Assembly: GCA_017848115.1 (NCBI GenBank)
Contig: JAGAKZ010000002.1
Location: 1 to 50,127, forward strand
Reading direction: 5' to 3'
Length of the DNA: 50,127 nt
Source: Oscillospiraceae bacterium
Lineage (GTDB): Bacteria; Bacillota; Clostridia; Oscillospirales; Ruminococcaceae
Below, one piece after another: positions 1 through 50,127 of the stretch. The position numbers and the translations under genes are program-made. Numbering within the stretch: the first letter of the stretch is position 1; the number at the start of each line of letters is the position of its first letter. Under the pieces are notes generated by a model. The model was not told where the DNA came from, searched no databases, and was given only the letters and a program-made list of their open reading frames with translations.

Positions 1-77
1 TTTTATGCACAATCATCATAATTGCGCACTTTTATCGTTGTTTTGTATTGTAATGTTAAATCGTTTTTATGATAGTT

Positions 78-132
78 TCAAAGTAAACGCAACACCATTG
101 CATTTACTTTGAAGGTGTTGCGTTTACTTTGA
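78..132. repeat. 19-bp perfect inverted repeat with a repeated TTTACTTTGA motif
   Basis: Bases 78-96 pair perfectly with 114-132 around a 17-nt loop. The loop contains a third copy of the 10-base motif TTTACTTTGA (103-112), which lies in direct repeat with the copy at 123-132. The dyad sits just past the stop of the minus-strand GH26-like gene. The T-rich stretch after 132 would suit a plus-strand terminator for a gene left of the window. The motif repetition also fits a protein-binding site. The rest of 1-149 shows nothing recognisable. Confidence 0.6.
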
Positions 133-149
133 CAATTAACCTTTTTTAT

Positions 150-1583
150 TTATTTAACAGAACTATATCTGATACGAATATAAGGAACAGAATTGATGTG
201 GGAATAAAAATTGTACAATCCGTCAGAAATGGATAAGTCATTTTCTCCCGTTGGCGGAGGTGCAAATATATTTAAATCATATGTACCTTTGCAGGATTTT
301 GGTTTATCTGAAAATACGGGCATAAGGTCAACAAATTTTGTTTTTGGTGCTTTATAGAACCATTTGCCGTTAAATTCTATCATAAGATTTGAATCATCAT
401 CTTCATCAAAATGTAATTCGCAGAATTCCGGACGTTCTTTTATTTCTATAACAGCTTTCAGTCCTTCTGCGTCTTCAGATGAGCCCCATCTTAAAACAGC
501 AGGCAATGATATTTCAGATTGTGTTGAGATCACAGGTCTGAAGTAGTCATTGTTTATTATTTTTTTATAGGAGTGAAAGAGCGGCTGCTCTATACCTATT
601 TCTGCGTTGTTAGGGTCCTGAAATTCGAGTCCTAATCTGCCACGGTCACGGAACTGATACATACAGACGCTGTTTAACCATTCGGGTTTTCTGTCAGTTA
701 TAAAACCATAAAATTTTTCTATTGATTCAGCCTGACCGAAAGTGCCTGCTACATCGCCGTCAGTATTAAGTTCAGAAAGTGTAAAAGGTTTTTTTACTCC
801 GTTATTTATTTCGGTAAAACGATTGAAACTCTTTTCAAAATAATCATAGACTTCTTCTTCAGATGATCTTCCGTATTTATTTGTGTCATCATCAGCTATA
901 TCGAACGGCCAGCCCCAATGAAGTGCAAGATATCTGTCAAGCGACCATATATCAGTTTCCTGAAATGCTTCGAAAAATTCTTCTTCTTTTTCTATTTTTC
1001 CTGTAGATTCATCTACTCCGCCTGCACAAAGTATAGTTGAAACATTGGGGGCATATTGTTTTATGATTTTATGAAACCTTGTATAAAAGTCAGCTACTTC
1101 CTGATAAGTGCATCGTTTGTTAAATTCAAACCAGTTTCCTGTAGCTTCATGATTTATTCGTATAAACATTTGCCCGAAAGGTCTTAAATCTTTTGCTATA
1201 GCGATGAGATGGTCGTCTGTTACATTTGGGTCTATAGTAAGTGTAAGTATAACGTCCTGTCCGTGACGGCGTATATCACGCATCTGATTGAATGGTTCAT
1301 CGTTTGTATTGCCGTTTATACCACCCTTGTATGTGAAGTAATCGTCGTATGGAAATCCCCATATATCTTCTCGTTCTCTTTTGTGTACTTCACTTGCACG
1401 ACATGGCCATCCTTCATCATATGGATAATAACAATACATAATACTTATTGCACGATGAGGTCTGCCTAATTTATTTATCATATAATCCTGACTCACGTAT
1501 TCGCCACGTTCACTGCCATCTCCGATATCTACGGCACATGAAGCTTTTCCCATATGTATTTTGTATAGTTTTAATTCTTTCAT
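150..1583 (-). CDS. GH26-like glycoside hydrolase (TIM barrel), cytoplasmic
   Basis: A 477-aa protein with no signal peptide. The segment RINHEATGNW (residues 142-151) resembles the HE-x-x-G-x-W block that carries the acid/base Glu of clan GH-A family 26 mannanases, making E146 the candidate acid. SELN (270-273) offers E271 as the candidate nucleophile. Conserved aromatic stretches such as LHWGWPFD lie between them. The last ~110 residues look like a beta-rich accessory domain. The start is set by a GGGTGG ribosome site about 9 nt upstream. It lies 21 nt behind the YegS-like kinase gene and probably shares its transcript. Without a signal peptide it would act on imported oligosaccharides. Family assignment rests on short motifs; the substrate is unknown. 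Confidence 0.6.
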   Translation of the reverse strand: MKELKLYKIHMGKASCAVDIGDGSERGEYVSQDYMINKLGRPHRAISIMYCYYPYDEGWPCRASEVHKREREDIWGFPYDDYFTYKGGINGNTNDEPFNQMRDIRRHGQDVILTLTIDPNVTDDHLIAIAKDLRPFGQMFIRINHEATGNWFEFNKRCTYQEVADFYTRFHKIIKQYAPNVSTILCAGGVDESTGKIEKEEEFFEAFQETDIWSLDRYLALHWGWPFDIADDDTNKYGRSSEEEVYDYFEKSFNRFTEINNGVKKPFTLSELNTDGDVAGTFGQAESIEKFYGFITDRKPEWLNSVCMYQFRDRGRLGLEFQDPNNAEIGIEQPLFHSYKKIINNDYFRPVISTQSEISLPAVLRWGSSEDAEGLKAVIEIKERPEFCELHFDEDDDSNLMIEFNGKWFYKAPKTKFVDLMPVFSDKPKSCKGTYDLNIFAPPPTGENDLSISDGLYNFYSHINSVPYIRIRYSSVK

Positions 1584-1604
1584 AAAAACACCACCCTATG
1601 TTTT

Positions 1605-2513
1605 TTAATCTTCGATATAAGGGATTATAAACTGTACTGCCTGCTGATTGTTTGATATGGTGACATCACGCTGATCACCACCGCATTCACCATCAATGGT
1701 CCATGTAAGTTCAGAGTCACAGGTGATTTTTATATTTGATGTTCTGAAAAAGCTTACATATTCTGTGTTTATAGCTTGTTTTATATTAAGTAGCGAAGAA
1801 AGTACACTTTGAAGTTCAGCAGGTGAGTTAGGTGTTTTTATAAGAGTTACTTCATATTTTCCATCATCAAGTGAAAAATCGCCCATAGACAAAAGACCGC
1901 CGACATATGCTGTGTTTGAAATCATTCCATACATATATTCTCCGTTTATTATATTTCCGTCATATTCTATAGTGAGGTTGTATGATTGAATTTTTTTGAT
2001 ATGACGAAGTCCTTCGAGAATATATGCAACATGTCCAAGTATATTTTTAGTTTGTTGCGGAGTTTCATAAGACACTTCAGTGAGTGCGCCGAAAGCTGCA
2101 ATATATGTAAAATACTGATCATTAAAACTTCCGACATCAAGAGAACGGATATTGCCTTTAATCAGTGCATCAAGAGCTTTTTCGATGTCTTTTGGTGTAT
2201 TTATACTTCTTGCAAAATCATTTGTTGTGCCTGATGGTATATATGCCACAGGCAGTTTTTTTTCTGATTTCATCAGACCTTGTATTACTTCGTTGAGAGT
2301 ACCGTCGCCACCTGAACAAAGGATGTAATCATACTTTTCCGAGTTCTCTCTGCAAATTCTTTTCACTGTTTCGCAGGCATCGAGTTTTGCCTGAGTGGGA
2401 TGCATTGTAACTTCATGACCGTCCTGAGTTAGTGTATCTATTATTTTAACAATTTTTGATTTTATAGTTCCTTTTCCTGAGAGGGGATTATATATAAAAT
2501 AAACATTTTTCAT
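1605..2513 (-). CDS. YegS/DagK-type diacylglycerol (lipid) kinase
   Basis: A 302-aa protein of normal length for the bacterial DagK/YegS family, which phosphorylates diacylglycerol or a related lipid with ATP at the membrane. The nucleotide-binding GGDGT motif is at 68-72 and is followed by the PSGTTNDFA block at 93-101; an SGKG motif is near the N-terminus (12-15). The start follows AAGGAG at good spacing, and the gene has its own strong promoter at 2573-2601. Cardiolipin synthase is divergent on the other side, so the two lipid genes share one intergenic region, consistent with recycling of diacylglycerol. The exact lipid substrate cannot be read from sequence. Confidence 0.88.
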   Translation of the reverse strand: MKNVYFIYNPLSGKGTIKSKIVKIIDTLTQDGHEVTMHPTQAKLDACETVKRICRENSEKYDYILCSGGDGTLNEVIQGLMKSEKKLPVAYIPSGTTNDFARSINTPKDIEKALDALIKGNIRSLDVGSFNDQYFTYIAAFGALTEVSYETPQQTKNILGHVAYILEGLRHIKKIQSYNLTIEYDGNIINGEYMYGMISNTAYVGGLLSMGDFSLDDGKYEVTLIKTPNSPAELQSVLSSLLNIKQAINTEYVSFFRTSNIKITCDSELTWTIDGECGGDQRDVTISNNQQAVQFIIPYIED

Positions 2514-2572
2514 TCAAATAAAACTCCTTTGACTGTAGTTGCAAATAATTATAACGATGCATACATATAATT

Positions 2573-2601
2573 ATTATATCCCCTAAAAAATTTTTTTGCA
2601 A
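2573..2601 (-). promoter_or_regulatory. Promoter of the YegS-like kinase gene
   Basis: On the minus strand TTGCAA (2596-2601) and TATAAT (2573-2578) are separated by exactly 17 bp, about 60 nt upstream of the kinase start. Confidence 0.75.
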
Positions 2602-2626
2602 TAGAGTTTAGGAGAAAAAATAAAAA

Positions 2627-4129
2627 GTGAGATATTTTTATATGTGGAAAATAACAATGTTTTTTAGGAGAAAAGTTTTTTATATTTGCTTGCTTATAGT
2701 TCTGCAAATATTATATGCGGTTATCCTTGTATGTTGTCTTGAATCGCTTTCTTTTTATATAAGTTTATTTTTTCGTGCGATAAGTTTTTGCCTGATAGTA
2801 TATATATCTGAAAAAAATCAGAATGTATCTTTTTCTTTTTCATGGTCTGTTCTGATCCTTACTTTTCCAATGGCAGGCTGGGTTTTTTATTTTTTGTTCG
2901 AAAGAAGAAGAGGAAAAAAAATATTGAAAAAATTTGAGATAGATGTAAAAAAATATTCATTTTACGATAAAGAAGATTATCCTGATGATATAAAAACCGT
3001 ACTTCAAAGTATATACAATCTGACCGGCGCTATGGTTTATTCAAATACAATGACACGATTTTTTTCGTCAGGTGAGGATTTTTATATTGATTTTATAAAT
3101 GAACTGAAAAAGGCTAAAAGATATATTTATTTTGAATATTTTATAATTGATCACGGTGCGATATGGGATGAGATTTATGGTATAATAAAGGAAAAAGCAT
3201 TATGTGGTATTGATATAAGAATAATATTTGACGATATGTGTTGTAGTATGTTTACTAAAAAATACAGAACAAAGCTTGAAACTGAAGGAATTTATACAGC
3301 ACCTTTTAATAAATTTCGTCCTTTTCCCGATGTGTTTATAAATTATCGTGATCATAGAAAAATTACTATAATTGATGGACATACGGCGTTTACAGGTGGA
3401 ATAAATATTGCAGATGAATATATGAATAAAAAGAAGAGATTTGGGTACTGGAAGGATACGGCGATTATGATAAAGGGCAGGGCTGTATTTGAAATGAAAA
3501 AAATATTTATAAAAATGTGGAACGAATGCTCTTCTTTATATATAACTGATATGGAAGATGAACAAACAGTTTATGATGAAAGCGGATTTGTACAGCCTTT
3601 TGGATGTGTTCCTGGAAGTAATATAGGCGCTGCTCAGATGTCATATTTGAAGCTTATAAATAATGCACAACGATATATATATATTACTACGCCTTATCTT
3701 GTTCCAGATGATGTAATAATGAATGCACTTTGCCTTTCGGCACGTTCCGGCGTTGATGTAAAAATAATAACACCGCATATTCCGGATAAGTGGTATATTC
3801 AAATAGCAACACGTTCAAATTATAAACAGCTTATGCAGTGTGGAGTGCGTATTTATGAGTATTTACCGGGATTTATTCATTCGAAAACTATTGTTACAGA
3901 TGATAAATTAGCGATACTTGGCACAGCGAATTTTGATTTCAGAAGTTTTTATTTTCTTTTTGAAAATGCAGTTCTTATGTATAAAACTAATGCACTCAGA
4001 CAGATGATAGAGGATTTTGAAAAAACTTTAAGTGTTTCTTTTGAGTTTGATACAAGTACATTAAAAGAAATTTCTTTTATAAAAAGATTGCTAGCATGTT
4101 TTTTTAAACTTATTGCTCCTTTGATGTAA
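2627..4129 (+). CDS. cls: Cardiolipin synthase (phospholipase D superfamily)
   Basis: A 500-aa membrane enzyme that joins phosphatidylglycerol molecules into cardiolipin. Two hydrophobic N-terminal helices (about 16-36 and 43-61) and a third (about 72-91) precede two HxK-x4-D catalytic motifs: H243/K245/D250 (HRKITIID) and H418/K420/D425 (HSKTIVTD). This is the usual Cls architecture and length. The start is a GTG: AGGAG at 2610-2614 lies 12 nt before it, whereas the first in-frame ATG (2642) would be 27 nt away. The gene diverges from the lipid-kinase gene. Confidence 0.93.
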   Translation: MRYFYMWKITMFFRRKVFYICLLIVLQILYAVILVCCLESLSFYISLFFRAISFCLIVYISEKNQNVSFSFSWSVLILTFPMAGWVFYFLFERRRGKKILKKFEIDVKKYSFYDKEDYPDDIKTVLQSIYNLTGAMVYSNTMTRFFSSGEDFYIDFINELKKAKRYIYFEYFIIDHGAIWDEIYGIIKEKALCGIDIRIIFDDMCCSMFTKKYRTKLETEGIYTAPFNKFRPFPDVFINYRDHRKITIIDGHTAFTGGINIADEYMNKKKRFGYWKDTAIMIKGRAVFEMKKIFIKMWNECSSLYITDMEDEQTVYDESGFVQPFGCVPGSNIGAAQMSYLKLINNAQRYIYITTPYLVPDDVIMNALCLSARSGVDVKIITPHIPDKWYIQIATRSNYKQLMQCGVRIYEYLPGFIHSKTIVTDDKLAILGTANFDFRSFYFLFENAVLMYKTNALRQMIEDFEKTLSVSFEFDTSTLKEISFIKRLLACFFKLIAPLM

Positions 4130-4171
4130 AAAAAATTTTTTAAAATTTCTTAAAAAAATTCGTCAAAATTA

Positions 4172-4200
4172 TTGAAATTCTTCAAAAAAAGTGTTATAAT
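4172..4200 (+). promoter_or_regulatory. Promoter of the acidic-tail protein gene
   Basis: TTGAAA (4172-4177) and TATAAT (4195-4200) are separated by 17 bp, about 65 nt before the coding start. Confidence 0.8.
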
Positions 4201-4266
4201 ATATATGAAAAGTAGAATACGAAATAGTTTCTGCATTTAAATCTATGATAGAAGGGAATGGTGTTT

Positions 4267-4980
4267 ATGAAAATGACTTGGGAAGATATATATGATGTAT
4301 TTGATGGAGCGTCCTTATGGGAAAATGGTCACGATATGTACTGGTACAGACTCATGTGGGGACTTATGGAGTATAAGCACATGAATGAGTATGAAACTAC
4401 AGAAGAGAAAGTTAAGGTTTATTCAAGAGCTTTTTCCATTATACGTATATACATGGAGTTCATCGGACTTTGCTTTGAAGATGATGATGACGATTTTGTT
4501 GAGGCTATAAGCGATTATTCGTCAGATGTATTTGAATACCTTTATGATGAAGAAGATATAAAGGAAATCTTTTCTATACTCAATAAAGAACTGGGCACCA
4601 GAAGGACTTTCTATAGTATGTTTATAACCTGTATAGAGTTTAGAAGAGGAAGTGCATATTTCTTTGATGATGAAGATGATGAGTCGTATGAAGAATGTGA
4701 ATACAATGAATATGACGAAAATTTTGACGATGATTATGATGAAGATGAAGAATACGAAGAAGATGACGAATACTACTATGACGAGTATGAAGAAGATGAC
4801 GAAGAAGATGATGAAGAAGATGATGAAGAAATAGAATATTCTGAGGATTATTATACTTCATTTAATGAATATCTTAAAGTACTGGCTACGTCATCAATGA
4901 GCCTTCTCAGAAATATTACGCCAGAAAAAGCGGCTGCGTATCTCTATCTTGCAGGGAATATGCGTAATGAGAAGCAATAG
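4267..4980 (+). CDS. Orphan protein with a long Asp/Glu/Tyr-rich region
   Basis: Not recognised as a known family. A Trp/Tyr/Met-rich, probably helical N-terminal half (about residues 1-130) is followed by a low-complexity acidic stretch of about 60 residues made mainly of D, E and Y, then a 40-residue C-terminal helix-like segment. No signal peptide or membrane helix is seen. An ATG at 4258 also opens the frame, but AGGGA (4252-4256) touches it; the ATG at 4267 has proper spacing, giving 237 aa. It is monocistronic, with its own promoter and a terminator at 5013-5060. Acidic tracts of this sort are found in histone- or metal-binding and chaperone-like proteins, but nothing here decides among these. 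Repetitive GAA/GAT codons explain the spurious frames on the other strand. Confidence 0.75.
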   Translation: MKMTWEDIYDVFDGASLWENGHDMYWYRLMWGLMEYKHMNEYETTEEKVKVYSRAFSIIRIYMEFIGLCFEDDDDDFVEAISDYSSDVFEYLYDEEDIKEIFSILNKELGTRRTFYSMFITCIEFRRGSAYFFDDEDDESYEECEYNEYDENFDDDYDEDEEYEEDDEYYYDEYEEDDEEDDEEDDEEIEYSEDYYTSFNEYLKVLATSSMSLLRNITPEKAAAYLYLAGNMRNEKQ

Positions 4981-5012
4981 TTAAAAGTACAGTTTGGTTT
5001 TAAGTTATATAT

Positions 5013-5060
5013 AAATATCCCACGAAAACATATTTATAGGATTTTCGTGGGATATTTTTT
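5013..5060. terminator. Bidirectional terminator between convergent genes
   Basis: A perfect 16-bp stem (5013-5028 with 5042-5057) with a T run on the plus strand and an A-rich stretch opposite. It separates the acidic-protein gene from the DUF2812 gene. Confidence 0.85.
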
Positions 5061-5093
5061 ATTGTTATGAGTTTTTATTTTTAACGATATATA

Positions 5094-6239
5094 TTATAAA
5101 TCTTTTGTCCTTTTTTTCATTTTTAAATAGCCTATTATTGATTTGACAGAAAAAATACCGTATTCTATAATGACTATAAATGAAATGATACATAGAGTGA
5201 TTTTTGGAGGTGTCATTTCTCCATCGGTAAGCAATAGAATAATTAAATTTATATAAATAATTACTGCCAGTACAGAGGGTATAGTCATTTTATAGAAACG
5301 TCTTTTAAAAAAATCTGACATAGTGTTGTAATCACTATATAGTTCAGGAACGTTATCATTATCAGTGTATTCCTTACTCCATATACAATATCCTTCAACT
5401 TTGGTCACACTTGCAAAATGTAATTTCCAGCCCATCTCTTTGGTAATAGAAATATATTCATCAGAAATCTCATCTTGAAAGTCTACAACAAAACGAAGTT
5501 TGCATGGTTTTGATTTGATAAAATAAAATTCTGTTCCAAGTTTATCAAAACGATAGAATTTCCAGCCTTCCTGTGCCATTTTTTCTACCATTTTTTCAGC
5601 TTTATCAGGAGCACTTATCCAAAATAAAGAAGATTTTTTTATCATTTGTTTTGATTTTAGCATTATCTTTTCATCTTTTTTAGAATAGATAAAATTTTCT
5701 TTTGGTATTGTAAAATCAAAATCTACAGAATTTGTATTGTAAGATAGAATTTTTTTATTGGAATTATGTGCTATAAAAAGTGTTGTTAAGATAAGTAGTA
5801 TCATTATTGATAAGATAATAATGAGCACGGTGTTACTTGGCTGATTTTCTTTAAAAACAGTAATCATTCCCAAAATAAAACCTAAAGCCATGCAAAAAAT
5901 CATGAACGATATAGCCTGAACTTTTCTGTAATATGATACCCATTGTTTATAACTGGGGGCGACAGAATTTTTTTTATCAGGGTTTTTTATTATGTAGTGA
6001 TTTTTACATTCAGCACATTTTTCCCAGCCGTTTTCGGTAAAACGTTTTGGTACTTTACCGTTATAGTTTTTTTCTTTTACTATTCTAAATTTTAAATCTT
6101 CTTTTTTACCTTTTTCAAAAATGAATTTACCGCTTTTTTTAAATCCTGTAAGCAAAAAGCCTTCGGAGGCAAGTTGTGCAAGTTTATCTTCGGTTTTGTT
6201 TATATCCCATGACCATGAAGGTATAAATTTAACTGTCAT
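5094..6239 (-). CDS. DUF2812 membrane protein paired with PadR
   Basis: A 381-aa protein with two DUF2812-like segments: the first ~55 residues (SWSWDINKTEDKLAQLASEG and following) and about 200-300 (APDKAEKMVEKMAQEGWKFY and following). Both have the pattern of an amphipathic helix, an 'EGW/EGF' turn and beta strands. Each is followed by a pair of membrane helices (about 130-175 and 315-375). DUF2812 genes are typically found next to PadR-type repressors; here the start overlaps the PadR stop by 4 nt, which implies translational coupling. Function is unknown. PadR/DUF systems of this layout often respond to membrane or cell-envelope stress, which is inference for this case. Confidence 0.82.
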   Translation of the reverse strand: MTVKFIPSWSWDINKTEDKLAQLASEGFLLTGFKKSGKFIFEKGKKEDLKFRIVKEKNYNGKVPKRFTENGWEKCAECKNHYIIKNPDKKNSVAPSYKQWVSYYRKVQAISFMIFCMALGFILGMITVFKENQPSNTVLIIILSIMILLILTTLFIAHNSNKKILSYNTNSVDFDFTIPKENFIYSKKDEKIMLKSKQMIKKSSLFWISAPDKAEKMVEKMAQEGWKFYRFDKLGTEFYFIKSKPCKLRFVVDFQDEISDEYISITKEMGWKLHFASVTKVEGYCIWSKEYTDNDNVPELYSDYNTMSDFFKRRFYKMTIPSVLAVIIYINLIILLLTDGEMTPPKITLCIISFIVIIEYGIFSVKSIIGYLKMKKRTKDL

Positions 6240-6568
6240 TTTAACATTTCCTCCTGCGAAATGATATTTGAGTAAACGAGTTTTATACGATTGATCTCTG
6301 CTTTTAATATTTCTCTTCCGGTATCGGTGATCTCATATATGATTTTTTTGTCACTGTCATCATAAACATCGATCAGTCCGTCTTTCTGCATTTTTGTAAG
6401 TGTGCCGTAAACCGTACCTGAACCGAGTTTGATACGGTTTTCGGTAAGTTCTCCGACAAATTTCGTAATTCCGTAGCCATGACGTGGGGTGTTGAGGGAG
6501 AGCAGGATATAGAATGCAGTTTCTGTCATGGGCAGATGTTTTTTTATAAGTTTTTCAATATTGCTCAT
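6236..6568 (-). CDS. PadR-family transcriptional repressor
   Basis: A 110-aa winged-helix protein: MTETAFYILLSL opens the PadR helix 1, and GSGTVYGTLTKMQKDGLI (about 49-66) is the recognition helix and wing. The C-terminal helix is short, as in the small PadR-s2 subfamily. A GTG at 6577 could extend the frame, but the AAGG site is only 1 nt from it and ~10 nt from the ATG at 6568, so the ATG is preferred. It is the third gene of a four-gene minus-strand operon and very probably autoregulates it through the dyads at 7184-7235. Confidence 0.88.
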   Translation of the reverse strand: MSNIEKLIKKHLPMTETAFYILLSLNTPRHGYGITKFVGELTENRIKLGSGTVYGTLTKMQKDGLIDVYDDSDKKIIYEITDTGREILKAEINRIKLVYSNIISQEEMLK

Positions 6569-6583
6569 GTTTATCACGCCTTA

Positions 6584-6802
6584 TTAAAAAAAAGTTTTCT
6601 TCTTTCCTTTTTTGTTTACCGGATATTCACGTATTCTTGTTATATATTCAATATTTATCATATCAAGACCGTTGTTTTTAGTGTCAATGGTGATCCATTT
6701 TTCATTTACCTCTTTAATTATTCCGTAAACTGTACTTATGCTATCGTTCATTGTTGAGATGATAACCTCTTTTTCAATAAATCTTTCTAAAACATTGTTC
6801 AT
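6584..6802 (-). CDS. Small beta-barrel-like protein (paralogue of the next gene)
   Basis: A soluble protein of 72 aa, not assigned to a named family with certainty. It has an alternating hydrophobic pattern of five short strands and ends with NNGLDMINIEYITRIREYP, closely matching the C-terminal half of the neighbouring 105-aa protein (NNGLDMINIRYITQLSEWP). The length and strand pattern resemble SH3/LSm-like small barrels. AAAGGAG lies 10 nt before the ATG. It is followed after only 15 nt by padR. The pair probably arose by tandem duplication. Confidence 0.78.
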   Translation of the reverse strand: MNNVLERFIEKEVIISTMNDSISTVYGIIKEVNEKWITIDTKNNGLDMINIEYITRIREYPVNKKGKKKTFF

Positions 6803-6827
6803 AATAAATCTGCTCCTTTGTATATGA

Positions 6828-7145
6828 TTATTTTTGTTTTACTTTTGCAGGCCATTCACTTAGTTGTGTGATGTAACGTATATTTATCATATCAAGACCA
6901 TTATTTTCAGTTTCAATTATAAGCCAGTCATCAACGATATCCGTAATAGTACCGAGAATATTAGTAAGAGTAGAGTTAATGAGTCTTATATTGCATTTTT
7001 TGCCTATAAATTTTTTTAGGTGTTCGCTCTTAAAAACATTGTTTTTGTTGATGCGATGTGCAACGTTGTACTTTTTGATGAACATTGGACGGATAAAAAA
7101 ATAGAACATTAACAGAAAATAAATAATCCATATAATCTTTTTCAA
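6828..7145 (-). CDS. Membrane-anchored small beta-barrel-like protein
   Basis: A 105-aa protein: an N-terminal membrane helix (about 3-19, IIWIIYFLLMFYFFIRP) followed by a domain paralogous to the next gene (IGKKCNIRLINSTLTNIL to ITQLSEWP). The start is taken as TTG 7145 because AAAGGAG sits 8 nt before it; the ATG at 7178 would lack a ribosome site and lies inside the operator region. It is the first gene of the PadR operon. A membrane-bound and a soluble form of one domain, co-regulated with PadR and DUF2812, suggest one envelope-linked function, which is inference. Confidence 0.72.
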   Translation of the reverse strand: MKKIIWIIYFLLMFYFFIRPMFIKKYNVAHRINKNNVFKSEHLKKFIGKKCNIRLINSTLTNILGTITDIVDDWLIIETENNGLDMINIRYITQLSEWPAKVKQK

Positions 7146-7183
7146 TGAAATTTCTCCTTTCGTTTTTATATGTTGCATCGTGA

Positions 7184-7202
7184 TATGTCACAGTGCGATA
7201 TA
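7184..7202. promoter_or_regulatory. PadR operator copy 1 (downstream of the -10)
   Basis: A 19-bp pseudo-palindrome, TATGTCAC-N3-GCGATATA, located just after the -10 box. It matches the second copy (7217-7235, opposite orientation) at 16 of 19 positions. Confidence 0.65.
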
Positions 7203-7214
7203 TATCATGGTATG

Positions 7215-7243
7215 AGTATATCACTGTGTGACATAGTTGTCAA
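7215..7243 (-). promoter_or_regulatory. Promoter of the PadR/DUF2812 operon
   Basis: Minus-strand TTGACA (7238-7243) and TATACT (7215-7220) are separated by 17 bp. A dyad operator fills the spacer and another follows the -10, so a bound repressor would exclude RNA polymerase. Confidence 0.85.
7217..7235. promoter_or_regulatory. PadR operator copy 2 (inside the promoter spacer)
   Basis: On the minus strand this reads TATGTCAC-N3-GTGATATA, a near-perfect dyad with a single half-site mismatch. It lies between the -35 and -10 boxes. Confidence 0.7.
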
Positions 7244-7320
7244 TACAAAGAATATAAAATTGTAAGTACTGCATATGTGTGTTGAATTATTTTTATTAAA
7301 TATTAATAGTGAACTATAAA

Positions 7321-7364
7321 AAATAATCAGGAACAAATTTTTTACTACTCGTTCCTGATTATTT
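7321..7364 (-). terminator. Terminator of the murT-gatD-like operon
   Basis: A perfect 14-bp stem (7321-7334 with 7351-7364) directly after the gatD-like stop, with an A run on the plus strand (a U run in the minus-strand RNA). Confidence 0.8.
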
Positions 7365-7368
7365 TTTA

Positions 7369-8079
7369 TTAATGATCTTTCATATTTTTTGTACGCATTT
7401 CATTAAGACGTTTATTATATGCAGTAAGCGCTTCTTTTCTGTATGCAACCTGAGGTTTTTCAACTCCAAGAAGTGTCATGATATACTCAGTGAAGTAAGG
7501 ATTCATCACAAGAAGAGGTCCAACAAGGTTTGTGCCAAAAAAGTTGTTTTTGCGTATTCCTTCAAGTTTTGAATCATTGTTTATACCTATACCATGTTCA
7601 ACGCTTGCAAAAAAACAGTCGGAATTATCTCCGTATGTCATAGTAAACTGGGTTTTGAAACCAACTATATCCATTTCTTGAAATCTGCAAAGTGAAACGC
7701 AGTTTATACGTTTCATCATCTGTCTTTTTGCGTAAAAATCAAATATTCCAAGACCAGATATTTTTTCGCCTTCGTCAGTTTCAATATATTTAAAAAGTAC
7801 TTCCATTGAATTTCCGGTAAAAAGAAATATGGTATTTTTATTTATTTGTTCTTCAATTTTTGCTTTATATGGAGTAAGTTGTTTGATTATTTTTTCCTGA
7901 CCGCTTTCTGTACATGCTCCCATATATACCATATCTGCATCTCCTGAAACAAATGCAGGTGTGTCACAAAGGGAAGTATATATAAATTCGGCATCGGGTA
8001 AGCATAATTTTAAGTATTTTACATTTCCGGTGTCACCAAAGAGATTACAGAGCTCAGGATAAAGAATTTCAACACGCAT
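7369..8079 (-). CDS. GatD-like amidotransferase subunit lacking catalytic residues
   Basis: A 236-aa protein with the fold and length of GatD, the glutaminase that feeds ammonia to MurT for amidating D-Glu of lipid II. The GatD framework is retained: LCNLFGDTGNV near the N-terminus, ISGLGIFDFY (108-117) and GTNLVGPLLVMNP (182-194). However, the nucleophile block of active GatD (ICGGYQ) reads FTGNSM here, putting Thr88 where Cys should be. The catalytic His of the family's T-x-L-H-G-P motif is Val186. The early GGGSDREQ block is also altered (MGACTESGQ). Glutamine hydrolysis is therefore unlikely. Its start overlaps the murT-like stop by 11 nt, so the two are coupled. It may have become a structural or regulatory partner, or the pair may use another nitrogen source. 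Confidence 0.8.
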   Translation of the reverse strand: MRVEILYPELCNLFGDTGNVKYLKLCLPDAEFIYTSLCDTPAFVSGDADMVYMGACTESGQEKIIKQLTPYKAKIEEQINKNTIFLFTGNSMEVLFKYIETDEGEKISGLGIFDFYAKRQMMKRINCVSLCRFQEMDIVGFKTQFTMTYGDNSDCFFASVEHGIGINNDSKLEGIRKNNFFGTNLVGPLLVMNPYFTEYIMTLLGVEKPQVAYRKEALTAYNKRLNEMRTKNMKDH

Positions 8080-9448
8080 TTTTAAATTTCTCCTTTAAAT
8101 TATTCTCAGTGATACGGCGGAGATGTTCGTTATAAATATCAAAGACTACATATGTCGTTTCACAATTTGCGTCAATAAGTTCTGCAACATCTTCTTCGTG
8201 TTCACAACAGAATATTTTTTCTTGTGGTATACCGGCTATTAAAAGTCTCAAAGTATAGTCACCGGCACGTTCTCCACCTATAATGATTCTTTTTACACTA
8301 TCACAGTTTAAAAATTCAAAGTCAACATCATAAATCCATGCAGTATTTTCGGTTGCATACTTTGCATCAAACATATCGTCAAACAGCATGATTACATTTT
8401 TTTCTGAAGGATTGTCCCTTACTATATTGCAGGCATGTGAGCAGGCAACAGGATTTTGACCTTTTGCAAGAAGGCTGATGATTTTTTTATTATTTACCTC
8501 GATTATTTCAAATCTTGACTTTACAATACTGATTTTTTTGAAAGAGGCTTCAATCTGTTCGTATGTGAGACCGAATGTGCGCAGAGCTGTAATTGTAGCG
8601 GTAGCGTTATACACATTAATTGTATTTTCACATGGGATGAGATATTTGTATTCATTGCCTTCATTTGCAACTGTAATATGAGCTTTTCCATCATCTGTGA
8701 ATGTGCGCTCTATAACGTCGAAGTCAGCTTTTGGAAATTTAAAATCGCATTTTGAACAGGTTGCACGGCCTATATGGTTATATCTGATAAAATCATATTT
8801 TAAGTGAGCGTTGCAAATCGGACAAATGTTTATATCTTTTATTATGTTATCGGGAATAAGTCGTTCTCCGGGTATTTTTGCAATACCAAAATAGGTGCGT
8901 TTGTTCTGAAGCTTAAGACGAGAACTTATTATATCATCACAGTTAAGAACAAGATGTGATGAATCAGGAATATATTTGTTAAGTATATTAAAGATGTATT
9001 CTACATGAGCGTTTCTTTTATATGAATCTCTTGTAAGATTTGTGCATACAAGAATATCGGGTTTAATATATGGATATATTCTGAGAGCACTACGTTCATC
9101 TACTTCAAGAACGCAATATTTTTTCTTTGCTTTTCCTGACAATGTACTGTCTTTGAGAAGTGCTGTTGTGATACCAGTATCAACATTTCCACCAAAATTA
9201 TTGTTCGTACAGTCATAACCATTGTCGGTAAGGATATCGAGAATCATATTGCTTACTGTTGTTTTTCCGTTTGTACCTGTGATTGCTATTATTTTTTCAG
9301 GTTTTTCAAGATATTTCAGAAAATCGGGACAAATAGCCAGAACAACAGAGCCTGGCAGATTGGTTGCATTTCTTTTAAGAAGTTTTAAAAGTTTTATAGT
9401 TATTTTTCCGCATATTAAAGCAAATGAAAATTTTATTGGTTTTTTCAT
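8069..9448 (-). CDS. murT: MurT-like Mur ligase (divergent)
   Basis: A 459-aa Mur-ligase-fold protein. The ATP P-loop GTNGKTT is at 58-64. LEVDE follows at 114-118, and the inserted zinc ribbon typical of MurT is intact (C209, C212, C231, C234). The C-terminal domain keeps the AWIYDVDFE segment (370-378). Divergences are seen in the family's L-F-R-D-Q-x-x-R block (LTRDSYKRN here), the K-N-P block (KGQNP, 329-333) and the start of the N-D-N block (FDDMFD). MurT with GatD forms lipid II isoglutaminyl synthase; here the GatD partner lacks its catalytic residues, so the usual reaction is uncertain. The start follows AAGGAA, and a strong promoter lies at 9521-9549. A deleted duplicate of this gene sits immediately upstream. 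Confidence 0.85.
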   Translation of the reverse strand: MKKPIKFSFALICGKITIKLLKLLKRNATNLPGSVVLAICPDFLKYLEKPEKIIAITGTNGKTTVSNMILDILTDNGYDCTNNNFGGNVDTGITTALLKDSTLSGKAKKKYCVLEVDERSALRIYPYIKPDILVCTNLTRDSYKRNAHVEYIFNILNKYIPDSSHLVLNCDDIISSRLKLQNKRTYFGIAKIPGERLIPDNIIKDINICPICNAHLKYDFIRYNHIGRATCSKCDFKFPKADFDVIERTFTDDGKAHITVANEGNEYKYLIPCENTINVYNATATITALRTFGLTYEQIEASFKKISIVKSRFEIIEVNNKKIISLLAKGQNPVACSHACNIVRDNPSEKNVIMLFDDMFDAKYATENTAWIYDVDFEFLNCDSVKRIIIGGERAGDYTLRLLIAGIPQEKIFCCEHEEDVAELIDANCETTYVVFDIYNEHLRRITENNLKEKFKNAC

Positions 9449-9520
9449 AAGTGAATTCCTTTCAGGCTTTACTTATGTTAAGGTATAACAATATAATAAC
9501 TATTTTACCCTAACTTTATA

Positions 9521-9549
9521 ATTATATCATTAAGGCTAAAGATTTTCAA
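9521..9549 (-). promoter_or_regulatory. Promoter of the murT-like gene
   Basis: Minus-strand TTGAAA (9544-9549) and TATAAT (9521-9526) with a 17-bp spacer. The spacer, the -10 and the sequence after it resemble the promoter of the deleted duplicate at 9872-9900. Confidence 0.75.
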
Positions 9550-9569
9550 GTCTTTTTTTGACGGACTCT

Positions 9570-9824
9570 TCAGCCAAGAAGAACTATGTTTTTAGTTGTA
9601 GGGTTTTCACGTACTATATTGCAGCAATGTGAGGTAGCAACAGGGTTCTGGCCTTTGGTGAGAATACTTATTATTTTCTTGTTTCTGATTTCCATAGTGT
9701 CAAATCTGGTTTTGACAATGTGTATCTTTTTAAAAGAGGAGTTTATTTGCTCATATCTTAGAAGTTTTATAGTTATCTTGCCACACATTACAGCAAAAAT
9801 AAATTTTAAAGGTTTTTTTGACAT
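9570..9824 (-). pseudogene. Internally deleted murT duplicate
   Basis: An 84-codon frame made of two pieces of the adjacent murT-like gene. Residues 1-22 match its first 21 residues (KKPLKFIFAVMCGKITIKLL), and residues 23-84 match about residues 296-356 (YEQINSSFKK to KNIVLL), after which it stops. About 270 codons, including the P-loop and zinc ribbon, are missing, and the fusion is in frame. A GGAGTG ribosome site and a promoter (9872-9900) remain, so it could still be expressed as a small protein. Substitutions relative to the neighbour show that the duplication is not recent. Most likely a decaying tandem copy. Confidence 0.82.
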
Positions 9825-9871
9825 TTGTAGTTCACTCCGGTTTTAGATGGTATAATATGTATAACTAAATA

Positions 9872-9900
9872 ATTTTATCACTAAATTGTGTTTTTTTCAA
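9872..9900 (-). promoter_or_regulatory. Promoter of the deleted murT duplicate
   Basis: Minus-strand TTGAAA (9895-9900) and TAAAAT (9872-9877) with a 17-bp spacer. The downstream bases resemble those after the murT promoter, so the duplication included the control region. The rest of 9825-10083 holds a TATAAT at 10019-10024 that probably serves the EAL gene; nothing else is recognised. Confidence 0.65.
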
Positions 9901-10083
9901 TAATAATTTTAAAAAAAAGTGTTTGTACAAACAGTATAAATATGATGCTGAATTTTGTTTATTTGGATGAAAATGATGAAAATGCTGTTTTAGTGGTGAC
10001 TTATCATCGAAAAAATTGTATAATATATATAAGGGATACTTTGCAGAAATATAATTGATTCTTTGGGATAGGGGGGATCAGAA

Positions 10084-13000
10084 ATGGAAAATTTTAAAGA
10101 TAAGTCTTTTGTAGATTATATAACAAGTGGAACGCTACAGTTAAGATTAAAAGATTTTGAAAAATATATAGTGAATAAGATAAAAAATTATGATAAACAA
10201 TATGCTTTGATATGTATAAGAATAAGTAATATAGATTTTATTGATAGCGTGTTCGGAGCAGTTTCAGGTGACAGCGTCATAGACCATATAATTTTATCAG
10301 CTTGTTGTATAGTACAGGACAGAGGAATAGTTTTAAGATTTTCTTCTGATTATTATCTTGTTTTTATTGAGTACGAAAATAAGGAAAGTATTACTTCGTT
10401 TATAGAAGATATGAATACTTTTTGTGATAAAAATGAGATTTTTGATGCTCATAGTGTTAAAGCAGACAGAGTTTTCAGTATTTATCTTGTTGAAAACAGC
10501 AGAATCATTGATGGTTCTATCACGATTCCGGATATGGTGGATAAGCTTGCTATGGCAGCAGATCATTCGGATATTACAGATGGATTTTTTTATTATGATG
10601 ATGTCATGCATAATAAATTATCAAAAGAAATAGAAATCGTTAAATCTATAGATAAGGCTATGGAAAATAATGAGTTTCATATATTTCTCCAGCCACAGCA
10701 TTATCTGCAGCATGAAGACCGTGTTCTGAGTGCTGAGGCACTTGTGAGATGGATAAAAAAGGATGGAACAGTTGTTTATCCGGGTGACTTCATTCCTGTG
10801 CTTGAAAAGAATGGTATGATCACCAAGCTTGATTGTCATGTTATGGAGCTTGCATGTAAGTATATAAGTCAGCATATAGATGAAGAATGGTTTGAAGGTA
10901 TAGTTATATCTGTAAACGTTTCTAAGGTCGATCTTAAACTCAGAGAGTTTATTGAATACTATACAAATGTACGAAACAAGTATAATATTCCTGATAACCG
11001 CATAGAGATAGAATTTACTGAAAGTGCGGTATTTGAAGATTATACAGTATTCAAACAGATTATGTTTGAGTTGAGAAAGAGCGGATTTTATTGTTCAATA
11101 GATGATTTCGGAACGGGAAGTTCTTCACTGAATATGCTCAAATCCATGCCTGTCGATGTGCTTAAAATGGACAGAATGTTTTTTGTTTGTGACAATGACA
11201 ATGATATGGAGAGAAACAACTCTGTTATAGCCAGTGTTGTTGCAATGGCTCGTGGACTGGGAATGAAAATAGTCGCAGAGGGAATAGAATCTCCTGAAAG
11301 GATTGATTTCTTAAGAAAAATAGGCTGTGATGTTATACAGGGCTATGTTTATTCAAAGCCACTTTCAGTTGAGGATTTTGAAAAATATGTAAAGACTTAT
11401 ATTCCGAAATATTTGCCTATATCTGAAAAACTTACGCCTGCACCACCGGAAAAATTCAGCCCTGAAAATGCAGAAGTAATCTATCAGAAGTATACACAGA
11501 TGTTACCGTACGTAAATGCGATTGTTCTTGAACTTGATATAGAAGCGGATATGTACAGGATAATTTCTTTTGGAAAAGAGAAAATTCTTATTATGGATTC
11601 TGTAGGTGAATATTCTTCGTTTTTTGATAATGTTATATTGAAAAATACTCATAAGGATTTTCGCAAAGAAGCTATAAAACGAATATCGCTCAAAGGAATT
11701 TTGTCTGCATTTTATCGTGGTGATTCTGAAACAGAATATGAATTGATGATGAAGCTTTATGATGCGGATGAGAGTACGCTTACAGCAGATTACATATGGT
11801 GTTTGTATCATATACATTTTCAGAAGATAAGCAGACATTCCAAGCCTATGGCAACTATATTTCTTTCTGATATTCAAGAACAAAAAGAAAAAGAAATTTC
11901 TTGTCTTACAGCTGAAAGAAAACTTAAAGCGGCTGTAAAAAGTATGAAGTGTGACATACTGGATATAGATTTTGATATAGGAAAGATAACTATTTTTCAT
12001 ACCAATGATTATTACGACAGTAGATTTAGTGATGATGATACAGATAAAAGTGAAGAGTATGATATAGATGATTATCTTGAGAATGTTGTTATACCTGAGG
12101 ATTATGACAGATTGAAATTTGTGCTTAATTCAGTTTCAGGAGTTTATGGCGGGAATGTTTCAAGTGCAGAGTTGTATACCGAATACAGAATAATGGTTGA
12201 TGGTGAAAAGCACTGGAAGAGTATAAGTTTCATGCCAGAAAGTGATGAAAATACGATGCATACCACTGCAATAATGCAGGATATAACAGGTTATAAGCGG
12301 CTTGAAGAAAAGGCTATAAGTTCAGAACAGACACTTTACAAGTTTGTATCTGCGATGTGTGCTTGTGTTATAGAAATCAAATTTGATATACAGACTGTCA
12401 ATATTATAAAAGCAGATGCAGTATTTTCGGATATTTTCAGATGCGGTGATTTTTCAGAAATGTCATTTAACGAGTTTATCAGGTGTGTAGATGGCATTAT
12501 GATGTCAAAAATAGTTCATGCAGATGATAAAGAGGATTTTGGAAATACTTTTTCTCTGGATGTCATCAAAGAAAACCTGTTTACTAAAAGTCTGCAGTAT
12601 ATGGAGCATCGTATATTTTCAGATGATATATATAAATGGTTTGAAGTCAGGATTTTCAATAATGCTTCTGATGCGATGTTGTTCATCAGTGATGTAGATG
12701 ATCATAAGATCAATCTTTTAAGAAAACAACGTGATGCACGACGTGACCAGATCACAGGAACATATCAGATGGACGATTTTGACGATATAGTTCAGGAGTT
12801 TATCGAACGTGATGGCAGAAATGGGGAACATATGATGATTAATATTTCACTTTGTGCTCATGATATACCAGTGCAAAAAGAAAGTGATTTTGTCATGTGT
12901 CTGAAAAAGTGTGTAAGAAAAGATGACGTTATAGGCAGAAGTGATGATAGTTCTTATTTTGTATTTTTGAAGAGTATAGGGAAAGCATTTGCTCAGAGGT

Positions 13001-13200
13001 TTGTTGAAAAGACAATGCAGATCTTTGAGAGTATACGACCTGATGACAGTAGCTTGAGAGAGTTTTGTATGGGGATTTCCCTTCTTGTGGATGCTGATAA
13101 GACAGTAGACAAATTAAAAGAACAATCATCGGTTGCTTTAAAAGATGCAAATGTAAAAGGCGCAGGTGCTTTTTGTATTTATGATGGTATAAAAAAATAA
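10084..13200 (+). CDS. Cyclic-di-GMP phosphodiesterase (EAL) with degenerate GGDEF domains
   Basis: A 1038-aa protein. Residues 30-175 resemble a GGDEF domain but have SSDYY (about 87-91) at the signature position. Residues 185-440 form a complete EAL domain with E-A-L at 218-220, N278 (SVNVS), E310 region (IEIEFTES), DDFG at 340-343, K361 (LKMD), E399 (VAEGIE) and Q419-G420, so c-di-GMP hydrolysis is expected. The following ~450 residues look like PAS-type sensory repeats (e.g. TAIMQDITGYK, which ends a PAS-like unit). A last GGDEF-like domain carries DDSSY (about 952-956) in place of its motif. Neither GGDEF can be catalytic; they may bind GTP or dimerise. No membrane helix is obvious, so it is probably cytosolic. 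The ribosome site is GGGGGGA. Monocistronic, with a terminator at 13210-13244. Confidence 0.88.
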   Translation: MENFKDKSFVDYITSGTLQLRLKDFEKYIVNKIKNYDKQYALICIRISNIDFIDSVFGAVSGDSVIDHIILSACCIVQDRGIVLRFSSDYYLVFIEYENKESITSFIEDMNTFCDKNEIFDAHSVKADRVFSIYLVENSRIIDGSITIPDMVDKLAMAADHSDITDGFFYYDDVMHNKLSKEIEIVKSIDKAMENNEFHIFLQPQHYLQHEDRVLSAEALVRWIKKDGTVVYPGDFIPVLEKNGMITKLDCHVMELACKYISQHIDEEWFEGIVISVNVSKVDLKLREFIEYYTNVRNKYNIPDNRIEIEFTESAVFEDYTVFKQIMFELRKSGFYCSIDDFGTGSSSLNMLKSMPVDVLKMDRMFFVCDNDNDMERNNSVIASVVAMARGLGMKIVAEGIESPERIDFLRKIGCDVIQGYVYSKPLSVEDFEKYVKTYIPKYLPISEKLTPAPPEKFSPENAEVIYQKYTQMLPYVNAIVLELDIEADMYRIISFGKEKILIMDSVGEYSSFFDNVILKNTHKDFRKEAIKRISLKGILSAFYRGDSETEYELMMKLYDADESTLTADYIWCLYHIHFQKISRHSKPMATIFLSDIQEQKEKEISCLTAERKLKAAVKSMKCDILDIDFDIGKITIFHTNDYYDSRFSDDDTDKSEEYDIDDYLENVVIPEDYDRLKFVLNSVSGVYGGNVSSAELYTEYRIMVDGEKHWKSISFMPESDENTMHTTAIMQDITGYKRLEEKAISSEQTLYKFVSAMCACVIEIKFDIQTVNIIKADAVFSDIFRCGDFSEMSFNEFIRCVDGIMMSKIVHADDKEDFGNTFSLDVIKENLFTKSLQYMEHRIFSDDIYKWFEVRIFNNASDAMLFISDVDDHKINLLRKQRDARRDQITGTYQMDDFDDIVQEFIERDGRNGEHMMINISLCAHDIPVQKESDFVMCLKKCVRKDDVIGRSDDSSYFVFLKSIGKAFAQRFVEKTMQIFESIRPDDSSLREFCMGISLLVDADKTVDKLKEQSSVALKDANVKGAGAFCIYDGIKK

Positions 13201-13209
13201 TAAAAAATT

Positions 13210-13244
13210 TTCGGATAGTTGCAAAAGATTATCCGAATTTTTTT
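13210..13244 (+). terminator. Terminator of the EAL gene
   Basis: An 8-bp stem (13210-13217 with 13230-13237) followed by seven T. Confidence 0.8.
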
Positions 13245-13275
13245 GGGCTCTTTATAAAATATTTTATCGATTTGG

Positions 13276-13304
13276 TTGCAGCTTTGGAAATAATATGGTA
13301 TAAT
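13276..13304 (+). promoter_or_regulatory. Promoter of the small membrane protein/NCS1 operon
   Basis: TTGCAG (13276-13281) and TATAAT (13299-13304) with 17-bp spacing, 45 nt before the 54-aa gene. Confidence 0.75.
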
Positions 13305-13349
13305 TATTGCCTGTAGCTTTTTATATAATAATGAAGGAGGAGTTTGAAA

Positions 13350-13514
13350 ATGGAAGATAGTGATTTTCTTGAGCAGGAAATCTTAAAACGTATTGATGAA
13401 ATGGAAAATCAAAAATATGAATTTCCAAAAAAATTTTCTGTGAAAGACTATATTATAACAGGAATTGTTGTGTTAATTTGTCTTGCTATGGTTATTTACG
13501 GAGCTTTTATATAA
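13350..13514 (+). CDS. 54-aa single-span membrane protein before an NCS1 transporter
   Basis: A short gene preceded by a very strong ribosome site, GAAGGAGGAG, 7 nt before the ATG. Residues 1-33 are charged and helical (EQEILKRIDEMENQKYEF), and residues 35-53 form one membrane helix (IITGIVVLICLAMVIYGAF), probably with the charged part in the cytoplasm. It ends 23 nt before the NCS1 permease start and shares its promoter. Function unknown; as a co-transcribed small membrane protein it may be a stabilising or regulatory subunit of the transporter, which is inference. Confidence 0.78.
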   Translation: MEDSDFLEQEILKRIDEMENQKYEFPKKFSVKDYIITGIVVLICLAMVIYGAFI

Positions 13515-13537
13515 GAAAAAGGAGAATAATTTTAATA

Positions 13538-14962
13538 ATGAAAGATGTTAATAAGCAAATAGAAAAAGAAACATTTTTTGGTATAGCACCGATTTTGAAA
13601 AATGATAAGATTTATGGTTTTATTGATGCATTGCTTATATTGTCAGGTTATTGTATAGCAACGTGGAGCTATACGCAAGGCTCATATCTTGCTACACTTG
13701 TTGGATTCAAGCAGTTACTTATAGGAGCTTTTTGCGGTGCGATACTTATGTTAGCTATTTATCAGTTGCCTGTAATTCTCTCTGTACGTTATGGCATAGA
13801 TATCTGGATATGGTTGCGATCTGTATTTGGAAAGCGTGGTGTTACGCTGATGACAGTGGTCATTATACTGATTAATTTTCCGTGGTATGCTGTATGTGCT
13901 GATTTGTTTTCGTCATCTATGGAAAATTTGCTTAAAATATTTGGTATAGGACTTCCTGATTTTTCACATACCGTACTTGCTATTTTATGTGTGATTATTG
14001 GTACTGCTTTGGCTTACAAAGGACTTGGTACAATAACATGGACTACAAGAATATTGGTTCCGTTACTTCTGCTGCTTGGTGTGATGGTGGTTATAGTTGG
14101 ATTTACATCAGTACCGTTTCATGCTATATGGAGTTATATTCCTGAGAGGGATGAAGGTGAACCTGATATTATTCCATATATTATTTCTATAGAAGCAAAT
14201 TTTGCTTTTGTAATAACTCTTGTCGGTGGAATGGCAGAAGTTCCACGACTGACTAAGACGGAACGTTCAGGATTCTGGGCAGGAGTTTTCGGACAGGGAA
14301 TAGCAGGTTCTTTTTTTGTTGTTGTCGGTGCAATAATGGCTATAGCGATGCAATATGTTACCGGTGAAATGATAGATGATCCGACAATGATGCTTGCAAC
14401 ACTTTCAGTGCCTGCACTTGCGTGTAGTTCGCTTCTTCTTGTTGCTTTTGCAAATATTGGCACGCAGGCGGTCGGATCGTATATTTATGGTGTGATGCTT
14501 AAATCATCATTTAAAAAAGCAGATTATCGTATATTGATATTGGTTCTTGCTGTATATGTTTCTTTGCTTTGTGTCTGGGGGAAAATTATAGAATATTTTG
14601 GTTCGTTTCTTACTATCAGCGCCTGTATATATGCACCACTTGCAGCACTTCTTTTTACTGATTTCTTTTTTGTCAGACGTCAGAAAATTTCTTTACGTTC
14701 TGCTTTTGGTATAAAGGGATACAATGCGTATAGTTACACATACGGATTTAACTGGGTAGGCATTATATGTGTAGTGGCAGGTATTGTAATGTCACTGGCG
14801 ATATATAATCCTGTTAGCGGAGAGATTCATAATATGTTACTTTTTAGACTGACTCCAACAGGATTTTCATTTATCGGTACAGGAGTTTTATATTTTATCT
14901 TTAGTCTTGTTCCGCCTGTGAGAAAATATCTTTTGCGTGACAGAGAAGAAATTACAATATAA
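13538..14962 (+). CDS. NCS1-family nucleobase (cytosine/purine-type) permease
   Basis: A 474-aa polytopic membrane protein with about 12 hydrophobic segments, fitting the nucleobase:cation symporter-1 family (CodB/CytX type). Typical features are the N-terminal IAPILKNDKIYGFIDALLI region, the SGYCIATWSYTQGSYLATLVGF segment of helix 1, and the ATWSY/GSYLA glycine-rich turn. AAAGGAG lies 13 nt before ATG 13538; a longer frame to 13478 overlaps the small gene and has no ribosome site. No thiamine riboswitch or other leader is seen that would define the substrate, so cytosine, another pyrimidine or a thiamine precursor are all possible. Confidence 0.85.
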   Translation: MKDVNKQIEKETFFGIAPILKNDKIYGFIDALLILSGYCIATWSYTQGSYLATLVGFKQLLIGAFCGAILMLAIYQLPVILSVRYGIDIWIWLRSVFGKRGVTLMTVVIILINFPWYAVCADLFSSSMENLLKIFGIGLPDFSHTVLAILCVIIGTALAYKGLGTITWTTRILVPLLLLLGVMVVIVGFTSVPFHAIWSYIPERDEGEPDIIPYIISIEANFAFVITLVGGMAEVPRLTKTERSGFWAGVFGQGIAGSFFVVVGAIMAIAMQYVTGEMIDDPTMMLATLSVPALACSSLLLVAFANIGTQAVGSYIYGVMLKSSFKKADYRILILVLAVYVSLLCVWGKIIEYFGSFLTISACIYAPLAALLFTDFFFVRRQKISLRSAFGIKGYNAYSYTYGFNWVGIICVVAGIVMSLAIYNPVSGEIHNMLLFRLTPTGFSFIGTGVLYFIFSLVPPVRKYLLRDREEITI

Positions 14963-14985
14963 AAAATTTTTTAAGGTATAGTTTT

Positions 14986-16311
14986 ATGGATAAAAACAGA
15001 GATTACAAAAGCAGTCTTAGTGCAAGAAAGAGAAAAAAAACAGATATCAAGCCGTTTGACAGATTTCGTACACCTCCTAAGCAAAATTTATTTCTTATGC
15101 CTCTTATATGGCTTTTGTGCTTTATATTGACACGTAAGGGGAAACTGAAAATAAAGCGAGAACGTATGAAAGATTTAAAACCACCATTTATTGTACTTGG
15201 TACACACCATGCATTTTCAGATTTTTATGTAACACCGCTTGCTTTGTTTCCGTATCGTGCAAATTATATTTCCGAACTAGAGGGTTTTGAGGCATTTGGT
15301 GAATGGATATACAGGCAGGTAGGATGTCTTGGAACGCGTAAATTTGTAAATGACATAGCTTTGATAAAAAATATAAAAAAAGTAGTTGACAGAAAAGGTG
15401 TTATTGTAATATACCCAGAGGCAAGATATGCAAATGTCGGAACTACTGCGTTAATTCCTGAGTCGGTTGGCAAGTTGGTAAAAATGCTTGGAGTTCCGCT
15501 TGTTACAATAAATATGCGCGGAAATTATCTTCAGTCTCCTATATGGAATCTTTCGCTACGCAAAGATGCGCGTCAGGAAGCAATTATTTCTCAGGTGTTT
15601 ACCAAAGAAGAAGTATCAAAAGCAACCGTAGAAGAAATAAATTGTGAGATACAAAAAAAGCTTTCATTTGATGAATATAGTTATCAGTATGAAAAAAAGA
15701 TGAAAATTTCCTTTGAAAAAAGAGCGGAGGGTTTGCATAATGTGCTTTATCGCTGCCCTGAATGCAATTTTGAATTTTCAACCGGTTCGGAGGGGGCGGA
15801 TATATACTGTAAAAAATGCGGTGTACGCTTTACGATGAACGAGTATGGCAGACTTATTAAAGATGGATCAGAATGGAGATTTTCACATATTCCCGATTGG
15901 TATGAATGGCAGAGGGAATGTGTAAAAAAAGAAATTGATGACGGAAAATATTATTTTGATGGAAAAGTACATATTGAGTCATTACCAAATGCGGTTAATT
16001 TTATAAATCTTGGAACAGGCAGACTGGTTCATAATTCATCAGGATATTATCTTACATTTTGTGATTATGAAAAGCAGGAAGAAACACTTTATTTTTCATC
16101 AGCATCAATGCTTTCGGTTCATACAGAGTATGATTATCGTAATTCAGGTCAGTGCATTACATTGTCAACACTTGATAATACTTATTTTATCTTTCCTGAA
16201 TGTGATGGTTTTAATGCTACAAAATTTCAGTTTGCTACAGAGTATTTTTTTGAGATCTCTAAAAAACATGAAAACGGTTTGAATAAAGACAGTTGTAACA
16301 GACGACACTGA
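14986..16311 (+). CDS. PlsC-type 1-acylglycerol-3-phosphate acyltransferase with zinc ribbon
   Basis: A 441-aa protein. A membrane helix (about 34-49) precedes the acyltransferase domain with the H-x4-D catalytic motif (H74-D79, HHAFSD) and the YPEARY substrate block (143-148, the EGTR-type motif). After residue 250 comes a CPEC...CKKC zinc ribbon (C257, C260, C275, C278) and a ~160-residue tail not found in classic PlsC. It probably transfers an acyl chain to lysophosphatidic acid or a related lipid at the membrane. It lies 23 nt after the permease gene. The fatty-acid enzyme FabV is next but has its own promoter. Confidence 0.83.
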   Translation: MDKNRDYKSSLSARKRKKTDIKPFDRFRTPPKQNLFLMPLIWLLCFILTRKGKLKIKRERMKDLKPPFIVLGTHHAFSDFYVTPLALFPYRANYISELEGFEAFGEWIYRQVGCLGTRKFVNDIALIKNIKKVVDRKGVIVIYPEARYANVGTTALIPESVGKLVKMLGVPLVTINMRGNYLQSPIWNLSLRKDARQEAIISQVFTKEEVSKATVEEINCEIQKKLSFDEYSYQYEKKMKISFEKRAEGLHNVLYRCPECNFEFSTGSEGADIYCKKCGVRFTMNEYGRLIKDGSEWRFSHIPDWYEWQRECVKKEIDDGKYYFDGKVHIESLPNAVNFINLGTGRLVHNSSGYYLTFCDYEKQEETLYFSSASMLSVHTEYDYRNSGQCITLSTLDNTYFIFPECDGFNATKFQFATEYFFEISKKHENGLNKDSCNRRH

Positions 16312-16397
16312 TCTTGCATCATGCAAAGTAAGGCTTGAGTTTGAAAAAATCTGCAGAACTAAACAATGATAAAAATAAACAAAGGAAGAGAACACTA

Positions 16398-16426
16398 TTG
16401 CTTTGTTCTTTGCTTTATGTTATAAT
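16398..16426 (+). promoter_or_regulatory. Promoter of fabV
   Basis: TTGCTT (16398-16403) and TATAAT (16421-16426) with 17-bp spacing. Confidence 0.7.
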
Positions 16427-16466
16427 TATTTTTATGGCAAAAAATAATTAAAAGGAGAAATTTAAG

Positions 16467-17645
16467 ATGATAGTTAAACCAAAAACAAGAGGATTTATCT
16501 GTACAACAGCACACCCGACAGGTTGTCGTCAGATAGTAAAATCTCAGATAGAATATGCAAAAGCTCACAAGTCAGATGCAGGATTCAAAAAAGTTCTTAT
16601 AATAGGTTCGTCTATGGGATACGGACTTTCTTCAAGAATCTCTGCTGCTTATTCATGCGGAGCTGCTACTCTGGGTGTTATTTTTGACAAGCCCGGTACG
16701 GAAGGAAGAACAGGTTCGGCCGGTTGGTACAATACAGCTGCTTTTGAAGAATTTGCACATGCAGACGGACTGTATGCAAAGACTATAAACGGAGATGCTT
16801 TCTCAAAGGAAATCAAAGAGAAAACAATAGAAATGATACGAAATGATCTCGGAAAAGTAGATGCAGTTATTTATAGTCTTGCAGCACCTAAGAGAACAAC
16901 ACCTGACGGAACTACATACAGTTCGGTTCTCAAAACTACAAACAGTGAATATACAAACAAGACTATAGACCTTAAAGATAACACTATAAAGGAAGTAACC
17001 ATAACACCGGCAACTGATGAAGAAATCACAGCCACTGTAAAAGTTATGGGTGGTGAAGACTGGCTTGACTGGATAGACGCTCTTTCTGACGCAGGTGTTA
17101 TAGAGGAAAATGCTGTAACAGTTGCTTATTCATATATCGGACCTGAGATCACATATCCTATGTATACAAAAGGTTCAATAGGCAAGGCAAAAGAACACCT
17201 TTTTGAAACTTCCAAGCAGATAACACAGAAGTATAAAGGAATAAGTGCATATGTTTCGGTAAACAAGGCACTTGTTACACAGTCAAGCGCTGCTATACCT
17301 GTAGTTCCTCTCTATATTTCTATTCTCTACAAAATCATGAAGAAATACGGAAATCATGAAGGCTGTATAGAACAGATGACAAGACTTTTCACTGATAAGC
17401 TTTCTAGTAATACGGCAAAGACAGATGAAAACGGCATGATACGTCTTGATGACTATGAGATGCAGGAAGACATACAGAAGGCAGTTCTTGATGTATGGGA
17501 TAATGTATCTACTGAAAATATAAAGGAAGTTGCTGATATAGAAGGTTACTGGAGTGATTTCTTCGGTCTTTTCGGATTTGGCGCTGACGGAGTGGATTAT
17601 GATGCAGATACAAATCCGGTTTACGATATAGATTCTCTTAAATAA
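16467..17645 (+). CDS. fabV: FabV-type enoyl-ACP/trans-2-enoyl-CoA reductase
   Basis: A 392-aa NADH-dependent reductase of the FabV/TER family, which reduces the trans-2 double bond of enoyl-ACP (fatty-acid elongation) or crotonyl-CoA (butyrate route). Visible marks are the family N-terminus MIVKPKTRGFICTTAHPTGC, the dinucleotide-binding GSSMGYGLSSR (47-57), the W-x-YNT block and the Tyr-x8-Lys catalytic pair Y233/K242 with the surrounding YTKGSIGKAK. Full length and free of damage. AAAGGAG is 9 nt before the ATG. No trans-enoyl FabI or FabK is in the window; this may be the main enoyl reductase or the butyrate-type enzyme. Confidence 0.93.
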   Translation: MIVKPKTRGFICTTAHPTGCRQIVKSQIEYAKAHKSDAGFKKVLIIGSSMGYGLSSRISAAYSCGAATLGVIFDKPGTEGRTGSAGWYNTAAFEEFAHADGLYAKTINGDAFSKEIKEKTIEMIRNDLGKVDAVIYSLAAPKRTTPDGTTYSSVLKTTNSEYTNKTIDLKDNTIKEVTITPATDEEITATVKVMGGEDWLDWIDALSDAGVIEENAVTVAYSYIGPEITYPMYTKGSIGKAKEHLFETSKQITQKYKGISAYVSVNKALVTQSSAAIPVVPLYISILYKIMKKYGNHEGCIEQMTRLFTDKLSSNTAKTDENGMIRLDDYEMQEDIQKAVLDVWDNVSTENIKEVADIEGYWSDFFGLFGFGADGVDYDADTNPVYDIDSLK

Positions 17646-17684
17646 ATTATAGTTTCATATTATTTTTTCGATGAGGCGATTTTT

Positions 17685-19049
17685 TTGAAAACTAACTCAA
17701 CTGATTTAACTGATTCACGTGTTTTTTATAAATCAGTTTTTACGCTTGTTCTGCCTATGGCACTGCAAAATCTCATAAATGTTGCAGTAACTTCAGCAGA
17801 TGTTATGATGCTGGGGAAACTGGGGGATACGGTATTGTCAGGGGCATCTCTTGCAGGGCAGGTACAGTATATAATGACCCTTATTTTCTTTGGGATAACA
17901 TCGGGGTCAGCTGTTTTGTCTGCACAGTACTGGGGTAAAAATGATGTAGACGCAGTAGAAAAAATTCTTGGAATAGCACTGAAGTTTTCTCTGATTATTT
18001 CAGTAATATTTACGTTTATATCAATAGCCTTTCCTTATCAGTGTATGTCGCTTTTTTCAAATGAACAACCTGTTATAGAAGAAGGTGTAAAATATCTTCG
18101 TATACTTTCTGTTTCGTATATATTTACATCTGTTACGATGATTTATCTTAATATAATGCGAAGCGTGGAGAGAGTTATTATCTCAACAGTTGTATATCTT
18201 TCATCACTTATATGCAATATAACTTTGAACTGGTTACTTATTTTCGGAAAGTTCGGACTTCCTGAACTTGGAATACAGGGTGCTGCTGTAGCTACATGCA
18301 TAGCGAGAATAATGGAGTTTATAATAGTTGCAGTGTATTCCAAAAGTAAAAAGACACCTGTTCATTTTAGAATTTCAAATATACTGAAAAATGACAAACT
18401 GCTTTTTAAGGATTTTCTGAAATATTCGCTTCCTGTTATGCTCAATGAACTTGCGTGGGGAGCAGGCGGTGCAATGAATACTCTTATAATGGGTAAACTC
18501 GGTGAAACTGTAGTTTCTGCAAATGCAGTAGCTCAGAATGTAAGACAGCTTGCTACTGTTGTTGCTTTCGGAATAGCCAATGCAACTGCTATAATGCTTG
18601 GAAAAGTCATAGGTTCAGGAGAACTGAAAAAGGCAGAAGAATATTCTAAGAGATTTGTAAAACTTACACTTATTGTAGGCGCATCGGCAACGTTGATAGT
18701 ACTTTGTGTCAGACCTGTTATGATACAGTTCATGGAATTGTCGGCGCAGGCGGAAGAATACCTTGGAATCATGCTTCTGGTAATGAGCTATTTTGTTTTT
18801 GCACAGGCATTTAACACTACTATGGTAGTCGGTGTATTCAGATCGGGAGGAGATACTATTTTCGGACTGATAATGGATATTTCGACTATGTGGGGCTGTT
18901 CCATACTTTTCGGCGCACTTTCAGCATTTGTTTTTAAACTGAGTGTTCCGCTTGTTTATATAATTCTTATGAGCGATGAAATAATCAAAATACCGCTTAG
19001 TATATACAGATATCGTTCTAAAAAGTGGCTCAGGAACGTCACGAGATAA
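17685..19049 (+). CDS. MATE-family multidrug/cation exporter
   Basis: A 454-aa membrane protein with about 12 helices and MATE-type motifs: ALPMALQNLINVAV-like helix 1 (TLVLPMALQNLINVAVTSAD), the DVMMLGKLGD loop, and a second-half repeat with NELAWGAGGAMNTLIMGKLGE. It exports drugs or metabolites in exchange for Na+ or H+. The start is a TTG with GAGG upstream. No promoter is seen in the 39-nt gap after fabV, so readthrough is likely. Ends at the terminator 19060-19099. Confidence 0.92.
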   Translation: MKTNSTDLTDSRVFYKSVFTLVLPMALQNLINVAVTSADVMMLGKLGDTVLSGASLAGQVQYIMTLIFFGITSGSAVLSAQYWGKNDVDAVEKILGIALKFSLIISVIFTFISIAFPYQCMSLFSNEQPVIEEGVKYLRILSVSYIFTSVTMIYLNIMRSVERVIISTVVYLSSLICNITLNWLLIFGKFGLPELGIQGAAVATCIARIMEFIIVAVYSKSKKTPVHFRISNILKNDKLLFKDFLKYSLPVMLNELAWGAGGAMNTLIMGKLGETVVSANAVAQNVRQLATVVAFGIANATAIMLGKVIGSGELKKAEEYSKRFVKLTLIVGASATLIVLCVRPVMIQFMELSAQAEEYLGIMLLVMSYFVFAQAFNTTMVVGVFRSGGDTIFGLIMDISTMWGCSILFGALSAFVFKLSVPLVYIILMSDEIIKIPLSIYRYRSKKWLRNVTR

Positions 19050-19059
19050 ATTAAAAATC

Positions 19060-19099
19060 TTCGGGTGCATTTTCTATAAATGTATCCGAATATTTTTTT
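19060..19099 (+). terminator. Terminator of the MATE gene
   Basis: A 13-bp stem with two G-T wobbles (19060-19072 with 19078-19090), followed by a T-rich run. Confidence 0.78.
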
Positions 19100-19157
19100 G
19101 TGTTTCATAATCGTTAAAATGCAATATAATAGTCATTAATTTCATTTGCTTTGTTGA

Positions 19158-19186
19158 TTGACAACATTTCTTGTGAATGATAATAT
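19158..19186 (+). promoter_or_regulatory. Promoter of the galactanase gene
   Basis: A consensus TTGACA (19158-19163) and TAATAT (19181-19186) with a 17-bp spacer. The TTG at 19158 is also the first possible start of the frame, but it is the -35 box and therefore not transcribed. Confidence 0.78.
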
Positions 19187-19235
19187 AAATATAGCAATGT
19201 TGTATAAAGATTGGATAAAAATGAGGTTTGCTATT

Positions 19236-21146
19236 ATGAAGATTAAAAATGTAATCACATTTATACTATCAATGTGTATAGTATCAGGAACAGCAGGAGT
19301 TTCTGACAGATGCAATGCGGAAGGTGCAGTATACAAAGAAGTTACTTTTCCTTCGATAGATGTAAATGACGGAGAAGTTATAAAAGGTGTGGATATTTCA
19401 TCAATAATTTCGCTTGAAAAAAGCGGAGTTGTTTTCAGAAATGAAAAAGGTGAAAAACAGGATATTTTTCTTACACTGAAAAATGCAGGTGTGAACTATA
19501 TACGTGTAAGAGTATGGAATGAGCCGTATAACTCATCAGGTGCAACATACGGAGGCGGTGCAAATGACATTGATACGGCTGTAAAAATTGCACAGAGATG
19601 TGCAGAGTACGGGCTTAAATTACTTGTGGATTTTCATTATTCTGATTTCTGGGCAGATCCCGGAAAGCAGTATTGTCCTAAGTCGTGGAAAGGATATGAC
19701 CTTACAAAAAAATCAGAAGCAATAAAAGAATTTACATCGTCATCACTTTCGAAGATTTCCGCTACAGGTGTACAAATCGGTATGGTTCAGATAGGAAATG
19801 AAACTACATCGGGAATGTGTGGAGAATATGACTGGAATAATGTGTGTTCGCTTATGAATTCAGCATCTTCGGTGATAAGAAAATTTGATAAGGACATACT
19901 TATAGCGTTACATTTTACAAACCCGGAAAAAACAGAGCAGATATACAGTCTTGCATCAAAAGTAAGCAGGGTGGATTATGATGTGTTTGCAACATCGTAT
20001 TATCCCTATTGGCATGGTACGCTTTCAAATCTGACAGAAGTACTTAAAAATATTTCACAGAAGTACGATAAGTATGTAATGGTAGCTGAGACTTCATGGG
20101 CAAATTCGTTTGAAGATACAGATATGCATTCAAATACTATTTCTGAAACCGGACAGCTTGGAAATTATGTTTCGTATGATGTAAGCGTTCAAGGACAGAT
20201 AAATTCTGTAAGTGACGTATTCAAAGCAGTAGCAGATGCAGGACAGAAGGGAATAGGTGTTTTCTACTGGGAACCTGCATGGATAACTGTCGGAAATGAT
20301 TATAATTCAAATATGCAGATATGGGAAAAACATGGTTCAGGATGGGCTTCCAAAGCAGCAGGAGAATATCAGGAAGATGCTGCAAAATATCATGGAGGAA
20401 GTGCAGTCGATAATCAGGCTCTTTTTGATAAAGAAGGCAATCCCCTTGATTCGCTGTATCTTTTTAGTCATATCACTTCTGAGAAAAAATCTTTAAAAGA
20501 AAATCTTCTTAAAAATCCCGGGTTTGAATCAGATAAAACAGATACATCATCTCCTGTTTTATGGAAAATTACTGATACAACAAGCGGAGAATATTCAAAA
20601 TTTACAGTTAATTCCGAGATGGTGAGAAACGGAGAATATTCTTTGCACTGGTACTCTGCAGACTCGTTTGAAAATTCGTCTGCCCTCACCGAAATTACAG
20701 CAGAATGTGATGGAAATTATAAATTTTCTTCATACTTTGCAGGAGAAAAAAGTACCTGTAAGATAAGAATATATGTAAATAATGTATTGAAAGACGAAAA
20801 TACATGCAAACCTGTTGCATATAACAGCTGGGATAAACTTTCTGTTATGGCTTATGCAAAAAAAGGTGATGTTATAAAAGCTGAAATATCCGTTACAGGT
20901 GATAAGGAAGGATATGGTTCAGCTGATGACTGTTTTATGGAAGTTGACGAAAATGTTTCTGATAAAAAACAGCCCGGAGATATTAATAATGATAACAAAA
21001 TAGATATTGCAGACCTTGTTTGTTTTAAAGAATATTTATTTGGTATAAAAAATGTGTCCGGTGATTACAGTATTTACGATATTGATTCAGACGGAAAGGT
21101 GGATATAAAAGATTTTGTATTATTTAAAAATCTTCTTTTATCATAG
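19236..21146 (+). CDS. Secreted GH53 endo-beta-1,4-galactanase with dockerin
   Basis: A 636-aa precursor. Signal peptide: MKIKNVITFILSMCIVSGTA and following, with cleavage near CNA-EG. The GH53 domain (about 40-430) has GVDISSI, YIRVRVWNEPY and GGGANDID; the acid/base is E189 in QIGNETTSGM and the nucleophile is E285 in MVAETSWA. It is expected to cleave beta-1,4-galactan of pectin. Next is a carbohydrate-binding-like beta-sandwich starting NLLKNPGFES. The last 60 residues are a type I dockerin with two Ca-binding repeats (DINNDNKIDIADL and DIDSDGKVDIKDF), so the enzyme would dock on a cohesin. ATG 19236 is chosen because GAGG lies 10 nt before it and because the frame upstream contains the promoter. 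Confidence 0.93.
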   Translation: MKIKNVITFILSMCIVSGTAGVSDRCNAEGAVYKEVTFPSIDVNDGEVIKGVDISSIISLEKSGVVFRNEKGEKQDIFLTLKNAGVNYIRVRVWNEPYNSSGATYGGGANDIDTAVKIAQRCAEYGLKLLVDFHYSDFWADPGKQYCPKSWKGYDLTKKSEAIKEFTSSSLSKISATGVQIGMVQIGNETTSGMCGEYDWNNVCSLMNSASSVIRKFDKDILIALHFTNPEKTEQIYSLASKVSRVDYDVFATSYYPYWHGTLSNLTEVLKNISQKYDKYVMVAETSWANSFEDTDMHSNTISETGQLGNYVSYDVSVQGQINSVSDVFKAVADAGQKGIGVFYWEPAWITVGNDYNSNMQIWEKHGSGWASKAAGEYQEDAAKYHGGSAVDNQALFDKEGNPLDSLYLFSHITSEKKSLKENLLKNPGFESDKTDTSSPVLWKITDTTSGEYSKFTVNSEMVRNGEYSLHWYSADSFENSSALTEITAECDGNYKFSSYFAGEKSTCKIRIYVNNVLKDENTCKPVAYNSWDKLSVMAYAKKGDVIKAEISVTGDKEGYGSADDCFMEVDENVSDKKQPGDINNDNKIDIADLVCFKEYLFGIKNVSGDYSIYDIDSDGKVDIKDFVLFKNLLLS

Positions 21147-21227
21147 TTTGTAAAGTAACTTTTTTTCATCTGAATATGTAATAAATATTTTTTCTATAAC
21201 ATATTATTTTATCAGGGTGATCTTGAT

Positions 21228-21914
21228 ATGTTTACAGAAATTATAGCAGAAGCATTAAAAAATCTGGTTTTCTTTGCGCTTCATGTTGATAACACCGGAG
21301 TATTTCCGAAGCCTTTATCCAAGGAAGAAGAAGAAAAATATTTCAGACTTATGAATGAAGAAAATGACAAGGAAGCACGAAATAAACTTATAGAACACAA
21401 TCTTCGCCTTGTAGCACATATAATAAAAAAATATTATTCAAAATCAGGTGATCAGGAAGAACTGATATCAATAGGTACGATAGGGCTTATAAAAGCTGTA
21501 TCCACGTTTAAAAGTGAAAAGGGAAGCAGATTTGCAACATATGCAAGTCGCTGTATAGAAAATGAAATACTTATGAATTTTCGGGCTCTTAAAAAGACAG
21601 CCGGTGATATATATATGGATACACCGATAGATACAGATAAAGACGGAAATCAGTTGACACTCGTTGATATAATTGCTGATGATACTTCGGTAACAGATGA
21701 AGTGGAACTCATAATAAATTCCCGTAAGCTTTATTCTGATATAGAAAAATGTCTTGATAAAAGAGAACTCGAAATTATTACATTCAGATATGGTTTGTTT
21801 GGATACGAACCACTTACTCAGAAACAAGTATCTGATAAATTGGGTATATCTCGTAGTTATGTATCAAGAATAGAGAAAAAAGCGTTATCGAAATTAAAAA
21901 AACGTATGATGTAA
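21228..21914 (+). CDS. sigK: Sporulation sigma factor SigK
   Basis: A 228-aa sigma-70 family protein matching pro-SigK: an N-terminal hydrophobic pro-segment (LKNLVFFALHVDNTGVFPKPLS), core-binding region 2 with HNLRLVAHIIKKYY and [17 protein letters not shown], promoter-melting residues [15 protein letters not shown], and region 4 helix-turn-helix QKQVSDKLGISRSYVSRIEKKAL. It directs late mother-cell gene expression in sporulation. The gene is intact and not interrupted by a skin element. The pro-sequence implies activation by SpoIVFB-type cleavage. A CATATTAT at 21200-21207 resembles a SigE -10 box, but no good -35 was found. Confidence 0.92.
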   Translation: MFTEIIAEALKNLVFFALHVDNTGVFPKPLSKEEEEKYFRLMNEENDKEARNKLIEHNLRLVAHIIKKYYSKSGDQEELISIGTIGLIKAVSTFKSEKGSRFATYASRCIENEILMNFRALKKTAGDIYMDTPIDTDKDGNQLTLVDIIADDTSVTDEVELIINSRKLYSDIEKCLDKRELEIITFRYGLFGYEPLTQKQVSDKLGISRSYVSRIEKKALSKLKKRMM

Positions 21915-22045
21915 AAAGTATTGCTGTCTGGTTGGTAACAATTTTTTTAATTTATCCCGCTGTTTTTGATACCGTTTTGTAATCACTTGTAATTAATATA
22001 ACATAATTATAATGAATTATTAACACTTTATTTACATTTATATGT

Positions 22046-22251
22046 TATAATCATGAACAAGGTAGCAGTAATTTTCGCACTGATAGCCTACTGTAACAAC
22101 GCTGTTAGTTGATTCAGCGCATTACAGATGTTTGTTTTGTTTGATTTTGTAACTAAAACGATTAATGGAGTCGTGATTTTTATTTTTTATCTGGACTGTA
22201 TTGCGAAAAAATATAAAATTTAATACAGTCTGTTACAGAAAAGAGGACTAT
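22046..22251 (+). ncRNA. Candidate structured leader RNA of the C39/SH3/dockerin gene
   Basis: Of the 337-nt gap 21915-22251, the second half appears transcribed: an extended -10 (TG-T-TATAAT, 22046-22051) predicts an ~195-nt leader. Hairpin 1 pairs 22062-22069 with 22079-22082 and 22088-22091. Hairpin 2 pairs 22092-22096 with 22122-22126 and 22100-22104 with 22115-22119. It matches no riboswitch consensus that I can recall. The first half of the gap (21915-22019) shows only AT-rich sequence. Confidence 0.4.
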
Positions 22252-24135
22252 ATGTTTAAGAATTCTAAAAGCGGCATAAAAAAAGTAGTTGCTGCAGTTT
22301 CAGCTGTTGCACTTGCTTTTTCAAATGCAGCGTATTTCAGCGTGCGGGATATTTGTATAGTAGAAGCGGCAAGCGGGGAATACAAGACATGGAAACAGAG
22401 TGATTCAAGATGGGGAAGTATCTATCTTGGAGGAAGCAGTGAAACAATAAGTCAGAGTGGTTGTGCGATTACATCAATAGCTATGCTTTTGGTGAAAGCA
22501 GGTTATTTTGATGAAGCAGATTTTAATCCGGGTGTATTTTGTGAGTTTATGAACGCCAATGGAGGACTTGATGGTTCAGGTAACATTTATTGGGGAGTTG
22601 TTTCGAAACTTGTTCCGGACTTTGCTTTTTGTGGAACAGCATATCTTTATGGTTCCACAGAGGAAGAGAAAACAGCAGAGATAAAATCATATCTTGATCA
22701 GGGTTATTATCTTGTAGCGGACGTTCGATATTCAGGTCATTGGGTTGCAGTTGACAGAGTTGAAAACGGTACAGTATATATGATAGACCCGGCAAGAAAT
22801 ACGTCGGATATCATGTTTGAACAGTATGATTTCCGTGGTTCGACCAGAGTTAAGATGTATAAACCAGGTGGAAATATTGTACCTGTTACTCCGCCTGTAG
22901 TTTCAAAACCGGTAACATATGAAACAGGTTCTTATGTTACAACATCTGCACTTAATGTTCGTACAGAACCGTCAACAAATGGTGCAAAGATAGATCTTAT
23001 TGAAAATAACACGCAGGTAAATGTAACTGAAATATCAGGAAACTGGGGAAAAATATCAATAAACGGTCAGACTGGATGGATATGCCTTGATTATTCTTTC
23101 AGAACCGGAGATATTAAAGAAGAGATTATTTCCTACACAACAGGTACATATAAGGTTAATGATGTAATAAATTACAGAGAAAGTCCGGATGTGTATTCAC
23201 AGACATATGGACTTATACATACAGGTACAGTGCTTGATATAACAGAAATTTCCGGTATATGGGGAAAGACTGTATACAGCGGAAAAGAATGCTGGATATG
23301 TCTTGAATACGCTGACAGAACAGGTGATATTACGGTAACAGAGGCACCTGTTACTACAACACCTGAAGTTACTACAGTTCCGGAAACTACAGCACCTGTG
23401 GTAACAGAAGCTGTAACAACACAGATTCAGGCTGAAAAGCTGTATGTAACAGGTGATGTGCTTAATTTCCGAGTAGGAGCAGGTACAAACAATTCTGTTA
23501 TCTGCCTTATTCCTGCAGGGACAGAGGTTATTGTTTCGCAGATATCAGGAAACTGGGGCAGGACAACCTATAATGGTTCTGTAGGCTGGATATGTCTTGA
23601 TTATGCAGTGTGTATGGACATACCTGAAGAAACTCAGCCTGTAGTTGTAACGACTCCTGAAGTTACTACAGTAACAGAAGCTGTAACTACTACAACTTCT
23701 ACCACTACTACAGTAGCAACAACCACATCTCCAGTAACAACTACAACAACCGAGGCAGTAACTACTACAACTCCGGCTGTTACAACTGTTCCCGTTACAA
23801 CTCCTGTAGCAGATATGACAACAGAGGTTTTAACTACTACAGAGCCAACGACTACAACAACAGTTACTACGACTGTGACCCAAACAACAACGTTACAGCC
23901 TCCGGTGACAGATAGTACAGATAGTAACGCACCTGATTTTGAAACTGAATATATCAAGGGTGATATTAATCTTGATGAAAAGATCGATATATTTGATATA
24001 ATAGCTTTTGTAAATATTATGCTTGACGAAAGCGGAGCGTTACCTGAGCAGCTTGTAAGTGCAGCTGATCTTAATAATGATGGCGTTATTTCTGCAAGAG
24101 ATTACGCATCAATGAAAATGATATTACTTTCGTAA
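22252..24135 (+). CDS. Secreted C39-like peptidase with three SH3 domains and dockerin
   Basis: A 627-aa precursor beginning at ATG 22252 (AGAGGA 4 nt before); an upstream TTG frame has no ribosome site. After a signal peptide (KKVVAAVSAVALAFSNAAYF region) comes a Peptidase_C39_2-like domain with C71 (SGCAITS), H163 (SGHWVAVD) and D179 (MIDP), all three catalytic residues in place. Three SH3b repeats follow (about 226-283, 297-354, 396-453), each ending GWICLDY or CWICLEY. A Thr-rich linker (about 462-560) leads to a type I dockerin (566-627: DINLDEKIDIFDI and DLNNDGVISARDY). Probably a cell-wall- or complex-associated protease/peptidase; the target is unknown. Confidence 0.85.
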   Translation: MFKNSKSGIKKVVAAVSAVALAFSNAAYFSVRDICIVEAASGEYKTWKQSDSRWGSIYLGGSSETISQSGCAITSIAMLLVKAGYFDEADFNPGVFCEFMNANGGLDGSGNIYWGVVSKLVPDFAFCGTAYLYGSTEEEKTAEIKSYLDQGYYLVADVRYSGHWVAVDRVENGTVYMIDPARNTSDIMFEQYDFRGSTRVKMYKPGGNIVPVTPPVVSKPVTYETGSYVTTSALNVRTEPSTNGAKIDLIENNTQVNVTEISGNWGKISINGQTGWICLDYSFRTGDIKEEIISYTTGTYKVNDVINYRESPDVYSQTYGLIHTGTVLDITEISGIWGKTVYSGKECWICLEYADRTGDITVTEAPVTTTPEVTTVPETTAPVVTEAVTTQIQAEKLYVTGDVLNFRVGAGTNNSVICLIPAGTEVIVSQISGNWGRTTYNGSVGWICLDYAVCMDIPEETQPVVVTTPEVTTVTEAVTTTTSTTTTVATTTSPVTTTTTEAVTTTTPAVTTVPVTTPVADMTTEVLTTTEPTTTTTVTTTVTQTTTLQPPVTDSTDSNAPDFETEYIKGDINLDEKIDIFDIIAFVNIMLDESGALPEQLVSAADLNNDGVISARDYASMKMILLS

Positions 24136-24160
24136 TTTTTTTGAATATTTTTAATTGAAG

Positions 24161-24208
24161 ATAACCTTCACTCATAAAATCGTATGTTTTTGAGTGAGGT
24201 TATTTTTT
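24161..24208 (+). terminator. Terminator of the C39/SH3/dockerin gene
   Basis: A 13-bp stem with one bulge (24161-24174 with 24191-24203) followed by a T run. Confidence 0.78.
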
Positions 24209-24282
24209 TGTAGAAAATAAAATTTTATGTTATCGAATAAACACATCAGAAATTGTCAAAGATACAATTGGAGGTGTTTATC

Positions 24283-25026
24283 TTGAATATATTTAACAAA
24301 ATTAAAAAATCACAGTTGTTTACCAAAAAAAGTTATTATGGTGCGTTGGCGATATGTCTTGTGATGGTTGGAGTGGCTTGTTTTTATTCTTATAATAAAA
24401 CAACCAATGATCTTACCAAACGTATGGAATATGTCGCAGAAAAGCCGGTAACAACTGCACAGGATGAAGCTATTGGCGTTGATGAGAAAAAAGATGGTGT
24501 AAAAAAAGAAAAAACAGTCACAACAGTTACTGTTACCGAAAAAACAGCTAAAACAGAAGCTAAGACAGAAATTTCTTATCCCAAACAAGCGATTGCAGAA
24601 ACTTCGACATATCGCAGTTTTTCTATTCCGATAAATGGAGAAATAATTCAGGATTTCAGTGGCGAAGAACTTGTAAAAAATCAGACAACAGGTGCATGGC
24701 AAACACACAACGGAATAGATATATCCGGAAATATAGGTGATGAAGTAAAGGCTATGGCAGAGGGGACAGTACTTGATGTATTTGAGGATCACTTGTGGGG
24801 CGTAGTTGTTGTGATAGATCATGGCGATGGAATGACAGCAAGATACTGCGGGCTTAATAAGGGTGTTACTGTTGAGAAGGATGCACATGTATCAAAAGAT
24901 GAAGTAATTGGTGCTCTTGGAAATACAGCGGACATAGAATCCTCAATGGAAGTTCATCTTCATTTTGAAATCATCAGAAACGATATGTATCTGAATCCTA
25001 TAGATATTATAAATAATCAAGGATAA
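24283..25026 (+). CDS. SpoIIQ-like M23 (LytM) metallopeptidase
   Basis: A 247-aa membrane-anchored protein. TTG 24283 is the start because GGAGGTG lies 6 nt before it. One membrane helix (about 18-36) leads to a Thr/Lys-rich linker and then an M23 domain at about 110-240. All zinc ligands are present: H142 and D146 (HNGIDI), and H225-x-H227 (HLHFE). The layout and length fit SpoIIQ of clostridia, which keeps the zinc site, unlike the Bacillus subtilis protein. SpoIIQ acts in the forespore membrane during engulfment, pairing with SpoIIIAH. No SigF/SigG promoter was recognised, so SpoIIQ itself is a probable but not certain identification. Confidence 0.72.
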   Translation: MNIFNKIKKSQLFTKKSYYGALAICLVMVGVACFYSYNKTTNDLTKRMEYVAEKPVTTAQDEAIGVDEKKDGVKKEKTVTTVTVTEKTAKTEAKTEISYPKQAIAETSTYRSFSIPINGEIIQDFSGEELVKNQTTGAWQTHNGIDISGNIGDEVKAMAEGTVLDVFEDHLWGVVVVIDHGDGMTARYCGLNKGVTVEKDAHVSKDEVIGALGNTADIESSMEVHLHFEIIRNDMYLNPIDIINNQG

Positions 25027-25034
25027 TATTTTTT

Positions 25035-25069
25035 AAAAAGACGGTCGTGATGCAAGCGGCTGTCTTTTT
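25035..25069 (+). terminator. Terminator of the M23 gene
   Basis: A 13-bp stem with two wobbles (25035-25047 with 25057-25069), ending in five T. Confidence 0.78.
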
Positions 25070-25122
25070 GTAATATAAACTAAAAAAATATGTAAATTTA
25101 AAAATTTTAATTTATTTTTAAT

Positions 25123-25151
25123 TTGATTTTATTTTTGAAATATGATAAAAT
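25123..25151 (+). promoter_or_regulatory. Probable azlCD promoter
   Basis: TTGATT (25123-25128) and TAAAAT (25146-25151) with 17-bp spacing. Confidence 0.5.
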
Positions 25152-25188
25152 TATAATTTAGATAAACGTCAAAAAAGGAATGATATAT

Positions 25189-25890
25189 TTGAGGAGAAAT
25201 TTTTTGCATGGATTGATGCATGGAATACCGATAGCGCTCGGATATCTGTCGGTGTCATTCGGATTTGGAATAATGGCTGTAAAATCAGGTCTGTCACCGC
25301 TTGAAGCAGCAATAATATCTATTACAAATCTTACATCAGCAGGTCAGGCGGCTGGTGTTTCTATAATTGCGACAGGCGGTTCATTATTTGAAATGGCTGT
25401 TACGCAGTTTGTTATAAATATACGTTATTCTCTTATGTCTTTATCTCTTTCGCAAAAGCTTGACAAATCTTTTTCACCATTAAAAAGACTGATAGCGTCA
25501 TATGGTATAACAGATGAAATATTTGCAGTTGCATCGGTTCAGGACGGAAAATTAAAACCGGCTTATATGTATGGCATGATACTTATAGCATTTATAGGCT
25601 GGGTAGGCGGAACATGTGCGGGAGCATTGGCAGGAGAATTTTTACCTTCGATAGTTACTGACGCAATGGGAATAGTTTTATACGGAATGTTTCTGGCAAT
25701 AATAATCCCTCCTGCAAGAAAAAACAAAAGCATATTATTTGTTATAACTATAGCGGCTGTTATAAGTGTAATTTTTAAATATGTATTTACATCTGTATCA
25801 TCAGGCTTTGCAGTAATAATCAGTGCATTGATAGCGGCAATACTTGGAGCGTTGTTGTTTCCTGTCGATGATAAGGAGGAAGAACAGTGA
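25189..25890 (+). CDS. azlC: AzlC-type branched-chain amino acid exporter subunit
   Basis: A 233-aa protein with about 6 membrane helices and AzlC family blocks (FGFGIMAVKSGLSPLEAAIIS, TNLTSAGQAAG, FVINIRYSLMSLSLSQ). With AzlD it exports branched-chain amino acids or their analogues. The start is TTG 25189, at 8 nt from AAGGAA; the ATG at 25180 is in contact with the ribosome site. It overlaps azlD by 4 nt. Confidence 0.88.
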   Translation: MRRNFLHGLMHGIPIALGYLSVSFGFGIMAVKSGLSPLEAAIISITNLTSAGQAAGVSIIATGGSLFEMAVTQFVINIRYSLMSLSLSQKLDKSFSPLKRLIASYGITDEIFAVASVQDGKLKPAYMYGMILIAFIGWVGGTCAGALAGEFLPSIVTDAMGIVLYGMFLAIIIPPARKNKSILFVITIAAVISVIFKYVFTSVSSGFAVIISALIAAILGALLFPVDDKEEEQ

Positions 25891-26186
25891 GTATAGTAGC
25901 ATATATAGCAGTCATGGCTTTGGTTACATATTTTATCAGAATGATACCATTTACACTATTCAGAAAAAAAATAAAGTCACGTTTTTTAAAAAGCCTTTTA
26001 TACTATGTTCCGTATGCTGTTTTATCAGCCATGACAATACCTGCTATATTTTACAGTACGGGTGATATGGTTACAGCGATTGCAGGTACTGTAGTAGCGG
26101 TTATTCTGGCGTATTTTAATGTGCCTCTCATAATAGTTGCACTTTCGGCAGCAGGCGTAGCACTTGGGATAGGGTTGTTGTTTTAG
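25887..26186 (+). CDS. azlD: AzlD-type exporter subunit
   Basis: A 99-aa protein with three to four membrane helices, starting at a GTG that overlaps the azlC stop. VTYFIRMIPFTLFRKKIKSRFLKSLLYYVPYAVLSAMTIPAIFYS is the family signature region (residues 10 onwards). It is the small partner of AzlC. Confidence 0.88.
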   Translation: MSIVAYIAVMALVTYFIRMIPFTLFRKKIKSRFLKSLLYYVPYAVLSAMTIPAIFYSTGDMVTAIAGTVVAVILAYFNVPLIIVALSAAGVALGIGLLF

Positions 26187-26190
26187 ACAT

Positions 26191-26225
26191 TATAGTGAAA
26201 GTCAAAATATTTTTCCTTCACTATA
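26191..26225 (+). terminator. Possible terminator after azlD
   Basis: A 9-bp perfect stem (26191-26199 with 26217-26225), but with no clear T run after it. Confidence 0.4.
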
Positions 26226-26228
26226 TAC

Positions 26229-26257
26229 TTTACTTTTAAGTGTTTTTGTGATATATT
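26229..26257 (+). promoter_or_regulatory. Possible prmA promoter
   Basis: TTTACT (26229-26234) and TATATT (26252-26257) with 17-bp spacing, 34 nt before prmA. Confidence 0.5.
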
Positions 26258-26290
26258 TAATGATGGATTGTTTTTTGAAAGGAAGATTTT

Positions 26291-27256
26291 ATGAACTGGA
26301 CAGAGGTTAATATTTTTACAACTACAGAAGGAATAGATATCGTTTGCGCAGGACTTATGGATATCGGAGTAAAAGGTTTTGCTATAAAAGATGCAAATGA
26401 TTTTAACGAATTTCTGCAGAATAAAGAAGGCAACTGGGATTATCTTGAAGATGATCTTATGCAGCTTGCGGAGTGTGAAACCACTATCACAATATATATT
26501 CCCGAAAACAGTCAGGGAAGTGAGATGCTTATTTCTGTAAATGCTATGCTTAAAGATATGAAAGAAAAAGATACAGAAAATATATACGGAAGACTTTGTA
26601 CAGAAATGAGCAATGTAAAAGAAGAAGACTGGGCTAATAACTGGAAGCAGTATTTTAAACCTATGGTAGTCGGAGAAAAATTACTTGTAAAGCCATCATG
26701 GGAAGAGGCTGAAAGTGATGGGAGAGTAGTTCTTGAAATAGACCCTGCATCAAGTTTTGGCAGTGGTCAGCATCACACTACAAAACTTTGTCTTGAATTT
26801 ATTGATAAACTGGAGCTTGAAAATAAAAGAGTACTTGACCTCGGTTGCGGAAGTGGTATACTGTCAATAGCTGCTATGCTCCTTGGTGCTCAGAGTGCTG
26901 TTGCAGTGGATATAGAAGAAAATGCTGCAAAAACAGCTATGGAAAATGCGCAGAAGAATAATATTTCCGCTGATGTATACAAAGCATATTGCGGAAACAT
27001 AATAAATGATACTTCTCTTGTTGAAAAAATCGGAGATAACTATGATATAATAACTGCAAATATTGTTGCTGATATACTTATAGCTATGAAAGAGCTGTTT
27101 TATAAATTTTTAAAACCGGGTGGAATACTCATCATTTCGGGTATAATAGATGAACGTAAAGAAGAAGTTACTGATGCTGTTACTTCAGCCGGATTTGAAA
27201 TAAAAGAATTCTGCGAACAGAGCGACTGGGCAGCTGTTATGCTTGTAAAAAAATGA
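26291..27256 (+). CDS. prmA: Ribosomal protein L11 methyltransferase
   Basis: A 321-aa SAM-dependent methyltransferase of normal PrmA length. The N-terminal substrate-binding region begins MNWTEVNIFTTTEGID. The catalytic domain has SFGSGQHHTTKLC, the SAM motif DLGCGSGILSIAA and NIVADILI (motif IV). It trimethylates L11 lysines. It heads a run with short gaps (19, 22 and 24 nt) into the LiaF-like gene and parE-parC. Confidence 0.93.
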   Translation: MNWTEVNIFTTTEGIDIVCAGLMDIGVKGFAIKDANDFNEFLQNKEGNWDYLEDDLMQLAECETTITIYIPENSQGSEMLISVNAMLKDMKEKDTENIYGRLCTEMSNVKEEDWANNWKQYFKPMVVGEKLLVKPSWEEAESDGRVVLEIDPASSFGSGQHHTTKLCLEFIDKLELENKRVLDLGCGSGILSIAAMLLGAQSAVAVDIEENAAKTAMENAQKNNISADVYKAYCGNIINDTSLVEKIGDNYDIITANIVADILIAMKELFYKFLKPGGILIISGIIDERKEEVTDAVTSAGFEIKEFCEQSDWAAVMLVKK

Positions 27257-27275
27257 TCTGAAAGAGAGAAGATAT

Positions 27276-27965
27276 ATGAAAGCTAGTTTTGTCAGTAAGA
27301 TAGCAGGTGCGCTCATTATAGTTTCGGCTATTGTTATGATAGGTTTGAAACTTGAGTTCTGGAACTTTGGTATAAATTATGACAGCGCATGGACTCTTAT
27401 TATTGCTGTTCCGTTTCTGATATGGGCATTGATTTTCGGAGTTAATTTTATCAATGTGGCAGGATTTTATACAGGTCTTGGATTGCTCATTTACAACAAC
27501 GGATATGTCAAGGAAAGTGACTTGACATACTTTGTTGCCGTAATTTCGATGTTTGCTGTAGGTACACTGCTTGCCGGAAGTTCATATAAATTTACAAAGC
27601 CTACTGTACTTGAACCTGTTGTTTTATCAAGAACAAATCCCGATATAAAAGTTTTTGCTACAATGAAGCATATACAAAACAGATTTAAAGGCATTACAGG
27701 CGGAAGATTTAAAGTTTTTTCGGGTTCTTTGCTTTATGATTTCAGAAAGTCAGAGATAGATAACGGTATAGAAATGAACGTGCGTGTAAGATTCGGCAAG
27801 CTTTATCTTGTTTTTAAAGATGATATAATGGTACAGTCTGACGTAAAAGGAAACTTTACAAACGGTCTTGCAGCGCCAAAAGATTATAAAGGAATAATAA
27901 AAATAAACGGAACAGTAAAGTTTGGAAAACTTTATATTATACGTTCCTCGTCTGAGGAGTATTGA
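27276..27965 (+). CDS. LiaF/DUF5668-like membrane protein
   Basis: A 229-aa protein with four hydrophobic helices in the first ~110 residues and a soluble C-terminal half. The N-terminal pattern (a short first helix followed by WNFGINYDSAWTLIIAVPFLIWALIFG) resembles the membrane part of LiaF-type proteins. The C-terminal half repeats short beta segments of the form VRFGKLYLVFKDD and VKFGKLYIIRS, like the cell-wall-active antibiotic response domain. Assignment is tentative. It lies between prmA and parE in a tight operon; no functional link to either is evident. Confidence 0.65.
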   Translation: MKASFVSKIAGALIIVSAIVMIGLKLEFWNFGINYDSAWTLIIAVPFLIWALIFGVNFINVAGFYTGLGLLIYNNGYVKESDLTYFVAVISMFAVGTLLAGSSYKFTKPTVLEPVVLSRTNPDIKVFATMKHIQNRFKGITGGRFKVFSGSLLYDFRKSEIDNGIEMNVRVRFGKLYLVFKDDIMVQSDVKGNFTNGLAAPKDYKGIIKINGTVKFGKLYIIRSSSEEY

Positions 27966-27987
27966 AAAAAGAATTCGGAGGATTCAG

Positions 27988-29970
27988 ATGTCAAAAAAAT
28001 CAGCTGATTATGGAAATGATAGTATTACTATGCTCAAGGGAGCGGATAAGGTACGAAAAAGACCTGCTGTAATATTCGGTTCTGACGGCATAGACGGATG
28101 CGAACATTCTGTTTTTGAGGTAATATCAAACTCAATTGACGAAGCTCGTGCCGGATATGGAAAAAAGATAATAGTGACAAGATATCAGGATAACATTTTT
28201 GAAGTAGAAGACTTCGGAAGAGGCTGTCCTGTTGATTATAATAAAAACGAAGAAAGATTTAACTGGGAACTGGTTTATTGTGAACTCTATGCAGGAGGAA
28301 AATACGATGCCAGTGGTGATACTTACGAGTATTCTCTCGGCCTTAACGGTCTGGGACTTTGTGCAACACAGTTTTCATCTGAATTTATGGATGTTGAGGT
28401 TTTGCGTGACGGATTTTGTTACACCCTTCATTTTGAAAAAGGTGAAAATGTCGGTGGTCTGAAAAAAGAAGAATACAGCGGAAAAAAAACCGGTACAAAA
28501 ACCACTTGGAAACCTGACCTTGATGTATTTACTGAAATAAATATTCTTGACGAATTTTTTATAGACGTGCTAAAAAGGCAGGCGGTTGTTAATCCGAATA
28601 TTTTATTTGTATATCGTTCACAGTCAGAAGACGGAAGTTTTGAAGAACAGAATTTCATTTATGAAAACGGTATAACTGATTATCTGAGTGAGATATCAGG
28701 AGAAGATGCACTTACAAGTATTCAGTACTGGCAGTGTGAGCGTACAGGACGTGACAGAGAGGACAAACCTGATTACAAAGTACGTTTGTCTGTAGCATTT
28801 ACTTTTTCAAACAAAGTAAAGAAAATAGAATATTATCATAACTCAAGTTTTCTTGAATATGGCGGTTCACCTGAAAAAGCTCTCAAACAGGCATTTGTAT
28901 CACAGATAGATACGTATCTTAAACAAAACAGCAAATATCTCAAAAATGAAGGAAAAATAACTTTTGTTGATATTGAGGAATGTCTTGTTTTTGTTTCATC
29001 ATCATTTTCTACTCAGACTTCATACGAAAATCAGACTAAAAAAGCGATAAACAATAAGTTTATCTATGAAGCCATGACAGAATTTTTAAAGCATCAGCTT
29101 GAAATTTATTTCATGGAAAATCCTGATGAAGCTGTAAAAATAGCCGAACAGGTTATGATAAATAAGAGAAGTCGTGAAAATGCTGAAAAAACCAGACTTA
29201 ATATCAAGAAAAAGCTTGCAGGAGTTATCGACCTTTCAAATATGGTTCAGAAATTTGTTGATTGCCGTACAAAAGACGTTACACGCAGGGAGCTGTATAT
29301 AGTGGAGGGTGACTCTGCTCTTGGTGCAGTAAAACTTGCACGTCAGGCTGAATTTCAGGCTATTATTCCTGTAAGAGGAAAAATACTCAATTGTCTTAAA
29401 GCTGACTACGATAAAATATTTAAAAATGAGATAATTACGGATATAATAAAAGTTCTTGGTTGCGGTGTAGAAGTGCATACAAAGTCAAATAAGGATCTTT
29501 CATCGTTCAGTCTTGAAAATCTTCGCTGGAACAAGGTCGTTATATGTACCGATGCCGATGTTGACGGTTTTCAGATTCGTACACTTATCCTTACAATGAT
29601 ATACCGTCTTACTCCTACGCTTATAGATGAAGGTTTTGTATATATAGCAGAGTCACCGCTTTATGAAATAAACACTAAAAACAAGACTTACTTTGCTTAT
29701 ACTGAAAAAGAGAAAACAAAGATACTTGATAAGATAGGAAATCAGAAATACACACTGCAACGTTCAAAAGGTCTTGGTGAAAACGAACCTGAAATGATGG
29801 CACTTACTACTATGAATCCTGATACAAGAAGACTTATCAGGGTAACCAAGGACGATATTGAAGCGACAGCAAATATGTTTGACTTGCTTCTTGGTGACAA
29901 TCTTCAGGGAAGAAAAGATTTTATATCTGAATTTGGCGGAGATTATCTTGAACTTGCAGATATATCCTAG
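27988..29970 (+). CDS. parE: Type II DNA topoisomerase B subunit (ParE/GyrB-like)
   Basis: A 660-aa ATPase subunit. ATG 27988 follows GGAGG. The GHKL ATPase site has E44 and N48 (FEVISNSIDEA) and the YSLGLNGLGLC lid. The TOPRIM domain has EGDSALGAVKLARQ, the PVRGKILN block and the metal-binding TDADVDGFQIRTL. It lacks the usual long GyrB C-terminal insertion. With the next gene it forms a complete heterotetramer. The motifs are more divergent than in housekeeping gyrase, suggesting a topoisomerase IV or a second gyrase-like enzyme. Confidence 0.9.
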   Translation: MSKKSADYGNDSITMLKGADKVRKRPAVIFGSDGIDGCEHSVFEVISNSIDEARAGYGKKIIVTRYQDNIFEVEDFGRGCPVDYNKNEERFNWELVYCELYAGGKYDASGDTYEYSLGLNGLGLCATQFSSEFMDVEVLRDGFCYTLHFEKGENVGGLKKEEYSGKKTGTKTTWKPDLDVFTEINILDEFFIDVLKRQAVVNPNILFVYRSQSEDGSFEEQNFIYENGITDYLSEISGEDALTSIQYWQCERTGRDREDKPDYKVRLSVAFTFSNKVKKIEYYHNSSFLEYGGSPEKALKQAFVSQIDTYLKQNSKYLKNEGKITFVDIEECLVFVSSSFSTQTSYENQTKKAINNKFIYEAMTEFLKHQLEIYFMENPDEAVKIAEQVMINKRSRENAEKTRLNIKKKLAGVIDLSNMVQKFVDCRTKDVTRRELYIVEGDSALGAVKLARQAEFQAIIPVRGKILNCLKADYDKIFKNEIITDIIKVLGCGVEVHTKSNKDLSSFSLENLRWNKVVICTDADVDGFQIRTLILTMIYRLTPTLIDEGFVYIAESPLYEINTKNKTYFAYTEKEKTKILDKIGNQKYTLQRSKGLGENEPEMMALTTMNPDTRRLIRVTKDDIEATANMFDLLLGDNLQGRKDFISEFGGDYLELADIS

Positions 29971-29994
29971 CAGAAAATAAAGGAGCATTTATTG

Positions 29995-32256
29995 ATGGCG
30001 AAGATATCAAAGAAATCAAAAGAAACTAAAATAAAACCTATACCAAACGCATATATCGAGGGTGCAGGAGTTGTAGTTTCAGAGAAGATTACAGAAACTC
30101 TTGAAAAAAACTATATGCCGTATGCCATGAGTGTAATTATTTCAAGAGCACTTCCTGAGATAGACGGATTTAAACCCTCTCACAGAAAATTATTATATAC
30201 CATGTACAAGATGGGACTGCTCACCGGACAGAAAACCAAGTCTGCAAATGTTGTCGGTCAGACCATGCGTCTTAATCCTCATGGTGATGGTGCTATATAT
30301 GAAACGCTTGTACGTCTTTCACGAGGAAATGAAACGCTACTGCATCCATATGTAGATTCAAAGGGAAACTTCGGAAAGTCGTATTCAAGAGATATGGCTT
30401 ATGCGGCATCACGTTATACGGAAGTAAAGCTTGATCCTATCTGTAATGAGATGTTCAGGGATATAGACAAGGATACGGTTGATTTTGTTCCGAACTATGA
30501 TAATACTATGCTTGAACCGACTCTTTTTCCGGCTACGTTTCCATCTGTTCTTGTAAACTCAAATGTCGGAATAGCAGTTTCAATGGCGAGCAGTGTATGT
30601 CCGTTTAATCTCAAAGAAGTTTGTGAAACGTGTATTTCACTTATAAAAAATCCTGACCATGATATAATTTCAACTTTAAAAGGTCCTGATTTTCCGGGTG
30701 GAGGTTATTTCATCTACAATGAAAATGAACTGATGAAAGTATACAGTACAGGCAGAGGTTCACTTAAAGTAAGGGCAAAGTACAACTACGACAAATCAGC
30801 AAACTGTATAGAAATAACTGAGATACCATACAGTACAACTGTTGAAGCTATCATGGATAAGATAATAGAGCTCATAAAACTTAATAAGATACGTGAGATA
30901 TCATATATACGTGATGAAACAGACTTAAGCGGTCTTAAACTTGCAATAGATCTCAAAAGGGGAACAGACCCCGATAAGCTTATGCAGAAACTTTTCAAGC
31001 TTACTCCTTTGCAGGATAACTATTCATGTAACTTCAATATACTTATAGCCGGAAATCCTAAGGTTATGGGTGTCAGAGAAATTCTTACAGAATGGACTGC
31101 ATTCAGAAAAGAATGTATAAAAAGACGTGTTTATTTTGATCTTAACAAGAAAAAAGAAAAGCTTCACTTGCTTGAAGGACTAAAAAAAATACTTCTTGAT
31201 ATCGATAAGGCGATAAAAATAATAAGAGAGACAGAGGAAGAAAGCAACGTTGTTCCAAATCTTATGATAGGCTTTGGAATAGATGAAGTACAGGCTGAAT
31301 TTGTTGCTGAAATAAAACTCCGTCACCTCAACAATGAATATATCATAAATAAAGTTGCCGAGACAAAACAGCTTGCACAAGACATTGCGGAAATGGAAGA
31401 TATACTTAAAGATACTGCAAAGATAGAAAAAATCATCATTTCCGAGTTAAAAGATGTTATAAAGAAATATGATAAGCCAAGAAAGACGCAGATACTTTAT
31501 GACGATGATCTGGATATGGATCTTATTGACGATGAAGTGCCTGATTATCCTGTAAATCTTATACTCACAAGCAGCGGATATTTCAAAAAGATAACTCCGC
31601 AGTCACTGAGAATGAGCGGTGAACAGAAACTTAAAGAAGGCGATACTGTTGTAAGACACGTAGAAGCTACGAACCGCACTGAAATTCTCTTTTTCTCTGA
31701 CAAATGCCAGGTGTATAAGACAAAGGCGAGTGCTTTTGATGATACAAAAGCAAGTCTGCTTGGTGACTATGTTCCTGCCAAACTTGCTTTTGATACAGAT
31801 GAATCAGTACACACAATGATAACTACTACTGATTACAGCGGATATGTGTATTTTGTTTTTAAAAACGGAAAAGTTGCAAGAGTACCTCTTAAAGCATATG
31901 AAACAAAGACAAACCGTAAGAAACTGTCAAAAGCATATTCTGATAAATCACCAATTGTTGCAGTGCTTTTTGCAGAAGACAATTGTGATATAATGGTAAC
32001 TGCAAGCAACAACCGAAAAATTTTATTTGACACAGCACTCATACTCCCAAAAACCACACGAGATACACAAGGAGTGCAGGTAATAAATCTTAAAAGTAAA
32101 GCTTATGTTGAATCAGCTTTCATAGCAGAAAAAAATACAGAAGAAGATACTGATGAAAACAGCGATAAAAACAATAACTTTGAAAAATTCAGAGCAAAAT
32201 CTGTTCCGGGTGCAGGAGTTATAGATAAAACTGATACACATCAGTTGACATTTTGA
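29995..32256 (+). CDS. parC: Type II DNA topoisomerase A subunit (ParC/GyrA-like)
   Basis: A 753-aa subunit, 24 nt after parE. The breakage-reunion domain contains YAMSVIISRALPEIDGFKPS and the catalytic Y141 (AASRYTE). The quinolone pocket has Gly99 and Glu103 at the GyrA Ser83 and Asp87 positions (HGDGAIYETL). The C-terminal beta-pinwheel region is short and degenerate, as in topoisomerase IV. ATG 29995 has AGGAG 9 nt upstream; TTG 29992 is an alternative. A rho-independent terminator follows. Confidence 0.9.
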   Translation: MAKISKKSKETKIKPIPNAYIEGAGVVVSEKITETLEKNYMPYAMSVIISRALPEIDGFKPSHRKLLYTMYKMGLLTGQKTKSANVVGQTMRLNPHGDGAIYETLVRLSRGNETLLHPYVDSKGNFGKSYSRDMAYAASRYTEVKLDPICNEMFRDIDKDTVDFVPNYDNTMLEPTLFPATFPSVLVNSNVGIAVSMASSVCPFNLKEVCETCISLIKNPDHDIISTLKGPDFPGGGYFIYNENELMKVYSTGRGSLKVRAKYNYDKSANCIEITEIPYSTTVEAIMDKIIELIKLNKIREISYIRDETDLSGLKLAIDLKRGTDPDKLMQKLFKLTPLQDNYSCNFNILIAGNPKVMGVREILTEWTAFRKECIKRRVYFDLNKKKEKLHLLEGLKKILLDIDKAIKIIRETEEESNVVPNLMIGFGIDEVQAEFVAEIKLRHLNNEYIINKVAETKQLAQDIAEMEDILKDTAKIEKIIISELKDVIKKYDKPRKTQILYDDDLDMDLIDDEVPDYPVNLILTSSGYFKKITPQSLRMSGEQKLKEGDTVVRHVEATNRTEILFFSDKCQVYKTKASAFDDTKASLLGDYVPAKLAFDTDESVHTMITTTDYSGYVYFVFKNGKVARVPLKAYETKTNRKKLSKAYSDKSPIVAVLFAEDNCDIMVTASNNRKILFDTALILPKTTRDTQGVQVINLKSKAYVESAFIAEKNTEEDTDENSDKNNNFEKFRAKSVPGAGVIDKTDTHQLTF

Positions 32257-32275
32257 GAAAAGTTAAAATAAATTT

Positions 32276-32306
32276 CGCTACTTAGAAATAAGTGGCGTCT
32301 TTTATT
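32276..32306 (+). terminator. Terminator of the prmA-parC run
   Basis: An 8-bp stem (32276-32283 with 32290-32297) followed by a T-rich tract. Confidence 0.7.
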
Positions 32307-32347
32307 TATAGCAGATGCTTTCATAAATTTTTAATGAGAATAGTATG

Positions 32348-32376
32348 TTGACATATTGGTTTGGTAGTGGTAAACT
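32348..32376 (+). promoter_or_regulatory. Promoter of the 105-aa orphan gene
   Basis: TTGACA (32348-32353) and TAAACT (32371-32376) with 17-bp spacing. Confidence 0.75.
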
Positions 32377-32445
32377 TATATTAGAAGGACAAACATGGTT
32401 AGCAGCATATTGAGCGTATATCGAGTTATGAAAGGCGGAATTAAT

Positions 32446-32763
32446 ATGGCAAGTTATGTTTTTTGTATTAAGGATTCAGAGCATTTTGACAAGATTAATT
32501 TTTACCTTGAGTTTGAGGGAGGGACGTATTACCTTTTCACTCAGCATTATTCAAATACGGCTTATGACAGATTTAAGTTCAGAGTCAGACTTGATGAAGC
32601 ACTTAAGCATCAGAAAGGAATGGCTTTAAGGAGCTTTAACGAAAAACTTCCAAAGTACATAAAATACATTGAAGACATGGAAGGAATAGTGGTTTTAAAA
32701 AGATCTGCCAAGAAGAATTATAAGAAACGTAAGAGAATGACAGAGCTTGATATGGTTGCATAG
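32446..32763 (+). CDS. Hypothetical basic protein, 105 aa
   Basis: Not recognised. The start is ATG 32446, 7 nt after AAAGGCGG; an earlier ATG (32395) lacks a site. The first ~60 residues are mixed alpha/beta and aromatic (YVFCIKDSEHFDKINFYLEF, YYLFTQHY). The C-terminal 25 residues are strongly basic (KRSAKKNYKKRKRM), which suggests nucleic-acid contact. It has its own promoter and a strong terminator, so it is an independent single gene. Confidence 0.75.
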   Translation: MASYVFCIKDSEHFDKINFYLEFEGGTYYLFTQHYSNTAYDRFKFRVRLDEALKHQKGMALRSFNEKLPKYIKYIEDMEGIVVLKRSAKKNYKKRKRMTELDMVA

Positions 32764-32771
32764 AGCATCAT

Positions 32772-32822
32772 AAGGATAATTCACGATATTGTAAGAGCAT
32801 TGTGAATTATCCTTGCTTTTTT
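32772..32822 (+). terminator. Terminator of the 105-aa orphan gene
   Basis: A perfect 13-bp stem (32772-32784 with 32802-32814), then a T run at 32817-32822. Confidence 0.88.
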
Positions 32823-32827
32823 ATAGC

Positions 32828-32856
32828 TTGATTTTACCTGTATAATGAGTTATAAT
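32828..32856 (+). promoter_or_regulatory. Promoter of the DMT transporter
   Basis: TTGATT (32828-32833) and TATAAT (32851-32856) with 17-bp spacing. A second TATAAT at 32841 lies too near. Confidence 0.65.
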
Positions 32857-32926
32857 TAGGAAAGTGTTTTAAGTAAGTTGCGGAAAAAGTTGGTTTGTAT
32901 ATAAATTTGTATTTTACGAGGTATAA

Positions 32927-33841
32927 ATGAATAAAAAAATAAAAGGTAATTTAATGTTGCTGATAACAGCATTTATATGGGGTACAGCGTTTGTGGCACA
33001 GAGCGAGGGGATGAATTATGTTGGACCGTTTACTTATAGTGCGGCAAGAACTACTCTTGGGGGATTGGTTCTCATTCCTGTTATTTTTCTTTTTAAAATT
33101 TCAGCAGCAAAGTCAGAAAAAGATCGGCAAACGCCGTTTTGTATCAAGGAAACTATAAAAGGTGGGGTAGTGTGCGGTTTGATTCTTTTCTTCGCAAGTT
33201 CGCTTCAACAAATAGGCATAAGTATGACTACAGCAGGCAAATCAGGATTTATAAGTGCAGTATATATAATACTTGTTCCTGTTGCAGAGTTTTTCCTTTT
33301 TCGTAAGAAAAATATTTTTGTGTGGATATGTGCAGTCATAGCTTTTGCAGGGTTATATCTTCTGTGTGTAAAAGAAGATTTTTCGATAAATCGTGGAGAT
33401 GCAATAGTTCTTCTGAGTGCTCTATGGTTTACAGCACATATAATGGTGATTGATCATTTTAACAGTAAAAACGCTGACGGTATGATAATGTCGTGTGTGC
33501 AGTTTTTTACAGCAGCGGTTTTTATGACGATAGCAATGTTTATTTTTGAACAGCCAAACATAGAAAATATCTTTGAAGCAAGATACACTATCCTTTATGC
33601 AGGTATAATGTCGAGCGGAGTTGCATTTACTTTGCAGATACTTGGCCAGCGTTATGCAGACCCTGCATCTGCATCACTTATTATGTGTCTGGAATCTGTA
33701 TTTGCGGTGCTTTCAGGCTGGCTTATTCTTAAAGAAGTTATGGCGCCAAAAGAAATTGCAGGGTGCGTATTTGTTTTTGTTGCTGCTGTACTTGCGCAAC
33801 TTAAAGATATAAAAAGAAGCAGTAAAACTGAATGTGGATAA
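32927..33841 (+). CDS. EamA/DMT-family metabolite transporter
   Basis: A 304-aa protein with 10 predicted membrane helices arranged as two EamA repeats. Helix 1 has LLITAFIWGTAFVAQ and the PFTYSAARTTLGGL turn; the second repeat has GVAFTLQILGQRYADPASASLIMCLESVF, a typical EamA block. Substrate unknown; amino acids or other small metabolites are usual. Monocistronic. Confidence 0.9.
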   Translation: MNKKIKGNLMLLITAFIWGTAFVAQSEGMNYVGPFTYSAARTTLGGLVLIPVIFLFKISAAKSEKDRQTPFCIKETIKGGVVCGLILFFASSLQQIGISMTTAGKSGFISAVYIILVPVAEFFLFRKKNIFVWICAVIAFAGLYLLCVKEDFSINRGDAIVLLSALWFTAHIMVIDHFNSKNADGMIMSCVQFFTAAVFMTIAMFIFEQPNIENIFEARYTILYAGIMSSGVAFTLQILGQRYADPASASLIMCLESVFAVLSGWLILKEVMAPKEIAGCVFVFVAAVLAQLKDIKRSSKTECG

Positions 33842-33850
33842 ATAATGCCC

Positions 33851-33895
33851 AAAACAGCGTAAATATACATTTTTATGTGTATCTACGCTGTTTTT
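33851..33895 (+). terminator. Terminator of the DMT transporter
   Basis: An 11-bp stem (33851-33861 with 33884-33894) with an inner AT hairpin and a T run. Confidence 0.8.
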
Positions 33896-33910
33896 GGTGG
33901 TTATAAAGTA

Positions 33911-33939
33911 TTGTGTTTTTATCTGAAATAGTCTATACT
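33911..33939 (+). promoter_or_regulatory. Promoter of the ArsC-like gene
   Basis: TTGTGT (33911-33916) and TATACT (33934-33939) with 17-bp spacing. Confidence 0.6.
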
Positions 33940-33977
33940 TATATATGTAATTATTAATAAAAAAGGACTTGATAGAT

Positions 33978-34319
33978 ATGAATATTCAGATTTTCGGTAC
34001 AAAAAAATGTAATGAAACTAAAAAAGCAGAACGATTCTTCAAAGAAAGAGGTATAAAGTTTCAGTATATTGATATGAAAGAAAAAGGTATGAGTAAGGGT
34101 GAATTCAATTCTGTAGCATCAGCAAATGGCGGAATGGAAAATATGATAAACCCTGACTGTAAAGACCAGGATACATATATGCTTATAAAGTATCTTTCCG
34201 ATGAAAGTAAACTTGAAAAAATACTTGAAAATCCGCAGGTTATAAAAACACCTGTAGTACGAAACGGAAAACAGTCAACCATAGGTTATCAGCCTGATGT
34301 ATGGAAACAGTGGAGTTAG
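33978..34319 (+). CDS. ArsC/Spx-family thioredoxin-fold protein
   Basis: A 113-aa protein of the ArsC-like superfamily. It has an N-terminal beta-alpha unit with a single Cys (FGTKKCNETKKAERFFKERG), the FQYIDMKEKG strand, and the conserved C-terminal TPVVRNGKQSTIGYQPDVW block. Only one Cys is present in the active loop (C-N-E-T), not the C-x-x-C of Spx, so it is more like glutathione-type arsenate reductases or YffB. The real substrate is unknown. ATG 33978 has AAGGA 11 nt before it. It is followed after 4 nt by the TIGR04076 gene. Confidence 0.82.
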   Translation: MNIQIFGTKKCNETKKAERFFKERGIKFQYIDMKEKGMSKGEFNSVASANGGMENMINPDCKDQDTYMLIKYLSDESKLEKILENPQVIKTPVVRNGKQSTIGYQPDVWKQWS

Positions 34320-34323
34320 AAAA

Positions 34324-34623
34324 ATGTATAAAGTAAAAATAACAGCAATAAGAAAAGCCGATTACAAAGATCTTCAGGAGATTTATGAAAATCCTATAGA
34401 ACACACCTGTGATATAAATGAGGGTGATACATGGCTCTCTGATGGCTGGAACAAACCTGAAGGAATGTGTGACAGCGCCTGGGAGAGTATGTCGTCATTT
34501 GTAAGAGCTTTAGGGAGTGGCGGAAGTGATTTTTATGATGGCTGGATGAAAAATCCTTTTTCTGCGATGATTTCGTGTAATGACGGATTCAGGCCGGTTA
34601 GTTTTCTTATCGAAAAGATTTAA
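34324..34623 (+). CDS. TIGR04076-family protein
   Basis: A 99-aa protein with the TIGR04076 pattern: KVKITAIRK start, a first conserved Cys (HTCDINEGDTW), PEGMCDSAWESM and the C-terminal MISCNDGFRPVSFLIEKI. The three cysteines might bind a metal. Function unknown. It is the second gene of a two-gene operon with the ArsC-like gene, ending at a strong bidirectional terminator. Confidence 0.82.
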   Translation: MYKVKITAIRKADYKDLQEIYENPIEHTCDINEGDTWLSDGWNKPEGMCDSAWESMSSFVRALGSGGSDFYDGWMKNPFSAMISCNDGFRPVSFLIEKI

Positions 34624-34634
34624 TATGGTTGTAG

Positions 34635-34686
34635 ATACAAATAAAAAGCGAGAGAACCGAAAAGTTTTCTCGCTTTTTATTTGTAT
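34635..34686. terminator. Strong bidirectional terminator
   Basis: A stem of about 22 bp (34635-34656 with 34665-34686) with a single wobble, rich in A on one side and T on the other. It separates the TIGR04076 gene from the convergent CHAP gene. Confidence 0.92.
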
Positions 34687-34688
34687 TT

Positions 34689-36191
34689 TTAGTTTTGGTA
34701 CAGGAAAATCATATCACGTATATCAAGAACACTGTCGCTGTTAAAATCATACTCAAAGTCATCTATTTCATACTCAATTATATGTACCATATCGTTAAGT
34801 ATATTTTTTCTAAAAGTATTTTTATCGACTAAAGGAACTGTTTCTGTGATTTCTTCCGTAGTGGTTTCGGCTGTTGTTTCAACCTGAGAATCGTTTGTTT
34901 TATCTGAATTTTCCGGAGATGTTTCTTGAGAAATATCATCTAAAATTACTTCAGGTTCAGAAATTTCTTGTACAGGTTCAGCTTGCTCAGAAGTTGATTG
35001 AGCGATATTTACTTTATATTCAGCTGAAAGTTCACCATACTCGATAACGACCATCTGTTCACCGTTTTTTGAAAAATCATAGAGAGGTCTTATTTTGGAT
35101 ATTTCGGGGTTTTCTATTTTATTTCCGTTAATAAAAAATTCTATTCCGGATATGTCAAGAATTTCATCGGTGATGTAGTCTTTTTTTGTGTTTTCTGTAT
35201 TAAGTGTAAGTTCAGGGAAACGATATGTAACTGAAAGCTCGTTAAATCCGGTTATTTGCTCTATATTCCATAGTTGCGAGTCACCGGAGATATAAGGAGT
35301 AAGTGATAAATTGTTTTCCTTGTCGGCTGTCAATACGAGATTTTCGTTGTCTTTAGGACAGATGGTATAAACATCTTCAGACTCACGATAAATTTTCCAC
35401 TCCGTGTTCTGTGCATTTTCTTCGGGTACGATGCTGATCGTATTATCAGTATTTGTAAGCAGTACATCATCTGAAAATGACCAGATCTTATAATATCCGT
35501 CTTCTGTTGGTTCAAATCTGAAATCCTGAATAGATATATTGTTAAGCTTTTTGCAGAGATCCAAAGATAAGTTTTCAGAATAAGTGAGAATTTCTTTATC
35601 AGAATCAGCTATTATTTTAAAAGCGTCACCGTAATTTTTTCCGGTTTTTTCATCAAGATAAATGTATCCGAGAAATCTATACTTTGACATATGGTCCGAG
35701 CTGTCACCTTTGTAGTCATAAGTTATAAAGTTTACAGCACCCCATTGTGATTCGGAAACAGTTATCATGTTTTTATCATCCGAAACCACTTCTACTACTG
35801 CAACGTGGCCATTTACAAGATCCCATTTGTCCCAGCACGCAACAGCACCAAGACGTGGCTGACATCCATATGCGTAAGGTGCGTTGTTTATGTTGTAACT
35901 GTACCATCTGCCTGCGTTTCCGGTTGAAAGTATCGGTTTTTCACCCATGATCTCATATGCACGTCCCCATGCATAAGCTGTACAGTTTGGCATACCATAA
36001 TTCATTTTATTAAATATGTTTTCTTCGCTATAATAATACACATATTCGGGGGCTTCCGGTTTCTTTTCCGGTTCTGTAAGTCTTGGAACAAAATCTTCTT
36101 TTGAAAAAGCACTTACTGTACTACAGAATGTTGTAGCCATTACAGCAGAAATAATTATTGAGCAAGTACGTAATAATGCAGACTTATGCAT
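34689..36191 (-). CDS. Secreted CHAP amidase/endopeptidase with half dockerin
   Basis: A 500-aa precursor: signal peptide (RTCSIIISAVMATTFCSTVSA), then a CHAP domain with C70 (NCTAYAWGR), H129 (GHVAVVE) and E134, the usual catalytic set for cutting peptidoglycan peptides. Residues about 195-320 look like a ricin-type beta-trefoil. About 320-400 is an Ig-like fold (ISGIEFFINGNKIE, VVIEYGELSAEYKVNI). A Glu/Thr-rich linker follows. The extreme C-terminus has only one dockerin-type Ca repeat (DFNSDSVLDIRDMIFLYQN), where a normal dockerin has two. The promoter is at 36258-36286, and a small hairpin lies in the leader (36217-36240). Confidence 0.85.
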   Translation of the reverse strand: MHKSALLRTCSIIISAVMATTFCSTVSAFSKEDFVPRLTEPEKKPEAPEYVYYYSEENIFNKMNYGMPNCTAYAWGRAYEIMGEKPILSTGNAGRWYSYNINNAPYAYGCQPRLGAVACWDKWDLVNGHVAVVEVVSDDKNMITVSESQWGAVNFITYDYKGDSSDHMSKYRFLGYIYLDEKTGKNYGDAFKIIADSDKEILTYSENLSLDLCKKLNNISIQDFRFEPTEDGYYKIWSFSDDVLLTNTDNTISIVPEENAQNTEWKIYRESEDVYTICPKDNENLVLTADKENNLSLTPYISGDSQLWNIEQITGFNELSVTYRFPELTLNTENTKKDYITDEILDISGIEFFINGNKIENPEISKIRPLYDFSKNGEQMVVIEYGELSAEYKVNIAQSTSEQAEPVQEISEPEVILDDISQETSPENSDKTNDSQVETTAETTTEEITETVPLVDKNTFRKNILNDMVHIIEYEIDDFEYDFNSDSVLDIRDMIFLYQN

Positions 36192-36216
36192 GATAAAAAA
36201 CCTCCGTTTCTTTTTT

Positions 36217-36240
36217 ACAAAACACTTGTAACTGTTTTGT
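36217..36240 (-). promoter_or_regulatory. Hairpin in the leader of the CHAP gene
   Basis: An 8-bp perfect inverted repeat (36217-36224 with 36233-36240), 25 nt before the CHAP start. The rest of 36192-36501 holds the two divergent promoters; 36290-36420 shows only AT-rich sequence. Confidence 0.5.
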
Positions 36241-36257
36241 CATAGTTTATTGTATTA

Positions 36258-36286
36258 ATAATATCTTATTTTATCTGATTTGTCAA
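36258..36286 (-). promoter_or_regulatory. Promoter of the CHAP gene
   Basis: Minus-strand TTGACA (36281-36286) and TATTAT (36258-36263) with 17-bp spacing. Confidence 0.8.
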
Positions 36287-36423
36287 TATGTTTTTCACGA
36301 TTTTTTAAAACTTTTGTTTATTTTCAACATAGTTGTTTGAAATTAATGATTTTGGATTTGTCTTAAAGTCTGTTTAAAAGAATATGGTTTTGATGAAAAA
36401 ATAGTGATAAATGCATCATTTTA

Positions 36424-36452
36424 TTGTAAACGAAAAGAAAATCGTGTATAAT
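36424..36452 (+). promoter_or_regulatory. Promoter of the lipoprotein gene
   Basis: TTGTAA (36424-36429) and TATAAT (36447-36452) with 17-bp spacing. Confidence 0.8.
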
Positions 36453-36501
36453 TGAATAGAAGCAAATATTATTATCTATGAAAAAAGGAACGTGAATTTT
36501 T

Positions 36502-37161
36502 ATGAAAAAATATTTATCTGCTGTTTTGGCTTGCGTTATGTGTTTTTCACTTTACAGTTGTGATAAAGAAAAAGAAAGCAGTGTATCAGAAGTCACCATG
36601 GACACAGTAACTTCTGCAAATGATACAGAAGCTAAGAATGAAACCACAACCACAAATAATCCACAGAATACTGAACCTTTGAATACTGATATAGCTAAAG
36701 ATCGTCTTGTTACAGATAACACAGAGATCATCAATATAGCAAACAAACATTTTGAGGCATATTTCAACGGTATAAAAAATGGAAGTCATGATGAATGTTT
36801 TTCAGGATACCCTGATTTTTATAAAAAAGCTGTAGAAAAAGAAAACAAGGAATATAACCAGGAAAATGATGAGTATATAAAAGAAATCGATGCTAATCTG
36901 GCATCAACTTATGGTGATGACTACTATGCATATGCAACAGTTAGTGCAATACTTCAGATAGTAGATACGTCACTTGCAGAAATGGAAAGTATAATCAACA
37001 AGTCATTTAACATAGATATAGAGCTTGAAGATGCATTTTCTGTTCAGGTAAATCAGGTAGTCAGAGGAAAACTCAACTCAACATCTGAAGAAATGGAGTA
37101 TCTTCTTATCAAAGTAGATGGCAAATATTATCTTTACGATCAGTACTATGAAACAGTATAA
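36502..37161 (+). CDS. Hypothetical lipoprotein, 219 aa
   Basis: Signal sequence MKKYLSAVLACVMCFSLYSC with the lipobox L-Y-S-C (Cys20), so it is likely anchored to the outer face of the membrane. A Thr/Asn-rich linker (about 30-60) leads to a helical domain about 150 residues long (HFEAYFNGIKNG to YYLYDQYYETV), possibly of the NTF2-like or DUF4878 kind; this is not certain. It has its own promoter and terminator and no obvious partner. Confidence 0.8.
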   Translation: MKKYLSAVLACVMCFSLYSCDKEKESSVSEVTMDTVTSANDTEAKNETTTTNNPQNTEPLNTDIAKDRLVTDNTEIINIANKHFEAYFNGIKNGSHDECFSGYPDFYKKAVEKENKEYNQENDEYIKEIDANLASTYGDDYYAYATVSAILQIVDTSLAEMESIINKSFNIDIELEDAFSVQVNQVVRGKLNSTSEEMEYLLIKVDGKYYLYDQYYETV

Positions 37162-37169
37162 GTACTTCC

Positions 37170-37198
37170 GCAACCGGCGGTTGCAATAAAAATTTTTT
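37170..37198 (+). terminator. Terminator of the lipoprotein gene
   Basis: A GC-rich 6-bp stem with a 3-nt loop (37170-37175 with 37179-37184), followed by a T run at 37192-37198. Confidence 0.7.
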
Positions 37199-37241
37199 AA
37201 GTTGTAAACCGGAATGTATGGCTTATTGATAAGCTGTATGC

Positions 37242-37247
37242 TATAAT
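37242..37247 (+). promoter_or_regulatory. Extended -10 promoter of the XRE regulator
   Basis: TATAAT (37242-37247) preceded by TG one base upstream (an extended -10). The -35 is poor. Confidence 0.5.
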
Positions 37248-37295
37248 GCTTTATGTAGTGAGAACTAAAAATAAAGCAAAAGGAGTATATAATAA

Positions 37296-38129
37296 ATGGA
37301 CGTAAAAACAGCATCAAGATTACTTGAATTAAGGAAACAAAACGGATTTTCGCAGGAAGGTCTTGCAGAAAAGCTTGGTATAAGCAGGCAGGCTATATCA
37401 AAGTGGGAGCGTGCCGAAGCATCACCTGATACCGAAAACCTTATAGCGCTTGCCAGAATTTATAAAATTTCTCTTGACGAGCTTCTTGGACTGGAGGTTC
37501 CAAAGACGGAAGAATCTCAGAGAAGCGTGATAGATCTTACAAAAGAAACAGATAAAATACACAAAAAAACACCTTCAAAAATGAGGGTGATGTACCCCGA
37601 AGGAAGTGCTGGTTGCGAAGAAATATATCCACAGAGTAATGAGGATAGATCCGTATATCAGCCAAATGTTGAGAACAGATTATGTAATTATACCGACTAC
37701 AATAATTACACCGATAATATTTCCGAAGAATATAACAATAATAGTGACGGCAGGGAAAGATTTGGAAATTTTAATGCAAGTCTTATTCCGGAGATAGACG
37801 ATAAGATGTTTAAAAGACTGATGACATTTCCATATCCTATAGCAACGGGAGTGTTGTTTCTGGTTCTTGGTTCGTTTTATGAACTCTGGCACCCGATGTG
37901 GATGTTGTTTCTGACAATACCGCTCTACTATACAACTATTCCGGCAATAAAATATAAAAACCCGAATATTTTCTGTTATCCTGTTTTTGTGGCACTTCTT
38001 TACCTGATAATCGGATTTCTTTATGAACTCTGGCATCCGGGCTGGTTGCTGTTCACATCAATCCCTTTCTACTACTGGGTGATAAATTTACTTTTAAAAG
38101 ATAAAAGCGACGGAGAAGAAAATAAATAA
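37296..38129 (+). CDS. XRE-family regulator with duplicated membrane repeat
   Basis: A 277-aa protein. Residues 6-62 are a Cro/C1-type HTH (LRKQNGFSQEGLAEKLGISRQAISKWERAEASPD). A Ser/Asn-rich linker leads to a C-terminal membrane region made of two copies of one unit: LGSFYELWHPMWMLFLTIPLYY and IGFLYELWHPGWLLFTSIPFYY. Each copy has a helix, a Trp-rich turn and a helix. A membrane-tethered regulator that might sense the lipid bilayer or an envelope compound; target genes are unknown. Confidence 0.87.
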   Translation: MDVKTASRLLELRKQNGFSQEGLAEKLGISRQAISKWERAEASPDTENLIALARIYKISLDELLGLEVPKTEESQRSVIDLTKETDKIHKKTPSKMRVMYPEGSAGCEEIYPQSNEDRSVYQPNVENRLCNYTDYNNYTDNISEEYNNNSDGRERFGNFNASLIPEIDDKMFKRLMTFPYPIATGVLFLVLGSFYELWHPMWMLFLTIPLYYTTIPAIKYKNPNIFCYPVFVALLYLIIGFLYELWHPGWLLFTSIPFYYWVINLLLKDKSDGEENK

Positions 38130-38154
38130 TTTTTGATTTTTTTTTATAAAACAA

Positions 38155-38183
38155 TTGCAATTTACTATATTATAAGTTATAAT
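38155..38183 (+). promoter_or_regulatory. Promoter of fba
   Basis: TTGCAA (38155-38160) and TATAAT (38178-38183) with 17-bp spacing. Confidence 0.85.
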
Positions 38184-38221
38184 ATATATGTTAATATATT
38201 ATCTTTATGGAGGACTTTTTA

Positions 38222-39085
38222 ATGTTAGTATCAGCTAAAGAAATGCTTAATAAAGCAAGAGAAGGAAAATACGCAGTAGGTCAGTTCAACATCAATAACC
38301 TTGAATGGACAAAGGCTATTCTCCTTACAGCACAGGAACTCAACTCACCTGTAATCCTCGGTGTTTCCGAAGGTGCAGGAAAGTATATGACAGGTTACGA
38401 TACTGTAGTAGGTATGGTAGAAGGCATGATCAAGGGCCTCAACATCACAGTACCTGTTGCTCTTCACCTTGACCACGGCTCATTTGAAGGCGCTAAGGCT
38501 TGCATCAATGCAGGTTTCTCTTCAATCATGTTTGACGGATCACACTACCCGATCGAAGAAAACATCGAAAAGACAAAGGCTCTTGTAAACGCTTGTGACG
38601 TTCTCGGTATTTCTATCGAAGCTGAAGTTGGTTCTATCGGCGGTGAAGAAGACGGCGTTGTAGGTGCAGGCGAATGTGCAGATCCTGATGAATGTAAAGC
38701 TATTGCTGATCTCGGCGTAACAATGCTTGCTGCTGGTATCGGTAATATCCATGGTAAATATCCTGAAAACTGGGCAGGTCTCAGCTTTGAAACACTTGAA
38801 GCTGTAAAGAATAAGGTTGGCGATATGCCTCTCGTTCTCCATGGCGGTACAGGTATTCCTGAAGATATGATCAAGAAGGCTATCTCACTTGGCGTTGCTA
38901 AGATCAACGTAAACACAGAATGTCAGCTTGCATTTGCTGCTGCAACAAGAGAATATGTTGAAGCTGGTAAGGATCAGCAGGGTAAGGGCTTTGACCCAAG
39001 AAAACTTCTTGCTCCTGGTTTTGAAGCTATCAAGGCTACAGTTAAGGAAAAGATGGAACTCTTCGGTTCAGTAGGCAAAGCTTAA
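38222..39085 (+). CDS. fba: Class II fructose-1,6-bisphosphate aldolase
   Basis: A 287-aa glycolytic/gluconeogenic aldolase. The zinc and catalytic residues are seen as H82, D84 and H85 (LHLDHGS), E133 (IEAEVG), H178 (GNIHGKY) and H207 (LHGGTG). The ATG at 38222 has GGAGG 10 nt before it; the ATG at 38207 lies within that site. Codons are more C-ending (ctc, ttc, ggc) than in neighbouring genes, typical of high expression. Single gene with a terminator. Confidence 0.95.
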   Translation: MLVSAKEMLNKAREGKYAVGQFNINNLEWTKAILLTAQELNSPVILGVSEGAGKYMTGYDTVVGMVEGMIKGLNITVPVALHLDHGSFEGAKACINAGFSSIMFDGSHYPIEENIEKTKALVNACDVLGISIEAEVGSIGGEEDGVVGAGECADPDECKAIADLGVTMLAAGIGNIHGKYPENWAGLSFETLEAVKNKVGDMPLVLHGGTGIPEDMIKKAISLGVAKINVNTECQLAFAAATREYVEAGKDQQGKGFDPRKLLAPGFEAIKATVKEKMELFGSVGKA

Positions 39086-39110
39086 TTTTAAAAAAAAGAT
39101 TATACATGAG

Positions 39111-39142
39111 ATTTCCGGGCTTTTATGTCCGGAAATTTTTTT
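39111..39142 (+). terminator. Terminator of fba
   Basis: An 8-bp stem (39111-39118 with 39129-39136), followed by a T run. Confidence 0.82.
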
Positions 39143-39305
39143 CGTTAATGATTTTTTGCTTATGAAATGCAGTCGAATTTTGTATATATTTTTTTCATAT
39201 ACATATGTACAAAAACGATAAAATATGATAAAATTAATATTGTATGGACATAAACTTTTCAATAAGTCTGTATAGTGCAATATTGCAGAAAGGAAAATTT
39301 ATAGT

Positions 39306-41042
39306 ATGAAGAAACTTATGTTGGGAAATGATGCTTTTGCCAGAGGCCTTTTTGAAGCAGGCTGTACGGTAGTATCAAGTTACCCCGGAACTCCATCTAC
39401 TGAAATAACAGAAGCAGTGGCAAAATATGAAGAAGTGTATGCAGAATGGGCACCAAATGAGAAAGTAGCTCTCGAAGTAGCTCTCGGTGCATCAATAGCA
39501 GGAGCAAGAGCTTTTTGCGGTATGAAACACGTTGGACTTAATGTTGCGGCCGATCCTCTCTACACAGCGTCTTATACAGGCGTAAATGCAGGTCTTGTTA
39601 TTGCTGTAGCAGATGATCCGGGAATGCATTCATCACAGAATGAACAGGATTCACGTCATCATGCGATCGCTTCAAAGATTCCTATGGTAGAACCTTCTGA
39701 TTCCCAAGAATGCAGAGAGTTTGTAAAACAGGCTTTTGAACTTTCGGAAAAATATGATACACCTGTAATAGTAAGAATGTCAACAAGAGTTGCTCATTCT
39801 CAGAGCGGTATCGATCTCGGAATGAGAAATAACATTGAACTTAAACCATATAAAAAAGATGCTGGAAAATTTGTAATGGTTCCTGCAAATGCAAGAAAAA
39901 GACACTATGATGTTGAAGAAAGAATGCAGAACATCAAGGAAGATTATAAGTTCAATTCTATTTTCAATAAAGTAGAAAAGAAAGCTACTGTAGCAGGTAT
40001 CATCACAAGCGGTATAGCATATCAGTATGCAAAGGAAGTTTTCGGAGATGAAGTATCATTTTTGAAACTCGGTCTTGTAAATCCGCTTCCTGATCAGCTT
40101 CTTATTGATTTTGCATCAAACTATGATGAAGTTTATGTTATAGAAGAACTTGACGGAATTATAGAAGACCGTTGTAAAGCACTCGGCCTCAACGTAAAGG
40201 GAAAAGAGATCTTTGGTTGCATAGGTGAGCTTTCACAGTCAATTATCGCTGAAAAATTAAAGGGAATCGTAAACAAAGTAAAATCTTTTGATGAAGATGT
40301 TCCTGTAAGACCTCCGGTTATGTGTGCAGGTTGTCCGCACAGAGGACTTTTCTACTCACTTTCAAAAATCGGTGCTACAGTAATGGGCGATATCGGTTGT
40401 TACACACTTGGTGCGTCAGCTCCGCTCAATGCAATGGACGCTACTATCTGTATGGGTGCATCTATTTCTTCATTGCATGGTTTCAACAAGGCAAGAGGAG
40501 AAGAAGCAGAAAAGAAGACTGTTGCAGTAATAGGCGACAGTACATTTATGCACAGCGGTATGACAGGACTTGTAAATATTGCTTATAACGCTACAAATTC
40601 AACAGTTATCATTCTTGATAACTCCATTACAGGTATGACAGGTCATCAGCAGAACCCTACAACAGGATACAATCTCAAGGGTGATGTAGCAGCAAAGGTA
40701 AATCTTGAAGAACTCTGCAAGGCACTCGGTATAAAGAGAGTACGTGTCGTAGATCCTTACAATATGGCTCAGACAGAGAAGGCTATAAGAGAAGAACTTG
40801 AGGTTAAAGAACCATCAGTTATCATTTCACGTCGTCCATGTGCATTGCTCAAGTATGTAAAACATGCTCCTGCACTTAAAGTAGACAACGATAAGTGTAA
40901 ATCATGTAAAGCCTGTCTTAAAATAGGTTGTCCTGCTATCTCGATCCGTGATTCCAAGGCATTTATTGACCATACACAGTGTGTAGGGTGCGGTATATGT
41001 CAGGAAATGTGTAAGTTTGATGCTATAGGAGGAAAACAGTAA
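39306..41042 (+). CDS. iorA: Indolepyruvate:ferredoxin oxidoreductase alpha subunit
   Basis: A 578-aa thiamine-diphosphate enzyme subunit that oxidatively decarboxylates aryl pyruvates (from Trp, Phe, Tyr) to arylacetyl-CoA, passing electrons to ferredoxin. The N-terminal pyrimidine-binding region begins GNDAFARGLFEAGCTVVSSYPGTPSTE. A TPP-binding block includes GDIGCYTLGASAPLNAMD. Two [4Fe-4S] motifs at the C-terminus use C531, C534, C537, C542 and C559, C562, C565, C569. The stop overlaps the iorB start by one base (TAATG). Confidence 0.95.
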   Translation: MKKLMLGNDAFARGLFEAGCTVVSSYPGTPSTEITEAVAKYEEVYAEWAPNEKVALEVALGASIAGARAFCGMKHVGLNVAADPLYTASYTGVNAGLVIAVADDPGMHSSQNEQDSRHHAIASKIPMVEPSDSQECREFVKQAFELSEKYDTPVIVRMSTRVAHSQSGIDLGMRNNIELKPYKKDAGKFVMVPANARKRHYDVEERMQNIKEDYKFNSIFNKVEKKATVAGIITSGIAYQYAKEVFGDEVSFLKLGLVNPLPDQLLIDFASNYDEVYVIEELDGIIEDRCKALGLNVKGKEIFGCIGELSQSIIAEKLKGIVNKVKSFDEDVPVRPPVMCAGCPHRGLFYSLSKIGATVMGDIGCYTLGASAPLNAMDATICMGASISSLHGFNKARGEEAEKKTVAVIGDSTFMHSGMTGLVNIAYNATNSTVIILDNSITGMTGHQQNPTTGYNLKGDVAAKVNLEELCKALGIKRVRVVDPYNMAQTEKAIREELEVKEPSVIISRRPCALLKYVKHAPALKVDNDKCKSCKACLKIGCPAISIRDSKAFIDHTQCVGCGICQEMCKFDAIGGKQ

Positions 41043-41629
41043 TGGCAGTTGAAGTAAAATCAGTAATGATCGTTGGTGTTGGTGGACAGGGTTCACTTCT
41101 TGCATCAAGAATACTCGGAAATGTTCTTATGGAACAGGGATACGATGTAAAAGTAAGTGAAGTTCACGGAATGTCTCAGAGAGGCGGTTCTGTTGTAACT
41201 TATGTAAAGTATGGCGAGAAGGTTTATTCACCTGTAATTGAAAAAGGCGAAGCAGATGCTATAATTGCTTTTGAACAGCTTGAAGCAGCACGTTATGTTC
41301 CTTATCTCAAAGAAAACGGACATCTTATAGTTTCAACTCAGAAAATCGATCCTATGCCTGTAATAACAGGAGCTATGAAATATCCTGAAGATATTATCGG
41401 AAAGTTAAAGGCAAAGGATATCGACGTTATCGCAGTTGATGCGCTTTCACTTGCAGAAGAAGCAGGAAATCCAAAATCTTCAAACGTAGTTCTTATGGGT
41501 GTTCTTTCAAAGCGTCTTGGTTTTGAAAGAGAAGTATGGATAAATGCTTTAAAGCAGTGCGTTCCGGAAAAGTTTCTTGAACTTAACATGAAAGCATTTG
41601 AATTGGGCGAATCTGTTGCAGAAGCTTAA
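41042..41629 (+). CDS. iorB: Indolepyruvate:ferredoxin oxidoreductase beta subunit
   Basis: A 195-aa gamma-domain type subunit (VGVGGQGSLLASRILG, SEVHGMSQRGGSVVTYVKYG) that completes IorA. It is coupled by the one-base overlap and followed by paaK after 40 nt in the same operon. Confidence 0.95.
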   Translation: MAVEVKSVMIVGVGGQGSLLASRILGNVLMEQGYDVKVSEVHGMSQRGGSVVTYVKYGEKVYSPVIEKGEADAIIAFEQLEAARYVPYLKENGHLIVSTQKIDPMPVITGAMKYPEDIIGKLKAKDIDVIAVDALSLAEEAGNPKSSNVVLMGVLSKRLGFEREVWINALKQCVPEKFLELNMKAFELGESVAEA

Positions 41630-41669
41630 TTTTAAATAAATATTTTATTTATTAAAGGAGGAATACTTT

Positions 41670-42974
41670 TTGGCTGGCTATTGGGAGAAAAAATATGAAT
41701 GCGCACCTTTGCATGAAATGAAAGCATTGCAGAGTTTCAGACTTTCTCAGACAGTAAGAAGAGTATATGAAAATGTACCGCATTACAGAAAGAGAATGGA
41801 CGAGGCAGGTGTTAAACCGGAGGATATTACATCAGTAAAGGATCTCTACAAACTTCCTTTTACATATAAGCAGGATCTCAGAGACACATATCCTTACGGA
41901 CTTTTTGCTGTAGGAATGGATAAGGTCGTAAGACTTCATGCATCATCCGGTACAACAGGTAAGCAGATAGTAGTAGGATATACAGAAAATGATATCACTG
42001 TATGGAAGGACTGTTGTGCAAGAGCGCTTGCTGCTGCAGGTTGTACAAATGAAGACTTTATGCATGTGTCATACGGATACGGACTTTTTACAGGTGGTCT
42101 TGGTATGCACTATGGTGCAGAACATCTTGGAATGACTGTTATTCCTGTTTCAGTTGGTAATACCAAGAGACAGATAACTATAATACAGGACTTCGGTTCA
42201 ACAGCAATATGCGCTACACCGTCATACATGCTCCATCTTGCAGAAACTATGGAAGAAATGGGTATCAGCAAGGACGATATAAAGCTTAAAGTAGGTATCC
42301 TCGGAGCAGAACCATGGACAGAGGAAATGCGTCAGCAGATTCAGGAAAAGACCGGAATAAAAGCTTATGATATTTACGGACTTTCAGAAATAATCGGACC
42401 GGGTGTTGCTTTTGAATGTTCAGAGCAGACAGGTATGCATATAAACGAAGACCACTTTATACCGGAAATAATTGATCCTGATACAGGCGAAGTACTTCCT
42501 GACGGAGTACAGGGCGAACTCGTATTTACTTGTATCACAAAAGAGGCTTTCCCTCTTATCAGATACAGAACAAGAGATATAGCTATGCTCAAACGTGAAA
42601 AATGTTCATGTGGCAGAACACTTGTCAAGATGATGAAGCCTGCAGGACGTTCTGATGATATGCTTATTATCAGAGGTGTAAATGTATTTCCTTCACAGGT
42701 TGAAAGTGTGCTTTTACAACTTGGAAATACATCACCGTATTATCAGCTTATTGTTGACAGAGTTAATAATACTGATACTCTTGAGATTCAGGTTGAAATT
42801 TCTCCTGAAATGTTCTCAGATACTGTAAAGAGTATTGAAACACAGGAAAAGGTCATAAAAGATGCTGTAGAATCCACACTTGGTATAGCAGCAACTATAA
42901 AGCTTGTTGAACCTAAGACACTTCAGCGTTTTGAAGGAAAAGCAGTAAGAGTAATCGACAAGCGTAAAAAGTAA
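41670..42974 (+). CDS. paaK: Phenylacetate-CoA ligase (AMP-forming)
   Basis: A 434-aa ANL-superfamily enzyme with [16 protein letters not shown] (the AMP motif, about 91-106), the [12 protein letters not shown] block and the YRTRDI hinge region. In fermenting bacteria beside iorAB it can run in reverse, making arylacetate and ATP from arylacetyl-CoA. The TTG start is set by AAAGGAGG. The ACT gene follows after 33 nt. Confidence 0.93.
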
Positions 42975-43007
42975 TGTTTTTTTGAATTAAGGAAAAGGGG
43001 TGTTTTT

Positions 43008-43442
43008 ATGTTCGTAAAACAGATATCAATATTTGTAGAGAATAAACCCGGCAGACTTATGTCGGTAACAAAGGTTCTTAAAGAAGGTAATATCGACATC
43101 AAGGCTCTTTCTATCGCAGATACAAAGGATTTTGGTATTCTCAGAATAATAGTTAATGATACACAGAAGGCTCTTGAGATTCTCAAGAAAGCAGACTGTA
43201 CAGTAACTACTACAGATGTAATAGCTGCAGGTGTTGAAGACAAACCGGGCGGAGTAGCAGATATGATGCAGGCTTTGTATGAAAATCAGATCTCTGTTGA
43301 GTATATGTATGCTTTTGCTAAAAAGATCGAAGAAAAGAAAGCATTTGCTATTCTCAGACTCGATAATAATGAGAAGGCTCTCAAAGTTCTTGCTGATAAC
43401 GGAATAAAACTCCTTTCAGCAGAAGACATAACAACTCTTTAA
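43008..43442 (+). CDS. Tandem ACT-domain protein
   Basis: A 144-aa protein made of two ACT domains (about 1-68 and 70-144). The first begins MFVKQISIFVENKPGRLMSVTKVLKEGNIDIKAL. ACT domains bind amino acids. Genes of this type are regular partners of iorAB-paaK, where it may sense the aromatic amino acid being fermented. Confidence 0.9.
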   Translation: MFVKQISIFVENKPGRLMSVTKVLKEGNIDIKALSIADTKDFGILRIIVNDTQKALEILKKADCTVTTTDVIAAGVEDKPGGVADMMQALYENQISVEYMYAFAKKIEEKKAFAILRLDNNEKALKVLADNGIKLLSAEDITTL

Positions 43443-43451
43443 AAATTACCA

Positions 43452-43492
43452 TGCCCGTATTTTATCGGTACTTTCCGTAAAAAATACGGGCA
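43452..43492 (+). terminator. Possible terminator of the iorAB operon
   Basis: A perfect 12-bp stem (43452-43463 with 43481-43492), but the T run after it is weak, so readthrough to the NusG-II gene is possible. Confidence 0.55.
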
Positions 43493-43532
43493 GTGTGATT
43501 TTATAAACCAAATGAAAAGTGAGCTGTAAAAA

Positions 43533-43922
43533 ATGAAATCAAATAAAAAGACCGTGATAATTCTTATTGTATGTATAGTTATTTTTTTAATATGCCTGAT
43601 ACTTTCGATCATTATCCTGACAAATAATAAAAATGCACGTACAGCCAGAATATATCAGAACGGCAACCTTCTGTATGAAATCGACCTTAGCAGTGTCAAA
43701 GAGCCATACACACTGAATATCGCATCGGAATCAGGCGGATACAACATTGTCGAAGTACGTCCCGGCGAAATAGGTATATGTAAAGCTTCATGCCCCGATA
43801 AAGTATGCGTAAATATGGGATTTATAAATAACAGTTCACTTCCGATAACCTGTCTTCCGAATAAACTGATAATAAAACTGGAATCCGATTCGGAGGAAGA
43901 AGCTGATGTTGTGGTTTATTGA
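43533..43922 (+). CDS. NusG domain II-containing membrane protein
   Basis: A 129-aa protein with one N-terminal membrane helix (about 8-29) and an extracytoplasmic beta-domain of the NusG_II/DUF1312 kind: RIYQNGNLLYEIDLS, VRPGEIGICKASCPDKVCVNMGFI and PITCLPNKLIIKL. Four cysteines (one pair each side of CVNMG) are characteristic. Function unknown; it is frequently close to heptaprenyl/electron-transfer genes in clostridia. No dedicated promoter was found. Confidence 0.82.
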   Translation: MKSNKKTVIILIVCIVIFLICLILSIIILTNNKNARTARIYQNGNLLYEIDLSSVKEPYTLNIASESGGYNIVEVRPGEIGICKASCPDKVCVNMGFINNSSLPITCLPNKLIIKLESDSEEEADVVVY

Positions 43923-43964
43923 CAGAGAAACATATCAAATAAAAAAGGTAGTTTGATACACTTT

Positions 43965-44159
43965 ATGGAAGAATGTAATGTGGATGAAGAATGTAAAACG
44001 GAAATGTTGAAATTTTTGATGCTATAGATATTCAGAATTTCTTTGTAAATAAAAGATCGGACATAGGTCTTGAAATGGACGTGAACAATGATAGCACCAT
44101 TAATATAGTTGATGTGCTTCGTACCAAAGAATCGGTTATTGACAATATTAAAAATTAAT
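43965..44159 (+). pseudogene. Frameshifted type I dockerin remnant
   Basis: Frame ≡2 encodes, from 43997, NGNVEIFDAIDIQNFF and then, at about 44075, MDVNNDSTINIVDVLRTKESV and a stop at 44157-44159. These are the two Ca-binding repeats of a dockerin. The first aspartates of repeat 1 lie in another frame (ATG 43965 frame, which ends at a TAG), separated by a frameshift near 43988-43997. No catalytic domain precedes it, so this is the tail of a lost secreted gene. The rest of 43923-44258 holds the next promoter. Confidence 0.75.
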
Positions 44160-44167
44160 AAAAAAAC

Positions 44168-44196
44168 TTGACGTATTACAAAAAAATTAGTATAAT
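44168..44196 (+). promoter_or_regulatory. Promoter of the zinc-ribbon gene
   Basis: TTGACG (44168-44173) and TATAAT (44191-44196) with 17-bp spacing. Confidence 0.82.
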
Positions 44197-44258
44197 ATAT
44201 ATATGCGTAAATGCAGTTAATGTATAAGCAAACTAATTTTTTTCTAGGGGTTGAATTA

Positions 44259-44660
44259 ATGAGTATTTTGGATATGGTCAATGCTACCAGCAGAGGCGTG
44301 AGCGAAAAAACTAAGAATATGCAGGAACTTGCAAATCTCAAAAGAAAAATCATTTATGAGAGAGAAAGAATCATAGAGATTTTTGCAGAGATCGGTGAAA
44401 AGTTTTATGAAAAAGATCCTTCTGATACAGATTATTCGGATCTCAGAGTTCTTTGCGAAGATATCGATACACGTAAACGCAGAATCAAGAAGATGCTTTT
44501 CAGTGCAAACAACATGAGAGGTTACAAGATCTGCCCTCAGTGTAAAGCTGAAGTAAGCGGAAAGTTCAAGTTCTGCGGTACTTGCGGAGCAAAAATTCCT
44601 GATCCTGAAGATGACGATTTCATGGAAGCTAAGGAAATGGTTAAGGGTATGGATGACTAA
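44259..44660 (+). CDS. Coiled-coil zinc-ribbon protein
   Basis: A 133-aa protein: an N-terminal helical/coiled-coil part (VNATSRGVSEKTKNMQELAN to IDTRKRRIKKML), then a treble-clef zinc ribbon CPQC...CGTC (about 94-113) and an acidic tail. ATG 44259 is chosen from AGGGG 9 nt upstream; earlier starts precede any ribosome site. A similar layout is common in clostridial proteins of unknown function. Ends at a strong terminator. Confidence 0.8.
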   Translation: MSILDMVNATSRGVSEKTKNMQELANLKRKIIYERERIIEIFAEIGEKFYEKDPSDTDYSDLRVLCEDIDTRKRRIKKMLFSANNMRGYKICPQCKAEVSGKFKFCGTCGAKIPDPEDDDFMEAKEMVKGMDD

Positions 44661-44712
44661 TACATACTGTTTTTTATAACATTTTTTTATTTTGAAAAGG
44701 TGTATGAAATTT

Positions 44713-44772
44713 TTAAAACCGATGGCAGAATCGTAGTGGTTCTGCCATCGGTTTTAAGTTGATTATTTTTTT
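44713..44772 (+). terminator. Terminator of the zinc-ribbon gene
   Basis: A perfect 18-bp stem (44713-44730 with 44740-44757), followed by a T-rich run. Confidence 0.9.
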
Positions 44773-44784
44773 GCAGATATCTTT

Positions 44785-44818
44785 ATCGACATATTTATCC
44801 TTTTAAAAAGGCTATAAT
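44785..44818 (+). promoter_or_regulatory. Candidate Spo0A-controlled sigE promoter
   Basis: A -35-like TCGACA (44786-44791) and TATAAT (44813-44818) lie 21 bp apart. The reverse complement of 44785-44791 (TGTCGAT) differs from the 0A box TGTCGAA by one base and overlaps the -35. Long spacing with an overlapping 0A box is the known layout of spoIIG and spoIIE promoters. Confidence 0.5.
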
Positions 44819-44871
44819 AGAAAATACAGAAAGTTTGTTTTCTATAATTCAAAAAAGGATGGATAATAAAG

Positions 44872-45591
44872 ATGAAAATGCTGAGAAAACTGTTTACAGT
44901 ATTCGTGAAAAAATTTACAGAGATAAAATTAAGGATCACACAAAGAGATGTATTTTACATAAATGGTTCTGAAAAGCTTCCTCCGCCGCTTACACGTGAA
45001 GAAGAAGCAGAAACTTTTGAAATGCTGCAGACCGATGAAAAACTTGCAAGAGAACGACTCATAATTCATAATCTTCGTCTTGTGGTGTACATTGCAAGAA
45101 AATTTGAATCTTCGGGTGTGGGAGTTGAAGATTTGATTTCTATAGGAACGATCGGGCTTATAAAAGCAGTGAAAACTTTTTGCCCGTCAAAGCAGATAAA
45201 ACTTGCTACATATGCGTCACGTTGTATAGAAAATGAAATACTTATGTTTTTGAGAAAATCGTCACAGTATAAAAATGAAATATCAATAGATGAACCTCTG
45301 AATATTGACTGGGACGGAAATGAACTGTTACTTTCAGACATACTCGGAACAGATGATGACATTGTAAACAAAGGAATAGAACTTGAATCTGAGAAGACAA
45401 TGCTTCTGGAAGCTGTTAATTCATTAAAAGGCAGAGAAAAACAAATAATGCAGATGCGTTTTGGATTAGTTGACGGCAAAGAACGCACACAAAAAGAGGT
45501 CGCTGACGAAATAGGAATTTCACAATCGTATATTTCACGACTAGAAAAGCGTATAATAAAAAAATTGAGGATAAATTTAGAAAAAATTTAA
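44872..45591 (+). CDS. sigE: Sporulation sigma factor SigE
   Basis: A 239-aa protein matching pro-SigE: an N-terminal membrane-associated pro-sequence ([20 protein letters not shown]), the conserved [17 protein letters not shown] start of the mature protein, region 2 with [14 protein letters not shown] and [16 protein letters not shown], and the region 4 [24 protein letters not shown]. It drives early mother-cell transcription. The processing protease gene spoIIGA, normally just upstream, is absent here; a zinc-ribbon gene occupies that place. Confidence 0.92.
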
Positions 45592-45609
45592 GTGCATTTT
45601 GTGAAACTA

Positions 45610-45638
45610 TTGATTTTTTGTTTATTATGTTGTATAAT
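45610..45638 (+). promoter_or_regulatory. Promoter of the FHA gene
   Basis: TTGATT (45610-45615) and TATAAT (45633-45638) with 17-bp spacing. Confidence 0.8.
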
Positions 45639-45682
45639 AAAGGAAGATTTAAAAATTCACATAGTTGTAGGGGAGATTAAAA

Positions 45683-46963
45683 ATGAAGAGTTATATTCTT
45701 GAAGAAGAAAATAAAAAATATCTTGTATTTGAACCTGATACTGCTGACAGTATTGATAAAGTTGCAATGGGTATGCTTGAGAACAATGAAATAGCAGGGC
45801 TTATTTCATTTACTATGGGTGGAATAGATGACAGAATAATTATAAGATATGATGTAACAGGGCTTGTGCAGGTTTCCGAGATTCTTGGAGAATGCATGAA
45901 AAAAGAGAAGATAATAAATATTCTGGCACAGATACTTGATATATATTCAGGTGTTGAGAAGTATCTTATTGAGCCTGAATCCATAATTCTTGATTACGAA
46001 AAGATTTTTTATAAAAAAGACGATGGAAAACTTTATTTTATTATAACTCCTGTTTTGGATAGAAATCTTGGAAATCCTGAGTTAAAGGTATTTTTGAAAA
46101 ACTTTATATGCCAGCTTAGATTCGACAGTACTGAAAACTGTGATTACATCGGAAAAATGCTGGGATACCTTAACAGCGATTCTGTATTTTCAGTAGAAGA
46201 TTTCAGATATGTACTTGATTTACAGGGAACAAAACAGCAAGTTTCTGAGCCTGTGGAGGAAATTGAAGCTGAACCGGTTATAAATGAAGATAAACCAAAA
46301 GAAAATGAGATTCATATACCGGATTATACAATAAACAAGCCGCAGTATGAAGAAAAGAAAAAAGTTTCTAAAAAGGTGGATATTGCATCAGAAGTGATAG
46401 ATGAACCTGAAAAGGATCCGGAGCAGAATTTTAAAATACCGATGGATTTTTATGCTGATGACGAGGAAGAAGAGAATAAATCTAAAAAAGGTTTGTTTTC
46501 TATGCTCTTTAAGGAAAAAGAACCTAAGTCAAAAAATAAATCAAAGAAAAAAGAAAATGATTCTGCAGAAGAGTACAGTGTGGATTTTTGTGATAAAAAC
46601 GGTGATATCATTCCTGACGGACCGGATGAAAATGCTACGGTTTGTATAAGAGGAAACCACGGAAAAGAAAGGCCGTCATTTTTACTTCGTACCAAAACCA
46701 ATGAGAGAATATTCATCAGAAAGAATAATTTTAAGATAGGTACGGAGAAAAAATCTGTTGATTATTGTATAACTGATAACTCAGCTGTCAGCAGAATGCA
46801 TGCGAGCATTGTAAAGAAAAATGATATTTATTTTATCGTTGACAATCATTCTACAAACCATACATATCTCAATGACAAGGCGATAAAAGAAAATTCGGAG
46901 GTAAAACTCCTTAATAAGAGTCGTGTAAGACTTGCTGATGAAGAGTTCGTTTTTTATATTTAA
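45683..46963 (+). CDS. DUF6382-FHA domain protein
   Basis: A 426-aa protein. The first ~175 residues resemble DUF6382 (YDVTGLVQVSEIL and the LIEPESIILDYEKIFYKKDDGKLYFIITP strand region). A charged linker rich in Lys/Glu (about 190-320) leads to a C-terminal FHA domain (about 345-426) with the phosphothreonine-binding pattern FKIGTEKKSVDYCI, SRMHASI and NHTYLNDKAI. FHA domains bind phosphothreonine, so a Ser/Thr kinase elsewhere is the likely partner. DUF6382-FHA proteins are often near pilus or secretion genes, but none are here. Confidence 0.83.
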   Translation: MKSYILEEENKKYLVFEPDTADSIDKVAMGMLENNEIAGLISFTMGGIDDRIIIRYDVTGLVQVSEILGECMKKEKIINILAQILDIYSGVEKYLIEPESIILDYEKIFYKKDDGKLYFIITPVLDRNLGNPELKVFLKNFICQLRFDSTENCDYIGKMLGYLNSDSVFSVEDFRYVLDLQGTKQQVSEPVEEIEAEPVINEDKPKENEIHIPDYTINKPQYEEKKKVSKKVDIASEVIDEPEKDPEQNFKIPMDFYADDEEEENKSKKGLFSMLFKEKEPKSKNKSKKKENDSAEEYSVDFCDKNGDIIPDGPDENATVCIRGNHGKERPSFLLRTKTNERIFIRKNNFKIGTEKKSVDYCITDNSAVSRMHASIVKKNDIYFIVDNHSTNHTYLNDKAIKENSEVKLLNKSRVRLADEEFVFYI

Positions 46964-46969
46964 AAACTT

Positions 46970-46998
46970 AAAGCTCCCGAAAAAATGGGAGCTTTTTT
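46970..46998 (+). terminator. Terminator of the FHA gene
   Basis: A 9-bp stem (46970-46978 with 46987-46995), then a T run. It lies upstream of the PPTase gene and overlaps only a spurious ATG frame. Confidence 0.85.
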
Positions 46999-47029
46999 CA
47001 TATATCAAAATGATTTGGAGTGTTTTTTT

Positions 47030-47680
47030 TTGATAGATGTTTTTTATTTATTTGTAGATAATCAGAAAAGTTTTGAACCGTACAGAAAATACATGAAATA
47101 TATTTCAGTCGAGCGGCAAAAAAGGATAGAACGTTTTTACTTTGATAAAGACAAGATAACTTCACTTTTTTCCGAGTTGCTTGCCAGAAAAGTTATTTCT
47201 GAAAAGACAGGTTTAAAATATGATGATATTGTTTTCTTGCTTGCAGAAAAAGGAAAACCTTATGTATCACAGGCGGATAGTTATCATTTTTCGGTTTCTC
47301 ATTCGGGAAGATGTATTGTGTTTGCGGACAACACATCTCCGATCGGTGTTGATACAGAATTTATAAAAGATGCAAAAATGAATATTGCCAAAAACTATTT
47401 TTCAGCTGATGAATATGAGTATATAAAACAGAGTGGCGAGCCTGACAGAACTTTTTTTGAAATATGGACCAAAAAAGAAGCATATGTAAAGATGACAGGT
47501 GAAGGAATTTCAGTAGGTTTTGATACATTCAGTACGTTTGATGAGAAAAAAAAGAAGGATTTTTATACATGGGGTGAGAAAGGATATATGTTTTCTGTAT
47601 GTACAGAAAATCTTTTAAAGGAAAGTATAAAAATAAAAGAACTTTCTGAAAAAAATATTCTTCAAAGTTTCTTTTTTTAA
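47030..47680 (+). CDS. Sfp-type 4'-phosphopantetheinyl transferase
   Basis: A 216-aa enzyme that loads the phosphopantetheine arm onto carrier proteins. The Sfp motifs are GKPY (75-78), HFSVSHSGRC (86-95), the metal-binding IGVDTE with D108/E110, and FFEIWTKKEAYVKMTGEGI (142-160). The start is TTG 47030, with GGAG 9 nt before it; the longer frame from 46985 would begin within the preceding terminator. No NRPS/PKS gene is in the window, so the carrier protein is encoded elsewhere. Confidence 0.85.
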   Translation: MIDVFYLFVDNQKSFEPYRKYMKYISVERQKRIERFYFDKDKITSLFSELLARKVISEKTGLKYDDIVFLLAEKGKPYVSQADSYHFSVSHSGRCIVFADNTSPIGVDTEFIKDAKMNIAKNYFSADEYEYIKQSGEPDRTFFEIWTKKEAYVKMTGEGISVGFDTFSTFDEKKKKDFYTWGEKGYMFSVCTENLLKESIKIKELSEKNILQSFFF

Positions 47681-47711
47681 ATAAAATAAAAATGTTATAT
47701 ATACAAAAATA

Positions 47712-47740
47712 TTGACTTTCTGCACAAAATATGATAGAAT
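47712..47740 (+). promoter_or_regulatory. Promoter of the GH3 gene
   Basis: TTGACT (47712-47717) and TAGAAT (47735-47740) with 17-bp spacing. Confidence 0.75.
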
Positions 47741-47778
47741 ATTTATAAAATATCTTATGATTATTCAGGAGGGAAGAA

Positions 47779-50127
47779 ATGGTGAATATAAATCTTGACT
47801 GGAATCAATATCTGAGCAAGTCTACAGAAGTTGTTTCCGAAGGTGTAGTTCTTTTAAAAAATGAAAACAATGTATTACCGATAAATATGGATGAGGAAGT
47901 ATCTGTTTTCGGTAGAATGCAGTTACACTACTACAAGAGTGGCACGGGGTCAGGTGGTATGGTAAATGTAACAAAGGTTACCGGTATACTTGATGGTTTG
48001 CTTGACAGTGGTGTTAAAATAAATACAGAACTTCTTGATGTTTATAAAAAATGGGAAGAAGAAAATCCTTTTGATGTCGGAAAAGGATGGGGCGGAGAAC
48101 CCTGGTCACAAAAAGAGATGGAAATAAGTGACGAAGTTGTAGACAAGGCTTCATCCCGTTCGTCAGTTGCCATAGTGATTATTGCCAGAACAGCCGGCGA
48201 GGAACAGGACAACACGCTTGAAAAGGGAGCGTATTATCTTTCTGATACTGAACTTGATATGCTTACAAAAGTGCGTAAAAAGTTCGAAAAAGTTATAGTG
48301 CTTCTGAACACTGGTGGAATAATGGATATGAGCTTTATTGAAAGTTGTACTCCTGATGCGGTAATGTATGTATGGCAGGGTGGAATGACCGGAGGAACAG
48401 GTGTTGCCAATGTTTTAACCGGAAAAATAAATCCGTCAGGAAAGCTTCCTGATACTATAGCCTACAATATTTCTGATTATTCTTCTGACGAAAATTTTGG
48501 AAGCAGAGAGAGAAATATATACGCAGATGATATATATGTAGGATACCGATACTTTGAAACATTTGCACATGATAAGGTAAGATATCCTTTTGGATTTGGA
48601 TTGTCATATACTACTTTTGAGTTTTCGGTTGATAATATATATCGTGAAGAAGATAAATGGTATTTTAATATAACAGTAAAAAATACAGGCAACGTTGCAG
48701 GTAAGGAAACTATACAGATATATTGTAGTTCACCACAGGGGTTGCTCGGTAAACCTTCAAGAAGTCTGTGTGGTTATGAAAAAACACCTCTTCTCAAACC
48801 TGGTGAATCATCTGTTGTAAAGATTTGCGTAGATATAAGTGATATTGCTTCATTTGATGATAACGGAGCTACCGGAAATCAGTCATGTTTTGTTGTTGAA
48901 AAAGGTGAATATACATTTTACATCGGTACTGATGTCAGAAGTGCTGTAAAATCACATACATTTACTTTTGACAATGATGTGGTAGTGGAAAAATTATCTG
49001 CTGCACTTGCACCTGTTATGGAATTTGAACGTATAAGACCTGCTGATGATGGAAACGGTAAGTATACTGTTGTTAAAGAAAAAGTGTCTGCTTACGGGTA
49101 TGACGAAAAGAAAAGACGGTTGGAAAATATCCCTAAAGAAATTGAATATACAGGTGACAAAGGGTTTAAACTGCGTGATGTTGCAGACGGAAAATGCACA
49201 ATGGAACAGTTTATAGCACAGCTTTCAGACTACGATCTCTCATGTATAATAAGAGGAGAAGGAATGGGAAGTCCTAAAGTAACACCCGGAACAGCATCTG
49301 CTTTTGGCGGAGTTACAAAAGACCTTCTGAGTTATGGTATACCATGTGGTTGCTGCGCTGACGGACCTTCGGGAATGCGACTTGATTGCGGAACAAAAGC
49401 TTTTAGTTTGCCAAATGGAACCCTCATAGCTTCTACTTTCAATAAAACACTCGTAAGAGAACTTTACAGCTTTCTTGGCCTTGAAATGAGAGTAAACAAG
49501 GTTGATTGTCTTCTTGGTCCGGGAATGAATATACATCGTCATATGTTAAATGGAAGAAACTTTGAATATTTTTCAGAAGATCCGTTTCTGACCGGAACTA
49601 TGGCTGCAGCAGAAATAACCGGTCTTAAAGAAAGTGGTTCATCCGGAACACTGAAACATTTCTGCGGCAACAATCAGGAAACAGGCAGACATACATCTGA
49701 TTCAGTTATTTCTCAGAGGGCTTTGCGTGAAATTTATCTTAAAGGTTTTGAAATAGCTGTAAAGAGAGGCAAAGCCAATTCTATAATGACAACATACGGC
49801 TCTGTGAACGGATTATGGACAGCCGGAAATTATGATCTTAATACCGTTGTACTCAGAAATGAGTGGGGATTTGATGGATTTGTCATGACAGACTGGTGGG
49901 CAGATATAAACGAAAGAGGCAAGAAACCTGATAAAGTTAATTTTTCTGCAATGGCAAGTGCGCAGAATGATGTGTATATGGTTTGCTCTGATGGTGCCAA
50001 AAATGATGATAATACTCTTAAAAGTCTTACATCATGTGAACTTACCCGTGGCGAGCTGCAAAGAAATGCAATGAATATATGCAGATTTCTTATGGGGACA
50101 AGTGCTATGAAGCGACTTTGCGGTACA
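47779..50127 (+). CDS. GH3 beta-glucosidase of permuted domain order (cut by window end)
   Basis: An open frame of 783 codons running through the window end. ATG 47779 follows AGGAGGGA. It begins with what is normally the second GH3 domain (STEVVSEGVVLLKNENNVLPI), followed by the fibronectin-like part (YFNITVKNTGNVAGKETIQIY). Only then does the barrel domain come (LDCGTKAFSLPNGTLIASTF, LKHFCGNNQE), with the nucleophile Asp705 in VMTDWW. No signal peptide, so the product is probably cytoplasmic. The same permuted order is known from Ruminococcus albus and Butyrivibrio beta-glucosidases. The 3' end is missing. Confidence 0.92.
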   Translation, partial: MVNINLDWNQYLSKSTEVVSEGVVLLKNENNVLPINMDEEVSVFGRMQLHYYKSGTGSGGMVNVTKVTGILDGLLDSGVKINTELLDVYKKWEEENPFDVGKGWGGEPWSQKEMEISDEVVDKASSRSSVAIVIIARTAGEEQDNTLEKGAYYLSDTELDMLTKVRKKFEKVIVLLNTGGIMDMSFIESCTPDAVMYVWQGGMTGGTGVANVLTGKINPSGKLPDTIAYNISDYSSDENFGSRERNIYADDIYVGYRYFETFAHDKVRYPFGFGLSYTTFEFSVDNIYREEDKWYFNITVKNTGNVAGKETIQIYCSSPQGLLGKPSRSLCGYEKTPLLKPGESSVVKICVDISDIASFDDNGATGNQSCFVVEKGEYTFYIGTDVRSAVKSHTFTFDNDVVVEKLSAALAPVMEFERIRPADDGNGKYTVVKEKVSAYGYDEKKRRLENIPKEIEYTGDKGFKLRDVADGKCTMEQFIAQLSDYDLSCIIRGEGMGSPKVTPGTASAFGGVTKDLLSYGIPCGCCADGPSGMRLDCGTKAFSLPNGTLIASTFNKTLVRELYSFLGLEMRVNKVDCLLGPGMNIHRHMLNGRNFEYFSEDPFLTGTMAAAEITGLKESGSSGTLKHFCGNNQETGRHTSDSVISQRALREIYLKGFEIAVKRGKANSIMTTYGSVNGLWTAGNYDLNTVVLRNEWGFDGFVMTDWWADINERGKKPDKVNFSAMASAQNDVYMVCSDGAKNDDNTLKSLTSCELTRGELQRNAMNICRFLMGTSAMKRLCGT

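Follow-up and report, generated by a model that had tools for sequence, protein, structure and literature searches.

A gene pair in the 50,127 nucleotides of an Oscillospiraceae bacterium analysed here (the window) has about an even chance of encoding, as an operon, a MurT/GatD complex with a glutaminase-dead GatD and a MurT that is fed by free ammonia. As read from the sequence, the proposed catalytic triad of Cys, His, and Asp is replaced, the residues for ATP, Mg, and the acceptor are kept, and the two-gene unit is retained under purifying selection. Among the three possibilities raised by an earlier sequence-only reading of this DNA (a new reaction, a regulator, or the use of free ammonia), free ammonia is favoured.

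The gene pair and its active-site residues

The features of the pair, all on the minus strand, are the following.

7318..7360, minus: hairpin AATCAGGAAC / GTTCCTGATT, then a T run, just behind the gatD stop (read by eye)
7369..8079, minus: gatD-like gene, 236 aa, glutaminase fold without the catalytic residues
7522..7524, minus: GatD Val186, at the position of catalytic His189
7708..7710, minus: GatD Arg124, retained at the position of glutamine-capturing Arg128
7801..7818, minus: GatD nucleophile elbow T88-G89-N90-S91-M92-E93, replacing I-C94-G-G-Y-Q, with Gly89 at the Cys94 position
7915..7917, minus: GatD Ala55, at the position of oxyanion-hole Gly60
8069..9448, minus: murT-like gene, 459 aa; the product is a Mur ligase carrying a MurT_C domain and a zinc ribbon
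8345..8347, minus: MurT Asn368, at the position of Asp349, the proposed third triad member
8450..8464, minus: MurT K329-G-Q-N332-P333, the KNP block with a two-residue insertion
8747..8824, minus: MurT zinc ribbon (Cys209, Cys212, Cys231, Cys234), intact
9005..9031, minus: MurT loop R140-D-S-Y-K144-R-N-A-H148, with Lys in place of Asp137 and His in place of Glu141 (S. aureus numbering)
9260..9277, minus: MurT P-loop G58-T-N-G-K62-T63, intact
9521..9549, minus: promoter-like site TTGAAA-17-TATAAT (11/12), about 70 bases before the murT start, a consensus match only

The sequence-only reading had placed a MurT/GatD-like pair at 7369..9448, and it is there: the two reading frames overlap by 11 bases, and their products exceed the Pfam cut-offs for GATase_3 (GatD-like) and for MurT_C and Mur_ligase_M (MurT-like). 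The NCBIfam equivalog scores of the window proteins (GatD, 74.1 bits; MurT, 206.5 bits) lie below the respective cut-offs of 400 and 800, as do those of the canonical controls L020 and L021. Promoter-like consensus matches number 24 in the region, against a mean of 15.1 in shuffles. The hairpin and T run behind gatD are likely a terminator; the hairpin is absent from the output of the automated scanner, whose loop limit is 8.

Just upstream of murT lies a murT remnant, a second and broken copy (9570-9824, minus strand), in which an N-terminal stretch of about 22 residues is fused to a piece matching residues 294-355 of P0002 (68% identity) and ends early; a second promoter-like site (9872-9900) precedes it, and in the genus loci whose upstream sequence is long enough to tell, seven in all (L025, L244-L249), no such remnant was seen. 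On the other side of the pair, a PadR-type regulator and an overlapping gene for a membrane-looking protein (5094-6577, minus strand) lie between gatD and the gene for a very acidic protein with long Asp/Glu runs (4258-4980, plus strand). Homologues of the acidic protein occur near the pair in seven of 55 loci, window included, all seven of the host genus; the homologue in L025 has no Pfam match, and in the relative L009 the gene directly follows gatD on the opposite strand. Across the 55 loci surveyed, no family apart from murT and gatD was found in more than eight, and recurrences were mostly within the genus.

Residue counts given below refer to 71 rows of the clade to which the window pair belongs (the dead clade), 26 window-type rows, and 53 canonical rows with S. 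aureus among them. Thr88 of GatD had been proposed to occupy the place of the catalytic Cys, an assignment that must be moved by one residue: Thr88 aligns with S. aureus Ile93 and Gly89 with Cys94, a placement on which phmmer against the S. aureus chain, MAFFT, and hhalign agree, all gapless at the elbow. The companion assignment holds, with Val186 aligned to His189, where His is present in 53/53 canonical and 0/71 dead-clade rows (one of the latter, L030, ends before the site). Of the 71 dead-clade rows, 70 have Gly and one has Ser at position 94, and in this clade a new elbow motif, TGN[AS]xE, takes the place of CGGYQ. In S. aureus GatD the backbone of Cys94 has a conformation disallowed for ordinary residues (PMC5871853), so that Gly would be a natural replacement and would keep the shape of the elbow. 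The oxyanion-hole residues Gly60 and Gly95 have become Ala55 and Asn90 in the window; because the hole is formed via the backbone NH groups of these two residues (PMC5871853), the exchange of Gly60 for Ala55 alone proves little. The S. aureus variants C94A, H189A, and R128A have lost glutaminase activity (PMC5871853), and we infer by analogy that the window pair no longer uses glutamine. Each of the ten host-genus members with the pair has Gly at 94, Val (nine) or Ile (one) at 189, and Asn at MurT 349, an agreement by which a sequencing artefact is rejected as the source of the missing catalytic residues. The GatD fold itself is present, as judged from Pfam, the predicted structure, and fold matches that include chain 5dot (CPS1).

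The pocket is held in the dead clade at Thr93 (65/71), Asn95 (60/71), Glu98 (62/71), and Arg128 (66/71); since these positions and Gly94 are not drifting, a bound ligand is suggested. In S. aureus GatD, Arg128 captures glutamine (PMC5871853), and its conservation despite the loss of the catalytic residues is what would be expected of a regulator or sensor, wherein the GatD pocket binds glutamine or another metabolite unhydrolysed and switches MurT on or off. Such a role is nevertheless improbable, as it leaves the nitrogen donor unexplained, the residues surrounding the pocket have changed, and Arg128 may serve structure only. Lower still is the probability that the complex remains a glutaminase by other chemistry, whether through another residue near the elbow or through a glutaminase acting in trans that feeds MurT from glutamine: the retained Arg128 and fold, together with the Thr just before the elbow position in 65/71 rows, would suit this reading, but there is no His at 189 and no conserved Cys near the elbow, and S. 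aureus C94S is without activity (PMC6113224). A substitute nucleophile was sought by alignment, and no conserved Cys was found near the elbow; Cys56, at the Gly61 position, was rejected as a candidate, given that Cys stands there in only 7/26 window-type rows.

In MurT, the P-loop and zinc ribbon were described from the outset as kept and the KNP and NDN blocks as altered, all of which can be read in the sequence; the NDN..D block is replaced. The window MurT keeps those residues to which binding of ATP, Mg, and the acceptor carboxylate has been assigned, by demonstration or by proposal (PMC6085368), and within the dead clade K59, E108, and D110 are kept in 71/71 rows and N85 and E111 in 69/71. 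The changes of this clade comprise Glu141 to His (64/71), an insertion before Asn316, and an altered DNAAD block. In S. pneumoniae MurT, the loop matching that with Lys for Asp137 and His for Glu141 lies at the GatD interface, where Ala at two of the sites concerned (D139, E143) had only minor effects on activity (PMC6085368). The KNP loop is thought to touch the ATP ribose. Asp349 has been proposed as the third member of the triad (PMC6113224); its position holds Asn in 23/26 window-type rows and, over all 71 dead rows, Glu in 30, Asn in 24, and Asp in 14. The predicted folds of both chains are intact. Residues 361-366 of MurT, the rebuilt loop, are modelled at a pLDDT <50, so no claim is made on their shape; S. 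aureus MurT chains superpose on the model at an rmsd near 8, against 3.6 for S. pyogenes.

Selection, distribution, and repeated loss

Purifying dN/dS, occurrence in 10 of 11 genus genomes, coupling in 47 of 48 loci, and intact predicted folds uphold the proposal that selection has kept a complex with a dismantled glutaminase site. The coupling to murT is indeed kept, gatD lying behind murT on the same strand in 47/48 dead-type loci of the order, within 26 bases in 46 of these 47; the 48th locus is at a contig end. Ten host-genus genomes (of 11 searched, own included) carry the gene, with 60-83% identity to P0001, and the exception is a genome that is 85% complete. Comparison of dN/dS across relatives, a check proposed with the sequence-only reading, gave values well below 1 for genus pairs (GatD, 0.024-0.192; MurT, 0.035-0.167), from the 13/45 GatD and 14/36 MurT pairs usable below the saturation limit, the frameshifted MurT of G007 being left out. 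For the five GatD pairs least saturated at synonymous sites (pS up to 0.61) the range was 0.024-0.089, and for the three MurT values listed among those five pairs it was 0.035-0.083. In G007 (L246 / L017) the murT reading shifts frame near residue 393, on a contig 3.25 Mb long, which could reflect a sequencing error or a real break. It is hardly credible that the pair is decaying and on its way out of the genome: the broken second murT copy just upstream (9570-9824) and the frameshifted reading in a genus member could be taken as signs of decay, against which stand dN/dS values of 0.02-0.09 in the least saturated genus pairs, carriage by 10/11 genus genomes, a dead GatD in 47/63 readable order genomes, and the age of the clade.

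A search for a second, canonical pair elsewhere in the host's own genome (81% complete) found none with MurT and GatD queries and a canonical MurT profile: the GatD query gave one match and no second GatD, the matches to the MurT query were the window gene, the fragment of it, and a single distant Mur-ligase-like sequence, and the profile gave the window gene only. A GATase_3 search of the same genome gave four other places and left the window GatD itself unlisted, and hence is not exhaustive.

Across the order, a MurT-like gene is present in 67/295 genomes, exactly one in each, with a dead-type or a canonical profile. The GatD sites are readable in 63 of these, with neither Cys nor His in 47 and both in 16; the other four comprise G080, G187, and G249, which are at contig ends, and G067, without gatD, whose canonical-type murT (L291) has no gatD behind it although it lies inside a long contig. 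Were the two types independent, 2.8 order genomes would be expected to hold both a dead and a canonical pair, and 0 were observed (P 0.044), a value that ignores kinship and rests on up to five candidates per genome, with three genomes without visible GatD counted as dead even though the MurT of G067 is of canonical type. The loss of the glutaminase is old and common to most MurT-bearing genomes sampled from the order (47/63 readable). In a sample of the phylum, 136/398 genomes have a MurT-like gene; among the matches listed, canonical profile scores dominate, and G000, G049, G549, G620, and the divergent G467 lean towards the dead type. The cultured human gut species Vescimonas fastidiosa MM35 (Oscillospiraceae) carries a dead pair with TGNAME and LLGP motifs on an 861-kb replicon, the record of which annotates the GatD-like protein as hypothetical. 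In a plasmid collection, 13 records hold MurT; of the five read, that of Vescimonas is dead, and those of Ruminococcus albus 7, Monoglobus, Leifsonia, and Tsukamurella are canonical. The titles of named dead-type loci include Oscillospiraceae, Clostridia, and Erysipelotrichaceae, many from animal guts.

For phylogenetic analysis, 131 distinct pairs and S. aureus were used, a non-random set (best profile matches and chosen regions) for which 14 of 166 MurT loci were left out for want of a GatD by the pairing rule (contig end, absence, or over-long ORF) and duplicates were merged. The 71 non-canonical pairs split from the rest with FastTree support of 0.999 (joined), 0.972 (MurT), and 0.984 (GatD), and IQ-TREE gave the same split (support 100/100) when run on 58 of the rows, 30 of them from the non-canonical group. 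Two further losses fall inside the canonical part of the tree, one in L151/L152/L160 (Cys to Gly only) and one in the f46 family. The GatD of L151, L152, and L160 has an IGLGFQ or VGLGFQ elbow and keeps the His, GGG, the oxyanion glycines, and a canonical MurT, a near copy, natural and independent, of the S. aureus C94G laboratory mutant. The f46 family (L223-L227), from small genomes, has divergent MurT and GatD with a TGSS-like elbow, altered MurT motifs, and a profile near the border; one of its genomes, G565, carries a canonical MurT gene in addition to that of the f46 form, with the canonical pair elsewhere in the genome. If the canonical state is ancestral, as a canonical Chloroflexi pair (L046), canonical MurT motifs in cyanobacterial records (L043, L047), and the Cys in related enzymes would suggest, the glutaminase has been lost at least three times. 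The rate of GatD relative to MurT has a slope of 1.01 in window-type pairs, 1.38 in the whole dead clade, and 0.74 in canonical pairs; a GatD that is faster relative to MurT in dead pairs is as expected of a scaffold, and argues against a sharp new role for GatD.

Nitrogen source and retention of GatD

We infer the acceptor (D-Glu2 of lipid II), the donor (ammonia), and the reason for the retention of GatD. On a peptidoglycan precursor linked to lipid, MurT would phosphorylate a carboxylate, which homology suggests to be the alpha-carboxyl of D-Glu2 in lipid II, and the acyl phosphate would be attacked by ammonia from solution rather than from glutamine. GatD would be kept since MurT depends on its binding to be stable or to adopt a competent conformation, and the old pocket of GatD may still take up a ligand. 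An ammonia-fed ligase with a dead yet needed partner is favoured because the S. aureus complex carrying GatD C94G no longer amidates with glutamine but still does so with NH3 at pH 8.5, and the same Cys-to-Gly exchange is present here; in S. aureus, neither subunit works alone and GatD is required even when dead (PMC3266927). Mammalian carbamoyl phosphate synthetase 1 is a precedent for a dead glutaminase domain kept in an enzyme fed by free ammonia (PMC4655335). The retained MurT residues, the recurrent loss of the glutaminase, the absence of order genomes with both pair types, and the faster GatD of dead pairs also count in favour. Several points count against ammonia. Neither the wild-type nor the C94G complex of S. 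aureus uses ammonia or NH4Cl at pH 7.5 (PMC3266927), so that a special adaptation would be needed; the held pocket positions suggest a bound ligand; and the MurT loops have changed in step, beyond what a mere change in the origin of the ammonia would call for, although Ala at two of the loop sites had only minor effects in S. pneumoniae. The S. aureus variant D349N, the natural state in the window, has amidation severely reduced (text) or abolished (legend) (PMC6113224), and S. pneumoniae D355A has it only reduced (PMC6085368). With the new motif conserved and the MurT loops rebuilt, an amine other than ammonia is a serious possibility as the nucleophile.

Tentatively, then, MurT may ligate an amino acid or other amine to the activated carboxylate, with the old glutamine pocket of GatD holding or gating the amine. 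Amino acids are used by other Mur ligases; the motif TGN[AS]xE replaces CGGYQ with Arg128 kept in 66/71 rows; MurT has acquired a His and lost Asp137 in its GatD-interface loop, and its KNP and DNAAD blocks have been remodelled; and a ligase gene of the ATPgrasp_ST family adjoins the pair in 4/55 loci (Pfam-confirmed for two of the four). The ATPgrasp_ST-type gene precedes the pair in three loci (L026, L027, L243) and follows it in the fourth, L044; the Pfam comparison covered L026 and L044. This possibility is countered by a GatD whose rate, measured against that of MurT, exceeds the rate in canonical pairs, by the lack of a conserved amine-supplying partner (among neighbour families that extend outside the genus, none occurs in more than 8/55 loci), and by observations on Selenomonas and Microbacteriaceae. 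The diamine modification of D-Glu in Selenomonas would go unexplained, Selenomonas noxia and Propionispira arboris being without a match of MurT strength; followed up as a lipid-intermediate diamine transferase, the idea yielded only weak Mur-ligase matches in these two (at most 44.8 bits). The genome of Anaerococcus ihuae has a MurT match of 346.9 bits. Microbacteriaceae are a family with type B peptidoglycan, in which D-Glu2 bears an amino acid; the one pair seen there, on a Leifsonia shinshuensis plasmid, is canonical, and this murT-gatD (L281) is followed by a VanY-like M15 peptidase gene. Slightly more doubtful is the broader form of this proposal, wherein a lineage of Mur ligases across Clostridia and some Erysipelotrichaceae would have a GatD that now binds or gates a different amine and would carry out an undescribed modification of lipid II, at D-Glu2 or elsewhere.

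The published literature searched, with most subscription journals outside its reach, contained no report of a glutaminase-dead GatD or of such a clade, and it yielded nothing on the peptidoglycan of the host genus. murTgatD has been counted as widespread in Clostridiales, with no separate dead type in the main-text parts of that paper (PMC6085368); available parts of a study of archaeal MurT-like proteins without GatD mention no dead GatD (PMC11915815), and those of a 2024 review list no peptidoglycan type for Ruminococcus or Oscillibacter (PMC11382707). A gene annotated as gatD in a record named Microcystis phage MaAM05 (MW495066.1, 121507-122184) encodes a product with 28% identity to the window protein.

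Amidation of D-Glu2 affects peptidoglycan cross-linking and immune sensing, and MurT/GatD is studied as a drug target. The commoner form in the sampled order appears unable to use glutamine, and annotation by homology would therefore predict the wrong chemistry. These related, largely gut-dwelling bacteria probably modify a cell-wall building block with free ammonia or another amine, and the pair renders testable which nitrogen source they use and which group is put on their cell-wall precursor. Natural complexes resembling C94G and kept by selection likewise offer a route to learning why MurT needs GatD at all.

Comparison with known systems

The closest relatives of the window pair are the MurT/GatD complexes of S. 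aureus, S. pneumoniae, and S. pyogenes, with which it shares a two-gene unit of murT followed by gatD on the same strand, a Mur ligase with MurT_C, P-loop, acceptor Asn, Mg ligands, and Cys4 zinc ribbon, both folds, and Arg128. Unlike them, it is without the catalytic Cys94 and His189, has Asp349 replaced and the oxyanion residues changed, and has a rebuilt interface loop and rebuilt KNP and DNAAD blocks. The pair is thus related to MurT/GatD and probably works like it, yet fails the catalytic part of the family definition. As in the S. aureus C94G laboratory mutant, Gly stands at the catalytic Cys and a GatD is present that, to judge from its residues, would be unable to use glutamine; in the window, by contrast, the change is natural and old and is accompanied by changes at His189, Asp349, and the MurT loops.

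Two further systems offer partial parallels. The glutaminase domains of CobQ (cobyric acid synthase) and CobB belong to the same Pfam family, GATase_3, and to our knowledge are not paired with MurT. They have the canonical Cys and His (PMC5871853); in the host's own genome, the strongest GATase_3 matches lie on other contigs than the window. Mammalian carbamoyl phosphate synthetase 1 resembles the window pair in keeping a glutaminase domain without its nucleophile; it differs in being another synthetase, on a single polypeptide, with Cys changed to Ser, and it retains its class I glutaminase-like domain, the Cys lost, while taking ammonia from solution (PMC4655335).
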